Source: Methanolobus chelungpuianus (lineage in GTDB: Archaea > Halobacteriota > Methanosarcinia > Methanosarcinales > Methanosarcinaceae). From it: a stretch of DNA of 64,000 bases. Both the position numbers and the translations under genes were made by a program. This document shows, piece after piece, positions 1 through 64,000 of this stretch (positions are counted from its first letter, which is position 1; each line of letters begins with the position of its first letter). Under the pieces are notes generated by a model that saw only the letters and a list, made by a program, of their open reading frames with translations, was not told the DNA's origin and made no database searches. The stretch is from positions 1 through 64,000 of the forward strand of contig NZ_JTEO01000005.1 in the NCBI RefSeq assembly GCF_024500045.1, given 5' to 3'.

Positions 1-122
1 CCGGTTTTGCTTTCATTCCTAACCACCGACCCAAAAAGGCCTATTTCCTTTACCTTATAGTTCCTTTTCAACTCCGGAAGCAGCTCATCCAGTCTTCCCA
101 GAACAATATCCCTTTTGATCAT
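1..122 (-). CDS. MNT-type nucleotidyltransferase, N-terminal part, cut by window edge
   Basis: About 40 residues are visible, starting MIKRDIVLGRL and reaching GLFGSVVRNE. The GSxxRxE signature preceded by a hydrophobic beta strand is typical of minimal nucleotidyltransferases (MntA-like, pfam NTP_transf_2), which usually act as antitoxins to a HEPN partner by AMPylating it. The Asp pair and the C-terminus lie outside the window. The start ATG is followed upstream by an AT-rich stretch with a TATA-like TTTATATTATT around 165-176. A HEPN partner would be expected beyond the left edge; that is inference. Confidence 0.7.
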   Translation of the reverse strand, partial: MIKRDIVLGRLDELLPELKRNYKVKEIGLFGSVVRNESKT

Positions 123-249
123 ATTGGTTCCCTTATGAAATCTCTGACACAGACTTTGGATGGTCTTTTTATATTATTGCTTTGGTTGGCTCTGTAGAAA
201 ACCTATTTCCTGCTGCAAACTACTTGAGGTTTTAAAAAGGATAAAATCC

Positions 250-380
250 GGCTCTGTAGAAACCCTCGATATTCAGGCAAAATGAGAATAAACGATAATT
301 CAAAATGTGCTGTCAGCTATTGATGATATTTGACAATTTTGATCTATAGATATTGGTTTCGATAGGTATTCTACAGAGCC
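250..380. repeat. MITE-like element with GGCTCTGTAGAA terminal inverted repeats
   Basis: The sequence starts GGCTCTGTAGAAACC and ends with its inverse (GGTATTCTACAGAGCC), giving a 131-bp non-coding unit with about 12 bp of perfect terminal inverted repeats. A third copy of the end (GGCTCTGTAGAAAACC) lies at 188-203, and an inverted CTACAGAGCC lies at 906-915, so several insertion-sequence ends are clustered here. There is no transposase reading frame inside. Best read as a miniature inverted-repeat element or a nest of solo IS ends. The parent IS is not in the window. Confidence 0.6.
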
Positions 381-551
381 AGTTTCGGTTTAAATTAAGA
401 GCCTCCTGCAGTAGATATTTTAATTAAGAGTTCCGTTTTTTGGGCTTAGCTATAACCCTTGATATCTGTGCGGGGAATACTATACGAACAAAGCAGAATC
501 AATAAATAAACCAGAACGTTCGCCTACGTTGAATACAATAAAGATAGTATT

Positions 552-826
552 ATGCCTGTTTCCAAACTAAAACGTTATTTACCCAAGCAGGTCAATCCTA
601 CCATCCTTAAGACCAGTCGGGAGTACCTTGAAGAGAGCAATAAAATCTCAATCAGCATCAAAGGCATTACCTGGAACACAATAAGAACAGAAACTCCAAC
701 AAGGCAATAGATCAGGAACCTCTGAGTGACGAAAATATCAAAAGAATAGAAGAGTCACTGAAAAATTTTCAGCATGGAAGATTCTACATTCAAGGTAAGA
801 TAGCGGCTGAGTTGGGACTTCGGTAA
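552..826 (+). pseudogene. frameshifted RelB-like antitoxin remnant
   Basis: An ATG at 552 opens a 52-codon frame (MPVSKLKRYLPK...) that stops at 710. From about 665 the neighbouring frame continues without stop to TAA at 824-826, reading ...EPLSDENIKRIEESLKNFQ...GKIAAELGLR. The C-terminal part, a charged helix followed by a short KIAAELGL helix-turn, resembles antitoxins of RelBE/ParDE pairs, and it ends exactly where a RelE-like frame begins. One frame change is needed to join the halves, so it is probably inactive. The family assignment rests on pattern and context only. Confidence 0.4.
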
Positions 827-905
827 TATACTCGATTCTCTATTCATCTGCTGCGCTTAAAGATCTCCAGCGATATTGCAGAAAAAGCAGTTAAGTCTAT
901 CAAAG
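826..905 (+). pseudogene. truncated and frameshifted RelE-like toxin remnant
   Basis: Directly overlapping the antitoxin stop, the frame ATA TAC TCG ATT reads YSILYSSAALKDLQRY, matching the usual start of RelE/ParE toxins (Y-x-I-x-y-S-x-x-A-x-K-D-L). A frame change then gives DIAEKAVKSIK, the expected next helix, before the sequence runs into the CTACAGAGCC repeat end at 906-915. The initiator has become ATA, the frame is broken and the catalytic C-terminus is absent, so this is a dead toxin, probably truncated by an insertion. Confidence 0.4.
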
Positions 906-1222
906 CTACAGAGCCGATTTTCCACAATTCTTACAATAAACATCTTCTTGATTTATAGAATATGCATAGCTTGATTTGGCGGGTTTGGGTTGGTTCAGGA
1001 ATATCCTGTAGGAATGTTCAGAATTGAACTGGTTGATATAGAATAGTATGAAGTGGATGTATGGTTGAGAATGATACAGAGAATATTGTAGGTATCCTTT
1101 TGATACCATCCATTATTTAAGCCATTAATATTCCAAAGGTTAAATAAAATTAAAGCAGTATCTTTAAAATACTGCTTTGCTTAAATAATATAGACACTTT
1201 TTTTGCCTACAAGGATTCTTTA

Positions 1223-2185
1223 TTACACTTCTTTGACCTTGAAGGATTCCAGAAGGATACCGGGGTTGGTCTTCCCGCTGGTGAAGGACTTCTTGGACTT
1301 GAGGTCGTTGATGGTTATCTTTGCAGGGGCGAACATGCCTGCATCCACCTTGAAGAAATCAAAGCCGGCTTCCTTGAAGGTTGTGTAGAAGGGCTTGCCG
1401 AAGTCCTTTGATGTTGTGGAGGGTGCTTTCTTCACGAAGTCCTCGAGCTTCTCGGCGTCTCCGTACTCCACTGTGTAGTATGTCTCACCGCAGTAGATGA
1501 TACAGTCGTTGGTGGAACCCATGCATTTTGTGTCGTCGCCTACTATGGGTGCTATCGGGGCGACACCAAAGCCGCTCTTGATGGTGTTGATATCGAAGCC
1601 GATGGATTCGAGCTTGTGGATACCGGTCTCCACGACACGGGCTGAGATCTGCACGCTGCCTGCGATGGAAGCTGTGGGTGCCACTGCGATATAGACATTC
1701 TCCGGGTCAACGCTGCAGTGCTTGGCTATGTACTCGACTACCTCCTCAGTGGGAAGGGCGCTTGACTCCATGACAAGTACCGCGAATTCTGAGTCGTCCT
1801 TGTAGCCGATCTCCTCGTAGAGCTCCTTTGGCTTGAGGCCAAGTGCCCTTGCAGGACCTGAGCCCATACCGAAGTACTTGCCCACGGATATCCTCCAGCC
1901 TGCGTACTGGGAAGCCATGCACGCAACTGTCGGGTGGTCTGTAGCTACCTGTATTGCAGGCATTGGGAGCCCGCCAATATCGACTTTCGTGTAATTGAGA
2001 TCTGCAAGGTCTGCAAGACAGAGGCGTGACAGGTACATGCCCGCATCATAGCCGCCTTCCATGTTGACACCACAGTCGATGACAGTTGCACCATTGTCGA
2101 GCTCCATGGATTTTATCTTGAGCTCCTCTTCCCAGTCAAGCATCTCGTCGATGATCGCAATTCCCTTTTCGTTGACACTTATCAC
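1223..2185 (-). CDS. mch: methenyltetrahydromethanopterin cyclohydrolase
   Basis: This cytoplasmic C1-carrier enzyme interconverts N5-formyl- and N5,N10-methenyl-tetrahydromethanopterin. In methylotrophic growth it works in the oxidative branch that turns methyl groups into CO2. The protein shows the family blocks [44 protein letters not shown] and [15 protein letters not shown] chose GTG at 2185 (protein MISVNEKG..., 320 aa). It matches the family length and start and has a GAGTGAT ribosome site just upstream. The TATA-like CCTATATATGC near 2230-2243 makes the longer ATG starts at 2284 and 2218 unlikely. It stands alone, divergent from the degraded left edge. Confidence 0.95.
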
Positions 2186-2310
2186 GCTATCACTCTTGTA
2201 CAGTTGATTGACTGTCATTATACAGGGAAGCATATATAGGTTTCGAAAATCAGCATGCCACCGGGCGTGGATAAGATATGTCACTTAACGTCACTTAACT
2301 GAAAAACATC

Positions 2311-3789
2311 TCATTCAGCTTTTTTCAGGGTCAGCCAGAAAACACTTCCCTGCCCTTCAGGATTATCAAGCACTCCGACCTGTTCGTTATGCAGGTCAAT
2401 GATCCTTTTGACAATGGCAAGCCCTATACCCGTGCCCCTCACACTATCTTTATGCAGGCGCTTGAAACGTTCAAAGACAGCAAGCTTGTCCTTATCAGGA
2501 ATACCTTCACCCTGGTCTGCGACACTGATCTTCCATTTGTCTCCGGCATCGTCTATCCTGACCTTGATCAGACTTTCATCTGCAGTATACTTCACGGCAT
2601 TTGACACCAGGTTACTGAACACCCGCTCTATCATCGGGTTGACCACGGCAGGATAAGCTCCCTCGAAAAGGAGATCAATATTGACACCTTTGCTCTGCAT
2701 GTCAATGGAGAAGTTATCGACCGAATCCGCCAGAAGTGAAGCGACATCCATCCTTACGAAACCAATTTCCTCAATGGATTCCAGCTTTGCAAGATGGGCA
2801 GCGCCCTCTATAAGATCTATGAGCTTGCTGGTGGATCTGGAGATGTTCTCAATAATGGATCTTTTCCGCTCATCCATTTCCGCTTCAATAAGCAGCTCGC
2901 TGAAAGATTTGATGAGGCCCGCAGGGTTCAGAAGATCATGCCGCATGATATCGGTGAAGAGATCCTTGAGCTCGTTGGAGCGCTCCAGCTGGCGGGCATA
3001 CTCGTGCAGCTGCACCTCTGCTTTTTTCCTCTCAGTGACATCTTCCCCGGAGATGAGTATCCCTGAGAAGTTGCCTTTGTCATCTTTGAGGAGGGAGTCA
3101 TACCAAAGAAAAGAGCGTTCTTCCCCGCTGCTTATAATAAGCGGGTACTCATGATATTCACACATCCGGATCGAGCCTTTTAGAAGCTCATCATAGGTTC
3201 GCCTCACCTGAGAGGAATAGTTCTCCGGCACGAAGGAGCTTATCCAGTTCTTGCCAAGCGTCTTTTCCTTTTTGTAGCCAAGGAAGTCGGAGCCTTTCTT
3301 GTTGATATGCACAAGATTGTAGTTCTGGTCCAGAACTGCTATCAGTACGCCTACATAGTCCAGATAGTCATAGGCTTTGTTGCGGTCCATTAGCAGGGCG
3401 TCATGCTGCTGCTTTATCCTGAGGAGGGAGGAGATCTTCTTATCCAGCTCGAACTTGCCTACGGGCTTTTTAAGGAATTCGTCGGCGCCTGCCTCTATAC
3501 CTTTCTGGTGGTCCTCTTTGGAAGTGAGGGCCGTTATCATGATTATCGGGATGAAGTCGATCCTGTATTCATGCCTGATGATCCTGCAGACCTCGTATCC
3601 ATCCATGTCAGGCATCATCACGTCAAGTAAAATGAGATCAGGCATCTCATTTTTTACTTTATCGAGCGCATCTTTCCCATTGTAGGCCGTAATGACCTCA
3701 TAATCATTATTCAGGTACGCACGCATGAGCTCTACATTCAGCAGCTCGTCGTCAACAACAAGTATCCTCGGTCTGGCTCCGCTGGTCAT
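2311..3789 (-). CDS. receiver-PAS-histidine kinase hybrid sensor
   Basis: Predicted cytoplasmic two-component signalling protein of 492 aa. Residues 8-125 form a receiver domain with acidic pocket VVDDE, phospho-acceptor Asp56 in LLDVMMPDMDG and Lys in KKPVGKFEL. Residues about 145-265 are a PAS domain ending in GEDVTERKKAE. The kinase follows, with a HisKA-like H-box MRHDLLNPAG near residue 290, N-box NLVSNAVKYT, G1 DQGEGIP and G2 GTGIGLAIV. No membrane segment is visible, so the signal is probably internal or carried by a phosphorelay partner. A receiver at the N-terminus is common in methanogen kinases. The ligand and output regulator are unknown, and there is no adjacent response regulator. 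Confidence 0.9.
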   Translation of the reverse strand: MTSGARPRILVVDDELLNVELMRAYLNNDYEVITAYNGKDALDKVKNEMPDLILLDVMMPDMDGYEVCRIIRHEYRIDFIPIIMITALTSKEDHQKGIEAGADEFLKKPVGKFELDKKISSLLRIKQQHDALLMDRNKAYDYLDYVGVLIAVLDQNYNLVHINKKGSDFLGYKKEKTLGKNWISSFVPENYSSQVRRTYDELLKGSIRMCEYHEYPLIISSGEERSFLWYDSLLKDDKGNFSGILISGEDVTERKKAEVQLHEYARQLERSNELKDLFTDIMRHDLLNPAGLIKSFSELLIEAEMDERKRSIIENISRSTSKLIDLIEGAAHLAKLESIEEIGFVRMDVASLLADSVDNFSIDMQSKGVNIDLLFEGAYPAVVNPMIERVFSNLVSNAVKYTADESLIKVRIDDAGDKWKISVADQGEGIPDKDKLAVFERFKRLHKDSVRGTGIGLAIVKRIIDLHNEQVGVLDNPEGQGSVFWLTLKKAE

Positions 3790-3889
3790 ATAATAAAGTG
3801 TAGTATAAACTTATATTTATATAAAATTACCGTAATAAATGCATGGGTTTTGCCTCCTGCGGCAAAAAGGAAATTAGTGTGCGAAGTTA

Positions 3890-4336
3890 TCAAGGATTAT
3901 CAATGATCTCAACAGATATGAGCCTCACATAGTCGATAAAAGGTTCAAGGTTGACTATCTCATCCTTTGTAAGGCCGCGTGCATCAAAAACAAAACTTCC
4001 TTCTACAGTCATTGAAGAACCGGGAGTCAGGCTTTCATTGACTGTGATGGAAGTGTCTTCCGTGATTATCCTGTCTGATATACCTTCACTGAAAACAGGC
4101 TCTGCCACAGAAACATTCACCGTCTGCCCCCTTCCGTTGTAGAGTACAAAGCTATAGGAGTAGACCTGCCGGTCTGTGGTGTTCTCACTGAGTGCACCTA
4201 TTGCAGCCGAACTTTCGGTGATTCTCAGTTCCTCTGATGCGGCAGGCTCAGCGGTAAGCATGAGAGGTACCAGCACTACCAGAATGCCTGCGATAAAAGC
4301 AATACCACAATAAAAGAGATTCCTGTTAAGATGCAT
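3890..4336 (-). CDS. membrane-anchored extracellular protein of unknown function
   Basis: A 148-aa protein with one N-terminal hydrophobic helix (residues about 8-28, FYCGIAFIAGILVVLVPLML) that acts as an uncleaved anchor or signal peptide. The rest is beta-rich and Thr/Ser/Glu-rich (YSYSFVLYNGRGQTVNVSVAEP) and looks like a single Ig-like or archaellin-type sandwich outside the membrane. I do not recognise a family. Its neighbours (kinase, Cys-rich peptide) give no functional clue. Confidence 0.7.
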   Translation of the reverse strand: MHLNRNLFYCGIAFIAGILVVLVPLMLTAEPAASEELRITESSAAIGALSENTTDRQVYSYSFVLYNGRGQTVNVSVAEPVFSEGISDRIITEDTSITVNESLTPGSSMTVEGSFVFDARGLTKDEIVNLEPFIDYVRLISVEIIDNP

Positions 4337-4454
4337 TTTCCAGAATATGGAGAATATGACATTAATACTTTTTTAGACGCATGCTGCCAGCGTCATTAAA
4401 TGTGGGTATGAGGCGCGATGATAAGATCTCAAGATCTCAAAGCATTTGATACTT

Positions 4455-4519
4455 GTTGGCCTGCTAACATTATGCTGGTTGGCCTGTTAGCACTATTGTT
4501 GGTTGGTCTGCACAATATC
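4455..4519. repeat. imperfect tandem repeat, about 23-24 bp unit
   Basis: Three successive units begin GTTGGCCTGCTAAC (4455), GTTGGCCTGTTAGC (4478) and GTTGGTCTGCAC (4502). The gap 4337-4729 otherwise holds no gene that I can see. A TATA-like ATATTTATAATAG near 4659-4671 probably drives the small gene at 4730. Confidence 0.55.
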
Positions 4520-4729
4520 TCACAAGGACGTCATGACATTTCGCGCCCCGTTCTCCCCAAAATAATATTGGCAGGCTGCTATAAATAATTACTGAATATT
4601 ATCTGCAAAATTCGGCCTGTATAATTTTACCTGCATAGAATACCAGAAGATGCTGCAACATATTTATAATAGAGTACGCATAATATTATTCTCAGAACTA
4701 TTTCAGTATAGAACCGAAGAGAGTAAAAA

Positions 4730-4948
4730 ATGAACTGCTCAACCTGCGATTATAGAAGATCCATCCCCTTGTATACCAAGTGTGCAGGGATAGCCGGCAG
4801 GTGCAGAGCCGGCACATCATACTATTGCAGCCATCCGGAGATAGGGAACCCGGTGCCCCTTATTCCTGCAGATCGCTGCGTGCTCGATGACTGCCCTGTG
4901 ATAAAGAACCTGAATGATGCCTCGGCACATCCCGGGACAGCCGGATGA
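4730..4948 (+). CDS. small cysteine-rich protein
   Basis: A 72-aa protein with seven Cys: CSTC at 3-6, then C18, C25, C33, C50 and C55, with the conserved-looking block CRAGTSYYCSHPEIG. The spacing suggests a zinc- or iron-sulfur-binding mini-protein, but no named family is recognised. There is an AT-rich promoter 60-70 bp upstream and only a weak purine-rich site before the ATG. It converges on the cytochrome b5-like gene. Confidence 0.6.
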   Translation: MNCSTCDYRRSIPLYTKCAGIAGRCRAGTSYYCSHPEIGNPVPLIPADRCVLDDCPVIKNLNDASAHPGTAG

Positions 4949-4978
4949 CACCTGTGCTGGCCCCGGGGTGCGAACCCG

Positions 4979-5209
4979 TCAGTCCACTAATTCCCCTATG
5001 ACCTTGTAATCGTCAAAGACCTCTTCAGCATGGGGTGCATCATCCATCTGTTCCGTCAGTTCACGGCCGCCTTCATGTTCGTAATGCTCCCCGTCAAACC
5101 ATGTATTGCTGTCGGTAACGTCGTAAACCTTGCCCTTGTAGGCCACATAGATCTCTTTCGACTTCTTGCCATCATACTTTGAAAGTTCTTCCCTTGTAAA
5201 TTCCCTCAT
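4979..5209 (-). CDS. cytochrome b5-like heme-binding domain protein
   Basis: A 76-aa single-domain soluble protein matching the cytochrome b5-like pattern: FTREELSKYDG, IYVAYKGKVYDVTDS, then EHEGGRELTEQM and DAPHAEEVFDDYKVIGEL. The His in HEGGRE (in place of HPGG) and in DAPH are the probable heme ligands. The start at 5209 is chosen because AGGAG lies about 7 bp upstream and the family begins at this point; a longer frame to 5239 lacks support. Such stand-alone domains are frequent in Methanosarcinales and may carry electrons or bind other ligands. The partner is unknown. Confidence 0.85.
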   Translation of the reverse strand: MREFTREELSKYDGKKSKEIYVAYKGKVYDVTDSNTWFDGEHYEHEGGRELTEQMDDAPHAEEVFDDYKVIGELVD

Positions 5210-5404
5210 GATCCTGCTCCTGTTGATCCTCACATTCATGTGTGCCGCTAAAGTTCATATCTCTTTGCACCGGTAAGGCTCTTTGTGGATTCTTCTGCCG
5301 GCTATATTGTACAGAACACAGGAACTGAAACAACAGCAGGATATTATATCTGAAAATATGGGAAGGAGCTGAGGAAAGGATAATAGGCAAGGAATACTAT
5401 AAGA

Positions 5405-5505
5405 GGGACCCGTTGAGCAAGGTCAGGCCATGCGCTTAAGCTTGACTGCAAGGACAGAGGCGCCCAAAAGCGTGGTGGTTTTTCGGACACCTCACCTTTC
5501 CTTGA
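5405..5505 (+). ncRNA. candidate structured RNA, copy C of a three-member family
   Basis: Intergenic (5210-5723 has no gene). It contains AAAAGCGTGGTGGTTTTT at 5466 onward and CCTCACCTTTCCTTG at 5490-5504. The copy at 46150-46278 (minus strand) has nearly the same words in the same order, and the copy at 10559-10686 has a looser version. Upstream, GTCAGGC (5422-5428) can pair with GCTTGAC (about 5439-5445) as a hairpin. A TATA-like ACTATAAG lies at 5395-5402 and a second candidate TATTATAT at 5342. The 5' end is uncertain. Not recognised as a known Rfam family. Confidence 0.45.
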
Positions 5506-5723
5506 TTTCGTTTTTCAATGTACCGTTTTTCGTTGTATCCGTTTTTATGACCAACCACCCTAAGAAAATTATTTTCTTAGAACACGGGTCTAATGCACAA
5601 ATTGTGCACATCCTACAAAAAGATGCCTATATAGGTACTTATATATAAAAAGATAGTCTATATAGAACATTAAAAATAACAGAGTAATTATAGAGGCGAA
5701 AAAGACTATTCCACTTTTCTGGA

Positions 5724-5918
5724 TTAGTTCTTATCTTTCCTTTTATTTGAAGCGGTGTTATGTGAACCCTGACACCATGCATCGATCTCAAGGTCACCGG
5801 CGCTCTTTGTGCCGGAACCATCCTCAGTGATCTCACACCAGCTCTCTATCTCACTGTCAAGGGAGGGCAGTTCAATGTCCTTTACAGGCTTCTCTTTTTT
5901 ACTATCTTTGTTGTCCAT
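5724..5918 (-). CDS. small acidic protein with repeated EIxxWC motif
   Basis: A 64-aa hydrophilic protein starting MDNKDSKKEKPVKDIELP, with two copies of a short motif, SEIESWCE and LEIDAWCQ, separated by 21 residues, and a Lys/Asn-rich tail. The start at 5918 is preceded by GGAGATAATCGG, a good ribosome site, so the longer frame to 6002 is rejected. No family is recognised. The repeated Trp-Cys pairs could be metal- or redox-active, or a modified-peptide core, but no modifying enzyme is adjacent. It lies just downstream of the I42-like lipoprotein gene on the same strand. Confidence 0.6.
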   Translation of the reverse strand: MDNKDSKKEKPVKDIELPSLDSEIESWCEITEDGSGTKSAGDLEIDAWCQGSHNTASNKRKDKN

Positions 5919-5998
5919 CCGATTATCTCCTTCTACAAATGAATATAAGCTCTGCCGATAAGAAAATGCCTGCATGGGGTACTGCAGGCAATTCCTAA

Positions 5999-6735
5999 TC
6001 ATGACCCGGAAACTGCTTCAATGGACCTTATTTCCACAAGCTGTCCCCACATGTGGAAGCTTGCCATATCCTCTGCAGGATACGCTGTGAACTCCACTTC
6101 CAGCCCGTCCTCCCTGAACTCCTCTCCAAGGTTCAGCGGATCATAGTTTACATCATCATCGCCTGCTATCCCATAGAATCCGCCCTCCAGGTCCATATAG
6201 ACCACAGTACCGGTCGTACGGATCATGGCTTCAGGAGTCACGGCATTAACTGTGAGTTCAAAGGTTTCCTCACTTCCCTTAATATCCTCCCAGGGGCGCT
6301 TGTAAACAGCAGAGATGTTATGGATGCCTTCTTCTGCAACTTCGAATGTCCAGTTGTGCACACCACCTGCGCCTACTACTCCTTCGGCTGCGGGATCCTG
6401 CACATACTCATCATCCACCGGAGAAAGACCCGGACTTGCCGACACTTTCCATGAGTATCCTGTTGTCGGGTTCTCCCTAAGGCTTATTACCAGTATATCC
6501 CCTTTTAGGGCTCTTATAGGGGATGTGTTATTGTCTTCAGTGTAGACTGAAGTCATAGGCTCGAATGATGGAGTGTTGTTATCTGCAGATGCATCCGACC
6601 CTTCAGGAATATTTGCTCCTTCATCTTCCGTGCCGTTATCCATAATACTGCTGCCGGTATCAGTGCATCCTGATGTAATAGCTGCTAATGCAATAATCCC
6701 GACTATAAGTAAAAGACCTGCCTTTGTCGTAGCAT
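5999..6735 (-). CDS. I42 (chagasin-like) protease-inhibitor lipoprotein, frameshift near start
   Basis: The intact frame (from Met at 6643) shows a chagasin/amoebapain inhibitor fold: LKGDILVISLRENPTTGYSWKV, GVVGAGGVHNWTF and AVYKRPWED, the three loops that block papain-type cysteine proteases. A second C-terminal domain follows from about residue 140 (VVYMDLEGGFYGIAGDDDVNYDP...MWGQLVEI). Upstream, AGGAGG-AAT-ATG at 6735 starts MLRQ and then runs out of frame. One base further on, the sequence reads a lipoprotein signal peptide, KAGLLLIVGIIALAAITSGC, in frame with the inhibitor. One missing A in the AAA run at about 6722-6725 explains this. Either the gene is broken at its start or the base is an assembly error. 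Confidence 0.7.
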
Positions 6736-6975
6736 ATTCCTCCTGTATGTAAAAAAAGCGTTCTGTATATTTATGTCTTGTTTAGACTGCAGGTCTGTCC
6801 GCAGCCTTTTTACCTATTTTCATTGCCCATTGTCCTTCGACTGTTCTGTCAGTCTGACTCTTGCTTATATATCAGCATTGACAAACAATTAAATGTACAT
6901 TCGGTCATAAAATAATACGGCTGATAGACACATGTCGCAGCAATTCCGGAGAGTGGGCCGGAAAAGTAGGAGATA

Positions 6976-9012
6976 GTGGCAATGGATTCCGGACATAAAC
7001 ACATGCATGGTGATAAAACAGATGAGAAGACACCTGAAGAACAGAAGCACCTCATGAAACAGGCGGAGCACAGGGATCATCATACGGGCATGCTTGAAGA
7101 CTTTAAAAGAAGGTTCGTAATTTCAGTCATTTTAAGTATACCGGTCCTTGTCCTGTCAGCTCACATACAGGCTTTTTTCGGCTTCGAATTAACGTTCCCC
7201 GGAGATGAGATAGCGGTATTCGTGCTATCCTCAGTGATATACTTCTATGGAGGATATCCGTTCCTTACAGGCTTCTTCAATGAGCTCAGGACAAAGACCC
7301 CGGGCATGATGACACTGATAGCTGTTGCGATTACTGTGGCCTACATATACAGCTCTGCGGTGATTTTCGGTCTTGAGGGAGAGGTGTTCTTCTGGGAACT
7401 GGTCACCCTTATAGACATCATGCTCCTTGGCCACTGGCTCGAGATGCGCTCCGTGATGGGAGCCTCGAGGGCACTGGAGGAACTGGTCAGGATAATGCCC
7501 TCTGTTGCCCACCTGGTAAAGGATGACAAAGTAGTGGACGTGCAAGTCGAAGAACTTAAAGTGGGGGACAGTGTGCTTGTCAAGCCCGGAGAGAAAGTTC
7601 CGGTTGATGGTGTTGTCACCAGAGGCGGGAGCAGTGTCAACGAGGCCATGCTGACAGGGGAATCATTGCCGGTGCAGAAGAAAGCAGGAGACACCGTCAT
7701 AGGAGGATCTGTCAACGGGGAAGGTTCTATTGAGGCAGAGGTCCGCAAGACAGGCAAAGATACCTACCTTAGCCAGGTCATCGACCTTGTGGAGAGCGCG
7801 CAGGGCAGCAGGTCAAGAACTCAGGACCTGGCAAACCGGGCAGCCCTTGTGCTTACCGTAATAGCCCTGAGTGTGGGTATCCTGACCCTTGCAGCATGGC
7901 TGTATTTTGGAAGTACCTTTGTCTTTGCACTGGAAAGAGCAGTGACCGTCATGGTTATCGCCTGTCCCCACGCCCTCGGTCTGGCCATACCCCTTGTGGT
8001 GGCTGTGTCCACTTCCCTTGCAGCTAACTCCGGCCTGCTTATCCGGGACCGGCAGGCTTTTGAGAGAGCAAGGGACCTGCAGGCGATCATATTCGATAAG
8101 ACTGGCACCCTTACCGAAGGAAAGTTCGGGGTCACCGATATAGTACCCCTGGCAGATATGAACCGGGAGGATATACTCAGGCTCACGGCCTCGCTTGAGT
8201 CAAATTCCGGTCACCCGATAGCAGTGGGTATTACTGACAGCGCCAGGCAGAAAGGCCTTGACATAAAAAGTCCGGAGAGCTTCAACTCCATTCCCGGCAA
8301 AGGCGTGGAGGGCGTTGTGGAAGGCAGGAAACTTAAAGTCGTCAGTCCGGGATACCTACGTGAGACAGGGATCAGCATCGGTGATGAGAGTGTAGGCAAT
8401 GTTGAGAAGCAAGGCAAGACTGTCGTTTTCCTTCTGGAGGAAGAAAGGCCTCTTGGAGCCCTAGGGCTTGCAGATCTTGTCAGGCGGGAGTCAAGGGAAG
8501 CCATAGACCGGCTGAAATCCATGGATATAAAATGCATGATGCTCACAGGCGATAATGAGTTCGTTGCCAGGTGGGTGTCTGAGGAACTGGGACTTGATGA
8601 ATACTTTGCAGGGGTGCTGCCTCACCAGAAGGCTGAGAAGGTAAAGGAAGTGCAGCAGAAGTACATCGTAGCCATGGTAGGCGACGGCGTGAACGATGCC
8701 CCTGCGCTTGTTCAGGCAAATGTGGGCATTGCCATTGGAGCCGGTACGGATGTAGCCATCGAGAGTGCGGATATCGTACTCGTGAAGAACGATCCCAGGA
8801 ATGTTGCGGACATAGCCGTACTCGCCAGGAAGACCTACTCCAAGATGTTCCAGAACCTGCTCTGGGCTACGGGCTACAACGCCTTTGCAATTCCCCTGGC
8901 AGCCGGGGTGCTCTATACTTCCGGCATTTTCCTCACTCCTGCAGCAGGGGCTTTCCTGATGAGTATCAGCACTGTTATTGTTGCCATCAATGCGAAGACA
9001 CTCAGGATGTGA
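6976..9012 (+). CDS. copB: copper-transporting P1B-type ATPase, CopB class
   Basis: A 678-aa membrane pump that hydrolyses ATP to move copper (probably export). It has a His/Met-rich N-terminus (GHKHMHG...EHRDHH) in place of a CxxC heavy-metal domain. About eight membrane helices, actuator TGES ([10 protein letters not shown]), membrane metal site CPH ([11 protein letters not shown]), phosphorylation loop [11 protein letters not shown] motif in SGHPIAVG and hinge [10 protein letters not shown] are all visible. CPH rather than CPC is the mark of the P1B-3/CopB subclass. The GTG at 6976 sits 3 bp after TAGGAG, and the ATG at 6982 is an equally possible start. Small membrane proteins and a cytochrome c follow on the same strand. 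Confidence 0.93.
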
Positions 9013-9111
9013 CATCTCTTATGACATGATGCAAACATCAAAAGATATATTAGATATTAAAGTAGAGTAATTGTGTAGACTAAAAGGGAGTCTTAAGGGG
9101 GAATCAATGAA

Positions 9112-9240
9112 ATGATCCAGGCAATAATACAGGGATGGTTAGTGAAGAAGATGATGGCTTTGCCCACGTGGCTTTTGATGGCATTGGGTGCTGTCATGGT
9201 AGTTAACTGGGTACGTGGGCGCAGGAAGGGTAGCGCTTAA
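9112..9240 (+). CDS. small single-span membrane protein
   Basis: A 42-aa peptide, MIQAIIQGWLVKKMMALP followed by a hydrophobic helix WLLMALGAVMVVNWV and a basic RGRRKGSA tail. The ATG is 9-10 bp after a strong GGGGG ribosome site. It lies between the copper ATPase and the SHOCT protein on the same strand with 99 and 68 bp gaps, so it may be part of a metal-stress unit. No family is recognised. Confidence 0.6.
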   Translation: MIQAIIQGWLVKKMMALPTWLLMALGAVMVVNWVRGRRKGSA

Positions 9241-9308
9241 GGTATGTGTTTTTTCCATTGTGTATGCATAATACACTGCATTTTTTATACAGAGTGGAGG
9301 TAAAATGA

Positions 9309-9548
9309 ATGAACCCTGTGAACAGTATGATAGGATATTATGGCTTTTTTCCTATGTTGATAATGATGCTATTCTGGATAATGCTCACAATAGGAATAGT
9401 GCTGCTGGTAAAATGGTTCATTGATCAGAACAAAGGTCAAAGCGAAACAAAAGAAGTGACTGCCATGGAAGCAGCACAGCTGCGTTATGCGAGAGGGGAG
9501 ATCAGCAGGGAAGAGTTTGAAGAGATCAGAAGGAACCTGGAGGAATAG
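9309..9548 (+). CDS. SHOCT-domain small membrane protein
   Basis: A 79-aa protein: N-terminal membrane helix (residues about 12-35, MLIMMLFWIMLTIGIVLLVKW), a linker, then a SHOCT domain, EAAQLRYARGEISREEFEEIRRNL, the short C-terminal oligomerisation module. TGGAGG lies 8 bp before this ATG; another ATG 4 bp earlier is out of frame. Proteins of this layout often lie beside copper exporters in bacteria and archaea. The next gene's GTG starts 2 bp after its stop, so the two are co-translated. Confidence 0.8.
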   Translation: MNPVNSMIGYYGFFPMLIMMLFWIMLTIGIVLLVKWFIDQNKGQSETKEVTAMEAAQLRYARGEISREEFEEIRRNLEE

Positions 9549-9550
9549 GC

Positions 9551-10075
9551 GTGGCAAGAAAGAATCTAGTGGTGATAGCACTTGCACTGATAGTTGCAGG
9601 TATAGCCGGACTGGTGTATCTTGCTTCCATCCCGGGGTACGTTCCCGGCATCAGGGGTCCCGGATATCCTGACACTGCATATCCCGTTAATGAGGATACT
9701 CTGGAGGCCGACTATGAGTCCAACGGGCAGATGATCTACTATACCGGATATAACGAGACAGGCCAGCGGATCGACACAAGCGGCGGACCTCACTGGCTCT
9801 ATGTGCATGGAGGCAGCTGTGTCCACTGTCATGGAGAAGACGGAAAAGGAGGAGTGCCTGTAATGATGGGATATGTAGTGCCAGCCGATATAACCTATGA
9901 AGGGCTCATTTCAGATGAACATGCCGAACATGAACCCTACACGGATGAGACTCTCAGAAGGGCCATAAGATCAGGGATAGACCCGGAAGGCCGTCCTCTT
10001 GACGCAACCATGCCAAGATGGGATATGACGGATGAGGATATAAGCGATCTGATAGATTATTTGAAGACTCTCTGA
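9551..10075 (+). CDS. membrane-anchored c-type cytochrome
   Basis: A 174-aa protein with an N-terminal signal anchor (NLVVIALALIVAGIAGLVYL), a Pro/Gly-rich linker and a class I cytochrome c fold: heme site CVHCH near residue 95, then MPRWDMTDEDISDLIDYLKTL, the usual distal Met followed by the C-terminal helix. The heme would face outside the cell. It starts at a GTG 2 bp after the SHOCT gene. Mono-heme cytochromes next to copper pumps are seen in Methanosarcinales; a role in extracellular redox or copper handling is inference. Confidence 0.85.
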   Translation: MARKNLVVIALALIVAGIAGLVYLASIPGYVPGIRGPGYPDTAYPVNEDTLEADYESNGQMIYYTGYNETGQRIDTSGGPHWLYVHGGSCVHCHGEDGKGGVPVMMGYVVPADITYEGLISDEHAEHEPYTDETLRRAIRSGIDPEGRPLDATMPRWDMTDEDISDLIDYLKTL

Positions 10076-10162
10076 AAAAAGGAAAATCGCCTGTGGACAG
10101 GCAGTATTTTACTGACCTGATGTCATGTACAGGCAGGTAAAAGGAAATGTCAGTGAGAATTC

Positions 10163-10291
10163 TCACCTTTCCCTTTCATGCTTTCCTTCTTCGACCATGG
10201 CCAGTCTGGCACCACAGGTATCACACTTTCCTTCAGCTGTGACCTGGGGCTGCTTTTCAACATCATGGCCGCATATCCCGCATTTCTCCAT
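10163..10291 (-). CDS. zinc-ribbon mini-protein
   Basis: A 42-aa peptide beginning MEKCGICGHDVEKQP and continuing with KCDTCGARL, two CxxC knuckles 19 residues apart, as in rubredoxin-like or TRASH-like metal ribbons. The ATG follows GGGGAGGTGAGATAT, an almost perfect archaeal ribosome site, which strongly supports translation. It converges on the cytochrome c gene. It could be a metal chaperone, but no specific family is certain. Confidence 0.7.
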   Translation of the reverse strand: MEKCGICGHDVEKQPQVTAEGKCDTCGARLAMVEEGKHERER

Positions 10292-10558
10292 ATATCTCAC
10301 CTCCCCTCCTGAATATGGCTACTTTATAGTCTGTCTTTATCGTGTATAAACCTGATCGCCACTACAGTGTCAATAGAACATTGTTTCTGCATAATGCTAG
10401 CATCATTGACATCAAAGGCCGGTAGTATCTTACGGATATAATATTATATGAATCATTGAAATTCAGCAGTGATATAATATTTTCAGGTTCGCGAAAAGTA
10501 GAATGTTATGTTCGTTTAATACAGGTTTATCTTAAATAAAATAATATCTAACTGTTTC

Positions 10559-10686
10559 ATGCGGGTTAACGGATCAAGGGGTAACAGGCCACAAAGGGTA
10601 AACCGAAGAGATATCGGGGAATATCTCATACTGAAAGGGTGAAACGCTGCAAGGTGGCATGTTCATCAGGCGCCTCACCCTTCCTA
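10559..10686 (+). ncRNA. candidate structured RNA, copy A
   Basis: It lies in the 10292-10726 gap, which has no gene. TTAAATAA at 10532-10539 is a TATA-like box, and about 25 bp later the sequence ATGCGGGTTAACGG begins. A perfect hairpin GAGATAT-CGGGGA-ATATCTC sits at 10608-10627. An outer stem AAGGGTGA (10635-10642) pairs with TCACCCTT (10675-10682) around AAACGC...GGTGG. The copy on the minus strand at 46150-46278 has the same ATGCGGGT start, a GAGAT..GGGG..ATCTC hairpin with a compensatory A-T to G-C change, and the same GGTGG...GCCTCAC..TTCC end. Confidence 0.5.
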
Positions 10687-10726
10687 AAGATAGGGAGATA
10701 TAGGGAGATTATCCCGCAATCCTGAC

Positions 10727-11722
10727 TTACCATTTCTCCATGTAATCAAGGATCTCTTCCAGGCTTGCTGTTGCCACTGCCACGCAGGTGTCCGCACCTC
10801 CGTAGTACATCCTGACCTCATCACCTTCGAGCACCCAGCCGCAGGGAAAGACTACCTCGTTCACGTCACCTACTCTTTCATAGTTCTCACGGGGACCGAA
10901 TAGCCACTCATCGGCTCTTTTTAACACTACTGTAGGATCCTCCAGATCAAGTAGTGCAAGTCCCAGTTTGTAACTTATTTTAGCTTCAGTGTGCCTTACT
11001 CCATGATACATGACAAGCCAACCCTTATCAGTCCTTAAAGGCTGAGGGGACAGGCCTATCTTGTTCGCGTCCCACCATCCTCCGTCACGGGCATGAAGCA
11101 GGACCTGGTGTTCTCCCCACTGTTTCATATCCGTGGAGAATGAAATCCACATGTTGGCCTTGGCCATGCCACCTGCCACAGGCCTGTGGATAAGGGCCCA
11201 TCTGCCTTCGAACCTGACAGGGAATAGGGCTGCGTCCTTGTTCTCCGGGGGGAGCACTGAGCCAATGCGCTCGAATGTCTTAAAATCCCTGGTCCTTGCC
11301 ATTGAAGGCAGGGGGCCTGAAGATGAGAAAGATGTATAGGCTATATACCACTGCTTCTCATCTTCAACATAAGTAATACGCGCATCCTCGATGCCATACT
11401 CTTCTTCAGGATAGTTCTCCGGATCAGCCGTGAAAGTGGGGTGCGGATCTATTTCCCAGTTATCATAGCCGTTCTTGCTGCGTGCAACAGTAAGATGAGA
11501 GAAACCCCTGTGATCCTCCACCCTGACCAACAGCAGGGTTTCCCCGTCAACAATTACTGCTGCGGGGTTGAACACGGAGTTGGCCGGGTAGGGCCAGTCC
11601 CCTGCGGTAAGTATGGGATTGTCCTTGTACCTTTTAAAGAGCCCGTAATTTCCCACAGGCTCATTGATACTATAGCTTGCTGTTTTGCTCTCTGCAGATA
11701 CACATCCTTCCAATGATCCCAT
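10727..11722 (-). CDS. GH130 family mannoside phosphorylase-like protein (paralogue 1)
   Basis: GH130 enzymes phosphorolyse beta-mannosides (for example mannosyl-glucose or 1,2/1,4-mannobiose) to mannose-1-phosphate, reversibly and in the cytoplasm. This five-bladed propeller protein shows RYKDNPIL, YPANSVFNPAA, VRVEDHRGFSHLTVARS, EYGIEDARITY (carrying the catalytic Asp), LPPENKDAALFP, GWWDANKIGLSPQP and VFPCGW. It is highly similar over its whole length to the product at 16369-17319. The start is uncertain: ATG 11722 follows GGTGGATC, while ATG 11746 adds eight residues. Compared with the paralogue it has about 25 extra N-terminal residues. The substrate cannot be told from sequence. Confidence 0.9.
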   Translation of the reverse strand: MGSLEGCVSAESKTASYSINEPVGNYGLFKRYKDNPILTAGDWPYPANSVFNPAAVIVDGETLLLVRVEDHRGFSHLTVARSKNGYDNWEIDPHPTFTADPENYPEEEYGIEDARITYVEDEKQWYIAYTSFSSSGPLPSMARTRDFKTFERIGSVLPPENKDAALFPVRFEGRWALIHRPVAGGMAKANMWISFSTDMKQWGEHQVLLHARDGGWWDANKIGLSPQPLRTDKGWLVMYHGVRHTEAKISYKLGLALLDLEDPTVVLKRADEWLFGPRENYERVGDVNEVVFPCGWVLEGDEVRMYYGGADTCVAVATASLEEILDYMEKW

Positions 11723-11806
11723 TCTGATCCACCCGATAATTCCCATATTGTTCAGCTAATGTTAATTAAATATTGACCGACCTAATATAGCAACTTTTGT
11801 TTTATC

Positions 11807-13342
11807 TCATACATTCCTGAGTGTACCGGGTACAAAGACACCAATAGTGCGCCAGACATTTGTGCGCACCTGCCTGGCTATTGTCCTGTCATCGTCGTCA
11901 ATCACGCCTGAATACTGGCAGACAGCAAGGTACACCATTGCGAACATGCCATAAACCAGAAGCATACTGGCTGCAGGGAGCACGAACTTAAGCACCATCA
12001 TCACAGCTACGAGAGATACGCAGATGACCGTGAATTTCCTGTAGGCCATAGTGAACGGATGCATCCTGTGGGTTCTCCATGCCCTCATGGTCATGAGAAG
12101 CTCGATGCTTGCAAAGGACACTGCCGATGCCGCGGCTGCTCCTATCATGCCATGCTGCGGTATGAGCATGAAGTTCAGGACTACATTTATCACAGCACTT
12201 GCAGTTGAGCATTTCATCAGGAAGCCGGAGTCGCCAACTGCCATTATTGTGTGGTAGTTGAACCCGAAATAGGCGTTTGTTATGAAACCCAGGGCAAGTA
12301 TCCTCAGCACCGTGGCTCCCATTGCGTAGTCCGGACCGTACAGCCTGGTGAGTATGGCTTCCGGGTACACGAACATAAGCACGAATATGGGGAATGAGAG
12401 GACAAAGCACCATTTCGTGACTATCTGGTAGAGGGACTCAAGGATGTCCCTGCGGCCCTCGCCCCATATCCTGGAAGCTACCGGGATGTACACAAAGCCC
12501 ATGGATGTTATTATGATAGTAAGGAAGCTGACCAGCGGATAGACTGCGCTGTATATGCCTACTACCTGTGATGACTTGAAGTAGCCTAGCATTATGGTAT
12601 CGGTCCATGTCATAAGATTTAGCAGGGTTGCGCTTATGAGCAGCGGGAACGAGTACTTGACAAGCTGCTTTGTAGGCTCGCTGAAGCGGATCTTGAGCTC
12701 AGGCTTGAAAGGCGGGTGCTTTATGAAATATACCACCATCAGGCCGAATGTGAAAACCATTGAGAGTAGGTCCGCAAGCACGAAGGTATGCAGGGATACG
12801 CCCGCAAGCACTGCTATGGAAACAAAGGCCCACAGGGATACGGGTCTTATCACGTCATAGAAGTACATATTGACGTTCGTGCGGTCGAATCCTCTGTAGA
12901 TGGCTATGGCTATGTTGAGAAATATCGTCAGCGGGATCGCGAAGATCATTATCCTGATTATTGAAGCTATGTTCTCCTGGGTATCGAACATTCCCGCTGC
13001 CGCTCTTTCGAATACTATAGGCGACAGGAACATTGCCACTACGCCAGCCACCAGTCCCATGAGCAGGCCTGATACTACGATTTCCTGTATCTTGTGGTCT
13101 TCTTTCTTTCCTCTGAAGTATGCGATATATCTAGGTACACCCTCATGCAGGCCCAGCGTGGCTATAGCGCCTGTAAGGGATATAACTGTCAGTGCGAGTG
13201 AATAAGTGCCGAAGTCTGTCTGGGACAGGTTCCTTGTGAGCACTCCCTTGATGAGGATATTCAGGAGGAGTCCGCTGATAGTACCTGCGAATATTACTCC
13301 TGAACCTATCACTATTCTGTTTACGGATTCGTTAAGGGACAT
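11807..13342 (-). CDS. polysaccharide/oligosaccharide flippase of the MOP superfamily (Wzx-like)
   Basis: A 511-aa integral membrane protein with about 12-14 hydrophobic helices and the typical start IVIGSGVIFAGTISGLLLNILIKGVLTRNLSQTDFGTYSLALT of Wzx/RfbX flippases, which turn lipid-linked glycans across the membrane. The ATG is preceded by GGATGG. It lies 84 bp upstream of the first GH130 gene in the same direction and is divergent from the glycosyltransferase genes, so it belongs to the carbohydrate locus. Its substrate could be an S-layer glycan, an exopolysaccharide unit or the product of the neighbouring transferases. Confidence 0.9.
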   Translation of the reverse strand: MSLNESVNRIVIGSGVIFAGTISGLLLNILIKGVLTRNLSQTDFGTYSLALTVISLTGAIATLGLHEGVPRYIAYFRGKKEDHKIQEIVVSGLLMGLVAGVVAMFLSPIVFERAAAGMFDTQENIASIIRIMIFAIPLTIFLNIAIAIYRGFDRTNVNMYFYDVIRPVSLWAFVSIAVLAGVSLHTFVLADLLSMVFTFGLMVVYFIKHPPFKPELKIRFSEPTKQLVKYSFPLLISATLLNLMTWTDTIMLGYFKSSQVVGIYSAVYPLVSFLTIIITSMGFVYIPVASRIWGEGRRDILESLYQIVTKWCFVLSFPIFVLMFVYPEAILTRLYGPDYAMGATVLRILALGFITNAYFGFNYHTIMAVGDSGFLMKCSTASAVINVVLNFMLIPQHGMIGAAAASAVSFASIELLMTMRAWRTHRMHPFTMAYRKFTVICVSLVAVMMVLKFVLPAASMLLVYGMFAMVYLAVCQYSGVIDDDDRTIARQVRTNVWRTIGVFVPGTLRNV

Positions 13343-14028
13343 CTAGTTACCATCCATTCGTTGTTAGTAACCAGTCTGTGGATGAGCCATGATCCGGGGA
13401 GCTGACGCTATTTTACAGTAACCCGTGGGTGCGTGTGGTGGGTGCATAGCCACGGCTCTGAACAGCATTCAGCCGTAATCACTTCTATATGCTCCACGTG
13501 GTGGTTTGTTGAGCAATTAGTCGACAACATGTACATGATATATAAAGGTTATTATCCATTATCTCTTATAAAATTATAACTATGTGCTCTTGGACAAGTA
13601 TTTATTACTGTAGAAGATAATATAAATCAGTAAGAGATATCTGTATAATTGTTATACAAACCGGACCTGCATAAAATAAACAGGCGGCTGGGCCCCATCA
13701 TAAGGGGTTTTTCCCATATCCGTACGTTCCTTATGCCGGAAATATACTATAGAGACAGAAATAAAGTAAAGAACAAAATTACACGCTTAGAAATTTGCTT
13801 GTGAATAAGGTTAAATAAGATGCCTCCCAATATGCATTTAGGGAATCTGGCCGCCTAAAAGCAAAAACAGGTGGACAGACGGGGAAGAAAGGACTGATGT
13901 TACAATTTGGCTGGTATCTTTGAATAATGGACTATTAGTTGCAACTTTACTTAAATAACTTAAGACAGAGTTGACACATCGCACTTTTCAATAGCATGTT
14001 CAAATGTACTGCAAGCGGGGGTAGTTTA
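13343..14028. other. divergent intergenic region with two hairpins
   Basis: About 690 bp separate the flippase (minus) from the GT4 gene (plus). CCGTGG (13423-13428) pairs with CCACGG (13450-13455) around a loop containing GCGTGTGGTGG. TGCTC (13490-13494) pairs with GAGCA (13511-13515) around CACGTGGTGGTTTGTT. Both loops recall the GCGTGGTGGTTT word of the candidate RNA family. AGGCGGC (13682-13688) and GCCGCCT (13850-13856) form a wide inverted repeat. No open reading frame is convincing. It probably holds two divergent promoters and perhaps a non-coding transcript. Confidence 0.35.
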
Positions 14029-16347
14029 TTGAAACGAAAATTAAAAGTACTATTTGTCGGAACTTATGTTCCGCGGAAATGCGGGATCGCTACATTCACT
14101 TCTGATCTGCTTAACTCCATATCACAGGAAAACGGGCTCGTTGAATGCAAAGTCATAGCAATTAACGACATCGGTGAAAAATACGAGTATCCGGAAGATG
14201 TCGTGTTTGAAATAAGGAGGAACGAGATCGAAGATTACTACCGTGCGGCTGATTATGTAAATAATTCAGATGCAGATGTCATCTGCCTGCAACACGAGTT
14301 CGGCCTTTACTGGGGAGATGCCGGAGACTACATATTCACATTACTGTCAAATATCAGCAAACCTGTGATAACAACACTGCATACGGTGATAAAAGACCCT
14401 GAGCCTTCTTATCGCAGCGTCACCCAGAAGCTCATTGAGCATTCGGACAAAATGATAGTAATGAGCAAAACAGCAAGGAAACTGCTCCGGGAAGTTTACA
14501 ATGCGCCTGAAGAAAAGATCGAACTTATCTATCACGGAATCCCGGATTGTCCTTTCACAGGCTCTGAAGAACATAAAAAGGCGCTGGGCCTTCATGGGTC
14601 TCCCCTGATACTTACTTTTGGTCTCCTGAACCAGAACAAGGGGATAGAAACAGTCATCGATGCACTCCCGGCAGTGGTTGGAAGGAGCCCGGACCTGAAA
14701 TACCTGGTACTGGGCGCAACCCATCCGGAAGTTAAAAGGAATTTCGGGGAAGCGTACAGGGAGTACCTGATGAACAAGGTCAGTGAACTGGGGCTTGAGA
14801 ACAATGTGATCTTCCATGATAAGTTTGTCCAGAAGCGGGAACTTTATGAGTATATTCTTGCCAGCGACATTTACGTATCTCCTTACCTGCCTAAGGAACA
14901 GGTAGTCAGCGGCGCCCTGAGCTATGCCATCGGAATGGGAAAAGCAATTGTATCCACTCCTTACTGGTATGCCCAGGAAATGCTCATAGACGGGCGCGGC
15001 ATGCTAGTGGATTTCAAGGATAGTGAAGGGCTCAGCACTTCGCTGATGCATCTGATAAGTAACCCGGAAGATTGCGATCAGATGCGCAGGAAAGCTTATG
15101 ATTTCGGAAGACAGATGATATGGAATAACGTGGGCAAGGAATATGTCTCCGTATTCATGCAGGCGCTTGAAGAGTATACTGAACCGGCTCGCGCTATTGA
15201 AGCAGACTTTTTCCTGCAGCCTGAACAACTACCCAAGACCAACCTGGAGTATATGGTCTCCATGACAGACGATACGGGGATCTTCCAGCATACTCTCCTG
15301 GGAGTGCCAAGCCGCAGGCATGGCTACAGTACGGATGATGTGGGCAGAGGGCTGGTGGCACTCACAAGGGTCCTGTCTTCCGGGCAGCAGCAGATGAGCG
15401 AGATAAAAAGGCTGGCGACCATTTACCTCAGTTACCTGGAATATGCTCAGACCGAAAGCGGACATTTCCACAATTTTATGAGCTATGACAGGAAGTTCCT
15501 TGATGACAAAGGAAGCGATGACACTTTTGGCCGGGCACTCTACGGACTGGGCCATGCATGTGCCTGCCCCCAACTGCCACAGAACCTGAGAAGTCATGCG
15601 ATGGAGATCATTCGCAGGTCCAGGCCAAGTATGGATGAAATCCATGCCCCCAGGGGAAAGGCTTACACCATGTGCGGCCTGTACGAAATGCTCAGTAAGG
15701 ATATCGGGAAAGCCGAATTCTTTGCCATGTTCGTCAGCTATGCGGATTCCCTTGTCAACCTGTACAAAACTAACCGGTATGAAGATTGGGATTGGTTCGA
15801 GCCTGAAGTAACCTATGGTAATTCCAAGATATGTGAAGCCCTTATGCTTGCATACGACCTTACAGGGAAACAGGTATACAGGGACGTAGGGATAAAGACC
15901 CTGGATTTTCTCACGGATGTTCAGTGGAACGGGAAATTCTTCGATCTTGTCGGGTACAAGGGATGGTACAGGCGTAACGGGGAAAAGGCCCTGTTCGGAC
16001 AGCAGCCCATTGACGCGGCCTATCTCACGGAAGCCTATATCACCGCCTACGAGATGACCCTTGACGAGAAGTATCTCCGGCTTGCAAATCGGGCCTTTGA
16101 GTATTTCTTTGGCAGGAACAGGCTTAAGCTTCTCATGTACGATCACTCCAGCGGAGCCGTATGTGACGGACTTGACCCGACAGGCATGAATGAGAACAAG
16201 GGCGCAGAGTCGGTTGTCTGTTTCATTATGGCCCTGGAACTGCTGGGCAGATATTCAGGCGATCCTGCCAGTATGCACCGCGAGACCGGCAGAGGACTGA
16301 TGGGCGTCTATGAAAAGAAGGAGTTCTCGTCCAAGAGCCTGAGCTGA
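14029..16347 (+). CDS. GT4 glycosyltransferase fused to an (alpha/alpha)6 glycosidase-like domain
   Basis: A 772-aa cytoplasmic protein. Residues about 1-390 form a GT-B transferase: VLFVGTYVPRKCGIATFTSDLL start, TTLHTVIKDPEPSYR, KMIVMSKTARKLL, NQNKGIETVIDALP, and the donor site YVSPYLPKEQVVSGALSYAIGMGKA. From about residue 420 to the end lies a helical repeat domain (STDDVGRGLVALTRVL, DTFGRALYGLGHAC, YGNSKICEALMLAYDLTG, PIDAAYLTEAYITAYEMT) typical of six-hairpin glycosidase/epimerase folds. TTG at 14029 is chosen because GGGGGTAG lies 7 bp upstream; ATG 13996 has no ribosome site. GH130 and GT4-cupin genes follow, so a mannose donor is the best guess. Confidence 0.85.
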   Translation: MKRKLKVLFVGTYVPRKCGIATFTSDLLNSISQENGLVECKVIAINDIGEKYEYPEDVVFEIRRNEIEDYYRAADYVNNSDADVICLQHEFGLYWGDAGDYIFTLLSNISKPVITTLHTVIKDPEPSYRSVTQKLIEHSDKMIVMSKTARKLLREVYNAPEEKIELIYHGIPDCPFTGSEEHKKALGLHGSPLILTFGLLNQNKGIETVIDALPAVVGRSPDLKYLVLGATHPEVKRNFGEAYREYLMNKVSELGLENNVIFHDKFVQKRELYEYILASDIYVSPYLPKEQVVSGALSYAIGMGKAIVSTPYWYAQEMLIDGRGMLVDFKDSEGLSTSLMHLISNPEDCDQMRRKAYDFGRQMIWNNVGKEYVSVFMQALEEYTEPARAIEADFFLQPEQLPKTNLEYMVSMTDDTGIFQHTLLGVPSRRHGYSTDDVGRGLVALTRVLSSGQQQMSEIKRLATIYLSYLEYAQTESGHFHNFMSYDRKFLDDKGSDDTFGRALYGLGHACACPQLPQNLRSHAMEIIRRSRPSMDEIHAPRGKAYTMCGLYEMLSKDIGKAEFFAMFVSYADSLVNLYKTNRYEDWDWFEPEVTYGNSKICEALMLAYDLTGKQVYRDVGIKTLDFLTDVQWNGKFFDLVGYKGWYRRNGEKALFGQQPIDAAYLTEAYITAYEMTLDEKYLRLANRAFEYFFGRNRLKLLMYDHSSGAVCDGLDPTGMNENKGAESVVCFIMALELLGRYSGDPASMHRETGRGLMGVYEKKEFSSKSLS

Positions 16348-16368
16348 ACACTATATGGAGATGTCCGA

Positions 16369-17319
16369 ATGGAATGGGAAGACCGTGGAGAGCTATTCAA
16401 ACGATATGAGAAGAATCCGATACTCCGTGCAGATGACTGGCCCTACCCGGCCAATTCCGTGTTCAACCCGGCTGCGGCACTTGTGGACGGGGATACGCTG
16501 CTGATGGTCAGGGTTGAAGACCACAGGGGATTCTCCCACATGACAGTCGCCCGGAGTGAGAATGGTTACGATGACTGGGTGATCGATGACCATCCTACGT
16601 TTCCGGCTGACCCGGAAAATTATCCGGAGGAACAATACGGCATAGAGGACCCACGCATTACTTACATCGAAGAACAGGATGCCTGGGCAGTGGCATATAC
16701 AGCGTATTCTGAGTCAGGCCCTCTGACCGGGCTGGCAATGACAAAGGACTTCAGGCATTTTGACAGGATAGGCGCTACCCTGCCTCCTGAGAACAAGGAT
16801 GCAGCCCTGTTTCCCGTCAGGTTCGGCGGCAGGTGGGCAATGCTCCACAGGCCGGTCTCCAGCATATCAAACGCAAAGTCGAATATATGGATATCATTTT
16901 CTCCGGACATGAAATACTGGGGCGAGCATCAGGTCCTGCTCTATGCCCGCGAGGGAGGCTGGTGGGACGCGAACAAGATAGGCCTGTCCCCGCAACCCAT
17001 TTACACTGATGAGGGCTGGCTTATCATGTATCACGGAGTGCGCGCCACTACATCAAAAATAAGCTATCGCCTTGGAATGGCGCTGCTGGACCTGGGGGAT
17101 CCAAGAAAGGTAATATGCAGGTCGGATGGCTGGATATTCGGGCCCCGTGAACTCTATGAAAGGACAGGGGACGTCAATGATGTTGTGTTTCCCTGCGGAT
17201 GGCTTCGCCAGAACAACGAAATACGCCTGTATTACGGAAGTGCCGATACTTATGTGTCTGTTGCCACTGCCCGATTATCTGACCTGCTTGACTACATGCG
17301 CACGCGTCCAAGATACTGA
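16369..17319 (+). CDS. GH130 family mannoside phosphorylase-like protein (paralogue 2)
   Basis: A 316-aa protein sharing nearly all blocks with the protein encoded at 10727-11722 (DWPYPANSVFNPAA, RVEDHRGFSHMTVARSENG, QYGIEDPRITY, LPPENKDAALFPVRF, GWWDANKIGLSPQP). It starts 21 bp after the GT4 fusion gene and is followed 29 bp later by the GT4-cupin gene, so the three form an operon. Differences from paralogue 1 include the loop SSISNAKSN in place of GGMAKAN. Role: reversible phosphorolysis of a beta-mannoside or, in reverse, synthesis from mannose-1-phosphate. Which direction applies here is not visible. Confidence 0.9.
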   Translation: MEWEDRGELFKRYEKNPILRADDWPYPANSVFNPAAALVDGDTLLMVRVEDHRGFSHMTVARSENGYDDWVIDDHPTFPADPENYPEEQYGIEDPRITYIEEQDAWAVAYTAYSESGPLTGLAMTKDFRHFDRIGATLPPENKDAALFPVRFGGRWAMLHRPVSSISNAKSNIWISFSPDMKYWGEHQVLLYAREGGWWDANKIGLSPQPIYTDEGWLIMYHGVRATTSKISYRLGMALLDLGDPRKVICRSDGWIFGPRELYERTGDVNDVVFPCGWLRQNNEIRLYYGSADTYVSVATARLSDLLDYMRTRPRY

Positions 17320-17348
17320 TCTTGTTTGTTTATATTAGGGGGAGTTTT

Positions 17349-18701
17349 ATGAGAATAGCTATGTTATCTCCGATTGCATGGACCACACCACCTAAAAAAT
17401 ATGGTCCGTGGGAATATATTGTGTCTCTGCTAACGGAGAATCTGGTAAAGAAAGGTATAGATGTAACCCTGTTCGCAACCGGGGATTCAAGTACTGCAGG
17501 AAAGTTAGTTTCTGTTTATCCCAGACCTTACGAAGAAGATAAGGAAATGAATGTGAAAGTCTATGAGAGCCTTCACATATCAGAGGTTTTCGAGAGGTCC
17601 GATGAGTTCGATATAATCCATAATCACTTCGACTTCCTGCCACTCACATACAGCGGGCTTGTGGACACGCCGGTGGTCACGACCATACATGGCTTCTCCT
17701 CAAGGTCCATCCTGCCGGTCTATAAAAAATACAATAAGAAGACTTTCTACGTGTCCATCAGTGATTCCCACAGGTGTCCTGAACTGGATTACATTGCCAC
17801 GGTACTTCATGGCATCGAGGTGGAGAACTTCCCCTTCAACGAGAATCCGCAGGACTACATCCTCTTTTTGTCACGTCTTGATAAGTTCAAGGGCATAAAG
17901 GATGCAATAGAGATAGCAAAGAAAGCCGGGATGAAATTAAGGATAGCGGGCTTCATACCTAATATGGAATATTATGAGAAAGAGGTCAAACACCTTATAG
18001 ATAATGAGCAGATCATTTACGAAGGACACATAGACCCGGAATTCAAGAGAGAACTGCTGTCCAATGCCCGCGCCCTTATACATCCGGTAAAGTTCGATGA
18101 GCCTTTCGGACTGGGGATAGTGGAGGCTTTTTCCTGCGGTACGCCTGTGATCGCCTATAACCGGGGCTCAATGCCCGAACTGATAAAGAACGGAGAGACC
18201 GGGTTTGTGGTAAATGGCATTGATGAGGCAGTGGATGCGCTGAAAAAGATAGACACGATATCCCGGAAGAGATGCAGAGAGACAGCTGAGAAAAATTATT
18301 CTGCCAGCAGGATGGCCGACGAGTACATCAAGGTCTACGAAAAGATACTCGAGGTGCGTAAAACCGAAGAGAAGCGGCCCTGGGGTTATTATAAGGTGCT
18401 GTCAGAAGATCCGGGTTTCAAGGTCAAGACAATTACAGTGATGCCAGGCGAAAAAATATCCCTCCAGAGACATTTTCACAGGAGTGAGCACTGGTTCGTG
18501 GTCGAAGGGGAAGGAATAGTTGACGAGGACAAGCAGCGCTTCAAGGTAGAGGACGGGGATTCCGTGGATATCCCTACAAATGCCGTTCACAGGATCATGA
18601 ATACCGGCGATGAGAAGCTCACTTTTGTGGAGATAGCAAAGGGTGACCAGATAGAAGAAGAAGACATCGAGAGGCTTGAGGATGAATATGGAAGGGTGTA
18701 A
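17349..18701 (+). CDS. GT4 glycosyltransferase fused to a phosphomannose-isomerase-type cupin
   Basis: A 450-aa protein starting MRIAMLSPIAWTTPP after a GGGGGAG site. Residues 1-335 are a GT-B transferase with WEYIVSLLTENLVKKG, FLSRLDKFKGIKDAIEIAKKAG and donor-site EPFGLGIVEAFSCGTPVIAYNRGSMPEL. Residues about 345-450 are a cupin as in the C-terminal domain of type II mannose-6-phosphate isomerase/ManC: KRPWGYYKVL, MPGEKISLQRHFHRSEHW, VVEGEGIV, IPTNAVHRIMN. The metal ligands His and Glu are present. Such a fusion suggests isomerisation of fructose-6-P/mannose-6-P next to mannosyl transfer. It is the last gene of the three-gene operon. Confidence 0.88.
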   Translation: MRIAMLSPIAWTTPPKKYGPWEYIVSLLTENLVKKGIDVTLFATGDSSTAGKLVSVYPRPYEEDKEMNVKVYESLHISEVFERSDEFDIIHNHFDFLPLTYSGLVDTPVVTTIHGFSSRSILPVYKKYNKKTFYVSISDSHRCPELDYIATVLHGIEVENFPFNENPQDYILFLSRLDKFKGIKDAIEIAKKAGMKLRIAGFIPNMEYYEKEVKHLIDNEQIIYEGHIDPEFKRELLSNARALIHPVKFDEPFGLGIVEAFSCGTPVIAYNRGSMPELIKNGETGFVVNGIDEAVDALKKIDTISRKRCRETAEKNYSASRMADEYIKVYEKILEVRKTEEKRPWGYYKVLSEDPGFKVKTITVMPGEKISLQRHFHRSEHWFVVEGEGIVDEDKQRFKVEDGDSVDIPTNAVHRIMNTGDEKLTFVEIAKGDQIEEEDIERLEDEYGRV

Positions 18702-18751
18702 TGCAGGCCCGGCTCAGGCCAGTCCTGCACTCCTCTCCTTAGTTAAAGATT

Positions 18752-19075
18752 TCAGACCTCATTGAACTCTATGCTGACCCTTTCATTCTTCCTGGAGAGG
18801 GACTTTGACAGCATTCCTGTTTCCATCCTGCATACATGCAGTACGCCGGAAGGCACAATGCAGATAGGCGTGCACTGGGCTTCCTGTGCCTTTTCCATTA
18901 CATAGTTATCCTTGATGTCCATTGTTTCCATCATGGGTACTTCCATGTGGGACATCTTCTTTATCTTGGCACAGGGGGACTCGATGTCAATGATTATATT
19001 CTTGCCCTCGAGCTTTCCGGTTATCCTGTGAGTGAAGCCGCATATAGATGAATTTACGTTAACTGTTGTTGGCAT
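18752..19075 (-). CDS. conserved-looking protein of unknown function
   Basis: A 107-aa soluble protein, MPTTVNVNSSICGFTHRITG..., with Cys at SSICGF, SPCAKIKK and CTPICIVPSGVLHVCRMETGMLS. The ordered Cys and the compact alternating beta/alpha pattern suggest a small metal- or thiol-dependent enzyme or binding domain. I do not recognise its family. A TATA-like CTTATATATC lies about 30-40 bp upstream, supporting a promoter of its own. Confidence 0.7.
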   Translation of the reverse strand: MPTTVNVNSSICGFTHRITGKLEGKNIIIDIESPCAKIKKMSHMEVPMMETMDIKDNYVMEKAQEAQCTPICIVPSGVLHVCRMETGMLSKSLSRKNERVSIEFNEV

Positions 19076-19220
19076 ATGGTATCTCCTGTTATGTTAATTA
19101 AAAGAGTGCAGTCCTTATATATCAATTGTGAGAGGGCAGCTGTGTCACGGGAACACCTGGCTGCTCCTCCTGGAGACCTCAGGTAACCGCTTGAGCAGCT
19201 GCCTTCGATCCGCATGGAAC

Positions 19221-19571
19221 TTACTTCTCCTCATCCCCTGCACATGAGCAGCAGACATTGCCCTTAAGTATCTCTTTCCAGTCCCCTATGACGTCATGGG
19301 TCCAGCAGTCATCAGCACCTGCTGCCTCCCTCATGGTCAGTGCAAGTATGTAGGTGAGCTCCTTGACTGTTGCGCCTGCTTCCAGTGCCCCTTTGAAGTG
19401 TTTGAGGACGCAGGGCTTTGACCTTGCCTTAATGGAAAGTGCAAAACACAGGAACTGGTATGTCTTCTCATCAACAGGTCTTTTCTCAGCATAGAGCTTG
19501 TCTATCTCATCAAGCTTTTCCGTGAATTCCGGGAAGAACTCTTCAAGCATTTTCATTTGTGATGTCTCCAT
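19221..19571 (-). CDS. carboxymuconolactone decarboxylase/AhpD-like protein
   Basis: A 116-aa all-helical protein with the CMD core: TYQFLCFALSIKARSKPCVLKHFKGALEAGATVKELTYILALTMREAAG. One Cys and a His four residues later (PCVLKH) replace the CxxC of AhpD, a layout common in methanogen members. It ends in NVCCSCAGDEEK. AhpD-like proteins reduce peroxides or act in thiol redox; the actual substrate here is unknown. Confidence 0.85.
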   Translation of the reverse strand: METSQMKMLEEFFPEFTEKLDEIDKLYAEKRPVDEKTYQFLCFALSIKARSKPCVLKHFKGALEAGATVKELTYILALTMREAAGADDCWTHDVIGDWKEILKGNVCCSCAGDEEK

Positions 19572-19723
19572 TACTTGATTTTACTTAACGCCATTAACAG
19601 TACAGTGCTATTTCAGGACAAAAGGGTAAAATGGCACTTCAAAATATGTTGAAGTGCCTTGTATTTAAATCTAATTCCTGTCGGGAAAGTAAGATGTTTC
19701 CGGCTGCAACCGCACGACCAGGA

Positions 19724-20635
19724 TTACACCTGCAGCTTGAAATACTTCCCGAAGACCCGCGGGCTTTTCTCCAGCACCGCAACAGCTGCGCCCAGTAGAA
19801 TAAAGACGCACCCTATTATCGTATTCAGGTAAAGGGGCGTATGAAGTATGGTATAATCAAAGAAGATGCCGCTTACAGGCTCGATAAGTGCGAGGATACT
19901 GCCGGTCTGCGCTTTGATCTGGGATATGCCGCTGACGTAGAGCAGTGCCGCAAGCGCCGTATTGACAGCGCCAAAGAACACAAGCATGCCAATGTTGTCA
20001 ATAAGCACAGGCTGCGATATCCCTGCCCCGAAAGGAAAGAGCAGCACCACCCCGATGAGAGTATACCAGAACAACTGTGCCACACTGCTGTAATCATCCT
20101 TGAGGTAGCGGATGATTATGATCTCACAACCAAAAACGAAACCGGACAGAACACCCGCCGTAACTCCAATGAGATATTCTCCCCCATTGCTGAAACCATC
20201 GGCTGCAGCTCCCAGATCCACAATGAAAAGCAGTCCGGCAAGGGACAATGCCAGCGCCACCAGCCCTTTACGGGTTATGGGCTCTTTCACGGTCAGCGGA
20301 GAGAGCAGGGTAACATACATAGGCGCCGTATAGAGCAGGAGTATCGCAACAGAAAAACTGGTGTACCTGATGCATATGAAATATGTGAGCAAAGTGGCGG
20401 TGTTTATGAGACCAAGCAGCAGAAGGTACTTCTTTTTCCTGCGAGGCATTACCATAGAGAGTTTCCCTGCAGCGATAATGAATACCAGAAGAGTAAGTAC
20501 GCCAAAGAACTGCTTGTAGAAGATGAGCGAAAGGGTGGGAACAGCCTCAAGCCGATCAACAAATAGTCCCAGCATCCCGAATATCACCGAGCCTGATATC
20601 AGCTCGATGTAAGCTTTTTTGGGCGCAGTGCTCAT
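19724..20635 (-). CDS. EamA/DMT-superfamily transporter
   Basis: A 303-aa protein with about ten membrane helices arranged as two EamA repeats (residues about 8-140 and 150-290). Typical blocks are FYKQFFGVLTLLVFI, YFICIRYTSFSVAILLLYTAPMYVTLLSP and GISQIKAQTGSILALIEPVSGIFFDY. It carries small metabolites such as amino acids, and the substrate is not predictable. It stands alone on the minus strand. Confidence 0.9.
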   Translation of the reverse strand: MSTAPKKAYIELISGSVIFGMLGLFVDRLEAVPTLSLIFYKQFFGVLTLLVFIIAAGKLSMVMPRRKKKYLLLLGLINTATLLTYFICIRYTSFSVAILLLYTAPMYVTLLSPLTVKEPITRKGLVALALSLAGLLFIVDLGAAADGFSNGGEYLIGVTAGVLSGFVFGCEIIIIRYLKDDYSSVAQLFWYTLIGVVLLFPFGAGISQPVLIDNIGMLVFFGAVNTALAALLYVSGISQIKAQTGSILALIEPVSGIFFDYTILHTPLYLNTIIGCVFILLGAAVAVLEKSPRVFGKYFKLQV

Positions 20636-20699
20636 GTGGCGCAGAATGGCGGATACGGATAAATATGTTTGGAATGGCCGGCTTGAGGCAACCTTCGTC

Positions 20700-21761
20700 T
20701 CATGTCAGCAGATAGAACGTGGATGGCAGGGTTTCCATCCAGCCAATATCCTCCATGGCCCTCACATCCCTCTGCCTTACCTGCACCCTGTAACTGCAGG
20801 AATCACTGCCCTGGGAGATATCCTCGAATCCTTCTATCCCTATGGAGTAGACATCACTGAAATATTTAATGGCGACATCCTCTTCACCGGGCCCGGCAGG
20901 GAACCGGGTACTGCTGCCCTCATACCAGTCCACCCACGGGACCTCGTCACACGGCATTGAAGATTCCATTGATACCAAATCTGATAACATTCTCTGGTAC
21001 ATCTCGTCCCATGTCCCGTCCATGACAGCAGATGTGACCTCACCGCCTGCCACTCTTACAACTATGGTATGTGGGGTGACCACCACGGCAGGCCCTTCAC
21101 CGGACCTGTTGCCATAGCCCGCGTGGCTGCTCACGAACTCATAACTGATCTCATGCTGCTCAGGAAAGGAATCCAGCACTACATGATCTGCAAGGGTCAG
21201 GTTGGAACCGTCATAATCATACGTAGGCGCATTGATTATCCACTCCCCGGCTATGGCGCGGGCATCTTCCGGCCCAGTGGACATGGCATATGCCTTCAGG
21301 TCCCTCAGTGCCTGGTCTATCTCACGCAGTTCCCGGGGCATATAGGCCTCGTAGTATGGGTCCACCCTGACGGTCTTATTGAGGCCGTCCTGTATCAGGC
21401 TTATCTCAACAGTGTCTATGTCCGTGACTATGGGCTCTCCCTCCTCAGGCCCATAGCTGCCCTCCATGGAAAGAAAACCATTCTTCCTGAAAAGGTCCAG
21501 CAGACCATTGCGTACACTTTCATTTACAGGCCGGACATACCTGGCTGTAAGCTCCCTGTCCGCCCCGTAATAGCTGAGATTGACAGCAGTCTCATTGACA
21601 ATCAGCTCCCGGACAGCTATTTCCGGCAGTGTGAAGGCACCATAGCTCAGATGCACGATAACCACATCATCGGAAATATCCTGCGCGGCATCGCTCCTCT
21701 CAGTGCATCCTGAACTGAAAAAGGCCAGCATCAGAAGTAAAGCAACTATCATCCCTTTCAT
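20700..21761 (-). CDS. lipoprotein of unknown function
   Basis: A 353-aa protein with a lipoprotein signal MKGMIVALLLMLAFFSSGC, so Cys19 is the probable lipid anchor. The mature part is acidic and beta-rich with an internal duplication-like feel (IAVRELIVNETAVNLSYYG; IVVRVAGGEVTSAVMDGTWDEMYQRML). The block GEVTSAVMDGTW and the regularly spaced Tyr/Asp residues recall small secreted binding domains. No family is recognised. It lies 64 bp upstream of the transporter in the same direction. Confidence 0.75.
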   Translation of the reverse strand: MKGMIVALLLMLAFFSSGCTERSDAAQDISDDVVIVHLSYGAFTLPEIAVRELIVNETAVNLSYYGADRELTARYVRPVNESVRNGLLDLFRKNGFLSMEGSYGPEEGEPIVTDIDTVEISLIQDGLNKTVRVDPYYEAYMPRELREIDQALRDLKAYAMSTGPEDARAIAGEWIINAPTYDYDGSNLTLADHVVLDSFPEQHEISYEFVSSHAGYGNRSGEGPAVVVTPHTIVVRVAGGEVTSAVMDGTWDEMYQRMLSDLVSMESSMPCDEVPWVDWYEGSSTRFPAGPGEEDVAIKYFSDVYSIGIEGFEDISQGSDSCSYRVQVRQRDVRAMEDIGWMETLPSTFYLLT

Positions 21762-21893
21762 AACAACCCCACATTAACCTGAACCTGAGATACTCTGACT
21801 TACAGTTATTTTAAAGTTCTCCGAAAGCGACTCCTGCCCCGCAGAGCCTTTTATATCACCAACTTTATCATGAATTGTACCAATCAACGATCA

Positions 21894-23384
21894 ATGACTG
21901 AAAAGGAGATAATATCCGCACTGAAGTATGTCTCACGCATGAGACCCGAGTTCATGCTGTCCGAGATGCGTAATTATATAAAAAGTGAGGTATCCCTGCA
22001 GGATATCCACAGGGCTGTACAGCCCGTGCTGGCGGACCTCGGACTGGATGCCATCCCTGCGGATGGGGACTACAGGATAGTCAGGGCACCAAAGGGCAAT
22101 ATAGAGCTCACTGCAGCGGAAGTGGAAAAGAACGGGATGTTCTTCCGGTCCCCTGCCGTTTCCAGGAAGCTTGAAAGGATAGTGGAGCAATATATAGAAA
22201 AAAAGACCGGGAAAAGCTGGGACGATCCTGTTATCCTTGAACGCATACGCAAAGCAGTGCTCTCCCAGAAAGCAGACTACTGGAAGGAGGGCAGGTCCCG
22301 GAAAATAACGTATGAAAAGGGCTACGATGTTGTCGGATACCTTGCTTACCAGTTCCCGGTATATTTCGTCCAGTTCCAGCATATCCTGTACGGCATGGCA
22401 AAGGAGGGCCTGCTGAAGACCCGCATGAAGATACTGGACGTTGGAAGCGGGCCCGGCACGGTGCCTCTTGCCATCACCGATCTGTACAACAGGCTGGATG
22501 ACCACAGGGCAACGATCTATTCAGTGGAAATGTTCGACGAGAACATAGAAGCTTACAGGTTCATCGTCCCGCAGTATGCCGGAATAAAATCAAGGATAAG
22601 CGTGGAAGAGCCTATAAAGGCTGATATCGGGAAGCTTGACACTGATCTTCTGCCTGATAAGCTTGACCTGGTGGTGTTCTCCAATGTCCTCAACGAGATC
22701 AGGGGGATGGCTATCGAAGAAAAGGCCGAGCTTGTTAAGAAGATATCCGACAGGCTTGCCCAGGATGGGAATATCATTATCATCGAGCCTGCCGACAAGG
22801 TGAACTCAACTGAAGCAAGGAAACTGGCCCTGGCGCTCAAGGCACGGGGTCTTGGGATATACAGCCCCTGTTCCTTTATCTGGGGTACAGGATGCAATCC
22901 CACGGAATGCTGGAGCTTTGAGCAGCAGCAGGATATCGAGCCCACAAGGCTCATGAGAAAGATGACCGAATGTGAAGAGCCGTACAGGTATCTCAATACC
23001 GACATAAAATACACATATGTCATCCTGCGCAGGGACAGGCTTACGAAGGTAAGGTTCAGGGTGCCCCCTAAAGCCAAGTTCGCGAGATTGTCCAAGCTTG
23101 CGATCCACACAGGCAAGCGCATTAATGTTGTCTGTTCACTGATGTCCGGCGACCTGGGCGACGAGAAGTACAGCCTCTATAAGATCTGCGACGGCACTTC
23201 AGTAAAACAGGTCTATGCCGTTCTTCCGGCAGGCAGTGTGACAGAAGACAACGAACTCCTCAGGAAGGCTGCTTACGGGTCTGTCATCACGATAGAGAAT
23301 GTGCTCGTCAAGTACAACGAAGCCACTGACTCCTATAATCTGCTGGTGGGAAAAGGAACCATGGTAAGTCTTGTTGAAGAATGA
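21894..23384 (+). CDS. Rsm22-like SAM-dependent methyltransferase
   Basis: A 496-aa protein with an N-terminal helical region, a Rossmann methyltransferase core (MKILDVGSGPGTVPLAITDL; VFSNVLNEI; IIIIEPADKV), a Cys pattern after it (YSPCSFIWGTGCNPTECWSFEQ) and a C-terminal OB-like beta domain. The order matches Rsm22/Mettl17-type proteins linked to small-subunit rRNA, which use four Cys for metal. ATG 21894 is chosen because the TATA-like TTTATATC at 21850 would place the transcript start near 21878, past the ATG at 21870. Confidence 0.8.
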   Translation: MTEKEIISALKYVSRMRPEFMLSEMRNYIKSEVSLQDIHRAVQPVLADLGLDAIPADGDYRIVRAPKGNIELTAAEVEKNGMFFRSPAVSRKLERIVEQYIEKKTGKSWDDPVILERIRKAVLSQKADYWKEGRSRKITYEKGYDVVGYLAYQFPVYFVQFQHILYGMAKEGLLKTRMKILDVGSGPGTVPLAITDLYNRLDDHRATIYSVEMFDENIEAYRFIVPQYAGIKSRISVEEPIKADIGKLDTDLLPDKLDLVVFSNVLNEIRGMAIEEKAELVKKISDRLAQDGNIIIIEPADKVNSTEARKLALALKARGLGIYSPCSFIWGTGCNPTECWSFEQQQDIEPTRLMRKMTECEEPYRYLNTDIKYTYVILRRDRLTKVRFRVPPKAKFARLSKLAIHTGKRINVVCSLMSGDLGDEKYSLYKICDGTSVKQVYAVLPAGSVTEDNELLRKAAYGSVITIENVLVKYNEATDSYNLLVGKGTMVSLVEE

Positions 23385-23485
23385 GCGGGCGGGCTGCATG
23401 GCATCAGATATATTAGCGCGACTGTCTGCACATGCCCAAGTATATTTATAAGGCATCGGGATCCAGATTACAGCTGGTGATAAGA

Positions 23486-23850
23486 ATGCCAACTGTTGTA
23501 CACATGGACATACCAACGGATAATGTGGAGCGTGCAAGAAACTTCTATTCCGACCTGTTCGGGTGGGAATTCAGCAAAGCGGGAGACATGGAGTACTATC
23601 TCATCCGGACCCGAGGCCTGAATGGCAAGAGGGCATCGGCGGAGGAATGGGACTCAGAGGAGCGCCTGATCAGAGGATCCTGAACTACATAGGAGTTCCT
23701 TCCATTGATGAGTACATAGAGAAAGTGAAGAGAGCAGGCGGGAAGGTGCTCGCCAGAATGCCGGTTCCGGGAATGGGATACCTTGCTAACTGTGTTGACA
23801 CTGAGAACAACCTGTTTGGCCTGTGGGAAGGGAATGCGAATGCAGAGTGA
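23486..23850 (+). pseudogene. VOC (glyoxalase/bleomycin-resistance) family protein with frameshift
   Basis: The first frame reads MPTVVHMDIPTDNVERARNFYSDLFGWEF and on to NGKR, then runs into a stop. One base over, the sequence continues GIGGGMGLRGAPDQRILNYIGVPSIDEY...GMGYLANCVDTENNLFGLWE to TGA at 23848-23850. Adding a single G to the GGG run at 23631-23633 joins a full 121-aa VOC protein with normal spacing. Either the gene is freshly inactivated or a base was lost in assembly. The ATG follows GGTGAT. The substrate is unknown. Confidence 0.75.
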
Positions 23851-23959
23851 TCGGGATAATACCTTAGAAGATAACTGTATATAGGAGAAGATTTGTCTTA
23901 TCTAGAGCCGGGTGTGCAGCAGTAAGCACATTGGACAGATAATTAAAAACGGTGCCACT

Positions 23960-24724
23960 ATGCTTGAAATTGATCCCACTTCCATTCTAATCCGATATAA
24001 TGTCAAGCTTGAGAAAGAGATGTCTCCCGATGATGTGGCAAGGCAGTTCTTTCCTGAGGATAAGCTGATACGCGCTATTGTGGAGGCTGTTTTTGAAGGG
24101 GATGAGGACGAGGTGCTTGTTACCCTCCAGAACGCCATGGACAACGGCAAGGACGCGCTTAAACTGATAGATGATGCCCTCATGGTAGGCATGGGCATCG
24201 TTTCCAAATTATATGATGACGGCCTGCTTTACCTGCCGGACGTCATGATCGCAGCCCAGGCAATGACAGACGGGATCGAGTACTGTAAGCAGTCTTCCGA
24301 CCGCAGCCACGAGTTCAAGGCAAAGGTCGTCTCCTTTGTTGTGGAAGGGGACGTGCATGATATAGGGAAAAAGATACTGACCGTGTTCCTCAGGTCCAAC
24401 GGTTACGAGGTCATAGATCTTGGAAGCGACGTGCCGGTGGATGAGGTCATAAGCACTGTGATGGAACACAGGCCCATTATGCTTACCGGCACCGCCCTTA
24501 TGACAACCACGATGTATTCATTCAGGGAGATCAGGGAACGGCTCCTTGAGAATGGCATTGATATACCCTTTATATGCGGCGGCGGTGCCGTGACCCAGGA
24601 TTTTGTGACCCGCTATGACATCGGGGTCTATTGTGATGATGCCGCAGTAGTGCCAAAGATAGCCGACCAGGTATTGAACAATGCAAGTATCGAGGAGCTA
24701 AGGGCGCAGTTCCACAGAAGCTGA
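23960..24724 (+). CDS. orphan MtaC-like methanol corrinoid protein
   Basis: A 254-aa corrinoid carrier, the same length as the second copy at 28385. It has an N-terminal helical cap and a B12-binding Rossmann domain with EGDVHDIGKKI, whose His is the lower cobalt ligand. Other blocks shared with MtaC are LIDDALMVGMGIV, VPVDEVI, LTGTALMTTTMYSFREI and ICGGGAVTQDFV. No mtaB is adjacent. Codons are ordinary, unlike the highly biased mtaCB. It may be a spare carrier for the MtaB in trans or a sensor of methyl-corrinoid state for the downstream PAS protein; the second idea is inference. A TATA-like TGTATATAGG lies at about 23876-23885. Confidence 0.88.
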   Translation: MLEIDPTSILIRYNVKLEKEMSPDDVARQFFPEDKLIRAIVEAVFEGDEDEVLVTLQNAMDNGKDALKLIDDALMVGMGIVSKLYDDGLLYLPDVMIAAQAMTDGIEYCKQSSDRSHEFKAKVVSFVVEGDVHDIGKKILTVFLRSNGYEVIDLGSDVPVDEVISTVMEHRPIMLTGTALMTTTMYSFREIRERLLENGIDIPFICGGGAVTQDFVTRYDIGVYCDDAAVVPKIADQVLNNASIEELRAQFHRS

Positions 24725-24776
24725 CCTCAGGAACGATCATGGATAGGTTGCTCACACCCTGAGACATATTCCTCGT

Positions 24777-24793
24777 GTGTAGATTGGATTGAA
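24777..24793 (+). promoter_or_regulatory. 17-bp element shared with the mtaC leader
   Basis: GTGTAGATTGGATTGAA occurs here, between the orphan mtaC and the PAS gene, and again identically at 28319-28335 in the leader of mtaCB. It may be a regulator or RNA-protein site common to the methanol genes, or a relic of an mtaC leader duplication. The AT-rich TATATCTAGTATATAATCTC at 24832-24851 probably is the promoter of the PAS gene. Confidence 0.35.
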
Positions 24794-24981
24794 GGAAGCG
24801 TCCAATGAAGATGTGAGCAATTTATATCTGTATATCTAGTATATAATCTCTCTTTTCAACTAAATATATTTTATTAAGATGAGAAGATGACTGGAGAAAG
24901 GCTAACAAAAAAGGAGACGGTGCCATTACTTCCGGAAACGGCGGATATGCAGCAAAGAACAGAACTACAGGGAACCTGACT

Positions 24982-27753
24982 GTGGGAAGAACAGAACCCT
25001 GCCAGCAGGAAAAAGACCTTCTTAGCGAAGAGCTTTGTATTTTCAGTGAGATGCTCGAGGCACTGCCAGAACCTCTTGCAGTGCTGGACACCGGCCTGCA
25101 CATAATCTGTGCAAACAAGCGATTCTATAGTTTTTTCCGGCCGGTGCCTGAAGAAGAGCAGGGGAATGCTTTCCCTGACATGACAGGAATGCACCGGAAC
25201 CTGACAGAAATGCAAACCCTGCTTGAGAATATCGTTAATGGCAACACGGCTGACGGCAGGCTGAGCATCAACTTCGGGCCTGCAGCCGCCGGAAAAGATA
25301 TACTTGTCCATGCCCAGGCACTGACACATCCCACCAATACCAAGGATGTCAGAAATATACTCCTGAGAATTAAGGAGGCCGCTACACCGTCAGTAAGCCA
25401 TGGACAAGGCCCGGCGGACATGAACTATTTAAGCCTGGTTGAACAGGGCAATGATGGTATCGTGATACTGCAGGATGAAACATGCATATTTGCAAATTCC
25501 ATGTTCCGGGTAATGACAGGCTATTCCCCCGTGGAGACCAGTGGAAAGAAATTCACTGACTACCTGCCTGAAGAATATAAGCGTATGATCTCTAAAAGGC
25601 TTAAAAAGGTTCTCAAGGACAGGAGAAGCCCGGGGCGCAACAACGAAGTTGAGATCATCACAAATAACGGGGACATGCTCCAGGCGGAGATAAGTTTTGC
25701 GTATATCACATATCAAGAGAAACCGCTGGTAATGCTCAACATCAGGGATATCAGAGAACGCAAGCTTGCCGAGGCCGAACTTAAGGCATCCAGGGAGAAG
25801 TATTCCACGCTTGTCGAGGAAAGCAATGACGGCATTGCCATTATCCATGAAGGTGCACTTAAGTTCACGAACAGGAAGTTCTCTGAACTTACAGGATACT
25901 CCAGGGAAGAACTGGCAAACAGGCAGCTGACAGATTATGTGTCTGAGATATACCATCGCATGCTTTCTGGAAGGCTCAGGAAAGTCCTCAAGGATATGCG
26001 CAGCCTTCGTCACAGCAACGAGGTGGAATTTACTACAAAGAGCGGCAGCCTCCTGCCTGCCGAGATAGGTTTGTCCTTCATCAGCCATGAAGGGAAGCCT
26101 TCGGTCATGATGAACGTAAGAGACATCTCGGAAAGGAAGCGCGCCGATGCAGAACTGAGAGATTCTGAAAGGAAGTACTCGACACTTGTCGAAAAAGGTA
26201 ATGACGGCATCATAATTGTGCAGGATGACGTACTGGTGTTTGCAAACATGAAGTTCTGCGAGATAAGCGGTTTCTCGAAGGAGGAACTGCTCAGGAGACC
26301 CTTTGAGGATTTCCTCACGGCAGACTACAAGCGCGTGGTGATGAAACGATTCAGGCGAAGTCTGGAAAAGAATCGCGATACTCCTCTCAAGTATGAAGTG
26401 GAGCTGCTGTCCAAGGAGGGAGTTCACACCCCGGCTGAGATCAACTCCTCTGTTATAGAACACAGCGGAAAGCCGGCTGTCATGGCCATTATCAGGGATA
26501 TCACACATCTCAAGAACAAGGAAAAGCGGCTGCTAGAGCTGATAGAGGTGCTCAAGATAATGGAGTCGGTAATCAAGAGCAGTCCTGCAGTCATATTCTT
26601 CTGGAAGCCTGAGGATTACTGGCCCGTAGAGTTCGTATCAGAGAATATATCACAGTTCGGCTTCAATGCAGAGGATTTCATTTCCGGTAAGCTGCAGTAC
26701 GGCGACATAGTACACCCTTCGGACATCGGTAGGCTCTCCATGGAAACCGAGCAGTGGACAAGGGATGTTGAGAACCTTTCCTACGAGTACCGTATAATTA
26801 CAAGTTCAGGCGAGGTCAGGTGGGTGGATGAAAGGTCGGTGGTCAAGCGCGACCTTGATGGAAACGTGCAATATGTCCAGGGTATCGTTGTGGACATAAC
26901 CGAGCGTAAGAACGTGAAGAATTTCATGCATATCGTATCCGGGCCAGGGGAGATCTTTACCCCGGTCGGGGATCCGGGCGATATGTTCTACCAGTTGCTG
27001 GAGTTCGCCACCCAGACGGAGAATCTTGATTCAGGGGCCCTGTACCTCATCGATGAAGCAACCGGGGACCTGAACCTCGTTGCCCACAAGGGCTTCTCGC
27101 CTGAATTTATCAGGAGCATACGGCACTACTCTTCGGGATCCATCCACAAAAGAGTGATGATGACCGGATACCCCCTCTACACCCGGTACTATGAACTGAA
27201 TTCAATGATACCAGGGAACAAGCCGGTCAACGAAAGACTGGAGGCAACAGCCATAATCCCGGTAAAATACGAAGAGAAGCTGGTGGCCATACTGATGCTT
27301 GCGTCCCATACTTCCTTTGAGATACCTTTCAATTCCCGCAGCACGCTTGAAACCATAGCTGCACAGGCGGGTCCCCTGATAGGACGCATGCGTGAGCAGG
27401 TGGACGTTCACAAAGATATGCGGAACCTGAGGATAATTTTTGAAACTATCGAGGAAATGATCTTTGTAATAGACAGTGACGGATGCATACTCTACATTAA
27501 TCCCTTTGCCTGCAAATGTCTTGATTATACAGGCGAGGAAGTTAAAGGCACGAACATACTCAAACTGCACCCTCAGAATAAATTACTGGAAGCCGCCCCT
27601 GTTATTGCCGCCATGATCTCGGGCTCTCTGACTTCACACAGCATCCCTTTTGAGGCAAAGTCCAAAAGGATCATTCCGGCAGAAACACGATGTACCTTAG
27701 GGCAGATAGATGAAAAGAAAGTAGTGATATGCCTTTCAAGGATAGAACTTTAA
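24982..27753 (+). CDS. multi-PAS/GAF sensory protein without a recognisable kinase domain
   Basis: A 923-aa soluble protein. PAS-like units lie at about 20-120, 147-262 (VEQGNDGIVILQD), 272-390 (VEESNDGIAIIHE), 397-515 (VEKGNDGIIIVQD) and 528-645 (PAS_3 type, ending VVDITERK); a GAF domain lies at about 655-800, and a last PAS at 810-920. Units 2-4 are close tandem duplicates. No H-box, N-box or GHKL motif follows, so it may signal through a partner. GTG at 24982 is the only start in frame. An ATG at 24887 lies one frame off and would join if the AAAAAA run near 24907 had one more base. It is the nearest gene to the orphan mtaC. Confidence 0.85.
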   Translation: MGRTEPCQQEKDLLSEELCIFSEMLEALPEPLAVLDTGLHIICANKRFYSFFRPVPEEEQGNAFPDMTGMHRNLTEMQTLLENIVNGNTADGRLSINFGPAAAGKDILVHAQALTHPTNTKDVRNILLRIKEAATPSVSHGQGPADMNYLSLVEQGNDGIVILQDETCIFANSMFRVMTGYSPVETSGKKFTDYLPEEYKRMISKRLKKVLKDRRSPGRNNEVEIITNNGDMLQAEISFAYITYQEKPLVMLNIRDIRERKLAEAELKASREKYSTLVEESNDGIAIIHEGALKFTNRKFSELTGYSREELANRQLTDYVSEIYHRMLSGRLRKVLKDMRSLRHSNEVEFTTKSGSLLPAEIGLSFISHEGKPSVMMNVRDISERKRADAELRDSERKYSTLVEKGNDGIIIVQDDVLVFANMKFCEISGFSKEELLRRPFEDFLTADYKRVVMKRFRRSLEKNRDTPLKYEVELLSKEGVHTPAEINSSVIEHSGKPAVMAIIRDITHLKNKEKRLLELIEVLKIMESVIKSSPAVIFFWKPEDYWPVEFVSENISQFGFNAEDFISGKLQYGDIVHPSDIGRLSMETEQWTRDVENLSYEYRIITSSGEVRWVDERSVVKRDLDGNVQYVQGIVVDITERKNVKNFMHIVSGPGEIFTPVGDPGDMFYQLLEFATQTENLDSGALYLIDEATGDLNLVAHKGFSPEFIRSIRHYSSGSIHKRVMMTGYPLYTRYYELNSMIPGNKPVNERLEATAIIPVKYEEKLVAILMLASHTSFEIPFNSRSTLETIAAQAGPLIGRMREQVDVHKDMRNLRIIFETIEEMIFVIDSDGCILYINPFACKCLDYTGEEVKGTNILKLHPQNKLLEAAPVIAAMISGSLTSHSIPFEAKSKRIIPAETRCTLGQIDEKKVVICLSRIEL

Positions 27754-28384
27754 GATATTACACACAATGAGCTTTCTTTTTTTTTAACAGTGGGTAATTC
27801 TTCCTGTGCAGTTTATCCGGTGTTCCTTCAATTCCCACTTGACAGACAGCATTCTCCCGGAATGTGTTTTAATAAAGTATCAGTCATTTTCAGGTAGCTT
27901 CAAATTCTTTTGTATACACAGAAAATCTCACGAAACAAATCCTATATAAACATATCCGTAGACATTGTCTTTTGTATTTCCTGGACCACTTCCAGGAACT
28001 GGAAAACACAAACTGTAGCATTGTCAAATATTCCCTCATATTGACAATATATTACAGAGAATAGATATATTGATATATATCAATCCAAGCCAAACAAATA
28101 GATAATACAATAAAAAGATATGTATTGGAGAGAGTATATTTTAAGGTTACCTTGAAAAAAGGCGTAAGGAACCATAACGCAGAGGAAGTTATAGGAGATC
28201 AGATACAAAGTAGATATATTTTTAATCGTGCGTTATGTTTATATAATTGCATATGTTTTCCGCCAGACTTATATACCAAGAAAAGATTTTGCGTAAGGAG
28301 GTTCTAGACGGACCCATTGTGTAGATTGGATTGAACCTGTCACAGGTTCAGCTAATAGATCAATAAATTGAAGGAGGTATAGAA
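27754..28384 (+). other. long intergenic leader region of mtaCB
   Basis: About 630 bp without a credible gene. TATA-like sequences are TTTATATAATT near 28236-28246 and CTTATATACC at 28269-28278; from the latter a leader of about 80-90 nt would precede mtaC. A hairpin TGGACCACTTCCA is present further upstream, near 27980. Methanol operons of Methanosarcina are known for long 5' leaders, so post-transcriptional control is plausible. Confidence 0.5.
28319..28350 (+). promoter_or_regulatory. mtaC leader element: shared 17-mer and 8-bp hairpin
   Basis: GTGTAGATTGGATTGAA (28319-28335) is followed immediately by a perfect stem TGAACCTG-TCA-CAGGTTCA (28332-28350). The ribosome site GGAGGT for mtaC lies 23-28 bp later, so this hairpin sits in the transcribed leader and may influence stability or translation. 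Confidence 0.45.
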
Positions 28385-29149
28385 TTGTTAATCGTAGACA
28401 AAGAAGGTATCCTCATAAGATACAACGTTAAGATGGAAAAATCAATGACCCCTGAAGATGCGGCAGCAGAACTCTATCCAAAGGATGAGCTCATACGCCC
28501 GATTGCAGAGGCAATCTTCGAGGGTGAAGAGGATGATGTTATTGAAGGTCTCGAGGCAGCAATTGCAGCCGGAAAAGAGCCAATAGCACTTATCGACGAT
28601 GCACTGATGGTCGGTATGAAAGTGGTCACAGACCTGTACGACCAGGGTATAATCTTCCTGCCAAACGTCATGATGTCAGCAGACGCAATGCTCGAAGGTA
28701 TCGAGTTCTGTAAGGCAGAGGCAGGATCATCACCAAAGCCAAGAGGAAAGGTCGTTGTCCACGTTGCCGAGGGTGACGTTCACGACATCGGAAAATCAAT
28801 CGTAGCAGCACTTCTCAGGGCAAACGGCTATGAAGTTGTCGACCTTGGACGTGACGTCCCGGTCGATGAGGTCATTGCAGCTGTAAAGAAGGAAAGCCCA
28901 ATGATGCTCACCGGTACAGCACTCATGACAACCACCATGTACGCATTCAAGGAAGTCAACGACAGGCTGCTTGAAGCAGGCATCAAGGTACCATTCCAGT
29001 GCGGTGGCGGAGCAGTCAACCAGGACTTCGTTTCAACCTACGAACTCGGAGTATATGGTGAGGAAGCAGCAGATGCACCAAAGATGGCAGATGCAATACT
29101 GGCAGGAAAAGGCCTTGCACAGTTGAAAGCAATTTTCCACAAACACTAA
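28385..29149 (+). CDS. mtaC: methanol corrinoid protein MtaC
   Basis: A 254-aa carrier of the methyl group from methanol: MtaB methylates its cob(I)amide, and MtaA (not in the window) then moves the methyl to coenzyme M. Motifs: helical cap with PIALIDDALMVGMKVVTDLYDQG, then EGDVHDIGKSIV with the cobalt-binding His, DLGRDVPVDEVI and LTGTALMTTTMYAF. It starts at TTG 28385, six bases after GGAGGT. Codons are strongly biased to the preferred set, as in very highly expressed methanogenesis genes. mtaB follows after 12 bp with its own GAGGTGAG site. Confidence 0.96.
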   Translation: MLIVDKEGILIRYNVKMEKSMTPEDAAAELYPKDELIRPIAEAIFEGEEDDVIEGLEAAIAAGKEPIALIDDALMVGMKVVTDLYDQGIIFLPNVMMSADAMLEGIEFCKAEAGSSPKPRGKVVVHVAEGDVHDIGKSIVAALLRANGYEVVDLGRDVPVDEVIAAVKKESPMMLTGTALMTTTMYAFKEVNDRLLEAGIKVPFQCGGGAVNQDFVSTYELGVYGEEAADAPKMADAILAGKGLAQLKAIFHKH

Positions 29150-29161
29150 GAGGTGAGCTAA

Positions 29162-30541
29162 ATGGCAGTCAAGAAATTCACAACAATGGCATACAGCAAT
29201 GCTGATGAGATGGTATTTGGTCGTGCAAAGAGCCCTGTAAAGGCAGGTCTGGGTCTTGAGATCGGTGCAGGTTACACAACCGCCGAGGTCAACTACGCCC
29301 CAAGGCCAGAGGCCGGAGAGACAAAAGAGAAACTCGTCGTTGAGTACCAGAGGATCACAAAGGACATCATGGCAAGGATGGTCCAGGTCGGTTTCCCATC
29401 CGTAGTACTTGAGACAGAGCACGTCCAGCAGATGACCAACAACCCAACCTGGGGAGCTGAGGTCGCACACGCACAGAAGACCATCATGGAAGAATACCAT
29501 GAGGAATACGGCATCAAGTGCGCACTCAGGCACACCCCTGGTGATGTAAGGGAGAACAAGGACTTCCTCCAGCTCAGAGGCGACAAGTACAACCTCGTAA
29601 TGGAATCATTCGAAGCAGTAGCAGAAGCAGGTGCAGACCTCCTCTCCATTGAATCAATGGGTGGTAAGGAAGTCTTCGACTACGCAGTTCTCAGGAACGA
29701 CGTACCAGGTATGCTCTACGCAATCGGTTGCCTCGGCAGCATGGACATGGAGTACCTCTGGCAGGGCATTGCAAAGGTCGCACAGCAGAAGAATGTAACA
29801 CCAGCCGGTGACACAGACTGTGCCCAGGCAAACACTGCAATGTTCATTGCAGGCGGCCTCCTTGACAAGAACCTCGCACACACCCTCGCGATCATCGCAA
29901 GGACAATCGCCGGTGCAAGGACACTCGCAGGATACGAAGCAGGTGCAAAAGGTCCAGGAAAGGACTGCGGTTATGAGAACATCATAGTCAAGGCAATCTC
30001 CGGTATGCCAATGGCATTCGAAGGTAAGACCTCAACCTGTGCACACTCTGACGTAATGGGTAACCTCATCATGCAGTGCTGTGACCTGTGGTCCAACGAG
30101 TCCGTTGAATACCACGCAGAGTTCGGTGGTACAACCGTACAGTGCTGGTCCGAATCCCTCAACTACGACTGTGCACTCATGAACACTGCACTCAAGTCCG
30201 GCAATGAGAAGATCCTCAGGGACCTGCTCATGGCATCCGACAGGTTCAGAGACCCACAGTCCTACATCCTTGCATACGACAACGCATACAAGGTCGGACA
30301 GGCAATCGTCAAGGACGGAAACGACAACTACCTCCGTGCAAAGAACGCTGCAGTAGAATGCTGCAACCTGCTGAAGGACGCAAAGGGCCTCGAAATGACA
30401 AAGTTCGAGACCAACGCACTCAACAAGGCAGCCGCAGAACTCGCAGCTCTGACCAACGACTCAGAGAAGTTCATGAGCGACTGCATGGAGAAATACAAGG
30501 CAGAAGTAAAGGTCTTCAAACCAGAGAACTACGCTCTCTAA
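29162..30541 (+). CDS. mtaB: methanol:corrinoid methyltransferase MtaB
   Basis: A 459-aa zinc enzyme that breaks the C-O bond of methanol and methylates the cobalt of MtaC, the first step of methylotrophic methanogenesis. It begins MAVKKFTTMAYSNADEMVFG and contains the conserved Glu/Cys-rich blocks expected for the zinc site (NVTPAGDTDCAQANTAMF, AKGPGKDCGYENIIVKA, GKTSTCAHSDVMGN). The length is the family norm. Codon use is extremely biased, like mtaC. It is the second gene of a two-gene operon closed by a hairpin terminator. Confidence 0.97.
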   Translation: MAVKKFTTMAYSNADEMVFGRAKSPVKAGLGLEIGAGYTTAEVNYAPRPEAGETKEKLVVEYQRITKDIMARMVQVGFPSVVLETEHVQQMTNNPTWGAEVAHAQKTIMEEYHEEYGIKCALRHTPGDVRENKDFLQLRGDKYNLVMESFEAVAEAGADLLSIESMGGKEVFDYAVLRNDVPGMLYAIGCLGSMDMEYLWQGIAKVAQQKNVTPAGDTDCAQANTAMFIAGGLLDKNLAHTLAIIARTIAGARTLAGYEAGAKGPGKDCGYENIIVKAISGMPMAFEGKTSTCAHSDVMGNLIMQCCDLWSNESVEYHAEFGGTTVQCWSESLNYDCALMNTALKSGNEKILRDLLMASDRFRDPQSYILAYDNAYKVGQAIVKDGNDNYLRAKNAAVECCNLLKDAKGLEMTKFETNALNKAAAELAALTNDSEKFMSDCMEKYKAEVKVFKPENYAL

Positions 30542-30558
30542 ACGTAGCCGGGACAGGA

Positions 30559-30595
30559 AGTTTCCTCCGGGAAACTCCCTTCCTTTACTTTAAGA
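30559..30595 (+). terminator. mtaCB terminator hairpin
   Basis: AGTTTCC (30559-30565), a 4-nt loop and GGAAACT (30570-30576) form a perfect stem 18 bp after the mtaB stop, followed by the pyrimidine-rich CCCTTCCTTTACTTT. The remaining 250 bp to the next gene hold nothing that I recognise. Confidence 0.6.
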
Positions 30596-30842
30596 TAATC
30601 ACATCATCACGCTATCATAATCACGGGCTTTACAGGAAAAGGGTCACATAGCCATCAATTCTACCTCCATCTCCACAATCATTATTATGGCCTTGTGCAA
30701 GTAAAAACATATCCTGTAAAGCCTTTGATAACTACTCTGAGGTCTACTTCCCAGATTGAGTTATTAAACTTACTTCTTAAGGTTACTTATTATATCCACT
30801 TCCGAGATGCTTTCCAGCAGACCTTCTTCACGCTTTTACTGA

Positions 30843-31757
30843 TCACTGGTCCACGAACACATATTGCAGTATATCATCAAGGTCGGACACATATTCAACC
30901 TCAATGCCGATCTCCTCTTCAATATAGGACTCCGCGTCGACTATTTCGCTTTCTCCCTCCGATATGACTATACCGCCTACACTGCGTCCGGTCTCACTGG
31001 TTATTTCAAGCTGCCGGTTCTCTTCGGGAATCAGGATCAGTTCCTTTCCGGTCTGTTCTGAGATCTCAGCCTTTTCAAGTATGCCTCCCACCGCGCCTAC
31101 ATTCCCCTGTTCGTCAATTGTACCTGTGACGGTTACAAGAGGATTCAGGGGAGTGGAGTTAATGGATGACAGCACAAGTACCGTCATTAGCGCCCCTGCA
31201 CTTGGCCCGTCGACGCCGGGAATCTCCTCGTTCGCAGTTATGCTGAAAATGATATCACTTTGAGACAGGTCAGCTCCCGTACGCTCCTGTGCAAGCGAGA
31301 CAGCCATGTTGGCAGTATCCTGGAAAATAACACCCATAAGCGGTACCGTCTGTACCAGTACCCTTCCCCTTCCGGGGACCATTTCTACAGAGATGTCAAG
31401 CATGGCCCCTTCTTCCGTAACCCTCTGCCTGATAAAGGGCCCTCTCTCTATCAGTTCCACCCGCTGGACTATTGCAGGAGCCTGCATGGTGGCATTACCA
31501 AGGAATGCCAGAGGGCACTCCTCGCCCCCTATGCCTGATTCCAGCAATTGCTCCCTATAGAACTCAAGCTGGAGGGAACATGCCTCCAATGACTGGTTGC
31601 ACTCCTCAAGCTGCCGTCTCAGATCTTCATTCGTTTCCTGAAGCGATACCTGGTCCCCCTGCATCTCCAGTCTCTCGGATATCGTTTCCGGCCCGAGAAG
31701 ATAAATATTGAAAGCCAGAGAGACAATAAGTAAAAACACAATACCCCTATTGCCCAT
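30843..31757 (-). CDS. membrane-anchored Lon-type (S16) protease without ATPase
   Basis: A 304-aa protein with an N-terminal membrane helix (IVFLLIVSLAFNIYLLG), a coiled coil (about 30-75, LQETNEDLRRQLEECNQSLEACSLQLEFYREQ) and a Lon proteolytic domain. The catalytic Ser is in IPGVDGPSAGALMTVLVLSSI and the Lys in GAVGGILEKAEISEQTGK, forming the Ser-Lys dyad. There is no AAA module, so it would act on small or already unfolded substrates at the outer or inner membrane face. Homologues are widespread in methanogens. It is transcribed toward mtaB but separated by the terminator region. Confidence 0.88.
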   Translation of the reverse strand: MGNRGIVFLLIVSLAFNIYLLGPETISERLEMQGDQVSLQETNEDLRRQLEECNQSLEACSLQLEFYREQLLESGIGGEECPLAFLGNATMQAPAIVQRVELIERGPFIRQRVTEEGAMLDISVEMVPGRGRVLVQTVPLMGVIFQDTANMAVSLAQERTGADLSQSDIIFSITANEEIPGVDGPSAGALMTVLVLSSINSTPLNPLVTVTGTIDEQGNVGAVGGILEKAEISEQTGKELILIPEENRQLEITSETGRSVGGIVISEGESEIVDAESYIEEEIGIEVEYVSDLDDILQYVFVDQ

Positions 31758-31887
31758 TACTTATAAGTATGCATGTTTTCCTATTTACGGTTTCTCCGGA
31801 TATTCTTTATACTGGTCCGGTACGAATGCTTACTCAACAGGCAAACATACCTTACCTCGTAGTCTCTTACATTCTTACATTAGCCTG

Positions 31888-32985
31888 TCATCTCCTTTCC
31901 TTGTATTCCCTGTACTCTCTGGGACTCACCTGCATTCCTTTGTGTTTTTTCTTTTCAAGCCTTTTAAGACCAATATCTGCTTTCTCGGACTGGAACGCAA
32001 GTTCGGCGTTCAGCGCATGATAACTTTCCAGTCTCTCTCCTGCAATAAACCCCTCAGCAACTGCTTTTATAACAGCACATCCTGGTTCCTGCTGATGTGT
32101 GCAGTCTTTAAAGTGACAATTATGTGCCACTTGGATAATATCTGAAAATGTTTTTTCAAACCCATCGGAATAGTCGCCCAGCTGAATCTCCCTGATACCC
32201 GGGTTATCTATAATGACCCCTCCACCGGGAAGCACAAATAACTGCCTTACTGTGGTTGTGTGTCTTCCCTTTTCATCATCTTCCCGGACACTCTGTGTAA
32301 GTTGAACCGATCCATTGAGAAAAGCATTGATCAGCGTAGACTTCCCAACACCTGAAGAACCCATGAGTGCCACGGTGCTGCCTGGGCCAATGTAAGGTTC
32401 AAGTTCCTCAATACCATCTTTTGAAAGGGCACTCACGGCAACAACAGGAACATCAGAGGCAATCGATCGTATAATATCAATGGCTTCAGCCGGTCTGTCT
32501 GTGAGATCGGCCTTGTTCAAAACTATCACAGGTTTTGCTCCGGAGGAATATACAACTGTGAGGTAGCGCTCAAGTCTTCGCAGGTTCAGGTCTTTTCCTG
32601 CTGATGTAACAATAAAGATAGTATCGATATTTGCAGCGATGACCTGCTCTTCACTGCCATTTCCTGCAGAACCTCTTGAGAGGCATGTCTTTCGGGGCAA
32701 TACGTTTACGATTGTATGGGAGTTCAGTTCTGCCTGCTTAAGCAGGACAACGAAATCACCCACTACCGGCTGCTTACCAGTCCGTGAAAGTGCTCCTGAT
32801 ATCCCGGCTTTTATGGCATTATCAGAAACTAGGACATCCCACATGGTCTTATGCCGGGATATAACTCTGCCCGGTATATAGGGGCCCTTATATACGGAGA
32901 ATGCGGATCCAAGTTCCTCATCCCATCCCGGGATTGTGATCTTGTCAGCATAAGCGGGAGTTTCCGGTAAGGTATGCCAGTCCAT
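31888..32985 (-). CDS. rsgA: ribosome small subunit-dependent GTPase RsgA
   Basis: A 365-aa circularly permuted GTPase. The order is an OB-like N-terminus, G4 VLNKADL, G5 VSALSKDG, G1 [18 protein letters not shown]3 IDNPGIRE and a C-terminal zinc knuckle [17 protein letters not shown]. In bacteria RsgA checks late 30S assembly. It is not part of the standard archaeal set and is probably acquired from bacteria, though several Methanosarcinales carry it. It is divergent from the methyltransferase gene at 33098. Confidence 0.92.
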
Positions 32986-33097
32986 GGATAATTCTTCTCT
33001 GTTCAGTCGGAAATATTTTGTGGTAGCTGCATTAAATATGAGGTTCAGTCAGACCTGGAGCACAAAAAGTTTAAAAGTTGGATTCTATCCTGTTCTC

Positions 33098-33844
33098 ATG
33101 GACGAATCAGCTATTTTTAAGATATTCCACGGCCTGCCACGACAGGGACCAGGTAACAACGAATCTACCGAAAAGGCCTTCAGGTCACTCCCCCGCCTCG
33201 CTCCCGGCAGCAGGATACTGGACATCGGATGCGGGGTGGGAATGCAGACCCTTCATCTTGCGGACATCTGTGAAGACTGCCAGATCACTGCAACCGACAT
33301 TTACCAGCCGTACCTGGACGACCTTATGAAAAAGGCAGCAGAGAAAGGAGTTACAGGCAGGATATCCACGGTGCGTGCTTCCATGGACGATCTGCCTTTC
33401 GGGGAAGATTCCTTTGATGTCATCTGGTCCGAAGGCGCTATTTTTGTCATAGGATTTGAAAAGGGGCTTTCATACTGGAAACGCTTCCTGAAGGAGGGAG
33501 GTTTTATTGCATTGACGGAAGCAGCCTGGTTCACTGACACTCCCTCTGAAGAGGCATTCCAGTTCTGGCAGGAATGTTATCCCGCGATCAGGAGCATTCC
33601 GGAGTACGAGAAGGCAATTGAGGCTGCAGGATATACCCTCATTGGAAGTTTCAGGCTGCCTGCAGCTGCATGGTGGGATGACTATTACATTCCGATGGAG
33701 AAAAGGCTGGACTCGATCGAGGAGGAATACCAGGGTAATATGGACGCAGAATCTATCATTGAGTTCTCGCGCAGGGAGATGGAGATTTTCAGGAAGCACT
33801 CGGAGGAATACGGTTATGCGTTCTTTATAATGCAGAAGGGATAA
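33098..33844 (+). CDS. class I SAM-dependent methyltransferase
   Basis: A 248-aa soluble enzyme with the Rossmann motifs SRILDIGCGVGMQTLHLA (motif I), QITATDIYQPYL, MDDLPFGEDSFDVIWSEGAIFVIGF and KEGGFIALTEAAWF. The MDESAIFKIFHGLPRQGPG start at 33098 is preferred. The longer frame from 32984 begins inside the divergent rsgA and its extra residues look non-coding. The closest pattern is the UbiE/small-molecule methyltransferase group. The substrate is unknown. Confidence 0.85.
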   Translation: MDESAIFKIFHGLPRQGPGNNESTEKAFRSLPRLAPGSRILDIGCGVGMQTLHLADICEDCQITATDIYQPYLDDLMKKAAEKGVTGRISTVRASMDDLPFGEDSFDVIWSEGAIFVIGFEKGLSYWKRFLKEGGFIALTEAAWFTDTPSEEAFQFWQECYPAIRSIPEYEKAIEAAGYTLIGSFRLPAAAWWDDYYIPMEKRLDSIEEEYQGNMDAESIIEFSRREMEIFRKHSEEYGYAFFIMQKG

Positions 33845-34094
33845 TCAGACTGTCACAGGGAACGACACGGAGAAACAGCAATGAAAAGCGCAGCTTATGC
33901 GGTTTTATACCGACAGGCTTAATTCATTTGCTGTTGTTATAAGGACTATTGCTCTTTTTTGTTTTGGATTCACAAAACAACTTGGAACATTGACATTAAA
34001 AATGATACGCTTGCAGGTGCAGGATCAAAGGGATCATCGCCTGGACGCGGTGATCTGAAAATCAGCACTTAACCCAAGTAAAGGAATTTATGAA

Positions 34095-35390
34095 ATGGAA
34101 TCTATAAGCTTTGATCAACTTAATCTATCACAAAACATTTTAAAAGCCATCACTGATATCGGCTATGAGGAACCGACGCCCATCCAGGCACAGGCCATCC
34201 CGCTTATCATGGAAGGAAAGGATATCATCGGCCAGGCCCAGACCGGAACAGGCAAGACAGCTGCTTTCGGTATTCCTGCCCTTGAACTGGTTGACCCGGA
34301 GTTCACTGATGTGCAGGTACTTGTGCTCTGCCCTACAAGAGAACTGGCAAACCAGGTATCGGACGAGCTGTCAAAGCTCTCTGCATACCAGAGACTCAGG
34401 ATACTGCCCATCTACGGTGGACAGAGTCTTGAAAGGCAGATCAAGGCACTGCGCAAGGGCGTCCACATCGTCATCGGAACACCCGGCAGGGTTATGGACC
34501 ATATAGAGCGCAGGACGCTCAACCTTGACAACGTCGCAATGGTTGTGCTCGATGAGGCTGACGAGATGCTCGATATGGGTTTCAGGGAGGACATCGAACT
34601 TATCCTCACCAAGATACCGGAAGACAGGCAGACCATACTGTTCTCGGCAACCATGCCTGCTCAGATAATGAAGCTCACAAAGCGCTTCCAGAGAGACCCG
34701 CAGCTTGTGAAGACAATCCATAAGAAGGTCACTGTCCCCAGTATAGAGCAATATTATTATGAGGTCAAGTTCCATGCAAAGCCAGAGGTACTCTGCAGGC
34801 TCATTGATATCTACGACATCAAGTCATCCCTGGTGTTCTGTAATACTAAAAAAGCCGTGGACGAACTGGTCGACACCCTTAAGACAAGGGGATACCTGGC
34901 AGACGGCCTTCACGGCGATATGAAACAGCAGCAGAGAGAAAGGGTCATGACCAGCTTCAGGAGAGGAGACATCGAGACCCTTGTTGCCACCGACGTGGCG
35001 GCCCGGGGGATAGATGTTGAGAATATCGAGGTAGTCTTCAATTATGACCTGCCCCAGGACGAGGAATCCTATGTACACCGCATTGGACGGACCGGAAGGG
35101 CGGGGAAAGCCGGGAAGGCATTCACTTTCGTTACAGTCAAGGAGCTCTACAAACTGAAGAGTATCCAGAAGTACACCAATGTGAAGATACTCAACCAGAA
35201 GGTTCCCACCCGGAGCGATGCCGAAGATATCAAGGCAAACATGCTGGCCCAGAAAGTGAAGGATACGATTGATTCCGGACACATGGGCAAGTACGTTAAC
35301 TGGGTGGAGAGCATGATGGAAGAGGAATACACGTCTGTTGATGTCGCCGCAGCACTTGTGAAAATGATGCTCGCAGGAGACAATAAGTAA
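34095..35390 (+). CDS. DEAD-box RNA helicase
   Basis: A 431-aa ATP-dependent RNA helicase. Q motif PTPIQAQAIP, motif I AQTGTGKT, Ia PTRELANQ, Ib TPGRV, II DEAD, III SAT, IV SSLVFCNTK, V ATDVAARGID and VI HRIGRTGRAG are all present. A short C-terminal tail of about 70 residues is not a known RNA-binding domain. The gene has a 250-bp untranslated upstream stretch (33845-34094), as in cold-inducible DEAD genes of methanogens. Regulation by temperature is inference. It is followed by a hairpin terminator. Confidence 0.95.
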   Translation: MESISFDQLNLSQNILKAITDIGYEEPTPIQAQAIPLIMEGKDIIGQAQTGTGKTAAFGIPALELVDPEFTDVQVLVLCPTRELANQVSDELSKLSAYQRLRILPIYGGQSLERQIKALRKGVHIVIGTPGRVMDHIERRTLNLDNVAMVVLDEADEMLDMGFREDIELILTKIPEDRQTILFSATMPAQIMKLTKRFQRDPQLVKTIHKKVTVPSIEQYYYEVKFHAKPEVLCRLIDIYDIKSSLVFCNTKKAVDELVDTLKTRGYLADGLHGDMKQQQRERVMTSFRRGDIETLVATDVAARGIDVENIEVVFNYDLPQDEESYVHRIGRTGRAGKAGKAFTFVTVKELYKLKSIQKYTNVKILNQKVPTRSDAEDIKANMLAQKVKDTIDSGHMGKYVNWVESMMEEEYTSVDVAAALVKMMLAGDNK

Positions 35391-35405
35391 CACCGGATCA
35401 GGTGC

Positions 35406-35426
35406 ATGCCGGTTCTCTGCCGGCAT
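35406..35426 (+). terminator. hairpin terminator after the DEAD-box gene
   Basis: ATGCCGG (35406-35412) pairs with CCGGCAT (35420-35426) around a 7-nt loop, 15 bp after the stop, followed by TTTGCCTATCTT. The gap up to aIF1A (35427-35669) has only AT-rich promoter-like DNA. Confidence 0.5.
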
Positions 35427-35669
35427 TTGCCTATCTTACAGTTCATTTATATATAGTGAACAACATATGTTGTTACAGACTTGAGAGTTTACTGGCCTTT
35501 AAAAATGATCATACCTGATCACAGCATGGCCACCCTGAACGGGTTTTATTTAAATCGGATTTTTCAGGTGTTTTGCACTTTTCTGTGTAACAGCATTTCG
35601 TCAAATATCCATTTTTTAATAAAGCAACAAGCAAAACACGCATTAAGCAAACGATAAAGAGGAATTGAT

Positions 35670-36008
35670 CTGGCTAATTATAACAGTAGGAAAAGACAGG
35701 GTAACGTAAGTGGAACACATGGCGACACACCTGAGGTGGTCCGTGTCAGGACCCCGCGCAAGGACAGGAACGAAGTACTGGCAACAGTCGCCAGCATGCT
35801 GGGAGCAAGCAGGGTAAGACTGCAGTGCATGGACGGCACGGTCAGAATGGGCAGGATACCCGGCTCAAAGAAGAAGAGAATGTGGGTCCACGAAGGGGAT
35901 ATCGTGATAGTCACTCCCTGGTCCTTCCAGGATGACAAGGCCGACGTAGTATGGAAATACACAAGGCCGCAGGTCAACTGGCTGGAGAACAAGGGATATC
36001 TGAAGTAA
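35670..36008 (+). CDS. translation initiation factor aIF1A
   Basis: An OB-fold factor that binds the A site of the small ribosomal subunit with aIF1. The core is [77 protein letters not shown]. The first in-frame standard start is GTG at 35736, which would remove the basic N-terminal tail of the family. In the same frame, CTG at 35670 gives [24 protein letters not shown], a normal tail, with AGAGG eight bases upstream. I therefore propose a CTG start (112 aa); the conservative model is 35736-36008. Confidence 0.85.
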
Positions 36009-36517
36009 AGGAACGGCAATCGTTTCTTACTTTCCTGTTCATTTTGCAAGAATGTCATACAAGACTTGCGATTTAAAAGCCCGCTCTTTTTTTATCAGAA
36101 GGGTACTCTTCTGGCACTGTTTCAAACGGTATCATTAAGACACGCATCTGAACAGATAAACACCAGTTCTGGAAATATAGGGTTATAAATACCTTCCACG
36201 TAAAATCCATGTTCATCTGTGTCAATCAGTGTCTGGAAAAGAGACCGGGAAACGTAGTTCAGTTTAATCCAAGAATATGGATTTAGCGGATGAGCACGAT
36301 CTCGGTAATATGGGTCCAGATATCCCATGTATGCTGGATTCATGCATGTCTGTCTCGATCCATATACCAAGATCCAAGCGCAATTTACCCGTTGTTTTAT
36401 GAATGCTGTTTTATGAATGCTTGTAGAAGTTGCCAGTATTTCTTACGGCCCACAGGAAACAGCTATGCAACCCCGAATAGGTTGAAAGTGATCTTACTTT
36501 GAAAGTGATCATTAACT
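36009..36517. other. intergenic region with dispersed repeat copy
   Basis: No convincing gene. AAATCCATGTTCATCTGTGTC at 36203-36223 matches the sequence at 61187-61207 at 19 of 21 positions, so a dispersed repeat is present. The open frame on the minus strand over 36122-36370 is translated repeat. The 10-mer GAAAGTGATC occurs twice, at 36484 and 36501. Confidence 0.45.
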
Positions 36518-36548
36518 TAAAAAGAGATTTTGAAGGACCAGGTCCTTC
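36518..36548 (-). terminator. terminator of the TRAM gene
   Basis: On the minus strand GAAGGACC-T-GGTCCTTC forms a perfect 8-bp stem (36532-36548), 16 bp after the TRAM stop, followed by AAAATCTCTTTTT. Confidence 0.6.
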
Positions 36549-36564
36549 AGATCAATGCAAAGGT

Positions 36565-36774
36565 TTATTCTGCAACCTGGCCAAAAGCGAACTTGCGCAT
36601 CACTTTTGTTACTGTGATGGTGACCTCGTCGCCGACCTTGGTGCCCGGGACAAAGATAACAAAGCCGCTTACTCTTGCGATTCCGTCGCCTTCTCTTGCA
36701 ATGTCTTCAATTGTCACGTCGTAGTTCTCGCCGGCTGTTACCGGTGCTGTGGTTTCTTCGGTTCTGTTGAACAT
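36565..36774 (-). CDS. TRAM-domain small RNA-binding protein
   Basis: A 69-aa protein that is a single TRAM domain: APVTAGENYDVTIEDIAREGDGIARVSGFVIFVPGTKVGDEVTITVTKVMRKFAFGQV. Stand-alone TRAM proteins in methanogens act as cold-inducible RNA chaperones, similar to bacterial Csp proteins. It has its own promoter (TATTTAAACAAAT near 36850) and a strong terminator, so it is a monocistronic unit. The DEAD-box helicase and aIF1A nearby fit an RNA-handling neighbourhood. Confidence 0.92.
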   Translation of the reverse strand: MFNRTEETTAPVTAGENYDVTIEDIAREGDGIARVSGFVIFVPGTKVGDEVTITVTKVMRKFAFGQVAE

Positions 36775-36975
36775 ATAATTTCACATCCCTTTTGGTATAA
36801 GCTTAAAAAGACCTAACTACAATTGAAAACATAACGGAAAAGACGTACTATTTAAACAAATACCTTCTAATGCCATACGTTTAACAAAACAGTTAATCTC
36901 AAAGCATGTTCATTAGGGTTGACGTGATATATAAGTATTGTGCCATGACCAGAGAGACCGGATTTCAGGAGAGGC

Positions 36976-38184
36976 TTATTCGTCAAGGCCCTTTCTGCCG
37001 AAGATATAGTTTGCCACCCTGATAGCGTCCCTGTCACCGGTTTCCTTTCCCTCGTCATCGCTTAATTTGACCACAGGGATGCCGTTGACAGAATACAGCT
37101 TGATGACCATGTTCAGGGGCGGGCTTGCCCTGAAGAATTCGGAGTTATTCGTGAGGCTTGTCCCAATGCCGAAAGTGCAGTTTATCCTGCCATTGCAGTG
37201 TTCCCTTATCCTTACAGCGTCCCTCGCGTGCAGGGAATCACTGAACACGATGGTCTTCCCGAGAGGATCTATACCCATGCTCCGGTAATGGAGGATCACC
37301 CTGTCTGCAAACCTGATAGGATCGCCGCTATCGTGCCTTACGCCGTCATACAGCTTTGAGAGCTTCAGGTTGAAATTGGAAAAGAAGGCCTCAGATCCAA
37401 AGGTGTCTGACAGGGCTATCCCCAGGTCACCCTCATATACATCTGCCCAGTTCTCAAGTGCAAAAAGATTTGCATTCCTCAGCCCCACAAGCGCAGAGTT
37501 ACCCATGATCCATTCATGCCCCATGGTGCCTATGGGACGGACCCCATACCTCATTGCAAGGAACACGTTGCTTGTACCTGAGAATGTCCTCAGCCCCGTT
37601 TGGGCCAGAGTATCTATCAGCTGATCGTGCAGTTCGAAGCTCCTGCGCCTCCGTGTCCCGAACTCTGAAAAAACACAGTCCTTTGATTCAAGTTCTCTGC
37701 CGATGTCCCTTATGAATGAACAGTACCTGGAAGTAACAGAGCCATCCGGCTGAACGCGGTCGTTATCCTTCCACTTATTTTCCGCCATATCGAAATAGAG
37801 CTCCGATACGGCAGCCATGAGCACGATCTCCCAGAGTATCGCCTGATGCCAGAGTCCCTTTATTTTCAGATCAAGGTCCATATCCGCTGTAAGGCCCACG
37901 CTAACCTGTGAAGGATCAAAGCGGTAATTTTTCAGGTGCTCAAGATACATAGGCTTAAAATAGGGACACCTGTCCTTAAGCCATTGGTATTCATTTTCCC
38001 TTAGAGCGAGCGCTGATATATCCTCATCGATGATCCTTCTGAGTTCCCTCACGAAATCCTCTGTGAAACGCTGCGTTCCCCTGTTGGTGAATCTGTATTC
38101 AGCCACAACATCCGGGAAAAGCTCAAGGACAGCCATCTGCATTGTGAATTTGTAAAGGTCGTTATCGAGGATAGAGCGGATCAT
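36976..38184 (-). CDS. pncB: nicotinate phosphoribosyltransferase
   Basis: A 402-aa enzyme that makes nicotinate mononucleotide from nicotinate and PRPP, using ATP, in NAD salvage. It begins [25 protein letters not shown] and has [48 protein letters not shown] and GIGTSLTNN, all standard for PncB. The length is normal for bacterial-type PncB. It stands alone, between the TRAM gene and a divergent regulator. Confidence 0.95.
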
Positions 38185-38374
38185 GGGATCTTTCCTGTGT
38201 TTTCCTGTTTTAGAGGTACTATTTCGTATTACTTCCTTTGTATATACCTATTTGTATGAGAAGGGACCTCAGTGCAGGGGATTCACAGCTGCATGAACAT
38301 GTTCTTAATATCAGATACATATTAATATACCCGAATGTCATAAAACTGTAGGTAAAGAACTCACAGGTGAGGGC

Positions 38375-39151
38375 ATGCAAAAAAACCGGAACGAAACGGA
38401 ACTACAGGAAAAGAACTACTCCGAAGAACTTGCAGGTATCAGGGCTGAGATATCATCCCTGAGCCAGGTTGTCTCCCGGATGCTGGAGCAGACTAACGAC
38501 CAGCATCTGAACATGATGTGTTCCGAAATGAGGAGTGATATATCAAGACCCCTGATCAGCTATATAATACAGGATAGCAAAAGCGCCCTCAACAGCAGAA
38601 TGTGCACAGACTGCGACCGCAATGAGTTCTGCAAGGCTGCGTTCGAGAACCTGTTGCAGGAAACCGCGCTGCTTCTTATGGACAAGACTGTGGACGAGGA
38701 GGTCCTGTCCCAGTATGAGGACAGGTTCGAGAAGCTCAGGGAATTCGCCAATACTGAGAACTGCGACTCGTGCACTTCACAGGCTTCGGAAGTGTTCTTG
38801 AAACAGCTGGACCTCATACGCTCACTGAACGGTTCAGGAAAGAACAAGGCTGACAGAGCGGTCCCGGATAGCAGCGAGATATCGGATGAAGTCGTCAGCA
38901 GCATTTGCGAGCCGCTGGCAAACAGGCAGCGCCTTCTGATGATGAGGGCACTCAGCACGGGAACAAAGAGCTTCACAGAGCTCTCCAGAATAACAGGGCT
39001 CCGCGGGGGCAACCTGCTATTCCACCTCCAGAAGCTTACAGACAGCAAGCTGATCGGCCAGAAGGGCGAACGCGGGGATTACTTCCTTACAATGAGAGGA
39101 CACACCACCCTCAGGGGACTTGCCGAGCTGCACCGGGAACTTAAGGGGTGA
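38375..39151 (+). CDS. ArsR-like winged-helix regulator with cysteine clusters
   Basis: A 258-aa protein. An N-terminal coiled part (residues 10-45) is followed by a Cys-containing segment (CTDCDRNEFC near 77-86, CDSC near 130) and a C-terminal winged helix from about 170 (SICEPLANRQRLLMMRALSTGTKSFTELSRITGLRGGNLLFHLQKLTDSKLIGQKGERGDYFLT). The Cys sets could hold a metal or Fe-S cluster and sense redox; that is inference. The nearest gene on the opposite strand (39166) ends only 15 bp after it. Target genes are unknown. Confidence 0.8.
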   Translation: MQKNRNETELQEKNYSEELAGIRAEISSLSQVVSRMLEQTNDQHLNMMCSEMRSDISRPLISYIIQDSKSALNSRMCTDCDRNEFCKAAFENLLQETALLLMDKTVDEEVLSQYEDRFEKLREFANTENCDSCTSQASEVFLKQLDLIRSLNGSGKNKADRAVPDSSEISDEVVSSICEPLANRQRLLMMRALSTGTKSFTELSRITGLRGGNLLFHLQKLTDSKLIGQKGERGDYFLTMRGHTTLRGLAELHRELKG

Positions 39152-39165
39152 AGCTCCTTACTGCC

Positions 39166-39543
39166 TTATTTCAGGTCGATCACATTACCCGGCGGGCACT
39201 CGCGTCCCGAGAGATAGACCATCAGAAGCTCCTCTGCAGTCTGCGTTCCCATTTTCTCTTCTACTATTCCCAGGAACACCTCAATATACTGTGGAGGCAC
39301 ACAACCCAGGCTTTCTTCCCCATTACGGATAAGAGATACAAGGTAGGCAAGTTCCCCCGTGTCCAGAAGCGACATGCGTCTCCGGAAGTCCTCCTCGTCC
39401 CGGGAATAATGGTTGGAAACAGGCGGCAGGATAGACCTGTAGGGTGCTCTTGAACCTGAGCATACGAGGCCTGCACATTCGGGAGCAAGCTTTTTGAGCA
39501 GTTCAATGTCCTTTGTGGAAAGTTCACGTACCAATGAGATCAC
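39166..39543 (-). CDS. small protein of unknown function
   Basis: A 125-aa soluble helical protein, MISLVRELSTKDIELLKKLAPECAGLVCSGSRAPYRSILPPVSNHY..., rich in charged residues with conserved-looking CAGLVCSGSRAPYRSILPPVSNHYSRD. No family is recognised. It could share an operon with the coiled-coil protein gene at 39611, which lies upstream in the same direction with a 67-bp gap. Confidence 0.65.
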   Translation of the reverse strand: MISLVRELSTKDIELLKKLAPECAGLVCSGSRAPYRSILPPVSNHYSRDEEDFRRRMSLLDTGELAYLVSLIRNGEESLGCVPPQYIEVFLGIVEEKMGTQTAEELLMVYLSGRECPPGNVIDLK

Positions 39544-39610
39544 CTTGAATCAAAAGGTAATTGGTCCCGGAACACAAGTAATTAACCGCCGGTCTGGATG
39601 AAGGCCTCGA

Positions 39611-40474
39611 TCAGGCAAGAGGTTTGGCTGGCATCTGCTGTAAATGCAGGTTACGTTCAAGCAGCTTTGAGCAGATGGCCATCTCTTTCAGTTCAGTCAT
39701 AGCCTCATCAAGCTTTCTGTTGAGATCCACAACCTCTTCTTCCAGGGCTCTGATGTAGCCTGACTGCTGGTCCGTACGCGCATCCAGTTTACGGATATCC
39801 AGATGCTGCCGGTGTATGGTCACATGTTTGCCGATCTCTTCCTCGGTCCTTTGCTTGAGCCTTATAAGTTCGAACCTGCGGGACTCGATCTCCTGCTCAC
39901 GGGATTCGAGATTCTCATACAGGTGATCTACATAACGGCGTTTACGCTCGATCTTCTCATTCTCAACATCAATATCGATGTCCTTGGATGCAAGTTCTGT
40001 TTTCCTGACGGCAAGCTCCTGTTCTTTCCGATCAAGCCTTTTGTGCGCCCTCTCAAGCTGCTTTCTTCTTTTCCCGATGGCGAGTTCCTCTTCCAGCTGA
40101 GCTCTCATTACGCGATAATGCTCATTCTTGCGCTGTTCAAGAGAAGCATAGTCTATCTCATATCTGTCAACCCGTGACTGCAGATCCTTCTCTTTTCGGG
40201 TGAACTCTTCTTTCCTTTTTTCGAACTCTCTTTTGGACAGGCGGAGCTCTTCATTCTTTACCAGGAGCTCCTCGTACTGCATGGAGATCAGCTTCTTGGC
40301 ATCCCGTATCTTGCTATACTCTTCCATAATAAGGGATTCATCTGACCTGATCTCTTTTTTCATTATGGCGATCTCAGCCCGCTTTCTCTCGATCTCGTCA
40401 AGCTGGCGGAAATAGGTGTTCTTGATGTCCTCCAAAGCCTGGAGCTGGTTCATATAATAAAGTTCCTCACTCAT
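39611..40474 (-). CDS. long coiled-coil protein
   Basis: A 287-aa protein that is almost entirely heptad-repeat helix, rich in Glu/Lys/Arg (ELVLKNEELRLSKREFEKRKEEFTRKEKDLQSRVDRYEID..., ERKRRYVDHLYENLESREQEIESRRFELIRLKQRTEEE). There is no enzymatic domain or membrane helix. Possible roles are scaffolding or DNA/cell-structure tethering; nothing in the sequence decides. Start ATG at 40474. Confidence 0.75.
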   Translation of the reverse strand: MSEELYYMNQLQALEDIKNTYFRQLDEIERKRAEIAIMKKEIRSDESLIMEEYSKIRDAKKLISMQYEELLVKNEELRLSKREFEKRKEEFTRKEKDLQSRVDRYEIDYASLEQRKNEHYRVMRAQLEEELAIGKRRKQLERAHKRLDRKEQELAVRKTELASKDIDIDVENEKIERKRRYVDHLYENLESREQEIESRRFELIRLKQRTEEEIGKHVTIHRQHLDIRKLDARTDQQSGYIRALEEEVVDLNRKLDEAMTELKEMAICSKLLERNLHLQQMPAKPLA

Positions 40475-40721
40475 TCTGACACCTTCATTCTCCTATCAGG
40501 TCATATCTGATGAATCCGGGAATAAAACAGGATCCTAAAAACCATCCATGTATGATCATAAGGGTGTTATGTCTGCATATAAAAATCCCATGTCCATAAT
40601 TCAGTGTAAAAGTGATTTTTTAAAGCCTCACGGGCACAGATCATGTACATGTACCCTGCATATTATATTGATCCGTAACCTAAACAAAAAGTGAAGAAGA
40701 GGTTCTTTGAAGTCCTGCCTG

Positions 40722-40868
40722 TCAAAGCAGACTCGTAAAAGTAATGACTGAAAAGATTTTCCCTCCACTCAAGTGCAGCAGGATCTCCCTGAGAGCATTG
40801 CTGTGATCGAGAAGCAATGTCCATGATATGAGCTCTTCACAGCCTTGAGATTCCTCAAGATATTTCAT
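40722..40868 (-). CDS. possible 48-aa small protein
   Basis: The frame MKYLEESQGCEELISWTLLLDHSNALREILLHLSGGK... is preceded by AAGGAAAG about 10 bp upstream and follows another small gene on the same strand. It is plausible but unproven; the C-terminus is hydrophobic and less protein-like. The rest of 40475-40915 looks empty. Confidence 0.3.
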   Translation of the reverse strand: MKYLEESQGCEELISWTLLLDHSNALREILLHLSGGKIFSVITFTSLL

Positions 40869-40915
40869 ATTATGATCTTTCCTTTTTCACTCTTATTTGG
40901 CCTGCGACCTCTTCA

Positions 40916-41074
40916 TTATTCCAGGCTGCCTTCTATCTTGGCACCATCATACGTGCATCGGGTATTGATAACTCCCTGGAGCATAGGTCTATAGTCAGCA
41001 TCATCATCTTCCGTAAACGCGGCAGGACCGCTATCAAAATCAGTTTTTTCTGTCCAGGTCTTTAACGAACTCAT
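40916..41074 (-). CDS. small acidic protein of unknown function
   Basis: A 52-aa protein, MSSLKTWTEKTDFDSGPAAFTEDDDADYRPMLQGVINTRCTYDGAKIEGSLE. The ATG at 41074 follows GGGAGG with normal spacing, which strongly supports translation and rejects the longer 60-aa frame. No family is recognised. Confidence 0.55.
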   Translation of the reverse strand: MSSLKTWTEKTDFDSGPAAFTEDDDADYRPMLQGVINTRCTYDGAKIEGSLE

Positions 41075-41588
41075 ATTATTTTCCTCCCTATCCCGCAACA
41101 GCTGTCCGGATACTACTAGACCAGTGTAAACGGATGTAAATCCTTTCTGTTTCTGAGCGCGTTTCTGGCTTCAAGGCCCAAGATATCTTATTGTATCTAG
41201 AACCAGTGGTTTATGCCTCTATCCCGGACATGAAACTGTCCTGCTCCCAGAAGCAAGATAAGACGCATGGAACAACTGTTCATGAAACGCCTTTTCCTGA
41301 GATGTACGGGATATATCAGAATCCCATTCCCACACTCACGGACACTCCCTGCCCGCAGGGTGTAAGAAGTGTTTTTTCAATATAACATGAACCGTTCTTA
41401 ATATTACGAATTAAAGTACATTCAGCCCGGACAGTTAATTTCAAAACCGCTATAATTTCAGCCGGGTTTAACGATAACCGAAAGAAGGATAAGTTAACCT
41501 GAAATATGCTTGGTATTAAGTTTCTGGTCTTTATAAATAGCAGCATTCCCATATTGAACATGAGAGAACTATCCGGGAAAAGGGACTT

Positions 41589-42374
41589 ATGAAGAAGCCA
41601 TTGCTGGATGTTATGTTTGCTTCCAAGAAAAGGAAAGAGATACTATTATTGCTTAAAGATGGCCCGGTGGAGATGGAAGCAATCCTCAGATCCATGCAAA
41701 CAACACGGCAAGCTTTGCTTCCGCAGATAAGGATACTGGAGAATCACCAGGTTATGGCTCATTCGGATGACAGCTATGCATTGACAAAAACAGGTGAACT
41801 CCTAGTAGATGCAATGGTCCCTCTGATAGAGAGGATTGAAACCCTCGATGTCGATATAGATTACTGGGGAACCCATTCTCTTGAATTCATCCCGCCTCAT
41901 CTCTTAAGCAGGATAGAGGAACTTGGAAAGTGTAAGATAAAAAATCCATCTATTTCGGAAATATATAACCTGCCCCAGGGTTTTGAAGAAGAGTCGAAGA
42001 AGTCAAAGTCAGTATTTGGGCTCACTACAGTATTCCACCCGAACTTTTCAAGCGTATATGAAGGATTGACAGATAATGGAGTAGCAGTATCCACCATTAT
42101 CTCAAAGGAGCTTTTTGAGAACCTTAGAAAGAACCAGTATGCCAGCTTCAAAAAGCTTGTAGAATCGGACAAAGTTAATCTTTTCATCTATTCAAAACCA
42201 GTCAGGACCGTATTCTTTGCAATGAATGATTTTTCCACCATATACAATATACTGACAAAGGATGGCGAGGTTGATCATTACATTGTCAGGTGTCATAATA
42301 AAAAGGCTATCGGCTGGTCAAAGGAACTCTTTGAGCACTATTTGAAAGACTCGACGCCGATTACTGAGATTTGA
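41589..42374 (+). CDS. Msr/FilR1-type winged-helix regulator (paralogue 1)
   Basis: A 261-aa transcription factor. Residues 1-85 are an ArsR-like winged helix (KKPLLDVMFASKKRKEILLLLKDGPVEMEAILRSMQTTRQALLPQIRILENHQVM). Residues about 110-255 match the methanogen-specific FilR1/DUF1724 effector domain (FIPPHLLSRIEELGKCKI, FHPNFSSVYEGLTDNGVAVSTIIS, GWSKELFEHYLKDSTPIT). Members of this family (Msr proteins) activate or repress methyltransferase operons such as mtaCB. No methyltransferase lies next to it here. It is clearly paralogous to the protein at 48669. Confidence 0.9.
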   Translation: MKKPLLDVMFASKKRKEILLLLKDGPVEMEAILRSMQTTRQALLPQIRILENHQVMAHSDDSYALTKTGELLVDAMVPLIERIETLDVDIDYWGTHSLEFIPPHLLSRIEELGKCKIKNPSISEIYNLPQGFEEESKKSKSVFGLTTVFHPNFSSVYEGLTDNGVAVSTIISKELFENLRKNQYASFKKLVESDKVNLFIYSKPVRTVFFAMNDFSTIYNILTKDGEVDHYIVRCHNKKAIGWSKELFEHYLKDSTPITEI

Positions 42375-42486
42375 GAAACTGCCGTTATTACATTTCAACG
42401 AAGTCATTAGAGAATTCTTCAACGGGATGCAAAAAAGATAGATGGCTGCCAGTGGCAGCATCGAAAGTAAAAATAGGGCTTATTGC

Positions 42487-44301
42487 TTACTTGCTATGGA
42501 TAACGATATTCCCTCCGGAAACAATCGTAGTAGGATTGGCACTATCGCTTTTGTCGGATGAACCTACCTGATTATCATAGATTACAGCATCGTTATTACT
42601 TCTATCCCATATCTTTATACGGAACGTGTCAACGCCCTTGTTGCCTCCATCGGTGGCTGTAAGCATGAAGCCATAATCTCCAGCGCCATTGATTGTACCA
42701 ATACCTTTGTAGGTAGCCTTACTTCCGGAAATTACCAGCCATTCATAGGAACTGCTCTGGAAGTTCAGATCACCTGCTTTGAACTGGAACTCTGTCTGCC
42801 CAGTAGGAACCTTAGCTCCTTTCTGGTACTTGGAAACAAAGCCGAAACTTGCTTTCCCTGCCAGGCTTTCATCTGCAGAATATGCACCTGCTGGGGACAT
42901 TATCCATCCTCCACCCGTTACAAATCCTGCACTTGGGTCGTAAACAACTACGTACTGATAGATCTCAACGCCTGAACCATTGTCATCATCTGTTACTGTG
43001 AGAGTAACCGTGTAGATGCCAGCGGCTGAATAAATGTGGCTGCCTGTAACAGGAGAAGCCACTGTGCCAAGAAGCATTGATGTTTCTGTCCCATCTCCCC
43101 ATGACCAGACCGCAGAATGAGTATCGTCAGTACCGGGATCGGTGAAGGTGGCATTCATCGTGACTGGAGTATTCATTTCCACCGGACCTATCGGACCTGT
43201 GATCAATGTGATTGCCGGAGCAACATTGTATATCGCTATAGTTGCGTTGTACTCAGAAACTCCTCCGTCTTTGTCCCTTATTTTACCCTTGACATTCACT
43301 ATACCATTATCTGCTGTTGGACAGGTGAATGAGTTACCTGCACTAAAATTTCCATATCCGGCCCCACAATCAAAAGCATACTCAAATCCAGCAGTGGTAT
43401 CAACGCTGGAAGGATCATACGGGTTTATCATAGAAAGCGTGAAGGAAGAGCCTTCATTTAACGGCCCGTTGTTCCCAAATGTAGCCGTTGGAGCAACGTT
43501 GTTCACAGTGAGAGAGAACGAAGTTGTTGTAACTCCCTCATTTCCATCATTTGCAGTAATAGTCACTGCCTGACCCTGGGTCGGTCCGTCTGTTGTATCA
43601 TATGACCAAGACCATGTTCCATCATTGTTGTCCCCAAGTTTAGTAACAGAGCCTACAGAAGCAGTTAATATGACATTGTCATCAGAGTCTTGATCAGACC
43701 ATGTTCCTGTGTTGAATGCGGTTTGTCCTTCATCAACGATAACTGAGTTACAGTCTGCTGCAACTGAGGGTATTGAATTTGTTACACTTGTGGCCTCGAT
43801 TACCCGAATAGTTAGATAGTCCCCAGTAGTATCCCCCAGTTTTCCTCCTGATCCGCTAGGATTATTAAATGTAGCAGCAATCCGGATTACATAATCGCCA
43901 GGTTCTGCAGTCAGGGATGCAGAAGCAGTTGCTGGGACTTCATAAGCAGCAGGCGCGCCGTTCCATGTCACTAAATAGTTAGAACCTCCAACTAAAGTGC
44001 TGCTCGCGTAAAAGTCATAGTAAGAACTTGGAGTACTTGAAGAATCACTGGTACCGGTTACAGAATAAACGGTATTGATGGCCGCCCTATTTGGATTAGA
44101 ACTAGTGAAGCTTCCACTAATAGATCCCTCTGCGGTAAGATTTATCGTAAAGTTCACGGTCTCCCCCTGCTGGACTTCAATTACTGCATGCTGACTGTTG
44201 GAAACTACCTCGACAGAGACAAGCTCTGCAGCCAATGCGACTGGCACCATCACCTGTGCTAGCATCATAAATACTATTGCAAGTACCAATAGATTTCTCA
44301 T
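42487..44301 (-). CDS. secreted PKD-domain surface protein
   Basis: A 604-aa exported protein with signal peptide MRNLLVLAIVFMMLAQVMVPVALAA. Then come several beta-sandwich domains: an N-terminal archaellin-like part, Ig-like repeats (VAADCNSVIVDEGQTAFNTG; NVAPTATFGNNGPLNEGSSF), and one clear PKD domain near residues 385-480 (TFTDPGTDDTHSAVWSWGDGT). The C-terminal 130 residues (FVTGGGWIMSPAGAY...) are the post-PKD beta domain often found at the end of such proteins. No anchor is seen. Surface adhesion or envelope structure is likely. Confidence 0.88.
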   Translation of the reverse strand: MRNLLVLAIVFMMLAQVMVPVALAAELVSVEVVSNSQHAVIEVQQGETVNFTINLTAEGSISGSFTSSNPNRAAINTVYSVTGTSDSSSTPSSYYDFYASSTLVGGSNYLVTWNGAPAAYEVPATASASLTAEPGDYVIRIAATFNNPSGSGGKLGDTTGDYLTIRVIEATSVTNSIPSVAADCNSVIVDEGQTAFNTGTWSDQDSDDNVILTASVGSVTKLGDNNDGTWSWSYDTTDGPTQGQAVTITANDGNEGVTTTSFSLTVNNVAPTATFGNNGPLNEGSSFTLSMINPYDPSSVDTTAGFEYAFDCGAGYGNFSAGNSFTCPTADNGIVNVKGKIRDKDGGVSEYNATIAIYNVAPAITLITGPIGPVEMNTPVTMNATFTDPGTDDTHSAVWSWGDGTETSMLLGTVASPVTGSHIYSAAGIYTVTLTVTDDDNGSGVEIYQYVVVYDPSAGFVTGGGWIMSPAGAYSADESLAGKASFGFVSKYQKGAKVPTGQTEFQFKAGDLNFQSSSYEWLVISGSKATYKGIGTINGAGDYGFMLTATDGGNKGVDTFRIKIWDRSNNDAVIYDNQVGSSDKSDSANPTTIVSGGNIVIHSK

Positions 44302-44711
44302 ATCATCACCTTTTTGTTTATTTTGCTGAAATCGTTACTCATAACCTGCAAGAGAAATGAAGACCTTAATATCAATTTGTCATTCTTGATCCTAATAGCC
44401 ATATCATCGACAGTTCATTGATAGTGCAAGAAGTGTCGTGCTTAACAGCAATGTTATCTGGCAAGGACATTTCCCTTACTTTATGATTATTTGCCATGTC
44501 ACTTTTGAAAGTGAACAGATGTAGTGTGTAAGTTTCCTATATTTATATATTACTTATGAAATAAAAATGAGTATAATTATGATGATGACTTTTTAATTGG
44601 CTTCGAAACGGTATGAAACTCGATCGTGGGAAGAACGAGCAAAATACAGCAGCATGAGTACCTGATTAGGCCAGATAAAAGCATGGTTTATTTATTCACT
44701 CCTTCCGGAGA

Positions 44712-44837
44712 CTACTTTTTCTTTTCAGGATCACCGAAATAAATGATCAGCTCCGAGGAAAGCATGGCAACTTTTTTACTGATGAAGGCGGCGCAGATGG
44801 CTCTGTTGAGCCGGTCCTCAGAGATACGGGTTTCCAT
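44712..44837 (-). CDS. small protein downstream of the mscS-like gene
   Basis: A 41-aa frame, METRISEDRLNRAICAAFISKKVAMLSSELIIYFGDPEKKK, whose ATG follows AGAGGACTAT, only 15 bp after the stop of the frameshifted MscS gene. The amphipathic helical composition with a Lys tail looks protein-like. Unknown function. The neighbouring gap 44302-44711 shows no other gene. Confidence 0.45.
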   Translation of the reverse strand: METRISEDRLNRAICAAFISKKVAMLSSELIIYFGDPEKKK

Positions 44838-44852
44838 ATAGTCCTCTATCCG

Positions 44853-45685
44853 TCACCTGACATTGAGTTTCACCCCATGATCCGTAAATTGGAGAAGTAA
44901 TACCTGCACTGGCCTTTCATGCATAACCCACGTCTCGCTTCCAAGAGCGTCCTTGATGAGACCTTTTATATAATCAATATCCGGCCCATAGGAAACTACC
45001 ATGTCGGTCCCTATGCGGAAGATCTTTTCAGGAATCGAGTAATTTATGACGGGACCTGTACCGCTAATGGAATTAGGGATTGCTACAAGATGATTGTCCA
45101 CTATCAGGATGCGCGTTGACCGCCAGCCTATTTCAATAGCGCCTCCCCACATATCAAGTTGCTCGGCACGAATGCGGCCCCCTATGCAAAATCGACGGTC
45201 TATTAGAAGTGCTCCACCGAGAATTATATTTATGAGGGTGGTTTGGGCGGCCAGTCCCACAATAATGTTTCCGACCCCAGTGCAGCAAGCATAGTGTTCA
45301 ATATGGCCCCTATGATATCGAAGTAGTCGAGAAGTATAATGACAGCAAAAATAGACATCAATGGTCCAGCATAAAAGAAAAAAATAGTTAACGGCCTGTA
45401 TGCTGCTACCTACGCACCTCATGAAATCTCTTATTGCTTCTATGCCACGGAAAACAATAAGCATTGTACGGAAGCTCTCAAAAAGATGAAAAAACCTGTC
45501 GTCAAGCTCCATCCTTGTCCTCTCATCCTCTGCCAGAGAAAGCGCTTCATTGCTAACCTGACCACAATTATAGTACTTACTGTAAGTGCTATAATTACAG
45601 CGGCTCCTATGAGAATATTACCGGCAGCCAGGATAGTATCAGTTGTTATCATCAGATATTTCCTCTCTTCTTTTGAAATATCCAT
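44853..45685 (-). pseudogene. MscS-family mechanosensitive channel with three frameshifts
   Basis: Joined across frames it reads MDISKEERKY...IIVVRLAMKRF, then SLAEDERTRMELDDRFFHLFESFRTMLIVFRGIEA, then VAAYRPLTIFFFYAGPLMSIFAVIILLDYFDIIGAILNTMLAALG, then VGNIIVGLAAQTTLINIILGGALLIDRRF...ARVPNSISG-type MscS core and a C-terminal domain (PDIDYIKGLIKDALG). Breaks lie near 45535 (one T missing in TTT), 45415 (one G too many) and 45270 (one G missing in GGGG). With these corrected the protein is 277 aa, a normal small MscS. A decayed gene or poor sequence quality are both possible. Confidence 0.7.
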
Positions 45686-46149
45686 TTGACGTTTTCAATA
45701 AGCTTTTCGCCTATCCCCGACATTTGCCACCCCGAAGGTCGCCTGGATGCACCATATCCGGATACCCTGATTAATAAGCACTTAAAGGGCTTACTTCAAC
45801 ATGAACAGACAGCTTGCGCCCGGTTAGACATCCTGAAAGGCCGATGAAGCAGAACCTTTCAATGGATGCTGATCTTCGTTCCAGTAAATGCAGCAAGAGA
45901 TTTGCTATATCCAGGTACTTGTTCTGAAATAAAGATAAATCTTAGGAAACTATAGAAAGCGAATAATGTCATGCTATTACAATGAGTGTCCCTATATAGC
46001 TGATTTTGAAGGCGGATTTGAGAGCCTGACAGTGCAGGTATAGAAATAAGATGAACTATCAGTTGCTTCAAGAACCTTAAGGAACCGTTCAGGCAATCAT
46101 TAGATAAGGAAGCCCTTTAAAAATATGAGTTTCTCTGTACAGCAATCTG

Positions 46150-46278
46150 ATTCAAGGAAAAGTGAGGCACCCGGAAACCACCACGCTTTAGGGTGCCTCC
46201 TTCCTGACGAATCCGAGATGTTCCCCAACATCTCTATCATTCCACTCCCTTGCGGTTCATTTCCCCACGACCCGCATT
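46150..46278 (-). ncRNA. candidate structured RNA, copy B
   Basis: A TATA box (GTTATATAAATAC on the minus strand, 46293-46304) lies about 25 bp before ATGCGGGTCGTGGGG. Then come a perfect hairpin GAGATGTT-GGGG-AACATCTC (46215-46234) and a second stem AGGCACCC (46191-46198 on the minus strand) with GGGTGCCT (46165-46172), whose loop is TAAAGCGTGGTGGTTTCC, followed by CACTTTTCCTTG. The loop word AAAGCGTGGTGGTTT recurs in copy C (5466) and the 5' start and first hairpin recur in copy A (10559). No reading frame longer than a few codons is inside. Confidence 0.55.
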
Positions 46279-46292
46279 ACCTAGTAAGTCCT

Positions 46293-46304
46293 GTATTTAT
46301 ATAA
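46293..46304 (-). promoter_or_regulatory. TATA box of candidate RNA copy B
   Basis: The minus strand reads GTTATATAAATAC, an excellent archaeal TATA element with the usual distance of about 25 bp to the start of the conserved RNA. The remaining intergenic stretch 45686-46503 has no gene that I can support. Confidence 0.55.
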
Positions 46305-46503
46305 CCTAAACTCTTCTTAATCAGAGGAGCGATACGATTTTCTCTCATGAAGAAATGTTTTAATGGCTCCCTAATTTCAGGAAGGGAACAAAAATAGATA
46401 ATACGTATAAGATTATATCACAGGTATAATGTTTAAGGTTATCGGGATGCAGTCACCCGGCACATATGGTAACTGTTCCCGACGGTTCATTTCCGACAGG
46501 AGC

Positions 46504-46767
46504 TCAATTCCCCAATGTCGAGAGTAAAATCTCCGCTTCATTTTTTGAAAGGAAGACACCTTCCTTGTCATCGCCAATGTGAACTCCCGAATCAGTGAAA
46601 GTCATATTGATAAAACCGAATGTCGACATTGTACCGAGCGTGTTATCAGAGCCAATGCCTTCAAGTTCCATAATGAAAATAGAAAGATAATTGCTCGGAA
46701 CAAATATTGCGTCACCACTGTTGTCTATAAGAACGATACCGTTATTACTAACTGAAAAGCTGCTCAT
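46504..46767 (-). CDS. small protein of unknown function
   Basis: An 87-aa protein, MSSFSVSNNGIVLIDNSGDAIFVPSNYLSIFIMELEGIGSDNTLGTMSTFGFINMTFTDSGVHIGDDKEGVFLSKNEAEILLSTLGN. The alternating beta pattern with a final helix suggests a single compact domain. The start codon is preceded by GGAGAATTAG, a fair ribosome site. No family is recognised. Confidence 0.65.
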   Translation of the reverse strand: MSSFSVSNNGIVLIDNSGDAIFVPSNYLSIFIMELEGIGSDNTLGTMSTFGFINMTFTDSGVHIGDDKEGVFLSKNEAEILLSTLGN

Positions 46768-46890
46768 TCTAATTCTCCGTTTTTTAATAGGTCTGGTAGC
46801 TTGTGTCCAGACTTTAAATTATAGGGTTTTCCTTAGATAAAAAGCCCGATGTTGGAATATAGTTCAACAGTTGCCAGGGAAAGAGATGTT

Positions 46891-47097
46891 TTATGTAGCA
46901 TGTGCCATTAAGAAGAAGGACAGCAAGACCAAAACGGACATCACTGCCAAAATATTGATGTAAGTTTTAATCCCTGGGCAGCAGATAAGCATTGAATGCT
47001 TTAACACTGCAGCAAGCCCGGAGATAAACGCAGCATAAGGAAGTAACTCATTTTTGTATATGTCCTGCTGTCTTTTTCTTAAGCACCAGGCCCTCAT
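46891..47097 (-). CDS. doubtful small membrane protein frame
   Basis: A 68-aa frame ending in a strong hydrophobic helix (INILAVMSVLVLLSFFLMAHAT), but its first 17 codons overlap the end of the upstream gene in another frame, and no start codon with a ribosome site lies after that gene's stop. It may be real with an unusual start, or chance. Confidence 0.25.
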   Translation of the reverse strand: MRAWCLRKRQQDIYKNELLPYAAFISGLAAVLKHSMLICCPGIKTYINILAVMSVLVLLSFFLMAHAT

Positions 47098-47404
47098 AGA
47101 CCAATTGTATCAAAATGACCACCACAACGAAGAACACTCCGCCCAGGATCACAGCCACTATCTTGTACAGAAGCGAGTCTGAAAAGAATATCCAGTGCAC
47201 TGCTGCAAGCCAGAGTGTAATGAGCGCTGCAACCATCATGCTTACCAGAAAGACTGAAACGGATCCCTCTGTCATGTATGCGACGTAGGAAAATGCAAAG
47301 AAAACAGCGAGTAATCCCCAAACATAGATCCAGTACCTGGCTGGCATTCTTTTGTCATGCTCCAAAATTGTTCCTCCTGTCTGACAGCCTGAGCCATCTG
47401 TCAT
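47048..47404 (-). CDS. membrane protein of unknown function, three helices
   Basis: A 118-aa protein with three hydrophobic helices (WIYVWGLLAVFFAFSYVAYM; SVSVFLVSMMVAALITLWLAAV; LYKIVAVILGGVFFVVVVILIQLVYEG) and a Lys-rich C-terminus facing the cytoplasm. The second candidate start, MPARYW, would be 20 residues later. No known family. Promoter-like TATATATTATTAG lies just upstream (47409-47422). Confidence 0.65.
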   Translation of the reverse strand: MTDGSGCQTGGTILEHDKRMPARYWIYVWGLLAVFFAFSYVAYMTEGSVSVFLVSMMVAALITLWLAAVHWIFFSDSLLYKIVAVILGGVFFVVVVILIQLVYEGLVLKKKTAGHIQK

Positions 47405-47644
47405 ATATCTGTATATATTATTAGCAGGATGTCAAAACATATATACATTACCATAAATAGTCATGTTTTAATCTTTTTAGGCTAGAATTACCATATATTC
47501 TCAAATACAGTAGTAGAATACAGATTCCGGCTTCGATGAAGTATTCGGATAACTGAATAAAAGAATACTTATATAATGTGGACTTGTATTAAACAGACAG
47601 GCAAACAGGACCGGTATTAGCTGTTCTCAAAAAGGGATACATGT

Positions 47645-48418
47645 ATGAATGTTAGAAGCATGGTTGACTGGAATGTTTTCTGGTCCTTGTTCATGGTTGC
47701 AGAGCTATCGATGCTTGCAGCCCTCCCATATGCAGTATCTGTGTCAGGGGATGCTATCCAGGAATTTGGCGGTTCCTTTCCTACTGTCCTGGCGACTCAG
47801 ATCGCTCAGGGGACAGCGTTTTTACTATTGTCCCTGTTCACAGGCATTTTCCTGGGGAAAAAGGTAGGCCTGAAGGCAACATTACTTGAATCACTATTTG
47901 AGGGAAGGGGTTTACCTGAAGGTTTTAACTCTTCCCTGAAACTATCTATCCTTCTTGGCCTGCTGGTGGGCACCCTGATCTTTGCAACCGACCGACTTGT
48001 TTTCTCGATGTTTACCGAGCCCCTGACCGTACTGCTCTCATCACCCCCGATAGAACAGAGGATATTGTACTCATTCTATGCAGGTATAGTGGAGGAGATA
48101 ATTCTGCGGTTCTTCCTTGTGACCCTTCTGGTATGGATCTCATGGAAGATCAAGAAAAATCCTGACGGATCTCCCACAACCACAGGTTTCTGGCTTTCCA
48201 TACTTCTGGTCAGCACCATTTATGGCTTTGGCTACTTTTTGTCCTTAACTTCAGTGACAGACTACAATGCGATACTTCCCATTGCTATCATTGCCCTGGG
48301 AATAATATCAGGAAGCGTTTTCGGGTGGCTTTACTGGAAAAAGGGTCTTGAGGCTGCGATAATTGCCAACCTGAGCGCCAGCCTTATGGTATTCGTGATC
48401 CTTGGTTCTCTTTTCTGA
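47645..48418 (+). CDS. CPBP-like (CAAX/Abi) intramembrane protein, partly degenerate motif
   Basis: A 257-aa protein with about seven or eight membrane helices. The first CPBP motif EExxxR is present (YAGIVEEIILRFFLVTLLVW), placing it in the CAAX-protease/Abi superfamily. The usual second motif FxxxH appears as STIYGFGYFLS without His, and the third (HxxxN) as AAIIANLSAS, also without His. It may therefore be an inactive relative or use other ligands. It precedes the second Msr-like regulator gene. Confidence 0.75.
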   Translation: MNVRSMVDWNVFWSLFMVAELSMLAALPYAVSVSGDAIQEFGGSFPTVLATQIAQGTAFLLLSLFTGIFLGKKVGLKATLLESLFEGRGLPEGFNSSLKLSILLGLLVGTLIFATDRLVFSMFTEPLTVLLSSPPIEQRILYSFYAGIVEEIILRFFLVTLLVWISWKIKKNPDGSPTTTGFWLSILLVSTIYGFGYFLSLTSVTDYNAILPIAIIALGIISGSVFGWLYWKKGLEAAIIANLSASLMVFVILGSLF

Positions 48419-48668
48419 ACTCCCGGCATTGACAGCCATTGACCGCCGACCAGGATCCGGATTGCCAGACAGAACTGATCCGGCCGGATAACTGAACCTT
48501 CGATTCCAGGATAGCTCCGCCCTGAACCAAGAATACTGTGAGGCTCTATTTTTCATTGACAGAGGTGGCAATTCACACCACTTTAAAAAAATAAGTTATT
48601 ATACTAAAACACCATTTCTTTTAAATAAGCAGTTTACATAAACTTTACTACAGGTTACCGGGGGCATA

Positions 48669-49460
48669 ATGGTAGTAAAAAAGCCATTATTGGACATAGT
48701 ATTTGCATCTCATAAAAGAAAAGGTGTGCTTCTTTTATTGAGGGACGAGCCGAGGAAAATAGATAGCATCATGGAGCAGCTCGACACAAGCAGGCAGGCA
48801 TTGCTTCCACAGATCAGGATCCTGGAAGACCACCATCTTGTGACACATAATAAAGATACATATGAATTGACAGAGATCGGTAAACTGATAGTCGATGAAA
48901 TGAACCCCTTGTTAGATACCCTTGAAGTGTTCAATGTCAATCCTGATTACTGGGGATCCCATAATATAGAGTTCATTCCATCTCATCTACTTAACAGGAT
49001 AAATGAACTGGGAAAATGCGACCTGATAAAGCCGGCGATCACAGACATATACGAGTTCAATCCCCAGTTCTATGAGCACTCAAAATTATCCCGGTCCGTA
49101 TGCAGGGTCAGCACCTTCTTCCACCCGATGTACTCTAAACTATATCCTGAACTGATGGAGCTTGGAGTTAAGATATACTTAGTGCTCTCGCAGGAGGTCC
49201 TTGACAGGTTACAGGACAAACCGGATCCTGCTTTTGCTAAACTCCTTGACAATGAGCTGTTTAATCTCTACCTGTGTCCAAAAAAAATAGATGTGCTCAC
49301 ATTTGCATATAATGACTACTATTTTCTCATGAACCTGCTCAGGAGTGATGGGGATACGGACAGTCAGCATATCCTGTGTTCGAACCCGTCTGCAATTGAA
49401 TGGGGTAAAGAGCTTTTCCAGTACTACCTCAAAGACTCAATACCGGTGACCCGGATATGA
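48669..49460 (+). CDS. Msr/FilR1-type winged-helix regulator (paralogue 2)
   Basis: A 263-aa paralogue of the 41589 protein: KKPLLDIVFASHKRKGVLLLLRDEPRKIDSIMEQLDTSRQALLPQIRILEDHHLV winged helix, followed by the DUF1724 effector domain (FIPSHLLNRINELGKCDL, FHPMYSKLYPELMELGVKIYLVLSQEV, WGKELFQYYLKDSIPVT). ATG at 48669 has GGGG 6 bp before it. It belongs to the class of methyltransferase-operon regulators. The effector is unknown. Confidence 0.9.
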   Translation: MVVKKPLLDIVFASHKRKGVLLLLRDEPRKIDSIMEQLDTSRQALLPQIRILEDHHLVTHNKDTYELTEIGKLIVDEMNPLLDTLEVFNVNPDYWGSHNIEFIPSHLLNRINELGKCDLIKPAITDIYEFNPQFYEHSKLSRSVCRVSTFFHPMYSKLYPELMELGVKIYLVLSQEVLDRLQDKPDPAFAKLLDNELFNLYLCPKKIDVLTFAYNDYYFLMNLLRSDGDTDSQHILCSNPSAIEWGKELFQYYLKDSIPVTRI

Positions 49461-49543
49461 TACTTTACCTGATGATAAAGGATAAACCGGATTCCGTATT
49501 GTTTCCTGCTGTAAAGATCAGAGGGATGCACGAGATTTGCAGT

Positions 49544-50500
49544 TCAACCCCTGTATATGATGAACAATGTATAGGCTGCATAGATCACCAGTAAGATAGA
49601 TGCTTCCCATCGTTCCAGTTTGTGCTTCTCTCCGCTGAACATAAAGATAAAACATAGTACTGTAGCTAATGTCAGGACCAGCAGGTCGGTATTTATGACA
49701 GCAGGTACTGCCAGCGGGGAGATCGTTGCAGAGATTCCCATAATGAAAAAGATATTGAATATGTTTGAACCGAGTATGTTCCCCATAGAAAGATCCATCT
49801 CTTTTTTAAGTGCGGCTGCAACCGATGTGACCAGCTCGGGAAGAGATGTCCCTATAGCAACTATGGTAGAGGATATCAGAAGCTCACTTATCCCTACTTG
49901 TCTTGCAACGGATACTGCGCCATCTACGGTCAGCCTTCCTCCGATGATCAACGCAGCCAGTCCACCGATAAGCATTAGTGAGATCTTTGTGCTGGAATAG
50001 TTCCCAGTACTGTCAGATGAATTAGTTTTATTGCTTCTGATCGATTCGAACAGGTAATAGACAAAGATCAAAAAGAAGAACAGCAACACTATCCCGTCTG
50101 TTCTTGTCAGCAGATTCACTGTGTCGTTGGCCAGCAGGATTTTGTTTGACATGGTTGCCAGAACAAGGACAGCAAGTAAGGCAAAAGGTATCTCTTTCCA
50201 GACTACAGATCTTTTCACGATCATGGGGCTTATCAAACCTGTCAGGCCAAGAATGAGCATGATATTGATTATATTACTTCCCACAATGTTACCAAATGCA
50301 ACATTACTGTTTCCCTGAATGGAAGCAAATACGTTAACTATTAGTTCGGGCATGGAAGTCCCGAAAGCTACCACAGTCAATCCGATAACCAGAGGCGATA
50401 CTCCTAACTGTTTAGCCAGGGATGATGCTCCTTCAACGAACCAGTTTGCTCCCTTGTACAGGAATACAAGACCCAGCAAAATGAACAAGTAATCGATCAT
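49544..50500 (-). CDS. CaCA-family cation exchanger
   Basis: A 318-aa membrane protein with about ten helices in two inverted halves. The two alpha repeats are clear: VVAFGTSMPELIVNVFAS...GNIVGSNIINIMLILGL and IVAIGTSLPELVTSVAAA...GNILGSNIFNIFFIMG. It exchanges calcium (or another cation) for sodium or protons. ATG at 50500 (MIDYLFILLGLVFLYKGANWFVEG) matches family starts; a longer frame to 50545 is possible. The 50501-50845 gap upstream contains GTTAACGGTGTTAAC (near 50746-50760) and a TATA-like ACATATAATG, probably its promoter. Confidence 0.92.
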   Translation of the reverse strand: MIDYLFILLGLVFLYKGANWFVEGASSLAKQLGVSPLVIGLTVVAFGTSMPELIVNVFASIQGNSNVAFGNIVGSNIINIMLILGLTGLISPMIVKRSVVWKEIPFALLAVLVLATMSNKILLANDTVNLLTRTDGIVLLFFFLIFVYYLFESIRSNKTNSSDSTGNYSSTKISLMLIGGLAALIIGGRLTVDGAVSVARQVGISELLISSTIVAIGTSLPELVTSVAAALKKEMDLSMGNILGSNIFNIFFIMGISATISPLAVPAVINTDLLVLTLATVLCFIFMFSGEKHKLERWEASILLVIYAAYTLFIIYRG

Positions 50501-50845
50501 GATCTCACTTATTATTGATCCAATCGCTATAAACCCAGCGAGCACTCTGCGAAAGTTAAGTGTAATGTTATAGATCGCCCGCAGGAAGGATCATAATGAA
50601 TGGGCCCTTAAGATGAATTTATGAGCCTGCCGATGGAAGAGCAGAACATACTTTGGGTATAGGGAGTTTTAGTTGAGGTGCGTGTCATTGGGAGTGGGGT
50701 GTTGGGGGTGGTAAAAGAAGGCACACACCTCTATAATAAGGGGTTAACGGTGTTAACACATATAATGTTAATCGGAACAAACATTTTAGAGATATAGATC
50801 AATCCAGGGGAACGGGATTTACTTGTTCTTCCTGGAGATATATAT

Positions 50846-51448
50846 CTACAGGGTCTTATTGTCCCGGTTGATGATCATATCAACAAAATCACCAATTGTA
50901 TGTACTCCGGAGCCTGCACAGTGCTCAAATACCTTTACATCAGGGTTCACTTCAAATATTTTGCTCAATACCGCTATTGGTTTTTTATCAGCAGGACAGG
51001 CACCTGCGACTATGATCTCTGACTCCAGTATAAGGGTCTTAACTATCTTCGGGATCATCGTCCCATCAATCCGGGGCATATTCACATCGAGCATACAGAT
51101 AACGGGTGCAAAGGACAGATCTTTGAACCCGGAACTTACAATGGCCTTCTTTACGTTGCCGGGTGGCAGACTGAATGGGACCTCGACCAAGAGATGGTCA
51201 AAAGGGGACTGCCTGCCTATTTCCGGGAGTTCAGCCACCAGATCGTTTACAAAAGTACAGGGAATGTTCCTCATCTCTTTAACTATGATAGCCGGGTCAA
51301 TTTTAAGGGTTGTTCTCTCATTATTTCCACTACTCTCGATAACGAGTGCACATACATTTTTACTTCTTGCGATTAGTTCATTCCCGACTGAGAAAACAAG
51401 ATCCTTTTTTTCTGAACCTGCAAATCCTCCTATCAAAACAATTTGCAT
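50846..51448 (-). CDS. CobW/COG0523-like protein with degenerate P-loop
   Basis: A 200-aa protein, MQIVLIGGFAGSEKKDLVFSVGNELI. The layout is that of G3E GTPases (CobW, HypB, UreG): N-terminal GGF-x-GS loop, then VKEMRNIPCTFVNDLVAELPEI where family members have the metal-binding CxCC, then DHLLVEVPFSLPPGNVKKAI and VICMLDVNMP. But the Walker A GSGKTT is replaced by GSEKKD and the CICC is reduced to one Cys. It is shorter than CobW and has probably lost GTP and metal binding. It stands alone; the partner metalloenzyme is unknown. Confidence 0.7.
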   Translation of the reverse strand: MQIVLIGGFAGSEKKDLVFSVGNELIARSKNVCALVIESSGNNERTTLKIDPAIIVKEMRNIPCTFVNDLVAELPEIGRQSPFDHLLVEVPFSLPPGNVKKAIVSSGFKDLSFAPVICMLDVNMPRIDGTMIPKIVKTLILESEIIVAGACPADKKPIAVLSKIFEVNPDVKVFEHCAGSGVHTIGDFVDMIINRDNKTL

Positions 51449-51534
51449 GAAATTCTCCTCAATCAGACTGGTCAGGCATCATTTATAAGATTATCACAAT
51501 CACTTCATCACACTCAATTTAACATAATCACTCT

Positions 51535-51660
51535 ATGATGAGCACTTCAAATTCAGGAGCAGTAAAATCCAGATGTTGGCTTTGTCAGCAGTTCCTGGAA
51601 CAGGGCTGGAACAAGAGACACAGTCCTTGTACCCTGGAAACTCCGTACAGAGAGGGTTGA
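51535..51660 (+). CDS. possible 41-aa Cys-containing peptide
   Basis: The frame MMSTSNSGAVKSRCWLCQQFLEQGWNKRHSPCTLETPYREG has a CxxC and a third Cys, as in tiny zinc knuckles. There is no ribosome site before the ATG, so it would need a leaderless transcript. Low confidence. The remaining gap 51449-51875 is otherwise empty apart from promoter-like AT-rich DNA before the RavA-like gene. Confidence 0.25.
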   Translation: MMSTSNSGAVKSRCWLCQQFLEQGWNKRHSPCTLETPYREG

Positions 51661-51875
51661 TCTCAATGGAAAAAGCAACCATCCTATAAGGAAAAGAGAA
51701 AACTGCAGGATGATTCTTTTTATCTTAACCGTTAGTTGCTTATACAGAAGTAAATATACCGTGCTTATAGAAATTTATTACCCAGATAAGTGCCCTCCGC
51801 CGGGCGGCCATTACATCTGGCTTCCCCTGCCGTGTGCTTTATTGGCAGTGGATATAGCAGGAGTGGAAATTACAC

Positions 51876-53507
51876 ATGGATCAGCATCAGTCAAATATTT
51901 CTATGAGAAAGAGAGTTGCAGATCTGATCAACATCTGTTCTGACGGACTGTACGAGAGAGAAGAGATCGTTGCAGTTTCGCTTCTTTCAGCCATTGCAGG
52001 ACAGCCTGTTTTCCTGTATGGGTTACCGGGCACGGCAAAAAGTCTGATTGCACGTCGTCTATCAAAGGTTTTTAAAGACACTAGTCATTTTGAATACCTG
52101 ATGCAGAACTTCAGCACTCCTGAAGATGTTTTTGGACCGGTCAGTATCCAGGAACTTAAAAAGGATAACTATGTCCGCAAAACGGATGGATACCTGCCTG
52201 CTGCCGACTTTGCTTTTCTTGATGAGATATGGAAAAGCAGCCCAGCCATCCTGAACACACTATTGACCATCATAAATGAAAGGATCTACCGTAATAACGG
52301 CAAGGCTGAAAAAGTCCCGCTAAAGGCACTGATCGCTGCAAGTAATGAGATACCTCCGCCCAACCAGGGACTGGAAGCTCTCTATGATCGTTTTGTGATG
52401 CGGATAGTGGTAGATCCTATGCATGAAAGAGAGAACTTTGAAAGGCTGCTTGACGGAGGTCCCGTCCCAATCGATGTAGTAGTTCCGGACAGGCTGCAAT
52501 TCTCTCATGCCGAATGGGAGAGAATCCCTGATGAGATATACAAAGTAGGCATTTCCAGGGAAGTGTTTGCCATCATAAATTCGATCAGGGTGTCAATTGA
52601 CGAGTTCAACAGGGATAATCCCGAAACCGCAGTTTACGTTTCTGACCGCAGGTGGCAAAGGATAGCATTCATACTGAAGGCTTCCGCACTCCTATGCGAC
52701 CGCACAGAGGTGATACCTGTTGATACATTTATATTGCGGCATTGCCTGTGGACACTTGAAGAGAACAGAGAGCAGATCGATGGGATAGTTGTAAGAGCCG
52801 TGAAACAATTTGGCTGTGCCAATCACGAAAAACTGAACAGCTGGTTACTGGATCACACCGGTATTGAAAATGATGTCTTTGATACATTTTTTTATCCGGA
52901 GGATGTCTATGACACAACAGAGATATCCGGGAAACAATATTTTCCTATAACGTCACCTGAGATAGAAAAAGACCCTAATGGTCATAGTCCTGTTAAGATA
53001 AAGGTCCGTTTTTATGTGCCTGTAGAGAAGATGGGGACCTATGACCCGTTTACGCCAGTTGATGAAAACGGAGATCTCCAATTACGCCTGGAATGCAATT
53101 TCAATGGGACTAGACTATGTGAGGTTAAAATACAGGAGAAATTGCTGAAAAGCGGCTGGGACTATCCTATTAAAAGTAATTCATATGTTGAGTGGTTTGA
53201 AGCAACCCTGCCTGTAAAGTTTAAAAGGGGTGCCCAAAAGAATGTATCCCCGGGAGTCAGATATGCTTTCGAGGATGCGTGTAAGAGATCCCTGATGGCG
53301 CTTGAAGAAATCACCAGTAACACAGTCCACTATGTCGATGCTCAGAGAAAGTTGAATGAAACACCGTTCGTGCCTGTAGAGAAGAGGGAAATGCTGCTTG
53401 ATTCATTCGAGGCTTTTCTCAAAGACCTGGAAAATCATAGGTTGAATGCTGAACATCTGCTGGAAAAGGTGCAATCTCATGCAGTCCCTGAATCAGGAAA
53501 TTGCTGA
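51876..53507 (+). CDS. MoxR-family AAA+ ATPase, RavA-like
   Basis: A 543-aa ATPase: Walker A GLPGTAKS (residues 49-56), Walker B AFLDEIWKSS, sensor ALIAASNE and arginine finger LYDRFVMRI, followed by a lid and a C-terminal 200-residue region with beta-rich insert (VKIKVRFYVPVEKMGTYDPF), as in RavA. RavA and ViaA act together as a chaperone pair that in E. coli interacts with Fe-S/respiratory complexes. The next gene overlaps its end (53479-53507), so the two are translationally coupled. Confidence 0.9.
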   Translation: MDQHQSNISMRKRVADLINICSDGLYEREEIVAVSLLSAIAGQPVFLYGLPGTAKSLIARRLSKVFKDTSHFEYLMQNFSTPEDVFGPVSIQELKKDNYVRKTDGYLPAADFAFLDEIWKSSPAILNTLLTIINERIYRNNGKAEKVPLKALIAASNEIPPPNQGLEALYDRFVMRIVVDPMHERENFERLLDGGPVPIDVVVPDRLQFSHAEWERIPDEIYKVGISREVFAIINSIRVSIDEFNRDNPETAVYVSDRRWQRIAFILKASALLCDRTEVIPVDTFILRHCLWTLEENREQIDGIVVRAVKQFGCANHEKLNSWLLDHTGIENDVFDTFFYPEDVYDTTEISGKQYFPITSPEIEKDPNGHSPVKIKVRFYVPVEKMGTYDPFTPVDENGDLQLRLECNFNGTRLCEVKIQEKLLKSGWDYPIKSNSYVEWFEATLPVKFKRGAQKNVSPGVRYAFEDACKRSLMALEEITSNTVHYVDAQRKLNETPFVPVEKREMLLDSFEAFLKDLENHRLNAEHLLEKVQSHAVPESGNC

Positions 53508-54999
53508 AACGGAAGAATTTGCCAGAATCCTTCACGCAGACAGGTTCCCTGAGCTGGCAGATGAAAAGTTCAAACTTATACTGAGCAGGAAGCTAAGCAG
53601 CTGGGAAATGTCAGCCCGCAGTTATCTGGAAAATGCGAATCCTCTGAAAGAACACCTGTCCAGACTGGATCTTGCAGCATGGGATCTTAAGAGACACGGC
53701 GGTTGCGAAGGATCGGTATTAAGTGACCTGAGCAATTACAGGTCACTTCACCCTTCTGTAAATGTTGCATTCTGGGAGAAAAAGATACTTGCTGCGAAAG
53801 GGGGAATGGGCGGGAAGAAGGACAATAATGCTACAGAGGCTTTCACCGCTATTCGCAGGAATGAACAGGAAGCCTGGAGAAAAGAGTACGAGGAGCAGCT
53901 GCTTGAATGGCAGCTCAGGGAAATGCAAAAGCTTCGCTCAAGATTTGCAAAGGACCTGAAGGAATGGTTTGAGACAATACGGCAAATCAAAGAGGCATTT
54001 GATGAGCTGGACATTGAGCAGGATATCCTGTGGGACCTGAGCGCCGAGGAATTAACCGAGCAGGACATCTCTTTTCTTAAGCAATGGGCCGAGTATTTGA
54101 ATAATGCCAGGGGCATCCGTGAATTGTGTGAACTGATGGGAAGGCTGCGAAAGGAACAGCGATCTGACCATACAGAGATCATTGATTCAACTGTTCAGTA
54201 CTGCATCAGAGAACCGGATAGAACCTCCAATGAGATGGTTGTTGGTATTGAGCTTGGTACGGATCTGGAAAATGTGATACCGCAGGAATTGGCCCTGTTA
54301 AGTGATGATGATGTCGCATTGCTTTTTGACCTGAAGTATGTTGAAAGACGACTGATGTGTTTTTCCAGACAGGGCTACAGGAACCGGATCATTGAAGAAA
54401 TTGTTCGGCATACTGTGACCGTTGTCGATGAGGAGAAGATGGGGCCTATCATCATTTGTCTCGACACGAGCAATTCCATGTCAGGCGCCCCGGAATACAT
54501 TGCCAAGGCATTGACCCTCAGCATAGTGTCCCGGGCAGCTTCACAGAAGAGAAAATGCTATCTTATCAATTTCAGTACTTCAATAGAGACCCTTGACCTG
54601 ACTCCCCCGAAAGGGATTCGTGACCTGATAGACTTCCTCAGGATGAGTTTTCACGGAAGCACCGATGTTGTGCCAGCCCTGTGTGAGGGAGTAAGAATGA
54701 TGCAGGATGAGAATTATGAGAAAGCGGATCTGCTGGTCATTTCTGATTTCCTGTTCCCGGATCTGTCCCCGGGCATTGTTTCCCTCTGCAGGGAGCAAAA
54801 ACTCAACGAGAACCGTTTCTTCGCACTAGCTATCACTCCTTTCATCACCGACCAGATTAATGAGGATGTTTTTGATCAAAGCTGGAACTATAACACCAGC
54901 CGAGGCACTCTTTCAGAGATAATGAACTGCTTCAGATATGGTTTCGCAGTGAAGCCATCCGCAAGTTCATTTCCAGATAACGGATTGGGAAGGATTTAG
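53479..54999 (+). CDS. VWA-domain protein, ViaA-like
   Basis: A 506-aa partner of the RavA-like ATPase. The N-terminal two thirds are helical (with EEQLLEWQLREMQKLRSRFAKDLKEWFETIRQ); the C-terminal von Willebrand A domain has the metal-ion-dependent adhesion site DTSNSMSG near residue 330 plus STDVVPAL and VISDFLFPD. ATG at 53479 follows AAGGTG with normal spacing and overlaps the previous gene by 29 bp, typical of coupled translation. It ends 15 bp before a repeat-like element. Confidence 0.88.
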   Translation: MQSLNQEIAETEEFARILHADRFPELADEKFKLILSRKLSSWEMSARSYLENANPLKEHLSRLDLAAWDLKRHGGCEGSVLSDLSNYRSLHPSVNVAFWEKKILAAKGGMGGKKDNNATEAFTAIRRNEQEAWRKEYEEQLLEWQLREMQKLRSRFAKDLKEWFETIRQIKEAFDELDIEQDILWDLSAEELTEQDISFLKQWAEYLNNARGIRELCELMGRLRKEQRSDHTEIIDSTVQYCIREPDRTSNEMVVGIELGTDLENVIPQELALLSDDDVALLFDLKYVERRLMCFSRQGYRNRIIEEIVRHTVTVVDEEKMGPIIICLDTSNSMSGAPEYIAKALTLSIVSRAASQKRKCYLINFSTSIETLDLTPPKGIRDLIDFLRMSFHGSTDVVPALCEGVRMMQDENYEKADLLVISDFLFPDLSPGIVSLCREQKLNENRFFALAITPFITDQINEDVFDQSWNYNTSRGTLSEIMNCFRYGFAVKPSASSFPDNGLGRI

Positions 55000-55013
55000 A
55001 ACCGGGCTCTGTA

Positions 55014-55158
55014 GGAATGCTTGTGAAATATACATAATACTGGCTTCAACCAGAGAGAACACGGAGCTCACGGAGAATTACTTAGATCACTTTTCATTAT
55101 CTGTGGCATCTGTGAACACTTGCAGATAAAATTAAGCTACAGGTTTTCTGCAGAACCC
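55014..55158. repeat. degenerate MITE-like element
   Basis: It starts GGGCTCTGTAGGAATGC and ends with a partly matching inverse TTTTCTGCAGAACCC, similar to the GGCTCTGTAGAA ends at 188, 250 and 369. The interior contains ATCTGTGGCATCTGTGAACAC, related to the dispersed repeat at 36203 and 61187. It sits directly after the ViaA stop. Assignment is tentative because the termini differ at several bases. Confidence 0.4.
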
Positions 55159-55194
55159 AAGATAAGTCCTCCTTTTGTTCCGGTGTTAGTTTCA

Positions 55195-55278
55195 TATCAC
55201 TGATAAACTTAGATATGTATCACTAAGCAAGAATAGATATCACTGATATCTATAAATACTTATCACCATATAGTGATA
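55195..55278 (+). promoter_or_regulatory. TATA box and palindromic operators of the AbiE-like pair
   Basis: TATA box TATAAATA lies at 55251-55258. Palindromes flank it: GATATCACTGATATC (55236-55250) upstream and TATCACCATATAGTGATA (55261-55278) between the box and the start codon; further TATCAC words lie at 55195 and 55218. The spacing puts the transcript start near 55282-55286, so the message is probably leaderless, and a repressor bound at the second palindrome would block it. The product of the first gene is the obvious candidate repressor. Confidence 0.6.
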
Positions 55279-55285
55279 ATTGAAT

Positions 55286-56311
55286 ATGATCAACAAGGAA
55301 ACAAGCGAATATGAGAATACGCTGGCTTACATAAAGGAGTCACTGGGAATCTCATCCGGTTCCATTGAAAAGGATACAAGTATTTTAGATAATTATTATT
55401 CTGTCGACATTACATTGAGGCCTGACTTTATACTCAGCGATGGGGATACCACATATCTGATCAAGGTAAGATCAAAAGTAACAATCGACACTGTAGCAAG
55501 GATGAACCTGCTCCGCGAGCTATGGGTGCGCAACGAGGGCCGGAAAGGGAATCTCCGCCTGGCTATCGCCTCAAAATACTTTCCTGAAAGGGAAAAGCAG
55601 ATGATGGAACAACTGGATATCACGATGATAAAACTTCCATGGTCGTTCCAATCCGCCACAGCTGAGCAGTCCCAGCCCGTCAGCCACAGGGTGACAGCCG
55701 AAAAGTCATGGAAGATAGTATCCCGGCTACTGAAAGAAAAGAACTCCTCGATACGGCAGTTGTCCCTTCTTGAAAACGTATCATACGGCTGGGCACACAA
55801 AACTGTCCAGGCACTGATCCGGCAGAACATAGTAAAACAGGATCATAGCCGTGTAAGTATCTCAAATACTGATAAACTGCTCAATGGTGTTGCATGGGAA
55901 CGGCCCCTTGTCAGTCTCAAAATTCATGAAATACGCATTCAGTTCAGCGAATCTTCACATGCAGCAAAAGAGATCACAGAAACCTTTGCAATGCAGGATG
56001 ACATGCCGGTGGGATTTACTGCATACACTGCAGCATCACTTTACACAGCTTACGGAGTACGACACGATTCAGTATATCTGTACTTGAAAGATGAGCATAT
56101 ACGCTATTTCCGCGAACTATTCGAATCATCTTCAGGAGACGGCATTAAGGCAATAGTCTACAGGCCGGACAGAGATGTCTTCAGGGATACCCGGGAAAAG
56201 GAAGGCGTCAGGCTAGTATCACCTTCACAGAACCTGCTGGATCTGGCAGGCATGGGATATTCTGCAATGGACATCACGAAAGAAATGGTTTCAGTATATG
56301 ACAAGCTATAA
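55286..56311 (+). CDS. AbiEi-like regulator with PD-(D/E)XK-like N-terminal domain
   Basis: A 341-aa protein. Residues about 20-115 contain DITLRPDFILSDGDTTYLIKVRSKV, a D-x(n)-(I)xK pattern like the nuclease or Holliday-type PD-(D/E)XK core. Residues 135-200 are a winged helix (KSSIRQLSLLENVSYGWAHKTVQALIRQNIV). The C-terminal region (PVGFTAYTAASLYTAYGVRHDSVYLYL...VRLVSPSQNLLDLAGMG) matches AbiEi-type antitoxin regulators. ATG at 55286 is chosen as a leaderless start; TTG at 55280 is possible. It overlaps the next gene by 14 bp. Confidence 0.7.
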   Translation: MINKETSEYENTLAYIKESLGISSGSIEKDTSILDNYYSVDITLRPDFILSDGDTTYLIKVRSKVTIDTVARMNLLRELWVRNEGRKGNLRLAIASKYFPEREKQMMEQLDITMIKLPWSFQSATAEQSQPVSHRVTAEKSWKIVSRLLKEKNSSIRQLSLLENVSYGWAHKTVQALIRQNIVKQDHSRVSISNTDKLLNGVAWERPLVSLKIHEIRIQFSESSHAAKEITETFAMQDDMPVGFTAYTAASLYTAYGVRHDSVYLYLKDEHIRYFRELFESSSGDGIKAIVYRPDRDVFRDTREKEGVRLVSPSQNLLDLAGMGYSAMDITKEMVSVYDKL

Positions 56312-57047
56312 TCAGATGAGCGGTATAATCAAATACTCTTTAGAAGAGCTGGCCCACGTCACCAGCTATCTTTGCGAAAGGGAGGATGCCGCCCATCCGA
56401 CAACTATACTCATTGGCGGCTGGGCAGTCGATTCTTACAATTCCTGGTTCGGGTCAGTTGACATCGATCTCATAACAAACAGCGATACAAGGCAGAGTCT
56501 GAGCTATCACCTGCGTAATGAGCGTGGTTTTATAAAATACAACCTTCCCGGCCTGCCAACAAGTGTGATGAAAGAAACTGAGGCAGGAGCTATTATTATT
56601 GATTTTGCAACAAAACAGAAACCTTTTCCTTTTGAAGGGCTCGATGAATCTCTGGATTTCAGCATCCTTGATAGGAATACGGAAGTAAGAAAAATCCGGG
56701 AAAACGTCGAAATAGCAGTGCCGAACAGGGCAACATTGCTGATCCTGAAATTAAAGGCTATATGGGACCGCAGCCACAGGATAAACAACATGACATGTGA
56801 TGACATTGAATGGGAAACGGGAAAACTGATAAAAGACCATGCAGATATCCTTGCATTGATCGATCCTGCCCACGGAGGAAAAGATATTGAAATATCCGTG
56901 CTGGGTGAATTGTTAGTAAAATATCCCTTCCTGAAAGAATCCCTCATTTCAGTGTATGTTTCTGATGCCGGACTTGATAAATATGCCAGAATGTCAAAGG
57001 ATGATGCCAAGAATGTCATTGATCTCATGCTGTCATTAACCGGATGA
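56298..57047 (+). CDS. AbiEii-like nucleotidyltransferase
   Basis: A 249-aa protein of the NTP-transferase superfamily: TTILIGGWAVDSYNSWFGSVDIDLIT with the DxD metal pair, a third acidic position in IIIDFATKQKP, and the conserved tail VPNRATLLILKLKAIWDRSHRIN...IKDHADILALI, close to the K-D-x-x-D-I-x-x-L signature of AbiEii toxins. AbiEii enzymes add nucleotides to tRNA and arrest growth, with AbiEi as antitoxin. The overlap with the regulator gene supports one operon and a type IV-like toxin-antitoxin or phage-defence pair. Confidence 0.75.
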   Translation: MTSYNQMSGIIKYSLEELAHVTSYLCEREDAAHPTTILIGGWAVDSYNSWFGSVDIDLITNSDTRQSLSYHLRNERGFIKYNLPGLPTSVMKETEAGAIIIDFATKQKPFPFEGLDESLDFSILDRNTEVRKIRENVEIAVPNRATLLILKLKAIWDRSHRINNMTCDDIEWETGKLIKDHADILALIDPAHGGKDIEISVLGELLVKYPFLKESLISVYVSDAGLDKYARMSKDDAKNVIDLMLSLTG

Positions 57048-57326
57048 ACCCAATCCTAAAGTGAGCAGGATAAGTCGACTATATTAGCAGCCCTGATAAT
57101 GTTTCAGGAATGCGGTTTGAAGTACTTCACCTTGCTCAGTACTGCAAAAGAGATTACTGCAGTTGTAGCCCTCATTGCAAAAGCACTAGTAAGCCCGAGA
57201 AGATTCAGAACCCCGATGACGCTTCTGGAGCAAGAAGCGAGATGCTAAGCTTCGCTCAGCACTGCAATGAGAAAGACAGAACTTCGGTTGACCAATTACT
57301 AACAGCATCAGAAGAAGAATAGGTGA

Positions 57327-57400
57327 TGGGCCCGAGGAGATTCGAACTCCTGACCCCCGCCGTGTAAAGGCGATGTCATAACCGGCTAGACCACGGGCCC
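57327..57400 (-). tRNA. tRNA-Val, anticodon UAC
   Basis: The minus strand gives a 74-nt cloverleaf: acceptor GGGCCCG pairs with CGGGCCC plus discriminator A; D-arm with AGCCGGTTA loop; anticodon stem TCGCC/GGCGG around TTTACAC (anticodon TAC); T-arm with the GTTCGAATC loop. There is no intron and no encoded CCA. The upstream region 57048-57326 contains a 70-aa frame with repeated AQYCK/AQHCN words, which I do not accept as a gene. Confidence 0.95.
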
Positions 57401-57492
57401 ATGTGTGCAAATTCATTGCCCGCAACAGGAAACTTACGAGCAACCCCTTAATGTAACTAGTTGTATATATTCCTTTTTGGTCGGGAGGATGT

Positions 57493-57580
57493 GGCTTTTT
57501 ATAGTGGGAAAGCCGACGGACCGGGGACCTGCAGCTGCCGGTGCAGGGCGAAACCTTGAAGAGAGCACATAAACGTGCTC
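57493..57580 (+). other. GC-rich hairpin region, possible small RNA or terminator
   Basis: TTTTTATAG (57496-57504) is TATA-like. Downstream are CCTGCA-GCTGCCGG-TGCAGG (57528-57547) and GAGCAC-ATAAAC-GTGCTC (57563-57580). The second stem overlaps the stop codon of the PPOX-like gene on the minus strand and may act as its terminator. The strongly GC-rich core stands out from its AT-rich surroundings. Confidence 0.35.
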
Positions 57581-58037
57581 AATAGCCTGATTTCTTCCCG
57601 GTCATCTTCGTAATGGTGATCCTGATGACGACTATCTTTTCCAGGGCGTCCACGGGAAATGAGCAGGCTCCCTGCCCTGCATACTTTTCCATGATAATGT
57701 TCAACGCTTCGGCTTTTCCTGCAGGGTCTTCAATGAGGCTTGCGTTGCCCCAGCCAATAATGCTGTAATATTTCATGCCCCAGTTACATGCTGTCTCCGA
57801 GGATACAAGCTCTGTCCTGTGCTCCATCTCAAAGCACACCAGCGGGTTTGTCCTGATGATATCCAGCTTCTTCCCTTCAGTAGCTGCATGCAGATAGATC
57901 ACCTTATCCCTGTATGCGAAATTCATCGGCACTACATAGGGAATGTTATCACTGCACAAGCCAAGCCGACAGACCGGCGCTTCCAGTATAGATTGGAGCA
58001 GGCCTGCATCATGGATCTCTTTGTCACTGCGCCTCAT
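57579..58037 (-). CDS. pyridoxamine 5'-phosphate oxidase-like flavin protein
   Basis: A 152-aa split-barrel protein: VCRLGLCSDNIPYVVPMNFAYRDKVIYLHAATEGKKLDIIRTNPLVCFEME, SSETACNWGMKYYSIIGWGNA. These are the hallmark blocks of the PNPOx-like/FMN-binding family (nitroimidazole-resistance, NimA type). It binds FMN and reduces small molecules; the substrate is unknown. It is upstream of the hairpin region and downstream of the Dabb protein gene on the same strand. Confidence 0.88.
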   Translation of the reverse strand: MRRSDKEIHDAGLLQSILEAPVCRLGLCSDNIPYVVPMNFAYRDKVIYLHAATEGKKLDIIRTNPLVCFEMEHRTELVSSETACNWGMKYYSIIGWGNASLIEDPAGKAEALNIIMEKYAGQGACSFPVDALEKIVVIRITITKMTGKKSGY

Positions 58038-58079
58038 ATATACACATCCTGGACACTGGCGGGATTCCAGAAAAAAGCC

Positions 58080-58382
58080 TCAGGCAAGATAGTCCACAAC
58101 CGCCCGCTCTTCCCGGACTTTTGCCACGAAGTCTGCAACCTTCACATGCTCGGGGTGCTCCTGGTAAGCGTACAGTGCAGCTTCGTCCCTGAACTCAGAG
58201 TATAGCACCACATCGTAGGCCGCATCTGTCGGGTTGATATTGATGCCTACCTCAAGGGACACTATCTCAGGTATCCTTCCAGGCAGGGACTCAAGCATTT
58301 CCTTCATCACAAGTGCATTCTCGAGCTTATTCGTTCCTTCTGCAGTTTCTTTCAGTTTCCACATAACGATGTGCTTCAACAT
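58080..58382 (-). CDS. Dabb (stress-responsive A/B barrel) domain protein
   Basis: A 100-aa protein: MLKHIVMWKLKETAEG...LPGRIPEIVSLEVGINI...AYDVVLYSEFRDEAALYAYQEHPEHVKVADFV. The start LKHIVMWKL, the SLEVGxNxNPTDAAYDVVLYSEF block and YQEHPEHVKVADF are the Dabb signature. Dabb domains are dimeric ferredoxin-like barrels, often of unknown enzymatic role. It lies upstream of the PPOX-like gene (43 bp gap) in the same direction. Confidence 0.9.
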   Translation of the reverse strand: MLKHIVMWKLKETAEGTNKLENALVMKEMLESLPGRIPEIVSLEVGININPTDAAYDVVLYSEFRDEAALYAYQEHPEHVKVADFVAKVREERAVVDYLA

Positions 58383-58542
58383 TGCATCAGACTCTCCGCA
58401 TCTCTTAAATTATCCCTGAGCCTAAATGCGTCATTCTTAATAAAATATGTACTTTCTCCGGAAAACGAGGACATTGGTCTATAAAGTACTGAAAATATTA
58501 ATCGACGTATCTATATATAAGAGCGCAGCGTATTAAACACCT

Positions 58543-59163
58543 ATGCCTTCCCATGCAGGTCATGAGGAAAATGATGAAGATGAATTTGTGGATGAGTATC
58601 TTGGCGACTTTGCAAGTGTCAGATCAATTGTACGCGAAGCTCTGCCTTTCCAGTTGCTTGCGACCTTCGGAGGCGTCGCTTCCGGGATCATCCTCTCGGG
58701 CATGACAGATGAACTGCAACTTATACCCGGGCTTATCGTAATATCCCCGGCCGTGCTGGGAATGAGAGGAAACATTTCCTCTACCCTGGGCTCCAGGCTT
58801 GGCAGTGCGATCCACATGGGTCTTATCACGAAGATAGAGAGGAATCCCGAGCTGATCAACAGTGTCTCAGGCTCTCTGCTTCTCAGCGCCCTGATGTCCT
58901 TCCTGCTCGGGGTTATGGGGCATTACATCACCATCGCATTCGGACTGGAGAGCGCCGGGGTGCTCGCACTGACACTTATCGCTGTTCTCGCAGGCGTTTC
59001 ATCAGGTATCATACTCTCGTTCGTGGCTGTCCTGCTTGCTCTGGGCATGTTCAGATTCGGGTTCGACCCTGACAATGTGGTCACGCCCGCCATTGCCACT
59101 ATCGGAGACATCGTTTCCATGATGATGATATTCTTAGCTGCTAGGATGGTGCTTTCCCTATGA
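58543..59163 (+). CDS. MgtE-type divalent cation transporter, half 1
   Basis: A 206-aa protein with about five membrane helices and the MgtE membrane-domain pattern: PFQLLATFGGVASGIILSGM, PGLIVISPAVLGMRGNISSTLGSRLGSAIHMG and PDNVVTPAIATIGDIVSMMMI. It lacks the CBS and N domains of bacterial MgtE. The next gene overlaps its end by 4 bp (ATGA) and encodes the matching second half, so the pair builds a magnesium or divalent cation channel. Confidence 0.88.
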   Translation: MPSHAGHEENDEDEFVDEYLGDFASVRSIVREALPFQLLATFGGVASGIILSGMTDELQLIPGLIVISPAVLGMRGNISSTLGSRLGSAIHMGLITKIERNPELINSVSGSLLLSALMSFLLGVMGHYITIAFGLESAGVLALTLIAVLAGVSSGIILSFVAVLLALGMFRFGFDPDNVVTPAIATIGDIVSMMMIFLAARMVLSL

Positions 59164-59717
59164 GCTATTACACGGTCAGGGGAATAGTCGGGAGAGGTTT
59201 CCCTGTTATCTTCTTTACTTCCATCATAGGCATATTCACAGGACAGATACTCAACCTGCGTCTTGAGAACCTTGTGGCAATGCCGATAATACTGCTGCTG
59301 ATCCCTGCACTCATAAAGATAGGGGGGGATACCGGCAGCATGCTGGGCGCCCGTCTTTCATCGGCACTGCATATGGGTCTTGGGGGCAATCTGCGCCATA
59401 ACCCGGTGGTACGCAACAGTGTACTTGCAGCCTTCATAATCGGAGAGTGCGCTTTTGCCTTTCTGGCGGTGATCGTGTGGATGACCGGCTCGATACTTGG
59501 TATTGGGATGGGACTTGCAACCCTGATGAAACTCTGCCTTATCGCCGGCACCTTCGAGCTCATCATGGTCTATACGTCCACCCTCACCATAGCTTTCGTG
59601 TCACATCGCTTCGGAGCTGATCCCGACGATACAGTCATCCCGCTCATAGCCACGCTCGGTGACCTGATCGGCGTCACAGGCATATTCATTACAATACATC
59701 TGTTAGGCATAATCTAG
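59160..59717 (+). CDS. MgtE-type divalent cation transporter, half 2
   Basis: A 185-aa protein with about five membrane helices: PVIFFTSIIGIFTGQILN, IILLLIPALIKIGGDTGSMLGARLSSALHMGLGG and ADPDDTVIPLIATLGDLIGVTGIF. Same domain as half 1 but distinct, so it is a heteromeric pair in one operon, SLC41/MgtE-like. The PhoU/TrkA-C gene follows 54 bp later. Confidence 0.88.
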   Translation: MSYYTVRGIVGRGFPVIFFTSIIGIFTGQILNLRLENLVAMPIILLLIPALIKIGGDTGSMLGARLSSALHMGLGGNLRHNPVVRNSVLAAFIIGECAFAFLAVIVWMTGSILGIGMGLATLMKLCLIAGTFELIMVYTSTLTIAFVSHRFGADPDDTVIPLIATLGDLIGVTGIFITIHLLGII

Positions 59718-59771
59718 CAAAGAATTAAAAACCCATGAGAAAATAGGAATAATTGAACCGGTAGAAAAATT

Positions 59772-60983
59772 ATGAGCCCTAAGGTAATTAAGTATATACC
59801 ACGCAATCTCAAGGATCTCCTTATAGAGATGAAGAACACATCGGAACTGATGGTTGATCTTGCTTATTCTGCAATGGTGTACGACGATGAGGACATCGCC
59901 GAAGAGGTGCTGAACCTTGAAGAGAAAATGGACACACTCGACTACCATATGAAGATTGCTGCAATGCTCAGCGCAAGGCGTGTGGAGGAGGCAGAGGAGA
60001 TGTCCGGTGTGCTTCAGGTTGCACGTGCATCCGGAAATATTTCCAGTGCTGCAGGCGATATTGCAAAGATCGTCCTGCTGGAAATGGGTATTCCCATGGA
60101 GCTGAAACTGGCCCTCAGAGAAGCCGAGGAGACCATTGCAAGAGCGACGATCAGCGAGGATTCTCCCCTTGCAGGCAGGACCCTTGAGGACATAGAGCTC
60201 GACACGGAGACAGGCATGTGGCTTATCGCTATCCGCCGCCAGGATGAGTGGATATACGATCCCAACCACGCTACCAGGGTGCGTGAGGACGACGTGCTCT
60301 TTGCACGCGGCCATGATGAAGGCGTGCCTATTTTCATGGAACTTGCGACAAACCGCAAGTACCTGCCAAGGGAAGTGCAGCATGAGAGGTTCCTCATCGA
60401 CCTGGAAAGGGCAGTGGACATCATTGTTGAGATGAAGAACATGAGCGAGCTCTCAGTGGGCCTTGCCTACTCAGCACTCCTGTTCGATAACAAGGACATC
60501 GCGCTTGAGGTCAAGGCTCTTGAGGGAGAGCTCGATGCCATGAAGAACGATCTCCAGCACTGGGTTCTCGAAACCGCAAAGCATGTCCCGGACGTCAATC
60601 AGCTGAGGGGACTCCTTCATCTGGCCCATGCAACGGAATCTATCTCGGATGCCGCATACACCATCGCGGACACGGTCCTCAGGGGCATTGAACTGCACCC
60701 GGTCGTGACCCTTGCCATAAGGCAGTCCGATGAGGTCATTACAAAGCTTGTCGTACAGAGCTGCTCTCCCATTGTCGGGAAGACCTTCGGCCAGCTCAAG
60801 GTCGAGACCGAGACAGGCATGTATGTGATGGCGATCAAGAGAGGGGACAAATGGGTCTACCGCCCCAATAAGAGAACAGTGATCCAGTCCGGCGACCTCC
60901 TCATTACAAGAGGCTCACGTACAGGAGAGGATGCACTCTTTGAGATGTGCGCCTGTCCCTTTGAAAATGAGAAGATGTCCTGA
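59772..60983 (+). CDS. tandem PhoU-TrkA_C domain regulator
   Basis: A 403-aa cytoplasmic protein made of two near-repeats, each a PhoU-like helical part (DLLIEMKNTSELMVDLAYSAMVYDDEDIAEEVLNLEEKMD / DIIVEMKNMSELSVGLAYSALLFDNKDIALEVKALEGELD) followed by a TrkA_C domain (SPLAGRTLEDIELDTETGMWLIAIRRQDEWIYDPN / CSPIVGKTFGQLKVETETGMYVMAIKRGDKWVYRPN). TrkA_C domains bind small ligands and gate transporters, so it is likely the regulatory subunit of the two MgtE halves. Third gene of the operon. Confidence 0.92.
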   Translation: MSPKVIKYIPRNLKDLLIEMKNTSELMVDLAYSAMVYDDEDIAEEVLNLEEKMDTLDYHMKIAAMLSARRVEEAEEMSGVLQVARASGNISSAAGDIAKIVLLEMGIPMELKLALREAEETIARATISEDSPLAGRTLEDIELDTETGMWLIAIRRQDEWIYDPNHATRVREDDVLFARGHDEGVPIFMELATNRKYLPREVQHERFLIDLERAVDIIVEMKNMSELSVGLAYSALLFDNKDIALEVKALEGELDAMKNDLQHWVLETAKHVPDVNQLRGLLHLAHATESISDAAYTIADTVLRGIELHPVVTLAIRQSDEVITKLVVQSCSPIVGKTFGQLKVETETGMYVMAIKRGDKWVYRPNKRTVIQSGDLLITRGSRTGEDALFEMCACPFENEKMS

Positions 60984-61131
60984 TCGAAAAGATCAGGACC
61001 TACTGCTCCAAAGCATGCAGTCCCTTACAGAAGCTATCATATTAGCTCCTGAAACCCTGATCCTGACTTGACGGCTTTTCTCAACTATTTGAAAATCCGC
61101 ATTTATTTACAGATATATAAGGACACGGATT

Positions 61132-61207
61132 ATCACATATTTGCACGGATTTTACGCGGCAGGGGTTTCTAAATCCAATATTCCCGAAATCCGTGTTCAT
61201 CCGTGTC
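61132..61207. repeat. dispersed repeat with long inverted repeat
   Basis: GACACGGAT (61132-61140) pairs with ATCCGTGTC (61199-61207), and GCACGGATTT (61144-61153) with AAATCCGTGT (61187-61196), making an extended hairpin. The right arm matches the copy at 36203. The remaining gap 60984-61281 has no gene. This looks like intergenic repeat DNA common in this group of methanogens. Confidence 0.55.
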
Positions 61208-61281
61208 TAATGATAGTTCAAAAAATATAGGTTTTGATAAATTAACGCAGTTCTAGATCAGAATCCTAATTTGGTTGACCC

Positions 61282-61977
61282 TTAAAGTTTTCTGATCTCC
61301 ACACTGCCGTCTTTCTTACCGATATAGACCTCATCCACATTGGTGAATATGCCATGCTCCACAATACCTGTAAGCTGGGAGAGCTTGGCTGACATCTCCT
61401 TCGGATCATCGATAATGCCAAAACTTGCATCGATCACAAAATTCCCGTTATCCGTTATCACCGGACCGTCCTTCCTTGCAGCCATGCGCAGCTCGGGCTT
61501 GCCTCCAAGTTCCTTTACCTGCTTTGCCACAAGTTCTCTTGCATAGGGTAGAACTTCAATGGGTACGTAATGCTCCAGCTTCTCGCTTACCTTTGACTCG
61601 TCCGCAACGATCACAAAGCGTTTGGCTGACCTTGAAACTACCTTTTCGCGGGTATGGGCTGCCCCGCCCCCTTTTATTGTAGAGAGGGAAGAGTCCACCT
61701 GGTCGGCTCCGTCGATGGCAATGTCAAGTTCCGGGTGCTCTGCGAGTGTGGTAAGAGTGATACCCGCCTCTATTGCCAGCATCTCGGACTGGTAGGATGT
61801 GACCACTGCAATGATGTCCAGGCCCTCGCGCACCCGCCTTCCAAGTTCCGCTATTGTGTAGGCAGTAGTGGAGCCTGTACCCAGGCCCACGACCATCCCG
61901 TCCTTTACAAGGTCTGCAGCTGCAATGCCTGCTGCCTTCTTTCCGGGGTTTTCCCCGCCTGTGTTCCTTTCCTTCAT
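61282..61977 (-). CDS. rpiA: ribose-5-phosphate isomerase A
   Basis: A 231-aa enzyme interconverting ribose-5-P and ribulose-5-P for nucleotide synthesis. Motifs: [23 protein letters not shown] (phosphate loop), [10 protein letters not shown] and [43 protein letters not shown]. Length normal. Its start lies 16 bp after the stop of aspS on the same strand, so they form an operon. Confidence 0.96.
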
Positions 61978-61992
61978 GGATACCAGCCCGGC

Positions 61993-63324
61993 TTACGGGG
62001 AAAGTCTTCGCCTGTCCCTCGGGAAGAGCACTACATCACGGATGTTCTCGACACCCAGCATGGTCATGACCAGCCTGTCGCATCCGATACCCCATCCGCC
62101 GTGTGGTGGCATGCCGTACCTGAAAGCCCTGAGGTAGAACTCGAAGCCCTCGGGATTCAATCCCTGGGATTCTATGCGGCTCTTGAGCTGCTCCGGGTCA
62201 TGGATACGCTGTGCACCCGAGGACAGTTCCATTGTCCTGTGCATCATGTCGAAAGATTTGGAAAGCTCGGGCTTGTCCTCGTAGGGTTTTGCATAGAAGG
62301 GCTTTACCTCGGTAGGCCAGTCTATGATGAAATAGTGTGACTGGCCGGTCTCATTGAACACATGGTTGCCTATGGTGTGCTCCGAGAGCGTGCTCAGGTC
62401 GTCACCCCATTTCAGGCTTTCCTCGCCGTAGGAGTTGACTATGGTGATAGCCTCGTCATAGCTTATCTTCATAAAAGGCGTCTGAGGGACGGCCAGCTCG
62501 ACACCCAGGACCTCAAGCTGCCTTGAACAGTTGGCAATGACCTGATCATAAACGTAAGCCACCATGTTCTCCAGGATCTCCATCACATCGAAGTGATCGC
62601 AGAAGCTGGCCTCAATATCGATGGACGTTGCCTCGTTGAGGTGCCTGCGGGTGTCGTGCTCCTCTGCCCTGAAGATGGGACCGATCTCGAACACCCTGTC
62701 AAGTCCGCCGCTCATCAGCATCTGCTTGAAAAGCTGCGGGCTCTGGTTAAGGAATGCCTCCCTGTCAAAATAGGTTATCGGGAAAAGTGATGTACCGCCT
62801 TCCGTTGCGGTTGCAACTACTTTAGGAGTAGAGGTTTCGACAAAACCGCTGGATGACAAAAAGCCCCTGACAGCCTTCAGAACCTCATGCCTGATAGTGA
62901 ACACTGCTGTGGTCCTTTCCCTTCTCAGGTCCATGAACCTTGAGTCAAGGCGGGTATCCAGGTCGGCATCCACCTTGCCGGTGGTATCCATGGGAAGCGG
63001 AGACTCCGCTTCGTTAAGCAGGGTTATCTGCTCGGGTATTATCTCGTAGCCGTTCGGCGCCTTTGCTTCCGGTTTGACGACCCCTGTTACGGAAACGATG
63101 GACTCGCGTACAAGCCCCCTGGCCTTCTCCAGCAGCTCAGGGTCGGTTTTCTTCTTGACAAGTGTCACCTGGCCGCGTCCTTCACGGTCCCTGACCACAA
63201 CAAAACAAATGCCTCCGAGGTCGCGGACCTCATGCACCCAGCCTGCAACGGAGACTTTCTTGTCAGCCATCTCAGCCGGGTCGATCTTAGATGTATAATG
63301 CGTCCTGAGATCTTTTAATAACAT
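61993..63324 (-). CDS. aspS: aspartyl-tRNA synthetase, archaeal type
   Basis: A 443-aa class II synthetase that charges tRNA with aspartate. N-terminal anticodon OB domain ([32 protein letters not shown]), motif 2 [21 protein letters not shown], and motif 3 [16 protein letters not shown] are present, with no bacterial GAD insert. With a GatD gene next door, the enzyme may be non-discriminating and also make Asp-tRNA(Asn). rpiA is downstream, and the gatD gene is upstream on the same strand with a 130-bp gap. Confidence 0.96.
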
Positions 63325-63454
63325 AACTTCACCTTATCTGAAATATTAATTTAACAGTTTAGATTAAGCCTATATAATTGCACCAAATACTCGACACCAA
63401 TACTTATTACTTTGCTATGGACCTGATCATCACCGGGAATTTTCATCGGTATAT

Positions 63455-64000
63455 TCAACAGGTCTTCTCAGCGGTCCTGGATTGCTCCCCCGGGCCGGGC
63501 TTACCAAGATCGGCCACACAGGCCTCCACGATGCTCCTGTCGGATATCTCACCTGCGATGCTCTCTTTCATTATTGATGCAATCACAGTGGGATCGTCAG
63601 ACTGGCCCCGGGCCCACATGAGCTTGACAAGCGCAACTTCCGCAAGCATATCCTCACCTTCAATGGCACCGGCCCTGAGCATATCCCTGCCGGTATCGTA
63701 GACCCTGTCGCATACCCTGCCGTGGAGACACTGGGAAGTGATCACCACAGGAACACCCGAACTGACAGCTCTCTCGATCTGAGGTATCCAGTCAGTGGAA
63801 ACGTGGCCAAGGCCTGTGCCCTCGACCACCAGGCCGTGATAGCCTGCATCAAGGTAGTAGCCCAGAATATCCGGACTTGCACCGGGAGTGAATTTCACAA
63901 GCGCACACCTGGGATCAATATTGTCCTTCAGCTGCAGTGATTTTTCTCCTCTCCCGGTATAGTTGCCCGAACTTTCCACCTGCATGGTCCTGTAGTCAAC
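63455..64000 (-). CDS. gatD: Glu-tRNA(Gln) amidotransferase subunit D, C-terminal part, cut by window edge
   Basis: The visible 181 residues begin [13 protein letters not shown] and continue [100 protein letters not shown], the asparaginase-like domain of archaeal GatD that supplies ammonia for Gln-tRNA formation with GatE. The N-terminal part lies beyond the right edge. The C-terminal tail (...[11 protein letters not shown]) is normal. Confidence 0.93.

Follow-up and report, generated by a model that had tools for sequence, protein, structure and literature searches.

Do two GH130 genes, a flippase gene and two genes for fused GT4 glycosyltransferases that lie together in a Methanolobus-like genome form a unit, and what would such a unit make or break down? 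They occupy positions 10727-18701 of the window, the whole 64,000-nucleotide stretch of DNA that was analysed, and the five genes named in the original prediction were recovered at the right coordinates and with matching Pfam domains:

10727..11746, minus strand: GH130 paralogue A, a Methanolobus-specific side copy (PF04041, E 6e-58).
11807..13342, minus strand: MOP-superfamily polysaccharide flippase, accessory at most (PF01943, Polysacc_synt, E 1e-26).
13343..13995, no strand: divergent intergenic region, presumed to hold the promoters of both arms (inverted-repeat, promoter and Rfam scans).
13996..15180, plus strand: protein C, GT4 domain, residues 1-395 (PF00534, E 6e-17).
15181..16347, plus strand: protein C, (alpha/alpha)6 domain (AlphaFold2 model, fold matches, 57-row alignment).
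16369..17319, plus strand: GH130 D, predicted core phosphorylase of the module (PF04041, E 1e-54).
17349..18356, plus strand: protein E, GT4 domain, putative TeGSS-like retaining glycosyltransferase (PDB 7fg9/8x3q, E 8e-81).
18357..18701, plus strand: protein E, type-II phosphomannose isomerase (PMI) cupin (PF01050, E 1e-33).

Protein C is encoded by a single ORF (13996-16347, plus strand) and GH130 D starts 21 bp behind it. The ORF of protein E spans 17322-18701 on the plus strand; because its MRIAMLSP sequence aligns with the N-terminus of the glucosylsucrose synthase TeGSS (MRIAQVAP), its true start is probably the ATG at 17349 and not the TTG at 17322. The intergenic region contains a single imperfect inverted repeat (13560-13578/13621-13639); the promoter scan of this region remained near chance level and Rfam returned no RNA family. 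Cu-ATPase, cytochrome c, EamA transporter and methyltransferase genes surround the locus. There is no mannose-1-P guanylyltransferase within the locus; a GMP-PMI is encoded elsewhere (C4:426278), and the genome also has PMM/PGM genes.

The core of the locus, the GT4-(alpha/alpha)6 and GH130 genes, was found in many other genomes. The two lie within 6 kb of each other in 40 of 44 well-flanked related loci, and in 31 loci the fused GT4-(alpha/alpha)6 gene is directly upstream of the GH130 gene on the same strand. The pair ranges over 14 bacterial phyla and the Methanosarcinales, and is also present on plasmids. In Clostridia, where the barrel is a separate gene, the operon order is GH130 - NTP_transferase - GT4 - (alpha/alpha)6 - PMM/PGM - PMI. 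Across 150 related archaeal genomes of the order, the two core genes come and go as a pair: the barrel is present in 30, all of which have GH130 (30/30), and three further genomes have GH130 only, while within the genus both genes are present in 6 of 24 genomes and neither in the other 18. As orthologous neighbourhoods recur this widely, the locus is not a chance assembly, and the genes proposed for synthesis and phosphorolysis do belong to one conserved unit, which in its clostridial version includes GDP-mannose-making genes. The suggested novelty of the arrangement held in part: we found no published description of this gene set as a unit, and nothing in the literature on GH130 with glycosyltransferases in Methanosarcina, but the wide bacterial occurrence of the core rules out an arrangement specific to methanogens. 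With even confidence, we read the unit as a cytoplasmic module that would make, and phosphorolytically remodel, a mannose-containing oligosaccharide.

The flippase is ruled out as a core member of this module. Among the 79 related loci it adjoins the core solely in L003, L005 and L013, all of Methanolobus type, and it was not found beside the module in Methanosarcina or bacterial loci; the flippase and GH130 A would be later, Methanolobus-specific additions. Export of the glycan, one of the outcomes first suggested, therefore finds little support. The fuller version of that idea is the assembly of a surface or protein glycan, in which the GT4s would build a lipid-linked beta-mannosyl oligosaccharide to be edited or recycled by the GH130s before the flippase exports it. 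The flippase of the Methanolobus locus is consistent with this, as are the GT4 genes, typical of such assembly, and the further GT4 clusters of the genome, one of which contains a GMP-PMI (C4:418-427 kb). However, the restricted distribution of the flippase, and the lack of an initiating prenyl-phosphate sugar transferase or an oligosaccharyltransferase among the annotated flanking genes, make glycan assembly unlikely.

Protein E is the predicted fusion of a GT4 domain (Pfam E 3e-26) with a phosphomannose isomerase cupin (MannoseP_isomer as listed above; C-terminal part of TIGR01479, E 6e-33). The metal ligands and the C-terminal DxYGR signature of the cupin are intact, and Q382, H384, E389, H423 and R451 are at least 95% conserved in 26 aligned rows. 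Of the solved structures, TeGSS (PDB 7fg9) is the nearest relative to the GT4 domain: the match extends across the whole domain, and the equivalents of the catalytic Tyr18 and Arg179 are aligned in protein E. TeGSS is a stand-alone UDP-Glc enzyme acting on sucrose, whereas protein E carries the PMI cupin. Judged by sequence, the cupin-fused GT4 is closest to a UDP-Glc alpha-1,2-glucosyltransferase, so that not all sugars of the product need be mannose; the fused cupin favours mannose as the sugar of protein E. The kinship with TeGSS, a stress-induced glucosylsucrose enzyme of cyanobacteria (PMC9909042), also speaks for a compatible solute, a small mannosyl or glucosyl oligosaccharide made under salt or cold stress from which the GH130s would afterwards recover mannose-1-P. 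The patchy presence within the genus is what such a niche trait would predict; yet the locus has no sucrose- or glycerate-type primer enzyme, and the core occurs without a TeGSS-like GT4 in Clostridia and many other loci, and we hold a compatible solute to be improbable.

The Teth514_1785-1796 cluster of Thermoanaerobacter sp. X-514 likewise has GH130 beside GT4, and its GH130s have been assayed as beta-1,2-mannoside phosphorylases (PMC4264767). This cluster and the clostridial module both include a mannose-1-P guanylyltransferase, in the same order GH130, guanylyltransferase, GT4, and a hypothetical protein follows the Thermoanaerobacter GT4 at the place of the clostridial barrel gene, a correspondence of position only. 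In contrast to the Methanolobus GT4, which is fused to the barrel, the Thermoanaerobacter GT4 is separate and is described as a GDP-mannose alpha-mannosyltransferase; the second GT4, fused to the PMI cupin, is a feature of the Methanolobus locus that the Thermoanaerobacter cluster does not have; and the Thermoanaerobacter GH130s, 33-35% identical in structure alignments, belong to another subclade. For that cluster, whose kinds of genes are the same, salvage of imported beta-mannosides has been proposed, with the GH130s yielding mannose-1-P for GDP-mannose (PMC4264767). Salvage is very unlikely here: the Thermoanaerobacter cluster includes an ABC sugar importer and a GH5, whereas no ABC or other sugar importer was found among the annotated genes around the Methanolobus locus, which fits an endogenous substrate, and the importer-linked GH130 on a Sphingomonas plasmid (L152) is of another clade, with no GT4-barrel in the stretch shown. 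Methanolobus grows on methyl compounds and not on sugars, which also counts against salvage.

GH130 A and GH130 D, the sole two GH130s of the genome, are close paralogues as predicted (71% identity), with PF04041 scores of 196.8 and 186.0 bits against a curated cut-off of 26. GH130 A keeps the IED, NKD, HRP and NKIG motifs, and both copies have the catalytic Asp94, Lys143, Arg161 and Lys203; residue roles are those of PMC4599007, and their positions were mapped in this analysis. Asp94 is preceded by Glu93, and not by Tyr as in beta-1,4 enzymes. Lys143 is the equivalent of Lys199 of BT3780, the beta-1,2 determinant (PMC4599007), and Arg161 and Lys203 map to the phosphate site. Among 129 GH130 relatives, Glu93, Asp94 and Arg161 are conserved throughout (129/129), Lys143 in 118 and Lys or Arg at position 203 in 126. 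The NKD and IED motifs are common to Lin0857, Teth514_1788/1789 and Uhgb_MS and are not found in TM1225, UhgbMP or RaMP2. GH130 hydrolases do not have the basic phosphate-site residues (PMC4599007), and the hydrolase signature is absent from both proteins.

The AlphaFold2 model of GH130 D (pLDDT 93) is a five-bladed propeller that matches all solved GH130s (Z 36-44), best of all Lin0857, Uhgb_MS and Teth514_1788 (rmsd 1.5-1.7). By class, beta-1,2 phosphorylases come nearest (Z 44-41, rmsd 1.5-1.7), followed by beta-1,4 enzymes (Z 41-39, rmsd 2.2-2.8) and hydrolases (Z 37-36). Retention of the phosphate-binding residues, absence of the hydrolase signature and a fold nearest to the beta-1,2 phosphorylases make the proposed phosphorolysis likely, and the assignment of the GH130s as phosphorolytic rather than hydrolytic is well supported by these predictions; GH130 A is a predicted inverting beta-mannoside phosphorylase, probably beta-1,2. 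A phosphate-independent activity of the GH130s, as hydrolases or transferases, is most improbable: although GH130 includes beta-1,2-mannosidases (PMC4599007) and the tree contains no characterised member of the clade, both copies and almost all of the 129 relatives retain Arg161 and Lys203, and the solved hydrolases are more distant fold matches; on phosphate-site residues and fold rank, a hydrolytic GH130 was rejected.

Phylogenetic placement defined the clade and gave two possible neighbours for it. The GH130s of the module form a clade of their own (support 99), in which no characterised member was found among the reference sets searched and in the tree; this clade joins the beta-1,2 enzymes under the mixture model (support 80) and lies beside the beta-1,4 GH130_2 in FastTree. 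GH130 A and other Methanolobus copies form a separate clade (support 100). A recent GH130 duplication is unsupported, as the trees place A with one set of Methanolobus orthologues and D with another.

GT4 enzymes retain configuration and make alpha-bonds, and GH130 acts on beta-mannosides; the GT4s therefore cannot directly make the bond that the GH130s cut. Of the cycle of building and phosphorolysis originally proposed, phosphorolysis is likely and direct building of the same bond by the GT4s does not stand. We infer the substrate, linkage, direction and physiological role of the cytoplasmic module as follows. Fructose-6-P would be converted to mannose-6-P by the protein E cupin and the GMP-PMI of the genome, and phosphomannomutase and guanylyltransferase encoded elsewhere in the genome would carry it on to mannose-1-P and then GDP-mannose. 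The retaining GT4 domains of proteins C and E would make an alpha-linked glycoside or short glycan, to which the GH130s would add beta-mannosyl units from alpha-mannose-1-P, or from which they would strip them with phosphate, most likely in beta-1,2 linkage. As the GH130 reaction is reversible, mannose-1-P could feed back into GDP-mannose with no kinase needed. The (alpha/alpha)6 barrel fused to the first GT4 might, at a guess, bind or trim the same glycan. The product would most likely be an intracellular, mannose-containing oligosaccharide that exchanges beta-mannosyl residues with mannose-1-P, and we favour a role as an intracellular reserve or stress sugar.

A precedent is Uhgb_MS, a GH130 mixed-linkage mannoside synthase that transfers a beta-1,2-Man from mannose-1-P onto mannose or alpha-1,2-mannobiose, and so can extend an alpha-mannoside with a beta-1,2-linked residue (PMC8950772). 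It resembles the GH130s of the module in fold (Z 42.6) and in its IED/NKD/HR motifs, and differs in sequence (33% identity) and in having Arg at the Lys203 position. We know of no GT4-barrel context for Uhgb_MS. In Leishmania, the beta-1,2-mannan reserve mannogen is built and phosphorolysed by GH130-like propellers, the GT108 MTPs (PMC8950772). A single enzyme family there serves both synthesis and breakdown, and MPT-4 (GT108) matches the GH130 D model at Z 25.5 with 16% identity, against Z 44 for GH130. To our knowledge, the mannogen enzymes have no GT4 or barrel partner. A bolder reading, possible but doubtful, is an undescribed and widely mobile 'mannogen-like' system of bacteria and methanogenic or methanotrophic archaea, in which an intracellular alpha-linked glycan, made by the GT4-(alpha/alpha)6 and TeGSS-like GT4 enzymes, would carry a beta-1,2-mannosyl reserve alongside or instead of glycogen, its beta-1,2-mannosyl residues storing phosphorolysable carbon and mannose-1-P. 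If true, mannose phosphorolysis would take part in the endogenous sugar metabolism of methanogens that do not eat sugars, and a single conserved gene pair would be a pointer to one shared glycan across Methanosarcina, ANME-2, Planctomycetes, Acidobacteria, Clostridia and others. The product of the GT4-barrel protein and GH130 is a defined biochemical question, testable in the genetically tractable Methanosarcina; M. acetivorans has a GH130.

In protein C, the GT4 domain lacks a close relative of characterised function and is atypical, the second Glu of EX7E being Ala, Thr or Ser in nearly the whole family (83 rows). The C-terminal domain gave weak Pfam matches to GH88 and C5-epimerase models; its AlphaFold2 model (mean pLDDT 92) is a true barrel, as the (alpha/alpha)6-like assignment had anticipated, with (alpha/alpha)6 fold matches at Z 25-38, among them 7tem (Z 38.2), cellobiose 2-epimerases (Z about 30) and GH76 (Z 27). 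YPO2471 (PDB 7tem) is the nearest relative in both fold and sequence and has the same DG..N.N.GAES motif; it is described as exported, has no GT fusion in the solved chain and gives no clue to mechanism, and our literature search found no paper on it. Twenty residues are invariant in the alignment of 57 barrels, and the model points to a probable carbohydrate-active or carbohydrate-binding domain. AGE-type sugar 2-epimerases have two conserved catalytic histidines; among the 57 barrels the sole His column at least 90% conserved is His38, near the N-terminus. For want of a conserved pair, the epimerase reading is ruled out. In GH76 alpha-mannanases an adjacent Asp pair is catalytic, and Asp53-Asp54, a possible equivalent, are present in 56 of the 57 barrel rows.

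The five genes of the mannoside locus (10727-18701) all lie where the original prediction had placed them, and the domains that it named are present:

10727-11746, minus strand: GH130 (A)
11807-13342, minus strand: flippase
13996-16347, plus strand: GT4 fused to an (alpha/alpha)6 barrel (C)
16369-17319, plus strand: GH130 (D)
17322-18701, plus strand: ORF encoding a GT4 fused to a phosphomannose-isomerase cupin (E)

GH130-A and the flippase form the minus-strand arm, and the closely packed C, D and E (C/D gap, 21 bp) the divergent plus-strand arm; the start codon of E is probably the ATG at 17349. The genome (2.6 Mb, estimated completeness 99.99%; nearest public relatives Methanolobus and Methanosarcina) has A and D as its sole GH130 genes, and no sugar importer was found among the genes near the locus. 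Because genes of GMP-PMI and phosphomannomutase type are present elsewhere in the genome, a supply of GDP-mannose is plausible. Also in the window of this methylotrophic methanogen are a short c-type cytochrome with a single CxxCH (9551-10075), adjoining a copper-type P-ATPase (6976-9012), and an ORF with an NPTTGYSW motif (5999-6643), presumably like chagasin-type (I42) cysteine-protease inhibitors.

When 84,980 species genomes were scanned for the closest GH130s, 79 distinct loci emerged; these were picked by GH130 similarity, and many come from metagenome bins. Flanks of 4.5 kb or more on both sides were available for 44 loci, and in 40 of these a barrel was encoded within 6 kb of the GH130 gene (34 of 37 without archaea); in 31 loci a fused GT4-barrel gene lies directly upstream of the GH130 gene on the same strand. 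The loci occur in 14 bacterial phyla and in Methanosarcinales; the arrangement is a widespread module and not a peculiarity of a methanogen. The flippase and GH130-A adjoin this core solely in Methanolobus-type loci, one of which (L005) has the flippase without GH130-A, and both are probably accessories. Clostridia have the GT4 and the barrel as separate genes, in the series GH130, nucleotidyltransferase, GT4, barrel, phosphomannomutase and phosphomannose isomerase, which ties the module to GDP-mannose; this arrangement mirrors the Thermoanaerobacter cluster, whose GH130s have been assayed (PMC4264767). Two sets are plasmid-borne, with GT4-barrel, TeGSS-like GT4 and GH130 genes together on a Deinococcus sp. 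KNUC1210 plasmid (L148, 2590-6936) and on Ilyobacter polytropus pILYOP02, typed as conjugative (L153, 2916-8642); the annotations of these genes go no further than generic glycosyltransferase, GH130 or hypothetical protein. Our search of the open-access literature turned up no description of the unit.

Among 150 genomes of the order, all 30 with a strong barrel match also have GH130, three have a strong GH130 match without the barrel and 117 have neither (Fisher p 2e-28, relatedness ignored); one marginal GH130 match and three marginal barrel matches were set aside. Within the genus, 6 of 24 genomes have both genes and 18 neither. The gene set is real and functionally linked. In two loci of the order (L107 and L108, genomes G005 and G001), one TGA and one TAA were reported within the matched stretch, yet the open frame is 760 aa.

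Both A and D keep (i) the IED motif, with Glu directly before the catalytic Asp, (ii) the Lys of the NKD motif, a marker of beta-1,2 linkage (BT3780 Lys199, PMC4599007), and (iii) the phosphate-site basic residues Arg161 and Lys203. The beta-1,4 enzymes TM1225, UhgbMP and RaMP2 have YD and NRNG instead. Across 129 GH130 homologues Glu93, Asp94 and Arg161 are invariant; 118 of them have Lys at position 143, and 126 have Lys or Arg at position 203. The top fold matches of an AlphaFold2 GH130 model (pLDDT 93) were beta-1,2 phosphorylases (Lin0857, Z 44.3, rmsd 1.6; Uhgb_MS, Z 42.6; Teth514_1788, Z 41.8), followed by beta-1,4 enzymes (Z 41-39, rmsd 2.2-2.8) and, lowest, GH130 hydrolases (Z 37-36). 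In the trees, A and D fall within one clade that has strong support and contains no characterised enzyme. Phylogenetic placement, proposed originally as a check, depended on the model: the deep neighbour was the beta-1,2 enzymes with a mixture model (support 80) and GH130_2 with FastTree. Taken together, this makes phosphorolysis by A and D a well-supported prediction from sequence; the linkage that they act on is likely, though not firmly, beta-1,2.

The GT4 of E is homologous over its full length to TeGSS (E 8e-81), a retaining UDP-Glc:sucrose alpha-1,2-glucosyltransferase (PMC9909042), and keeps both catalytic residues. The cupin fused to it carries the ligands of type-II phosphomannose isomerases. 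The GT4 of C (13996-15180) has only weak matches among solved structures and is of an atypical kind: where EX7E has its second Glu, nearly every aligned sequence of the group has Ala, Thr or Ser. This family-wide loss suggests an unusual donor binding or reaction.

GT4 enzymes retain configuration and, with their usual alpha-linked donors, yield alpha-glycosides, whereas GH130 substrates are beta-mannosides, so the bond on which the GH130s act is not one that the GT4s can simply make. A scheme consistent with the data is that the GT4s of C and E would build an alpha-linked glycan, and that the GH130s would add beta-mannosyl units to it, or remove them, via mannose-1-phosphate; Uhgb_MS provides an acceptor-type precedent (table in PMC8950772). 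Mannose phosphorolysis, as first proposed, is likely right in outline, but the cycle of building and cutting must mix alpha and beta linkages.

The C-terminal half of C is confidently predicted to be an (alpha/alpha)6 barrel, in which 20 residues are invariant among 57 relatives, three of them acidic (Asp115, Asp330 and Glu344). The same fold occurs in epimerases (Z ~30) and GH76 (Z ~27); an epimerase reading was rejected, as the pair of histidines typical of epimerases is not kept, and we treat the barrel as a putative carbohydrate-active or carbohydrate-binding domain. Its closest solved relative is YPO2471 (PDB 7tem; Z 38, profile E 2e-20), an exported protein of no assigned function; the two share sequence motifs (alignment A2), and the barrel family therefore exists outside the module too.

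Archaeal GH130s form a single group nested in bacterial diversity, which suggests that archaea obtained the gene from bacteria and later lost or transferred it. A more distant GH130 group (~40% identical; Arg for Lys in the NKD motif) often follows a TeGSS-like GT4 (L017, L026, L030, L041, L049, L056 and others, ANME-2 included), so that some loci carry two kinds of GH130. Further copies, ~70% identical to those of the window, occur in Methanosarcina-type loci (L115, L116, L118, L120-L122, L124-L127, L129 and L132); no GT4-barrel gene was seen in the short stretches around them, and they possibly have a separate role.

Follow-up and report, generated by a model that had tools for sequence, protein, structure and literature searches.

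A multicopy family of structured small RNA genes in Methanolobus chelungpuianus and its close relatives

Four copies in the 64-kb window

The window, that is, the whole 64-kb stretch of Methanolobus chelungpuianus DNA that was analyzed, holds four members of a structured small RNA gene family, named here copies A, B, C, and D (Table 1). A preliminary description of this DNA had proposed a family of three. All three (A, B, and C) do belong to it, but copy D had been overlooked, and A and C are diverged members. For copy B the description was accurate: the sequence words given are all present, with TTATATAA located ~20-25 bp ahead of TGCGGGTC and CCTCACTTTTCC at the end, and the stems are formed as described, one being GAGATGTT-GGGG-AACATCTC and the other GAGGCACCC/GGGTGCCTC flanking AAAGCGTGGTGGTTT.

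Table 1. Positions of the RNA copies, their promoters, and the genes next to copy D
Feature	Position	Strand	Description
Copy B	46153..46279	-	~125-nt RNA, three hairpins; 136.9 bits (B is part of the covariance model); fold z -4.4
Hairpin 1 of copy B	46251..46276	-	Loop with GUGGGG; 8/8 helix pairs covary across the family
Hairpin 2 of copy B	46215..46234	-	GAGAUGUU-GGGG-AACAUCUC; 7/8 pairs covary
Hairpin 3 of copy B	46164..46199	-	Loop AAAGCGUGGUGGUUU at 46175-46189; inverted repeat; 9/9 pairs covary
Promoter of copy B	46296..46384	-	A-rich boxes at ~-71, -54, -36; ATTA at -15; then GGTTATATAAA
Copy C	5411..5504	+	Hairpin 3 only; 38.1 bits, E 1.1e-8
Copy A	10557..10687	+	Diverged member; 27.4 bits, E 7e-6
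Promoter of copy A	10452..10540	+	Boxes partly retained; TTAAATAAA
Copy D	41249..41360	-	Diverged member, leader type; 18.2 bits, E 0.002
Promoter of copy D	41380..41463	-	Profile E 4.6e-10; matrix score 46.6 (D outside the training set)
FilR1-type regulator gene	41589..42374	+	Divergent from copy D; PF08350, E 7.4e-22
52-aa protein gene	40916..41074	-	Downstream of copy D; without Pfam match

The kinship of A, B, and C is not due to chance, as had been argued. An iterated profile seeded with copy B alone retrieved A (E 1.2e-11) and C (E 3.5e-11), and both are still scored in the window by the covariance model R1, which was built from copy B and 31 diverse homologues with A and C left out. When folds were compared with shuffled sequences, none of 200 shuffles was as good as copy B, while neither A (z -0.3) nor C (z +0.4) beats its shuffles alone.

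The promoter of copy B has a matrix score of 64.7 and is matched by the promoter profile R2 at E 3.9e-16, this site being included in R2. That of copy A scores 29.1 with the matrix, of which it is a training sequence, and is not among the matches of R2; random sequence (200 kb) reaches no more than 2.6 with this matrix. No family promoter was found for copy C with the promoter matrix. The hairpin 3 stem of copy C contains two C.A mismatches, and its orthologous locus in another species is L049. L048 (G055:C70) is the locus of a related species that corresponds to copy B; there the promoter and hairpins 1 and 2 have seemingly been lost, and what remains is hairpin 3, not far from where the upstream gene ends. 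Like copy C and L049, L048 is a hairpin-3-only locus.

Structure, promoters, and distribution of the family

The median fold z over 32 homologues was -3.9. In a plain alignment, 27 cells were changed on both sides of a pair, compared with 8.0 in shuffles. The same count in a 107-copy alignment, which was fitted to the model and is thus biased toward it, and whose copies are mutually related, was 299 versus 81, with 94.7% of the cells paired and a double change seen in 27 of the 28 pairs. Covariation is far above both shuffles and slid controls. The compensatory change of hairpin 2 from G-C to A-U pointed out in the preliminary description is genuine and is carried by 40/105 distinct sequences. 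The stems are variable, and the loops and linkers are nearly constant across the family; these include the G-rich loops GUGGGG, GGGG, and GCGUGGUGGU, as well as the linkers GGGAGUGGA and GGAUUCGUAAGGA. A tandem second unit of hairpins 2 and 3 is found at many loci, and a third unit at one locus.

In two sets of orthologous loci (five and four species), sequence identity is 89-90% for the RNA, 68% for the box region, and 73-84% between TATA and start, compared with 48% far upstream, 57-70% in the first 60 nt downstream, and 44-58% further downstream. The earlier proposal of a functional structured RNA is thus supported both by the compensatory changes and by the conservation of RNA and promoter above their flanks, and also by the published cold-induced sRNAs discussed below.

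Family promoters have phased A-rich boxes at -71, -54, and -36, ATTA at -15, and GGTTATATAAA. All four promoter elements are present in 23/52 distinct promoters versus 0.2% of shuffles. The profile R2 gave 17 matches in the window's own genome, 16 of which lie ahead of a family RNA, and 14 matches, mostly ahead of family RNAs, in G043; in the RNA-less genomes G057 and G060 it gave none. Through the strongest extra match in G043, at 2927993, the leader variant described below was found. The family promoter was sought on cold-induced TRAM genes and not found there. On inspection, many copies show a TATAAAA box ~25-40 nt past hairpin 3, but its simple score is hardly above that of shuffles (7.24 versus 6.99), and the box is not put forward as a family feature. 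At G043:C1:887328-887551 (L157:2300-2600) in M. psychrophilus, a ~110-nt stretch lies between two family-type promoters that point toward each other, so that both strands of the RNA region could be transcribed.

BLASTN with copy B gave eight matches in its own genome and roughly ten in several congeneric ones, and the iterated profile, run on the loci fetched after BLASTN, collected 97 copies, A and C among them. The covariance-model scan suggested in the preliminary description returned many matches in the window's own genome (21, corresponding to 19 loci), and the family is present in 12/27 genomes of the genus Methanolobus, with 30 matches in G040, 24 each in G043 and G056, 22 in G046, and 16 each in G049 and G064. 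M. chelungpuianus and its close relatives therefore contain about 20 copies per genome. None of the 238 genomes searched across the class had a match at E <= 0.001 outside Methanolobus. The R1 scan of single genomes gave one weak candidate (E 1.6e-5) in G067, which belongs to another genus of the Methanosarcinaceae. In a pattern scan of named genomes, 48/49 contigs were from Methanolobus, including the cultured M. halotolerans SY-01. A pattern match in Treponema was regarded as chance. Viral carriage was also rejected, the one contig that fits the search pattern having unrelated surroundings and no R1 match, and plasmids gave no match to the family. For copy B, no Rfam 15 family reached its gathering threshold (best sub-threshold match sR2, 11.6 bits, E 4), and the window yields one tRNA alone.

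Cold-induced sRNAs of M. psychrophilus and neighboring genes

Differential RNA-seq identified 195 sRNAs in M. psychrophilus R15 (PMC5378194, 2015), nine of which are reported to be highly conserved and induced by cold (8 degrees C), with a conserved 'cold box' upstream of their promoters. We take G043 to be this strain, because the positions of four small TRAM genes and two Hsp20 genes fit Mpsy_0643, 2002, 3043, 3066, 2176, and 0869, at ~960-990 bp per gene number. Exactly nine R1 loci of G043 score >130 bits, the next best scoring 107, and the nine are very probably the published sRNAs. They lie at R15 positions 602123 (-), 1537336 (-), 3071989 (+), 2445668 (+), 2934052 (+), 760141 (-), 2839936 (-), 1863141 (+), and 214414 (+). 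Both sets consist of nine strongly similar intergenic RNAs in the same genome, and the conserved box array ahead of the family RNAs is a candidate for the published 'cold box'. Since R15 has nine published sRNAs and nine high-scoring loci, members of the family are very probably cold-regulated sRNAs, and we infer that the copies in the window's own genome are transcribed and, very probably, cold-induced.

The main text of the R15 paper (PMC5378194) describes no structure, other species, gene linkage, or target. Besides the nine, R1 detects some ten further, diverged loci in R15, as well as the 19 loci in the window's genome. New here are the structure, copy number, distribution, promoter architecture, strong linkage to FilR1-type genes, and leader variant; we found no earlier account in the literature of the family's shape, spread, or gene neighbors.

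The commonest neighbor of the family RNAs is a gene for a FilR1-type winged-helix regulator (PF08350). In R15, such a gene lies convergent within 250 nt at 6/19 RNA loci (0.05 expected; 0/5000 permutations) and within 2 kb at 12/19 (0.74 expected). The corresponding counts in the window's own genome, given without a permutation test, are 3/19 and 10/19. Over 27 genomes, FilR1-type and RNA counts correlate with a Spearman coefficient of 0.72, uncorrected for descent. Co-duplication in dynamic regions could account for part of this linkage. RNA-rich Methanolobus genomes mostly have 27-57 FilR1-type genes (exceptions are G055 with 12 and the incomplete G047 with 22) compared with 6-20 elsewhere among these 27 genomes, and the genes are often clustered, as at G000:C4:736755-751338. 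In several species (L031, L043, and L063), an orthologous RNA locus has a gene for a TIR-domain protein downstream of it.

Copy D represents the leader variant. The 52-aa protein encoded downstream of it belongs to a family (MSSLKTW...GVINTRCTYDGAKIEGSLE) found in 16/112 Methanosarcinaceae genomes. In six genomes, a total of seven loci (the window at 40916-41074 on the minus strand, L168, L172, L173, L175, L183, and L190) have the family promoter and a diverged RNA ahead of this gene on the same strand, at a distance of 19-175 nt for copy D and its counterparts; other genomes carry the gene with neither family promoter nor RNA.

Possible mode of action

Bacterial sponge RNAs such as CsrB and RsmZ have several hairpins, constant G-rich loops, and repeated modules, and are encoded by sibling genes under common control; their classic partner is CsrA. 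The present family is similar in its constant G-rich hairpin loops, repeated modules, and co-controlled siblings. It differs in that the GGA excess is modest (6.0 versus 4.5 per RNA), and CsrA (PF02599) is absent from the carrier genomes G000, G043, G040, and G049, so that a CsrA sponge was rejected.

Copy B is one of ~20 sibling ncRNA genes with their own TATA promoters, which are very probably induced by cold and, in our judgment, probably act in trans, by dosage, on a common partner. A dosage-type trans-acting RNA is favored because of the constant loops, the tandem modules, and the high copy number. Each ~125-nt RNA gene would be read from its own TATA promoter beneath the common upstream A-rich box array, and in the cold many near-identical copies would be made together, presenting the same binding surfaces. 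The constant loops and linkers sit on covarying stems, and the one common partner would, by conjecture, most likely be an RNA-binding protein. Binding of this partner would readjust a regulon linked to the FilR1-type regulators around which the RNA genes cluster, in a direction that is again conjectural.

A serious rival, though on balance an unlikely one, is that the siblings act by base pairing, their constant loops, particularly the one in hairpin 3, pairing with mRNAs and controlling translation. A possible target is the start of the FilR1-type genes, with AUG AAG AAG CCA CUG CUU as first codons. Between loop 3 and many of these starts, 10-13 pairs are possible, with energies down to -14.5 kcal/mol, and the mean pairing energy is -8.9 to -9.9 in G043, G040, and G049 versus -6.4 in RNA-less genomes. 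However, there is little excess in G000, and the codon choice of FilR1-type genes shows no preference for pairing over synonymous shuffles (mean percentiles 0.55, 0.43, 0.33, and 0.52 in four carrier genomes). The match may merely follow from the conserved peptide MKKPLL; selected pairing at the FilR1 start codons was rejected, the pairing found not exceeding what the peptide dictates. Similarly, mimicry of the ribosome (anti-Shine-Dalgarno) was discarded, pairing with the 16S 3' end being weaker than in shuffles (-9.9 versus -11.3 kcal/mol).

Alternatively, the RNA could act in cis on neighboring transcripts, as their 5' leader, as a terminator, or by affecting stability, and not be a free sRNA. 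The position of copy D and its counterparts ahead of the 52-aa gene, the hairpin-3-only copies, and the several copies convergent with a FilR1-type gene are consistent with this, but it is improbable for the family, as most copies have their own promoter without a common same-strand gene downstream. The many dispersed copies and their patchy occurrence in the genus would also fit a repeat or a miniature mobile element lacking any RNA function, but this is very improbable given the compensatory changes, the conserved promoters, the lack of terminal inverted repeats bounding copy B and of plasmid matches, and the orthologous loci in four to five species, where the RNA is far more conserved than its flanks.

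The dosage reading can be extended, more doubtfully, to a genus-specific archaeal regulon in which at least 20 sibling sRNAs acting on a common partner are wired into the expanded FilR1-type set as a switch of the methanogen cold response, one branch having turned into a small-protein mRNA leader. The intergenic, structured sRNA154 of Methanosarcina mazei, which has its own promoter, is tied to nitrogen limitation. The present family resembles it and other single-copy methanoarchaeal sRNAs in being intergenic and structured, with promoters of its own; it was found in no non-Methanolobus genome of the Methanosarcinaceae apart from the G067 candidate. To our knowledge, few archaeal sRNA families combine a covariation-backed structure with many copies and a common promoter code. 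The covariance model, promoter signature, and gene linkage provide handles for the unexplained cold-induced sRNAs of a methanogen, and M. psychrophilus and M. halotolerans are among the cultured species in which they can be studied.
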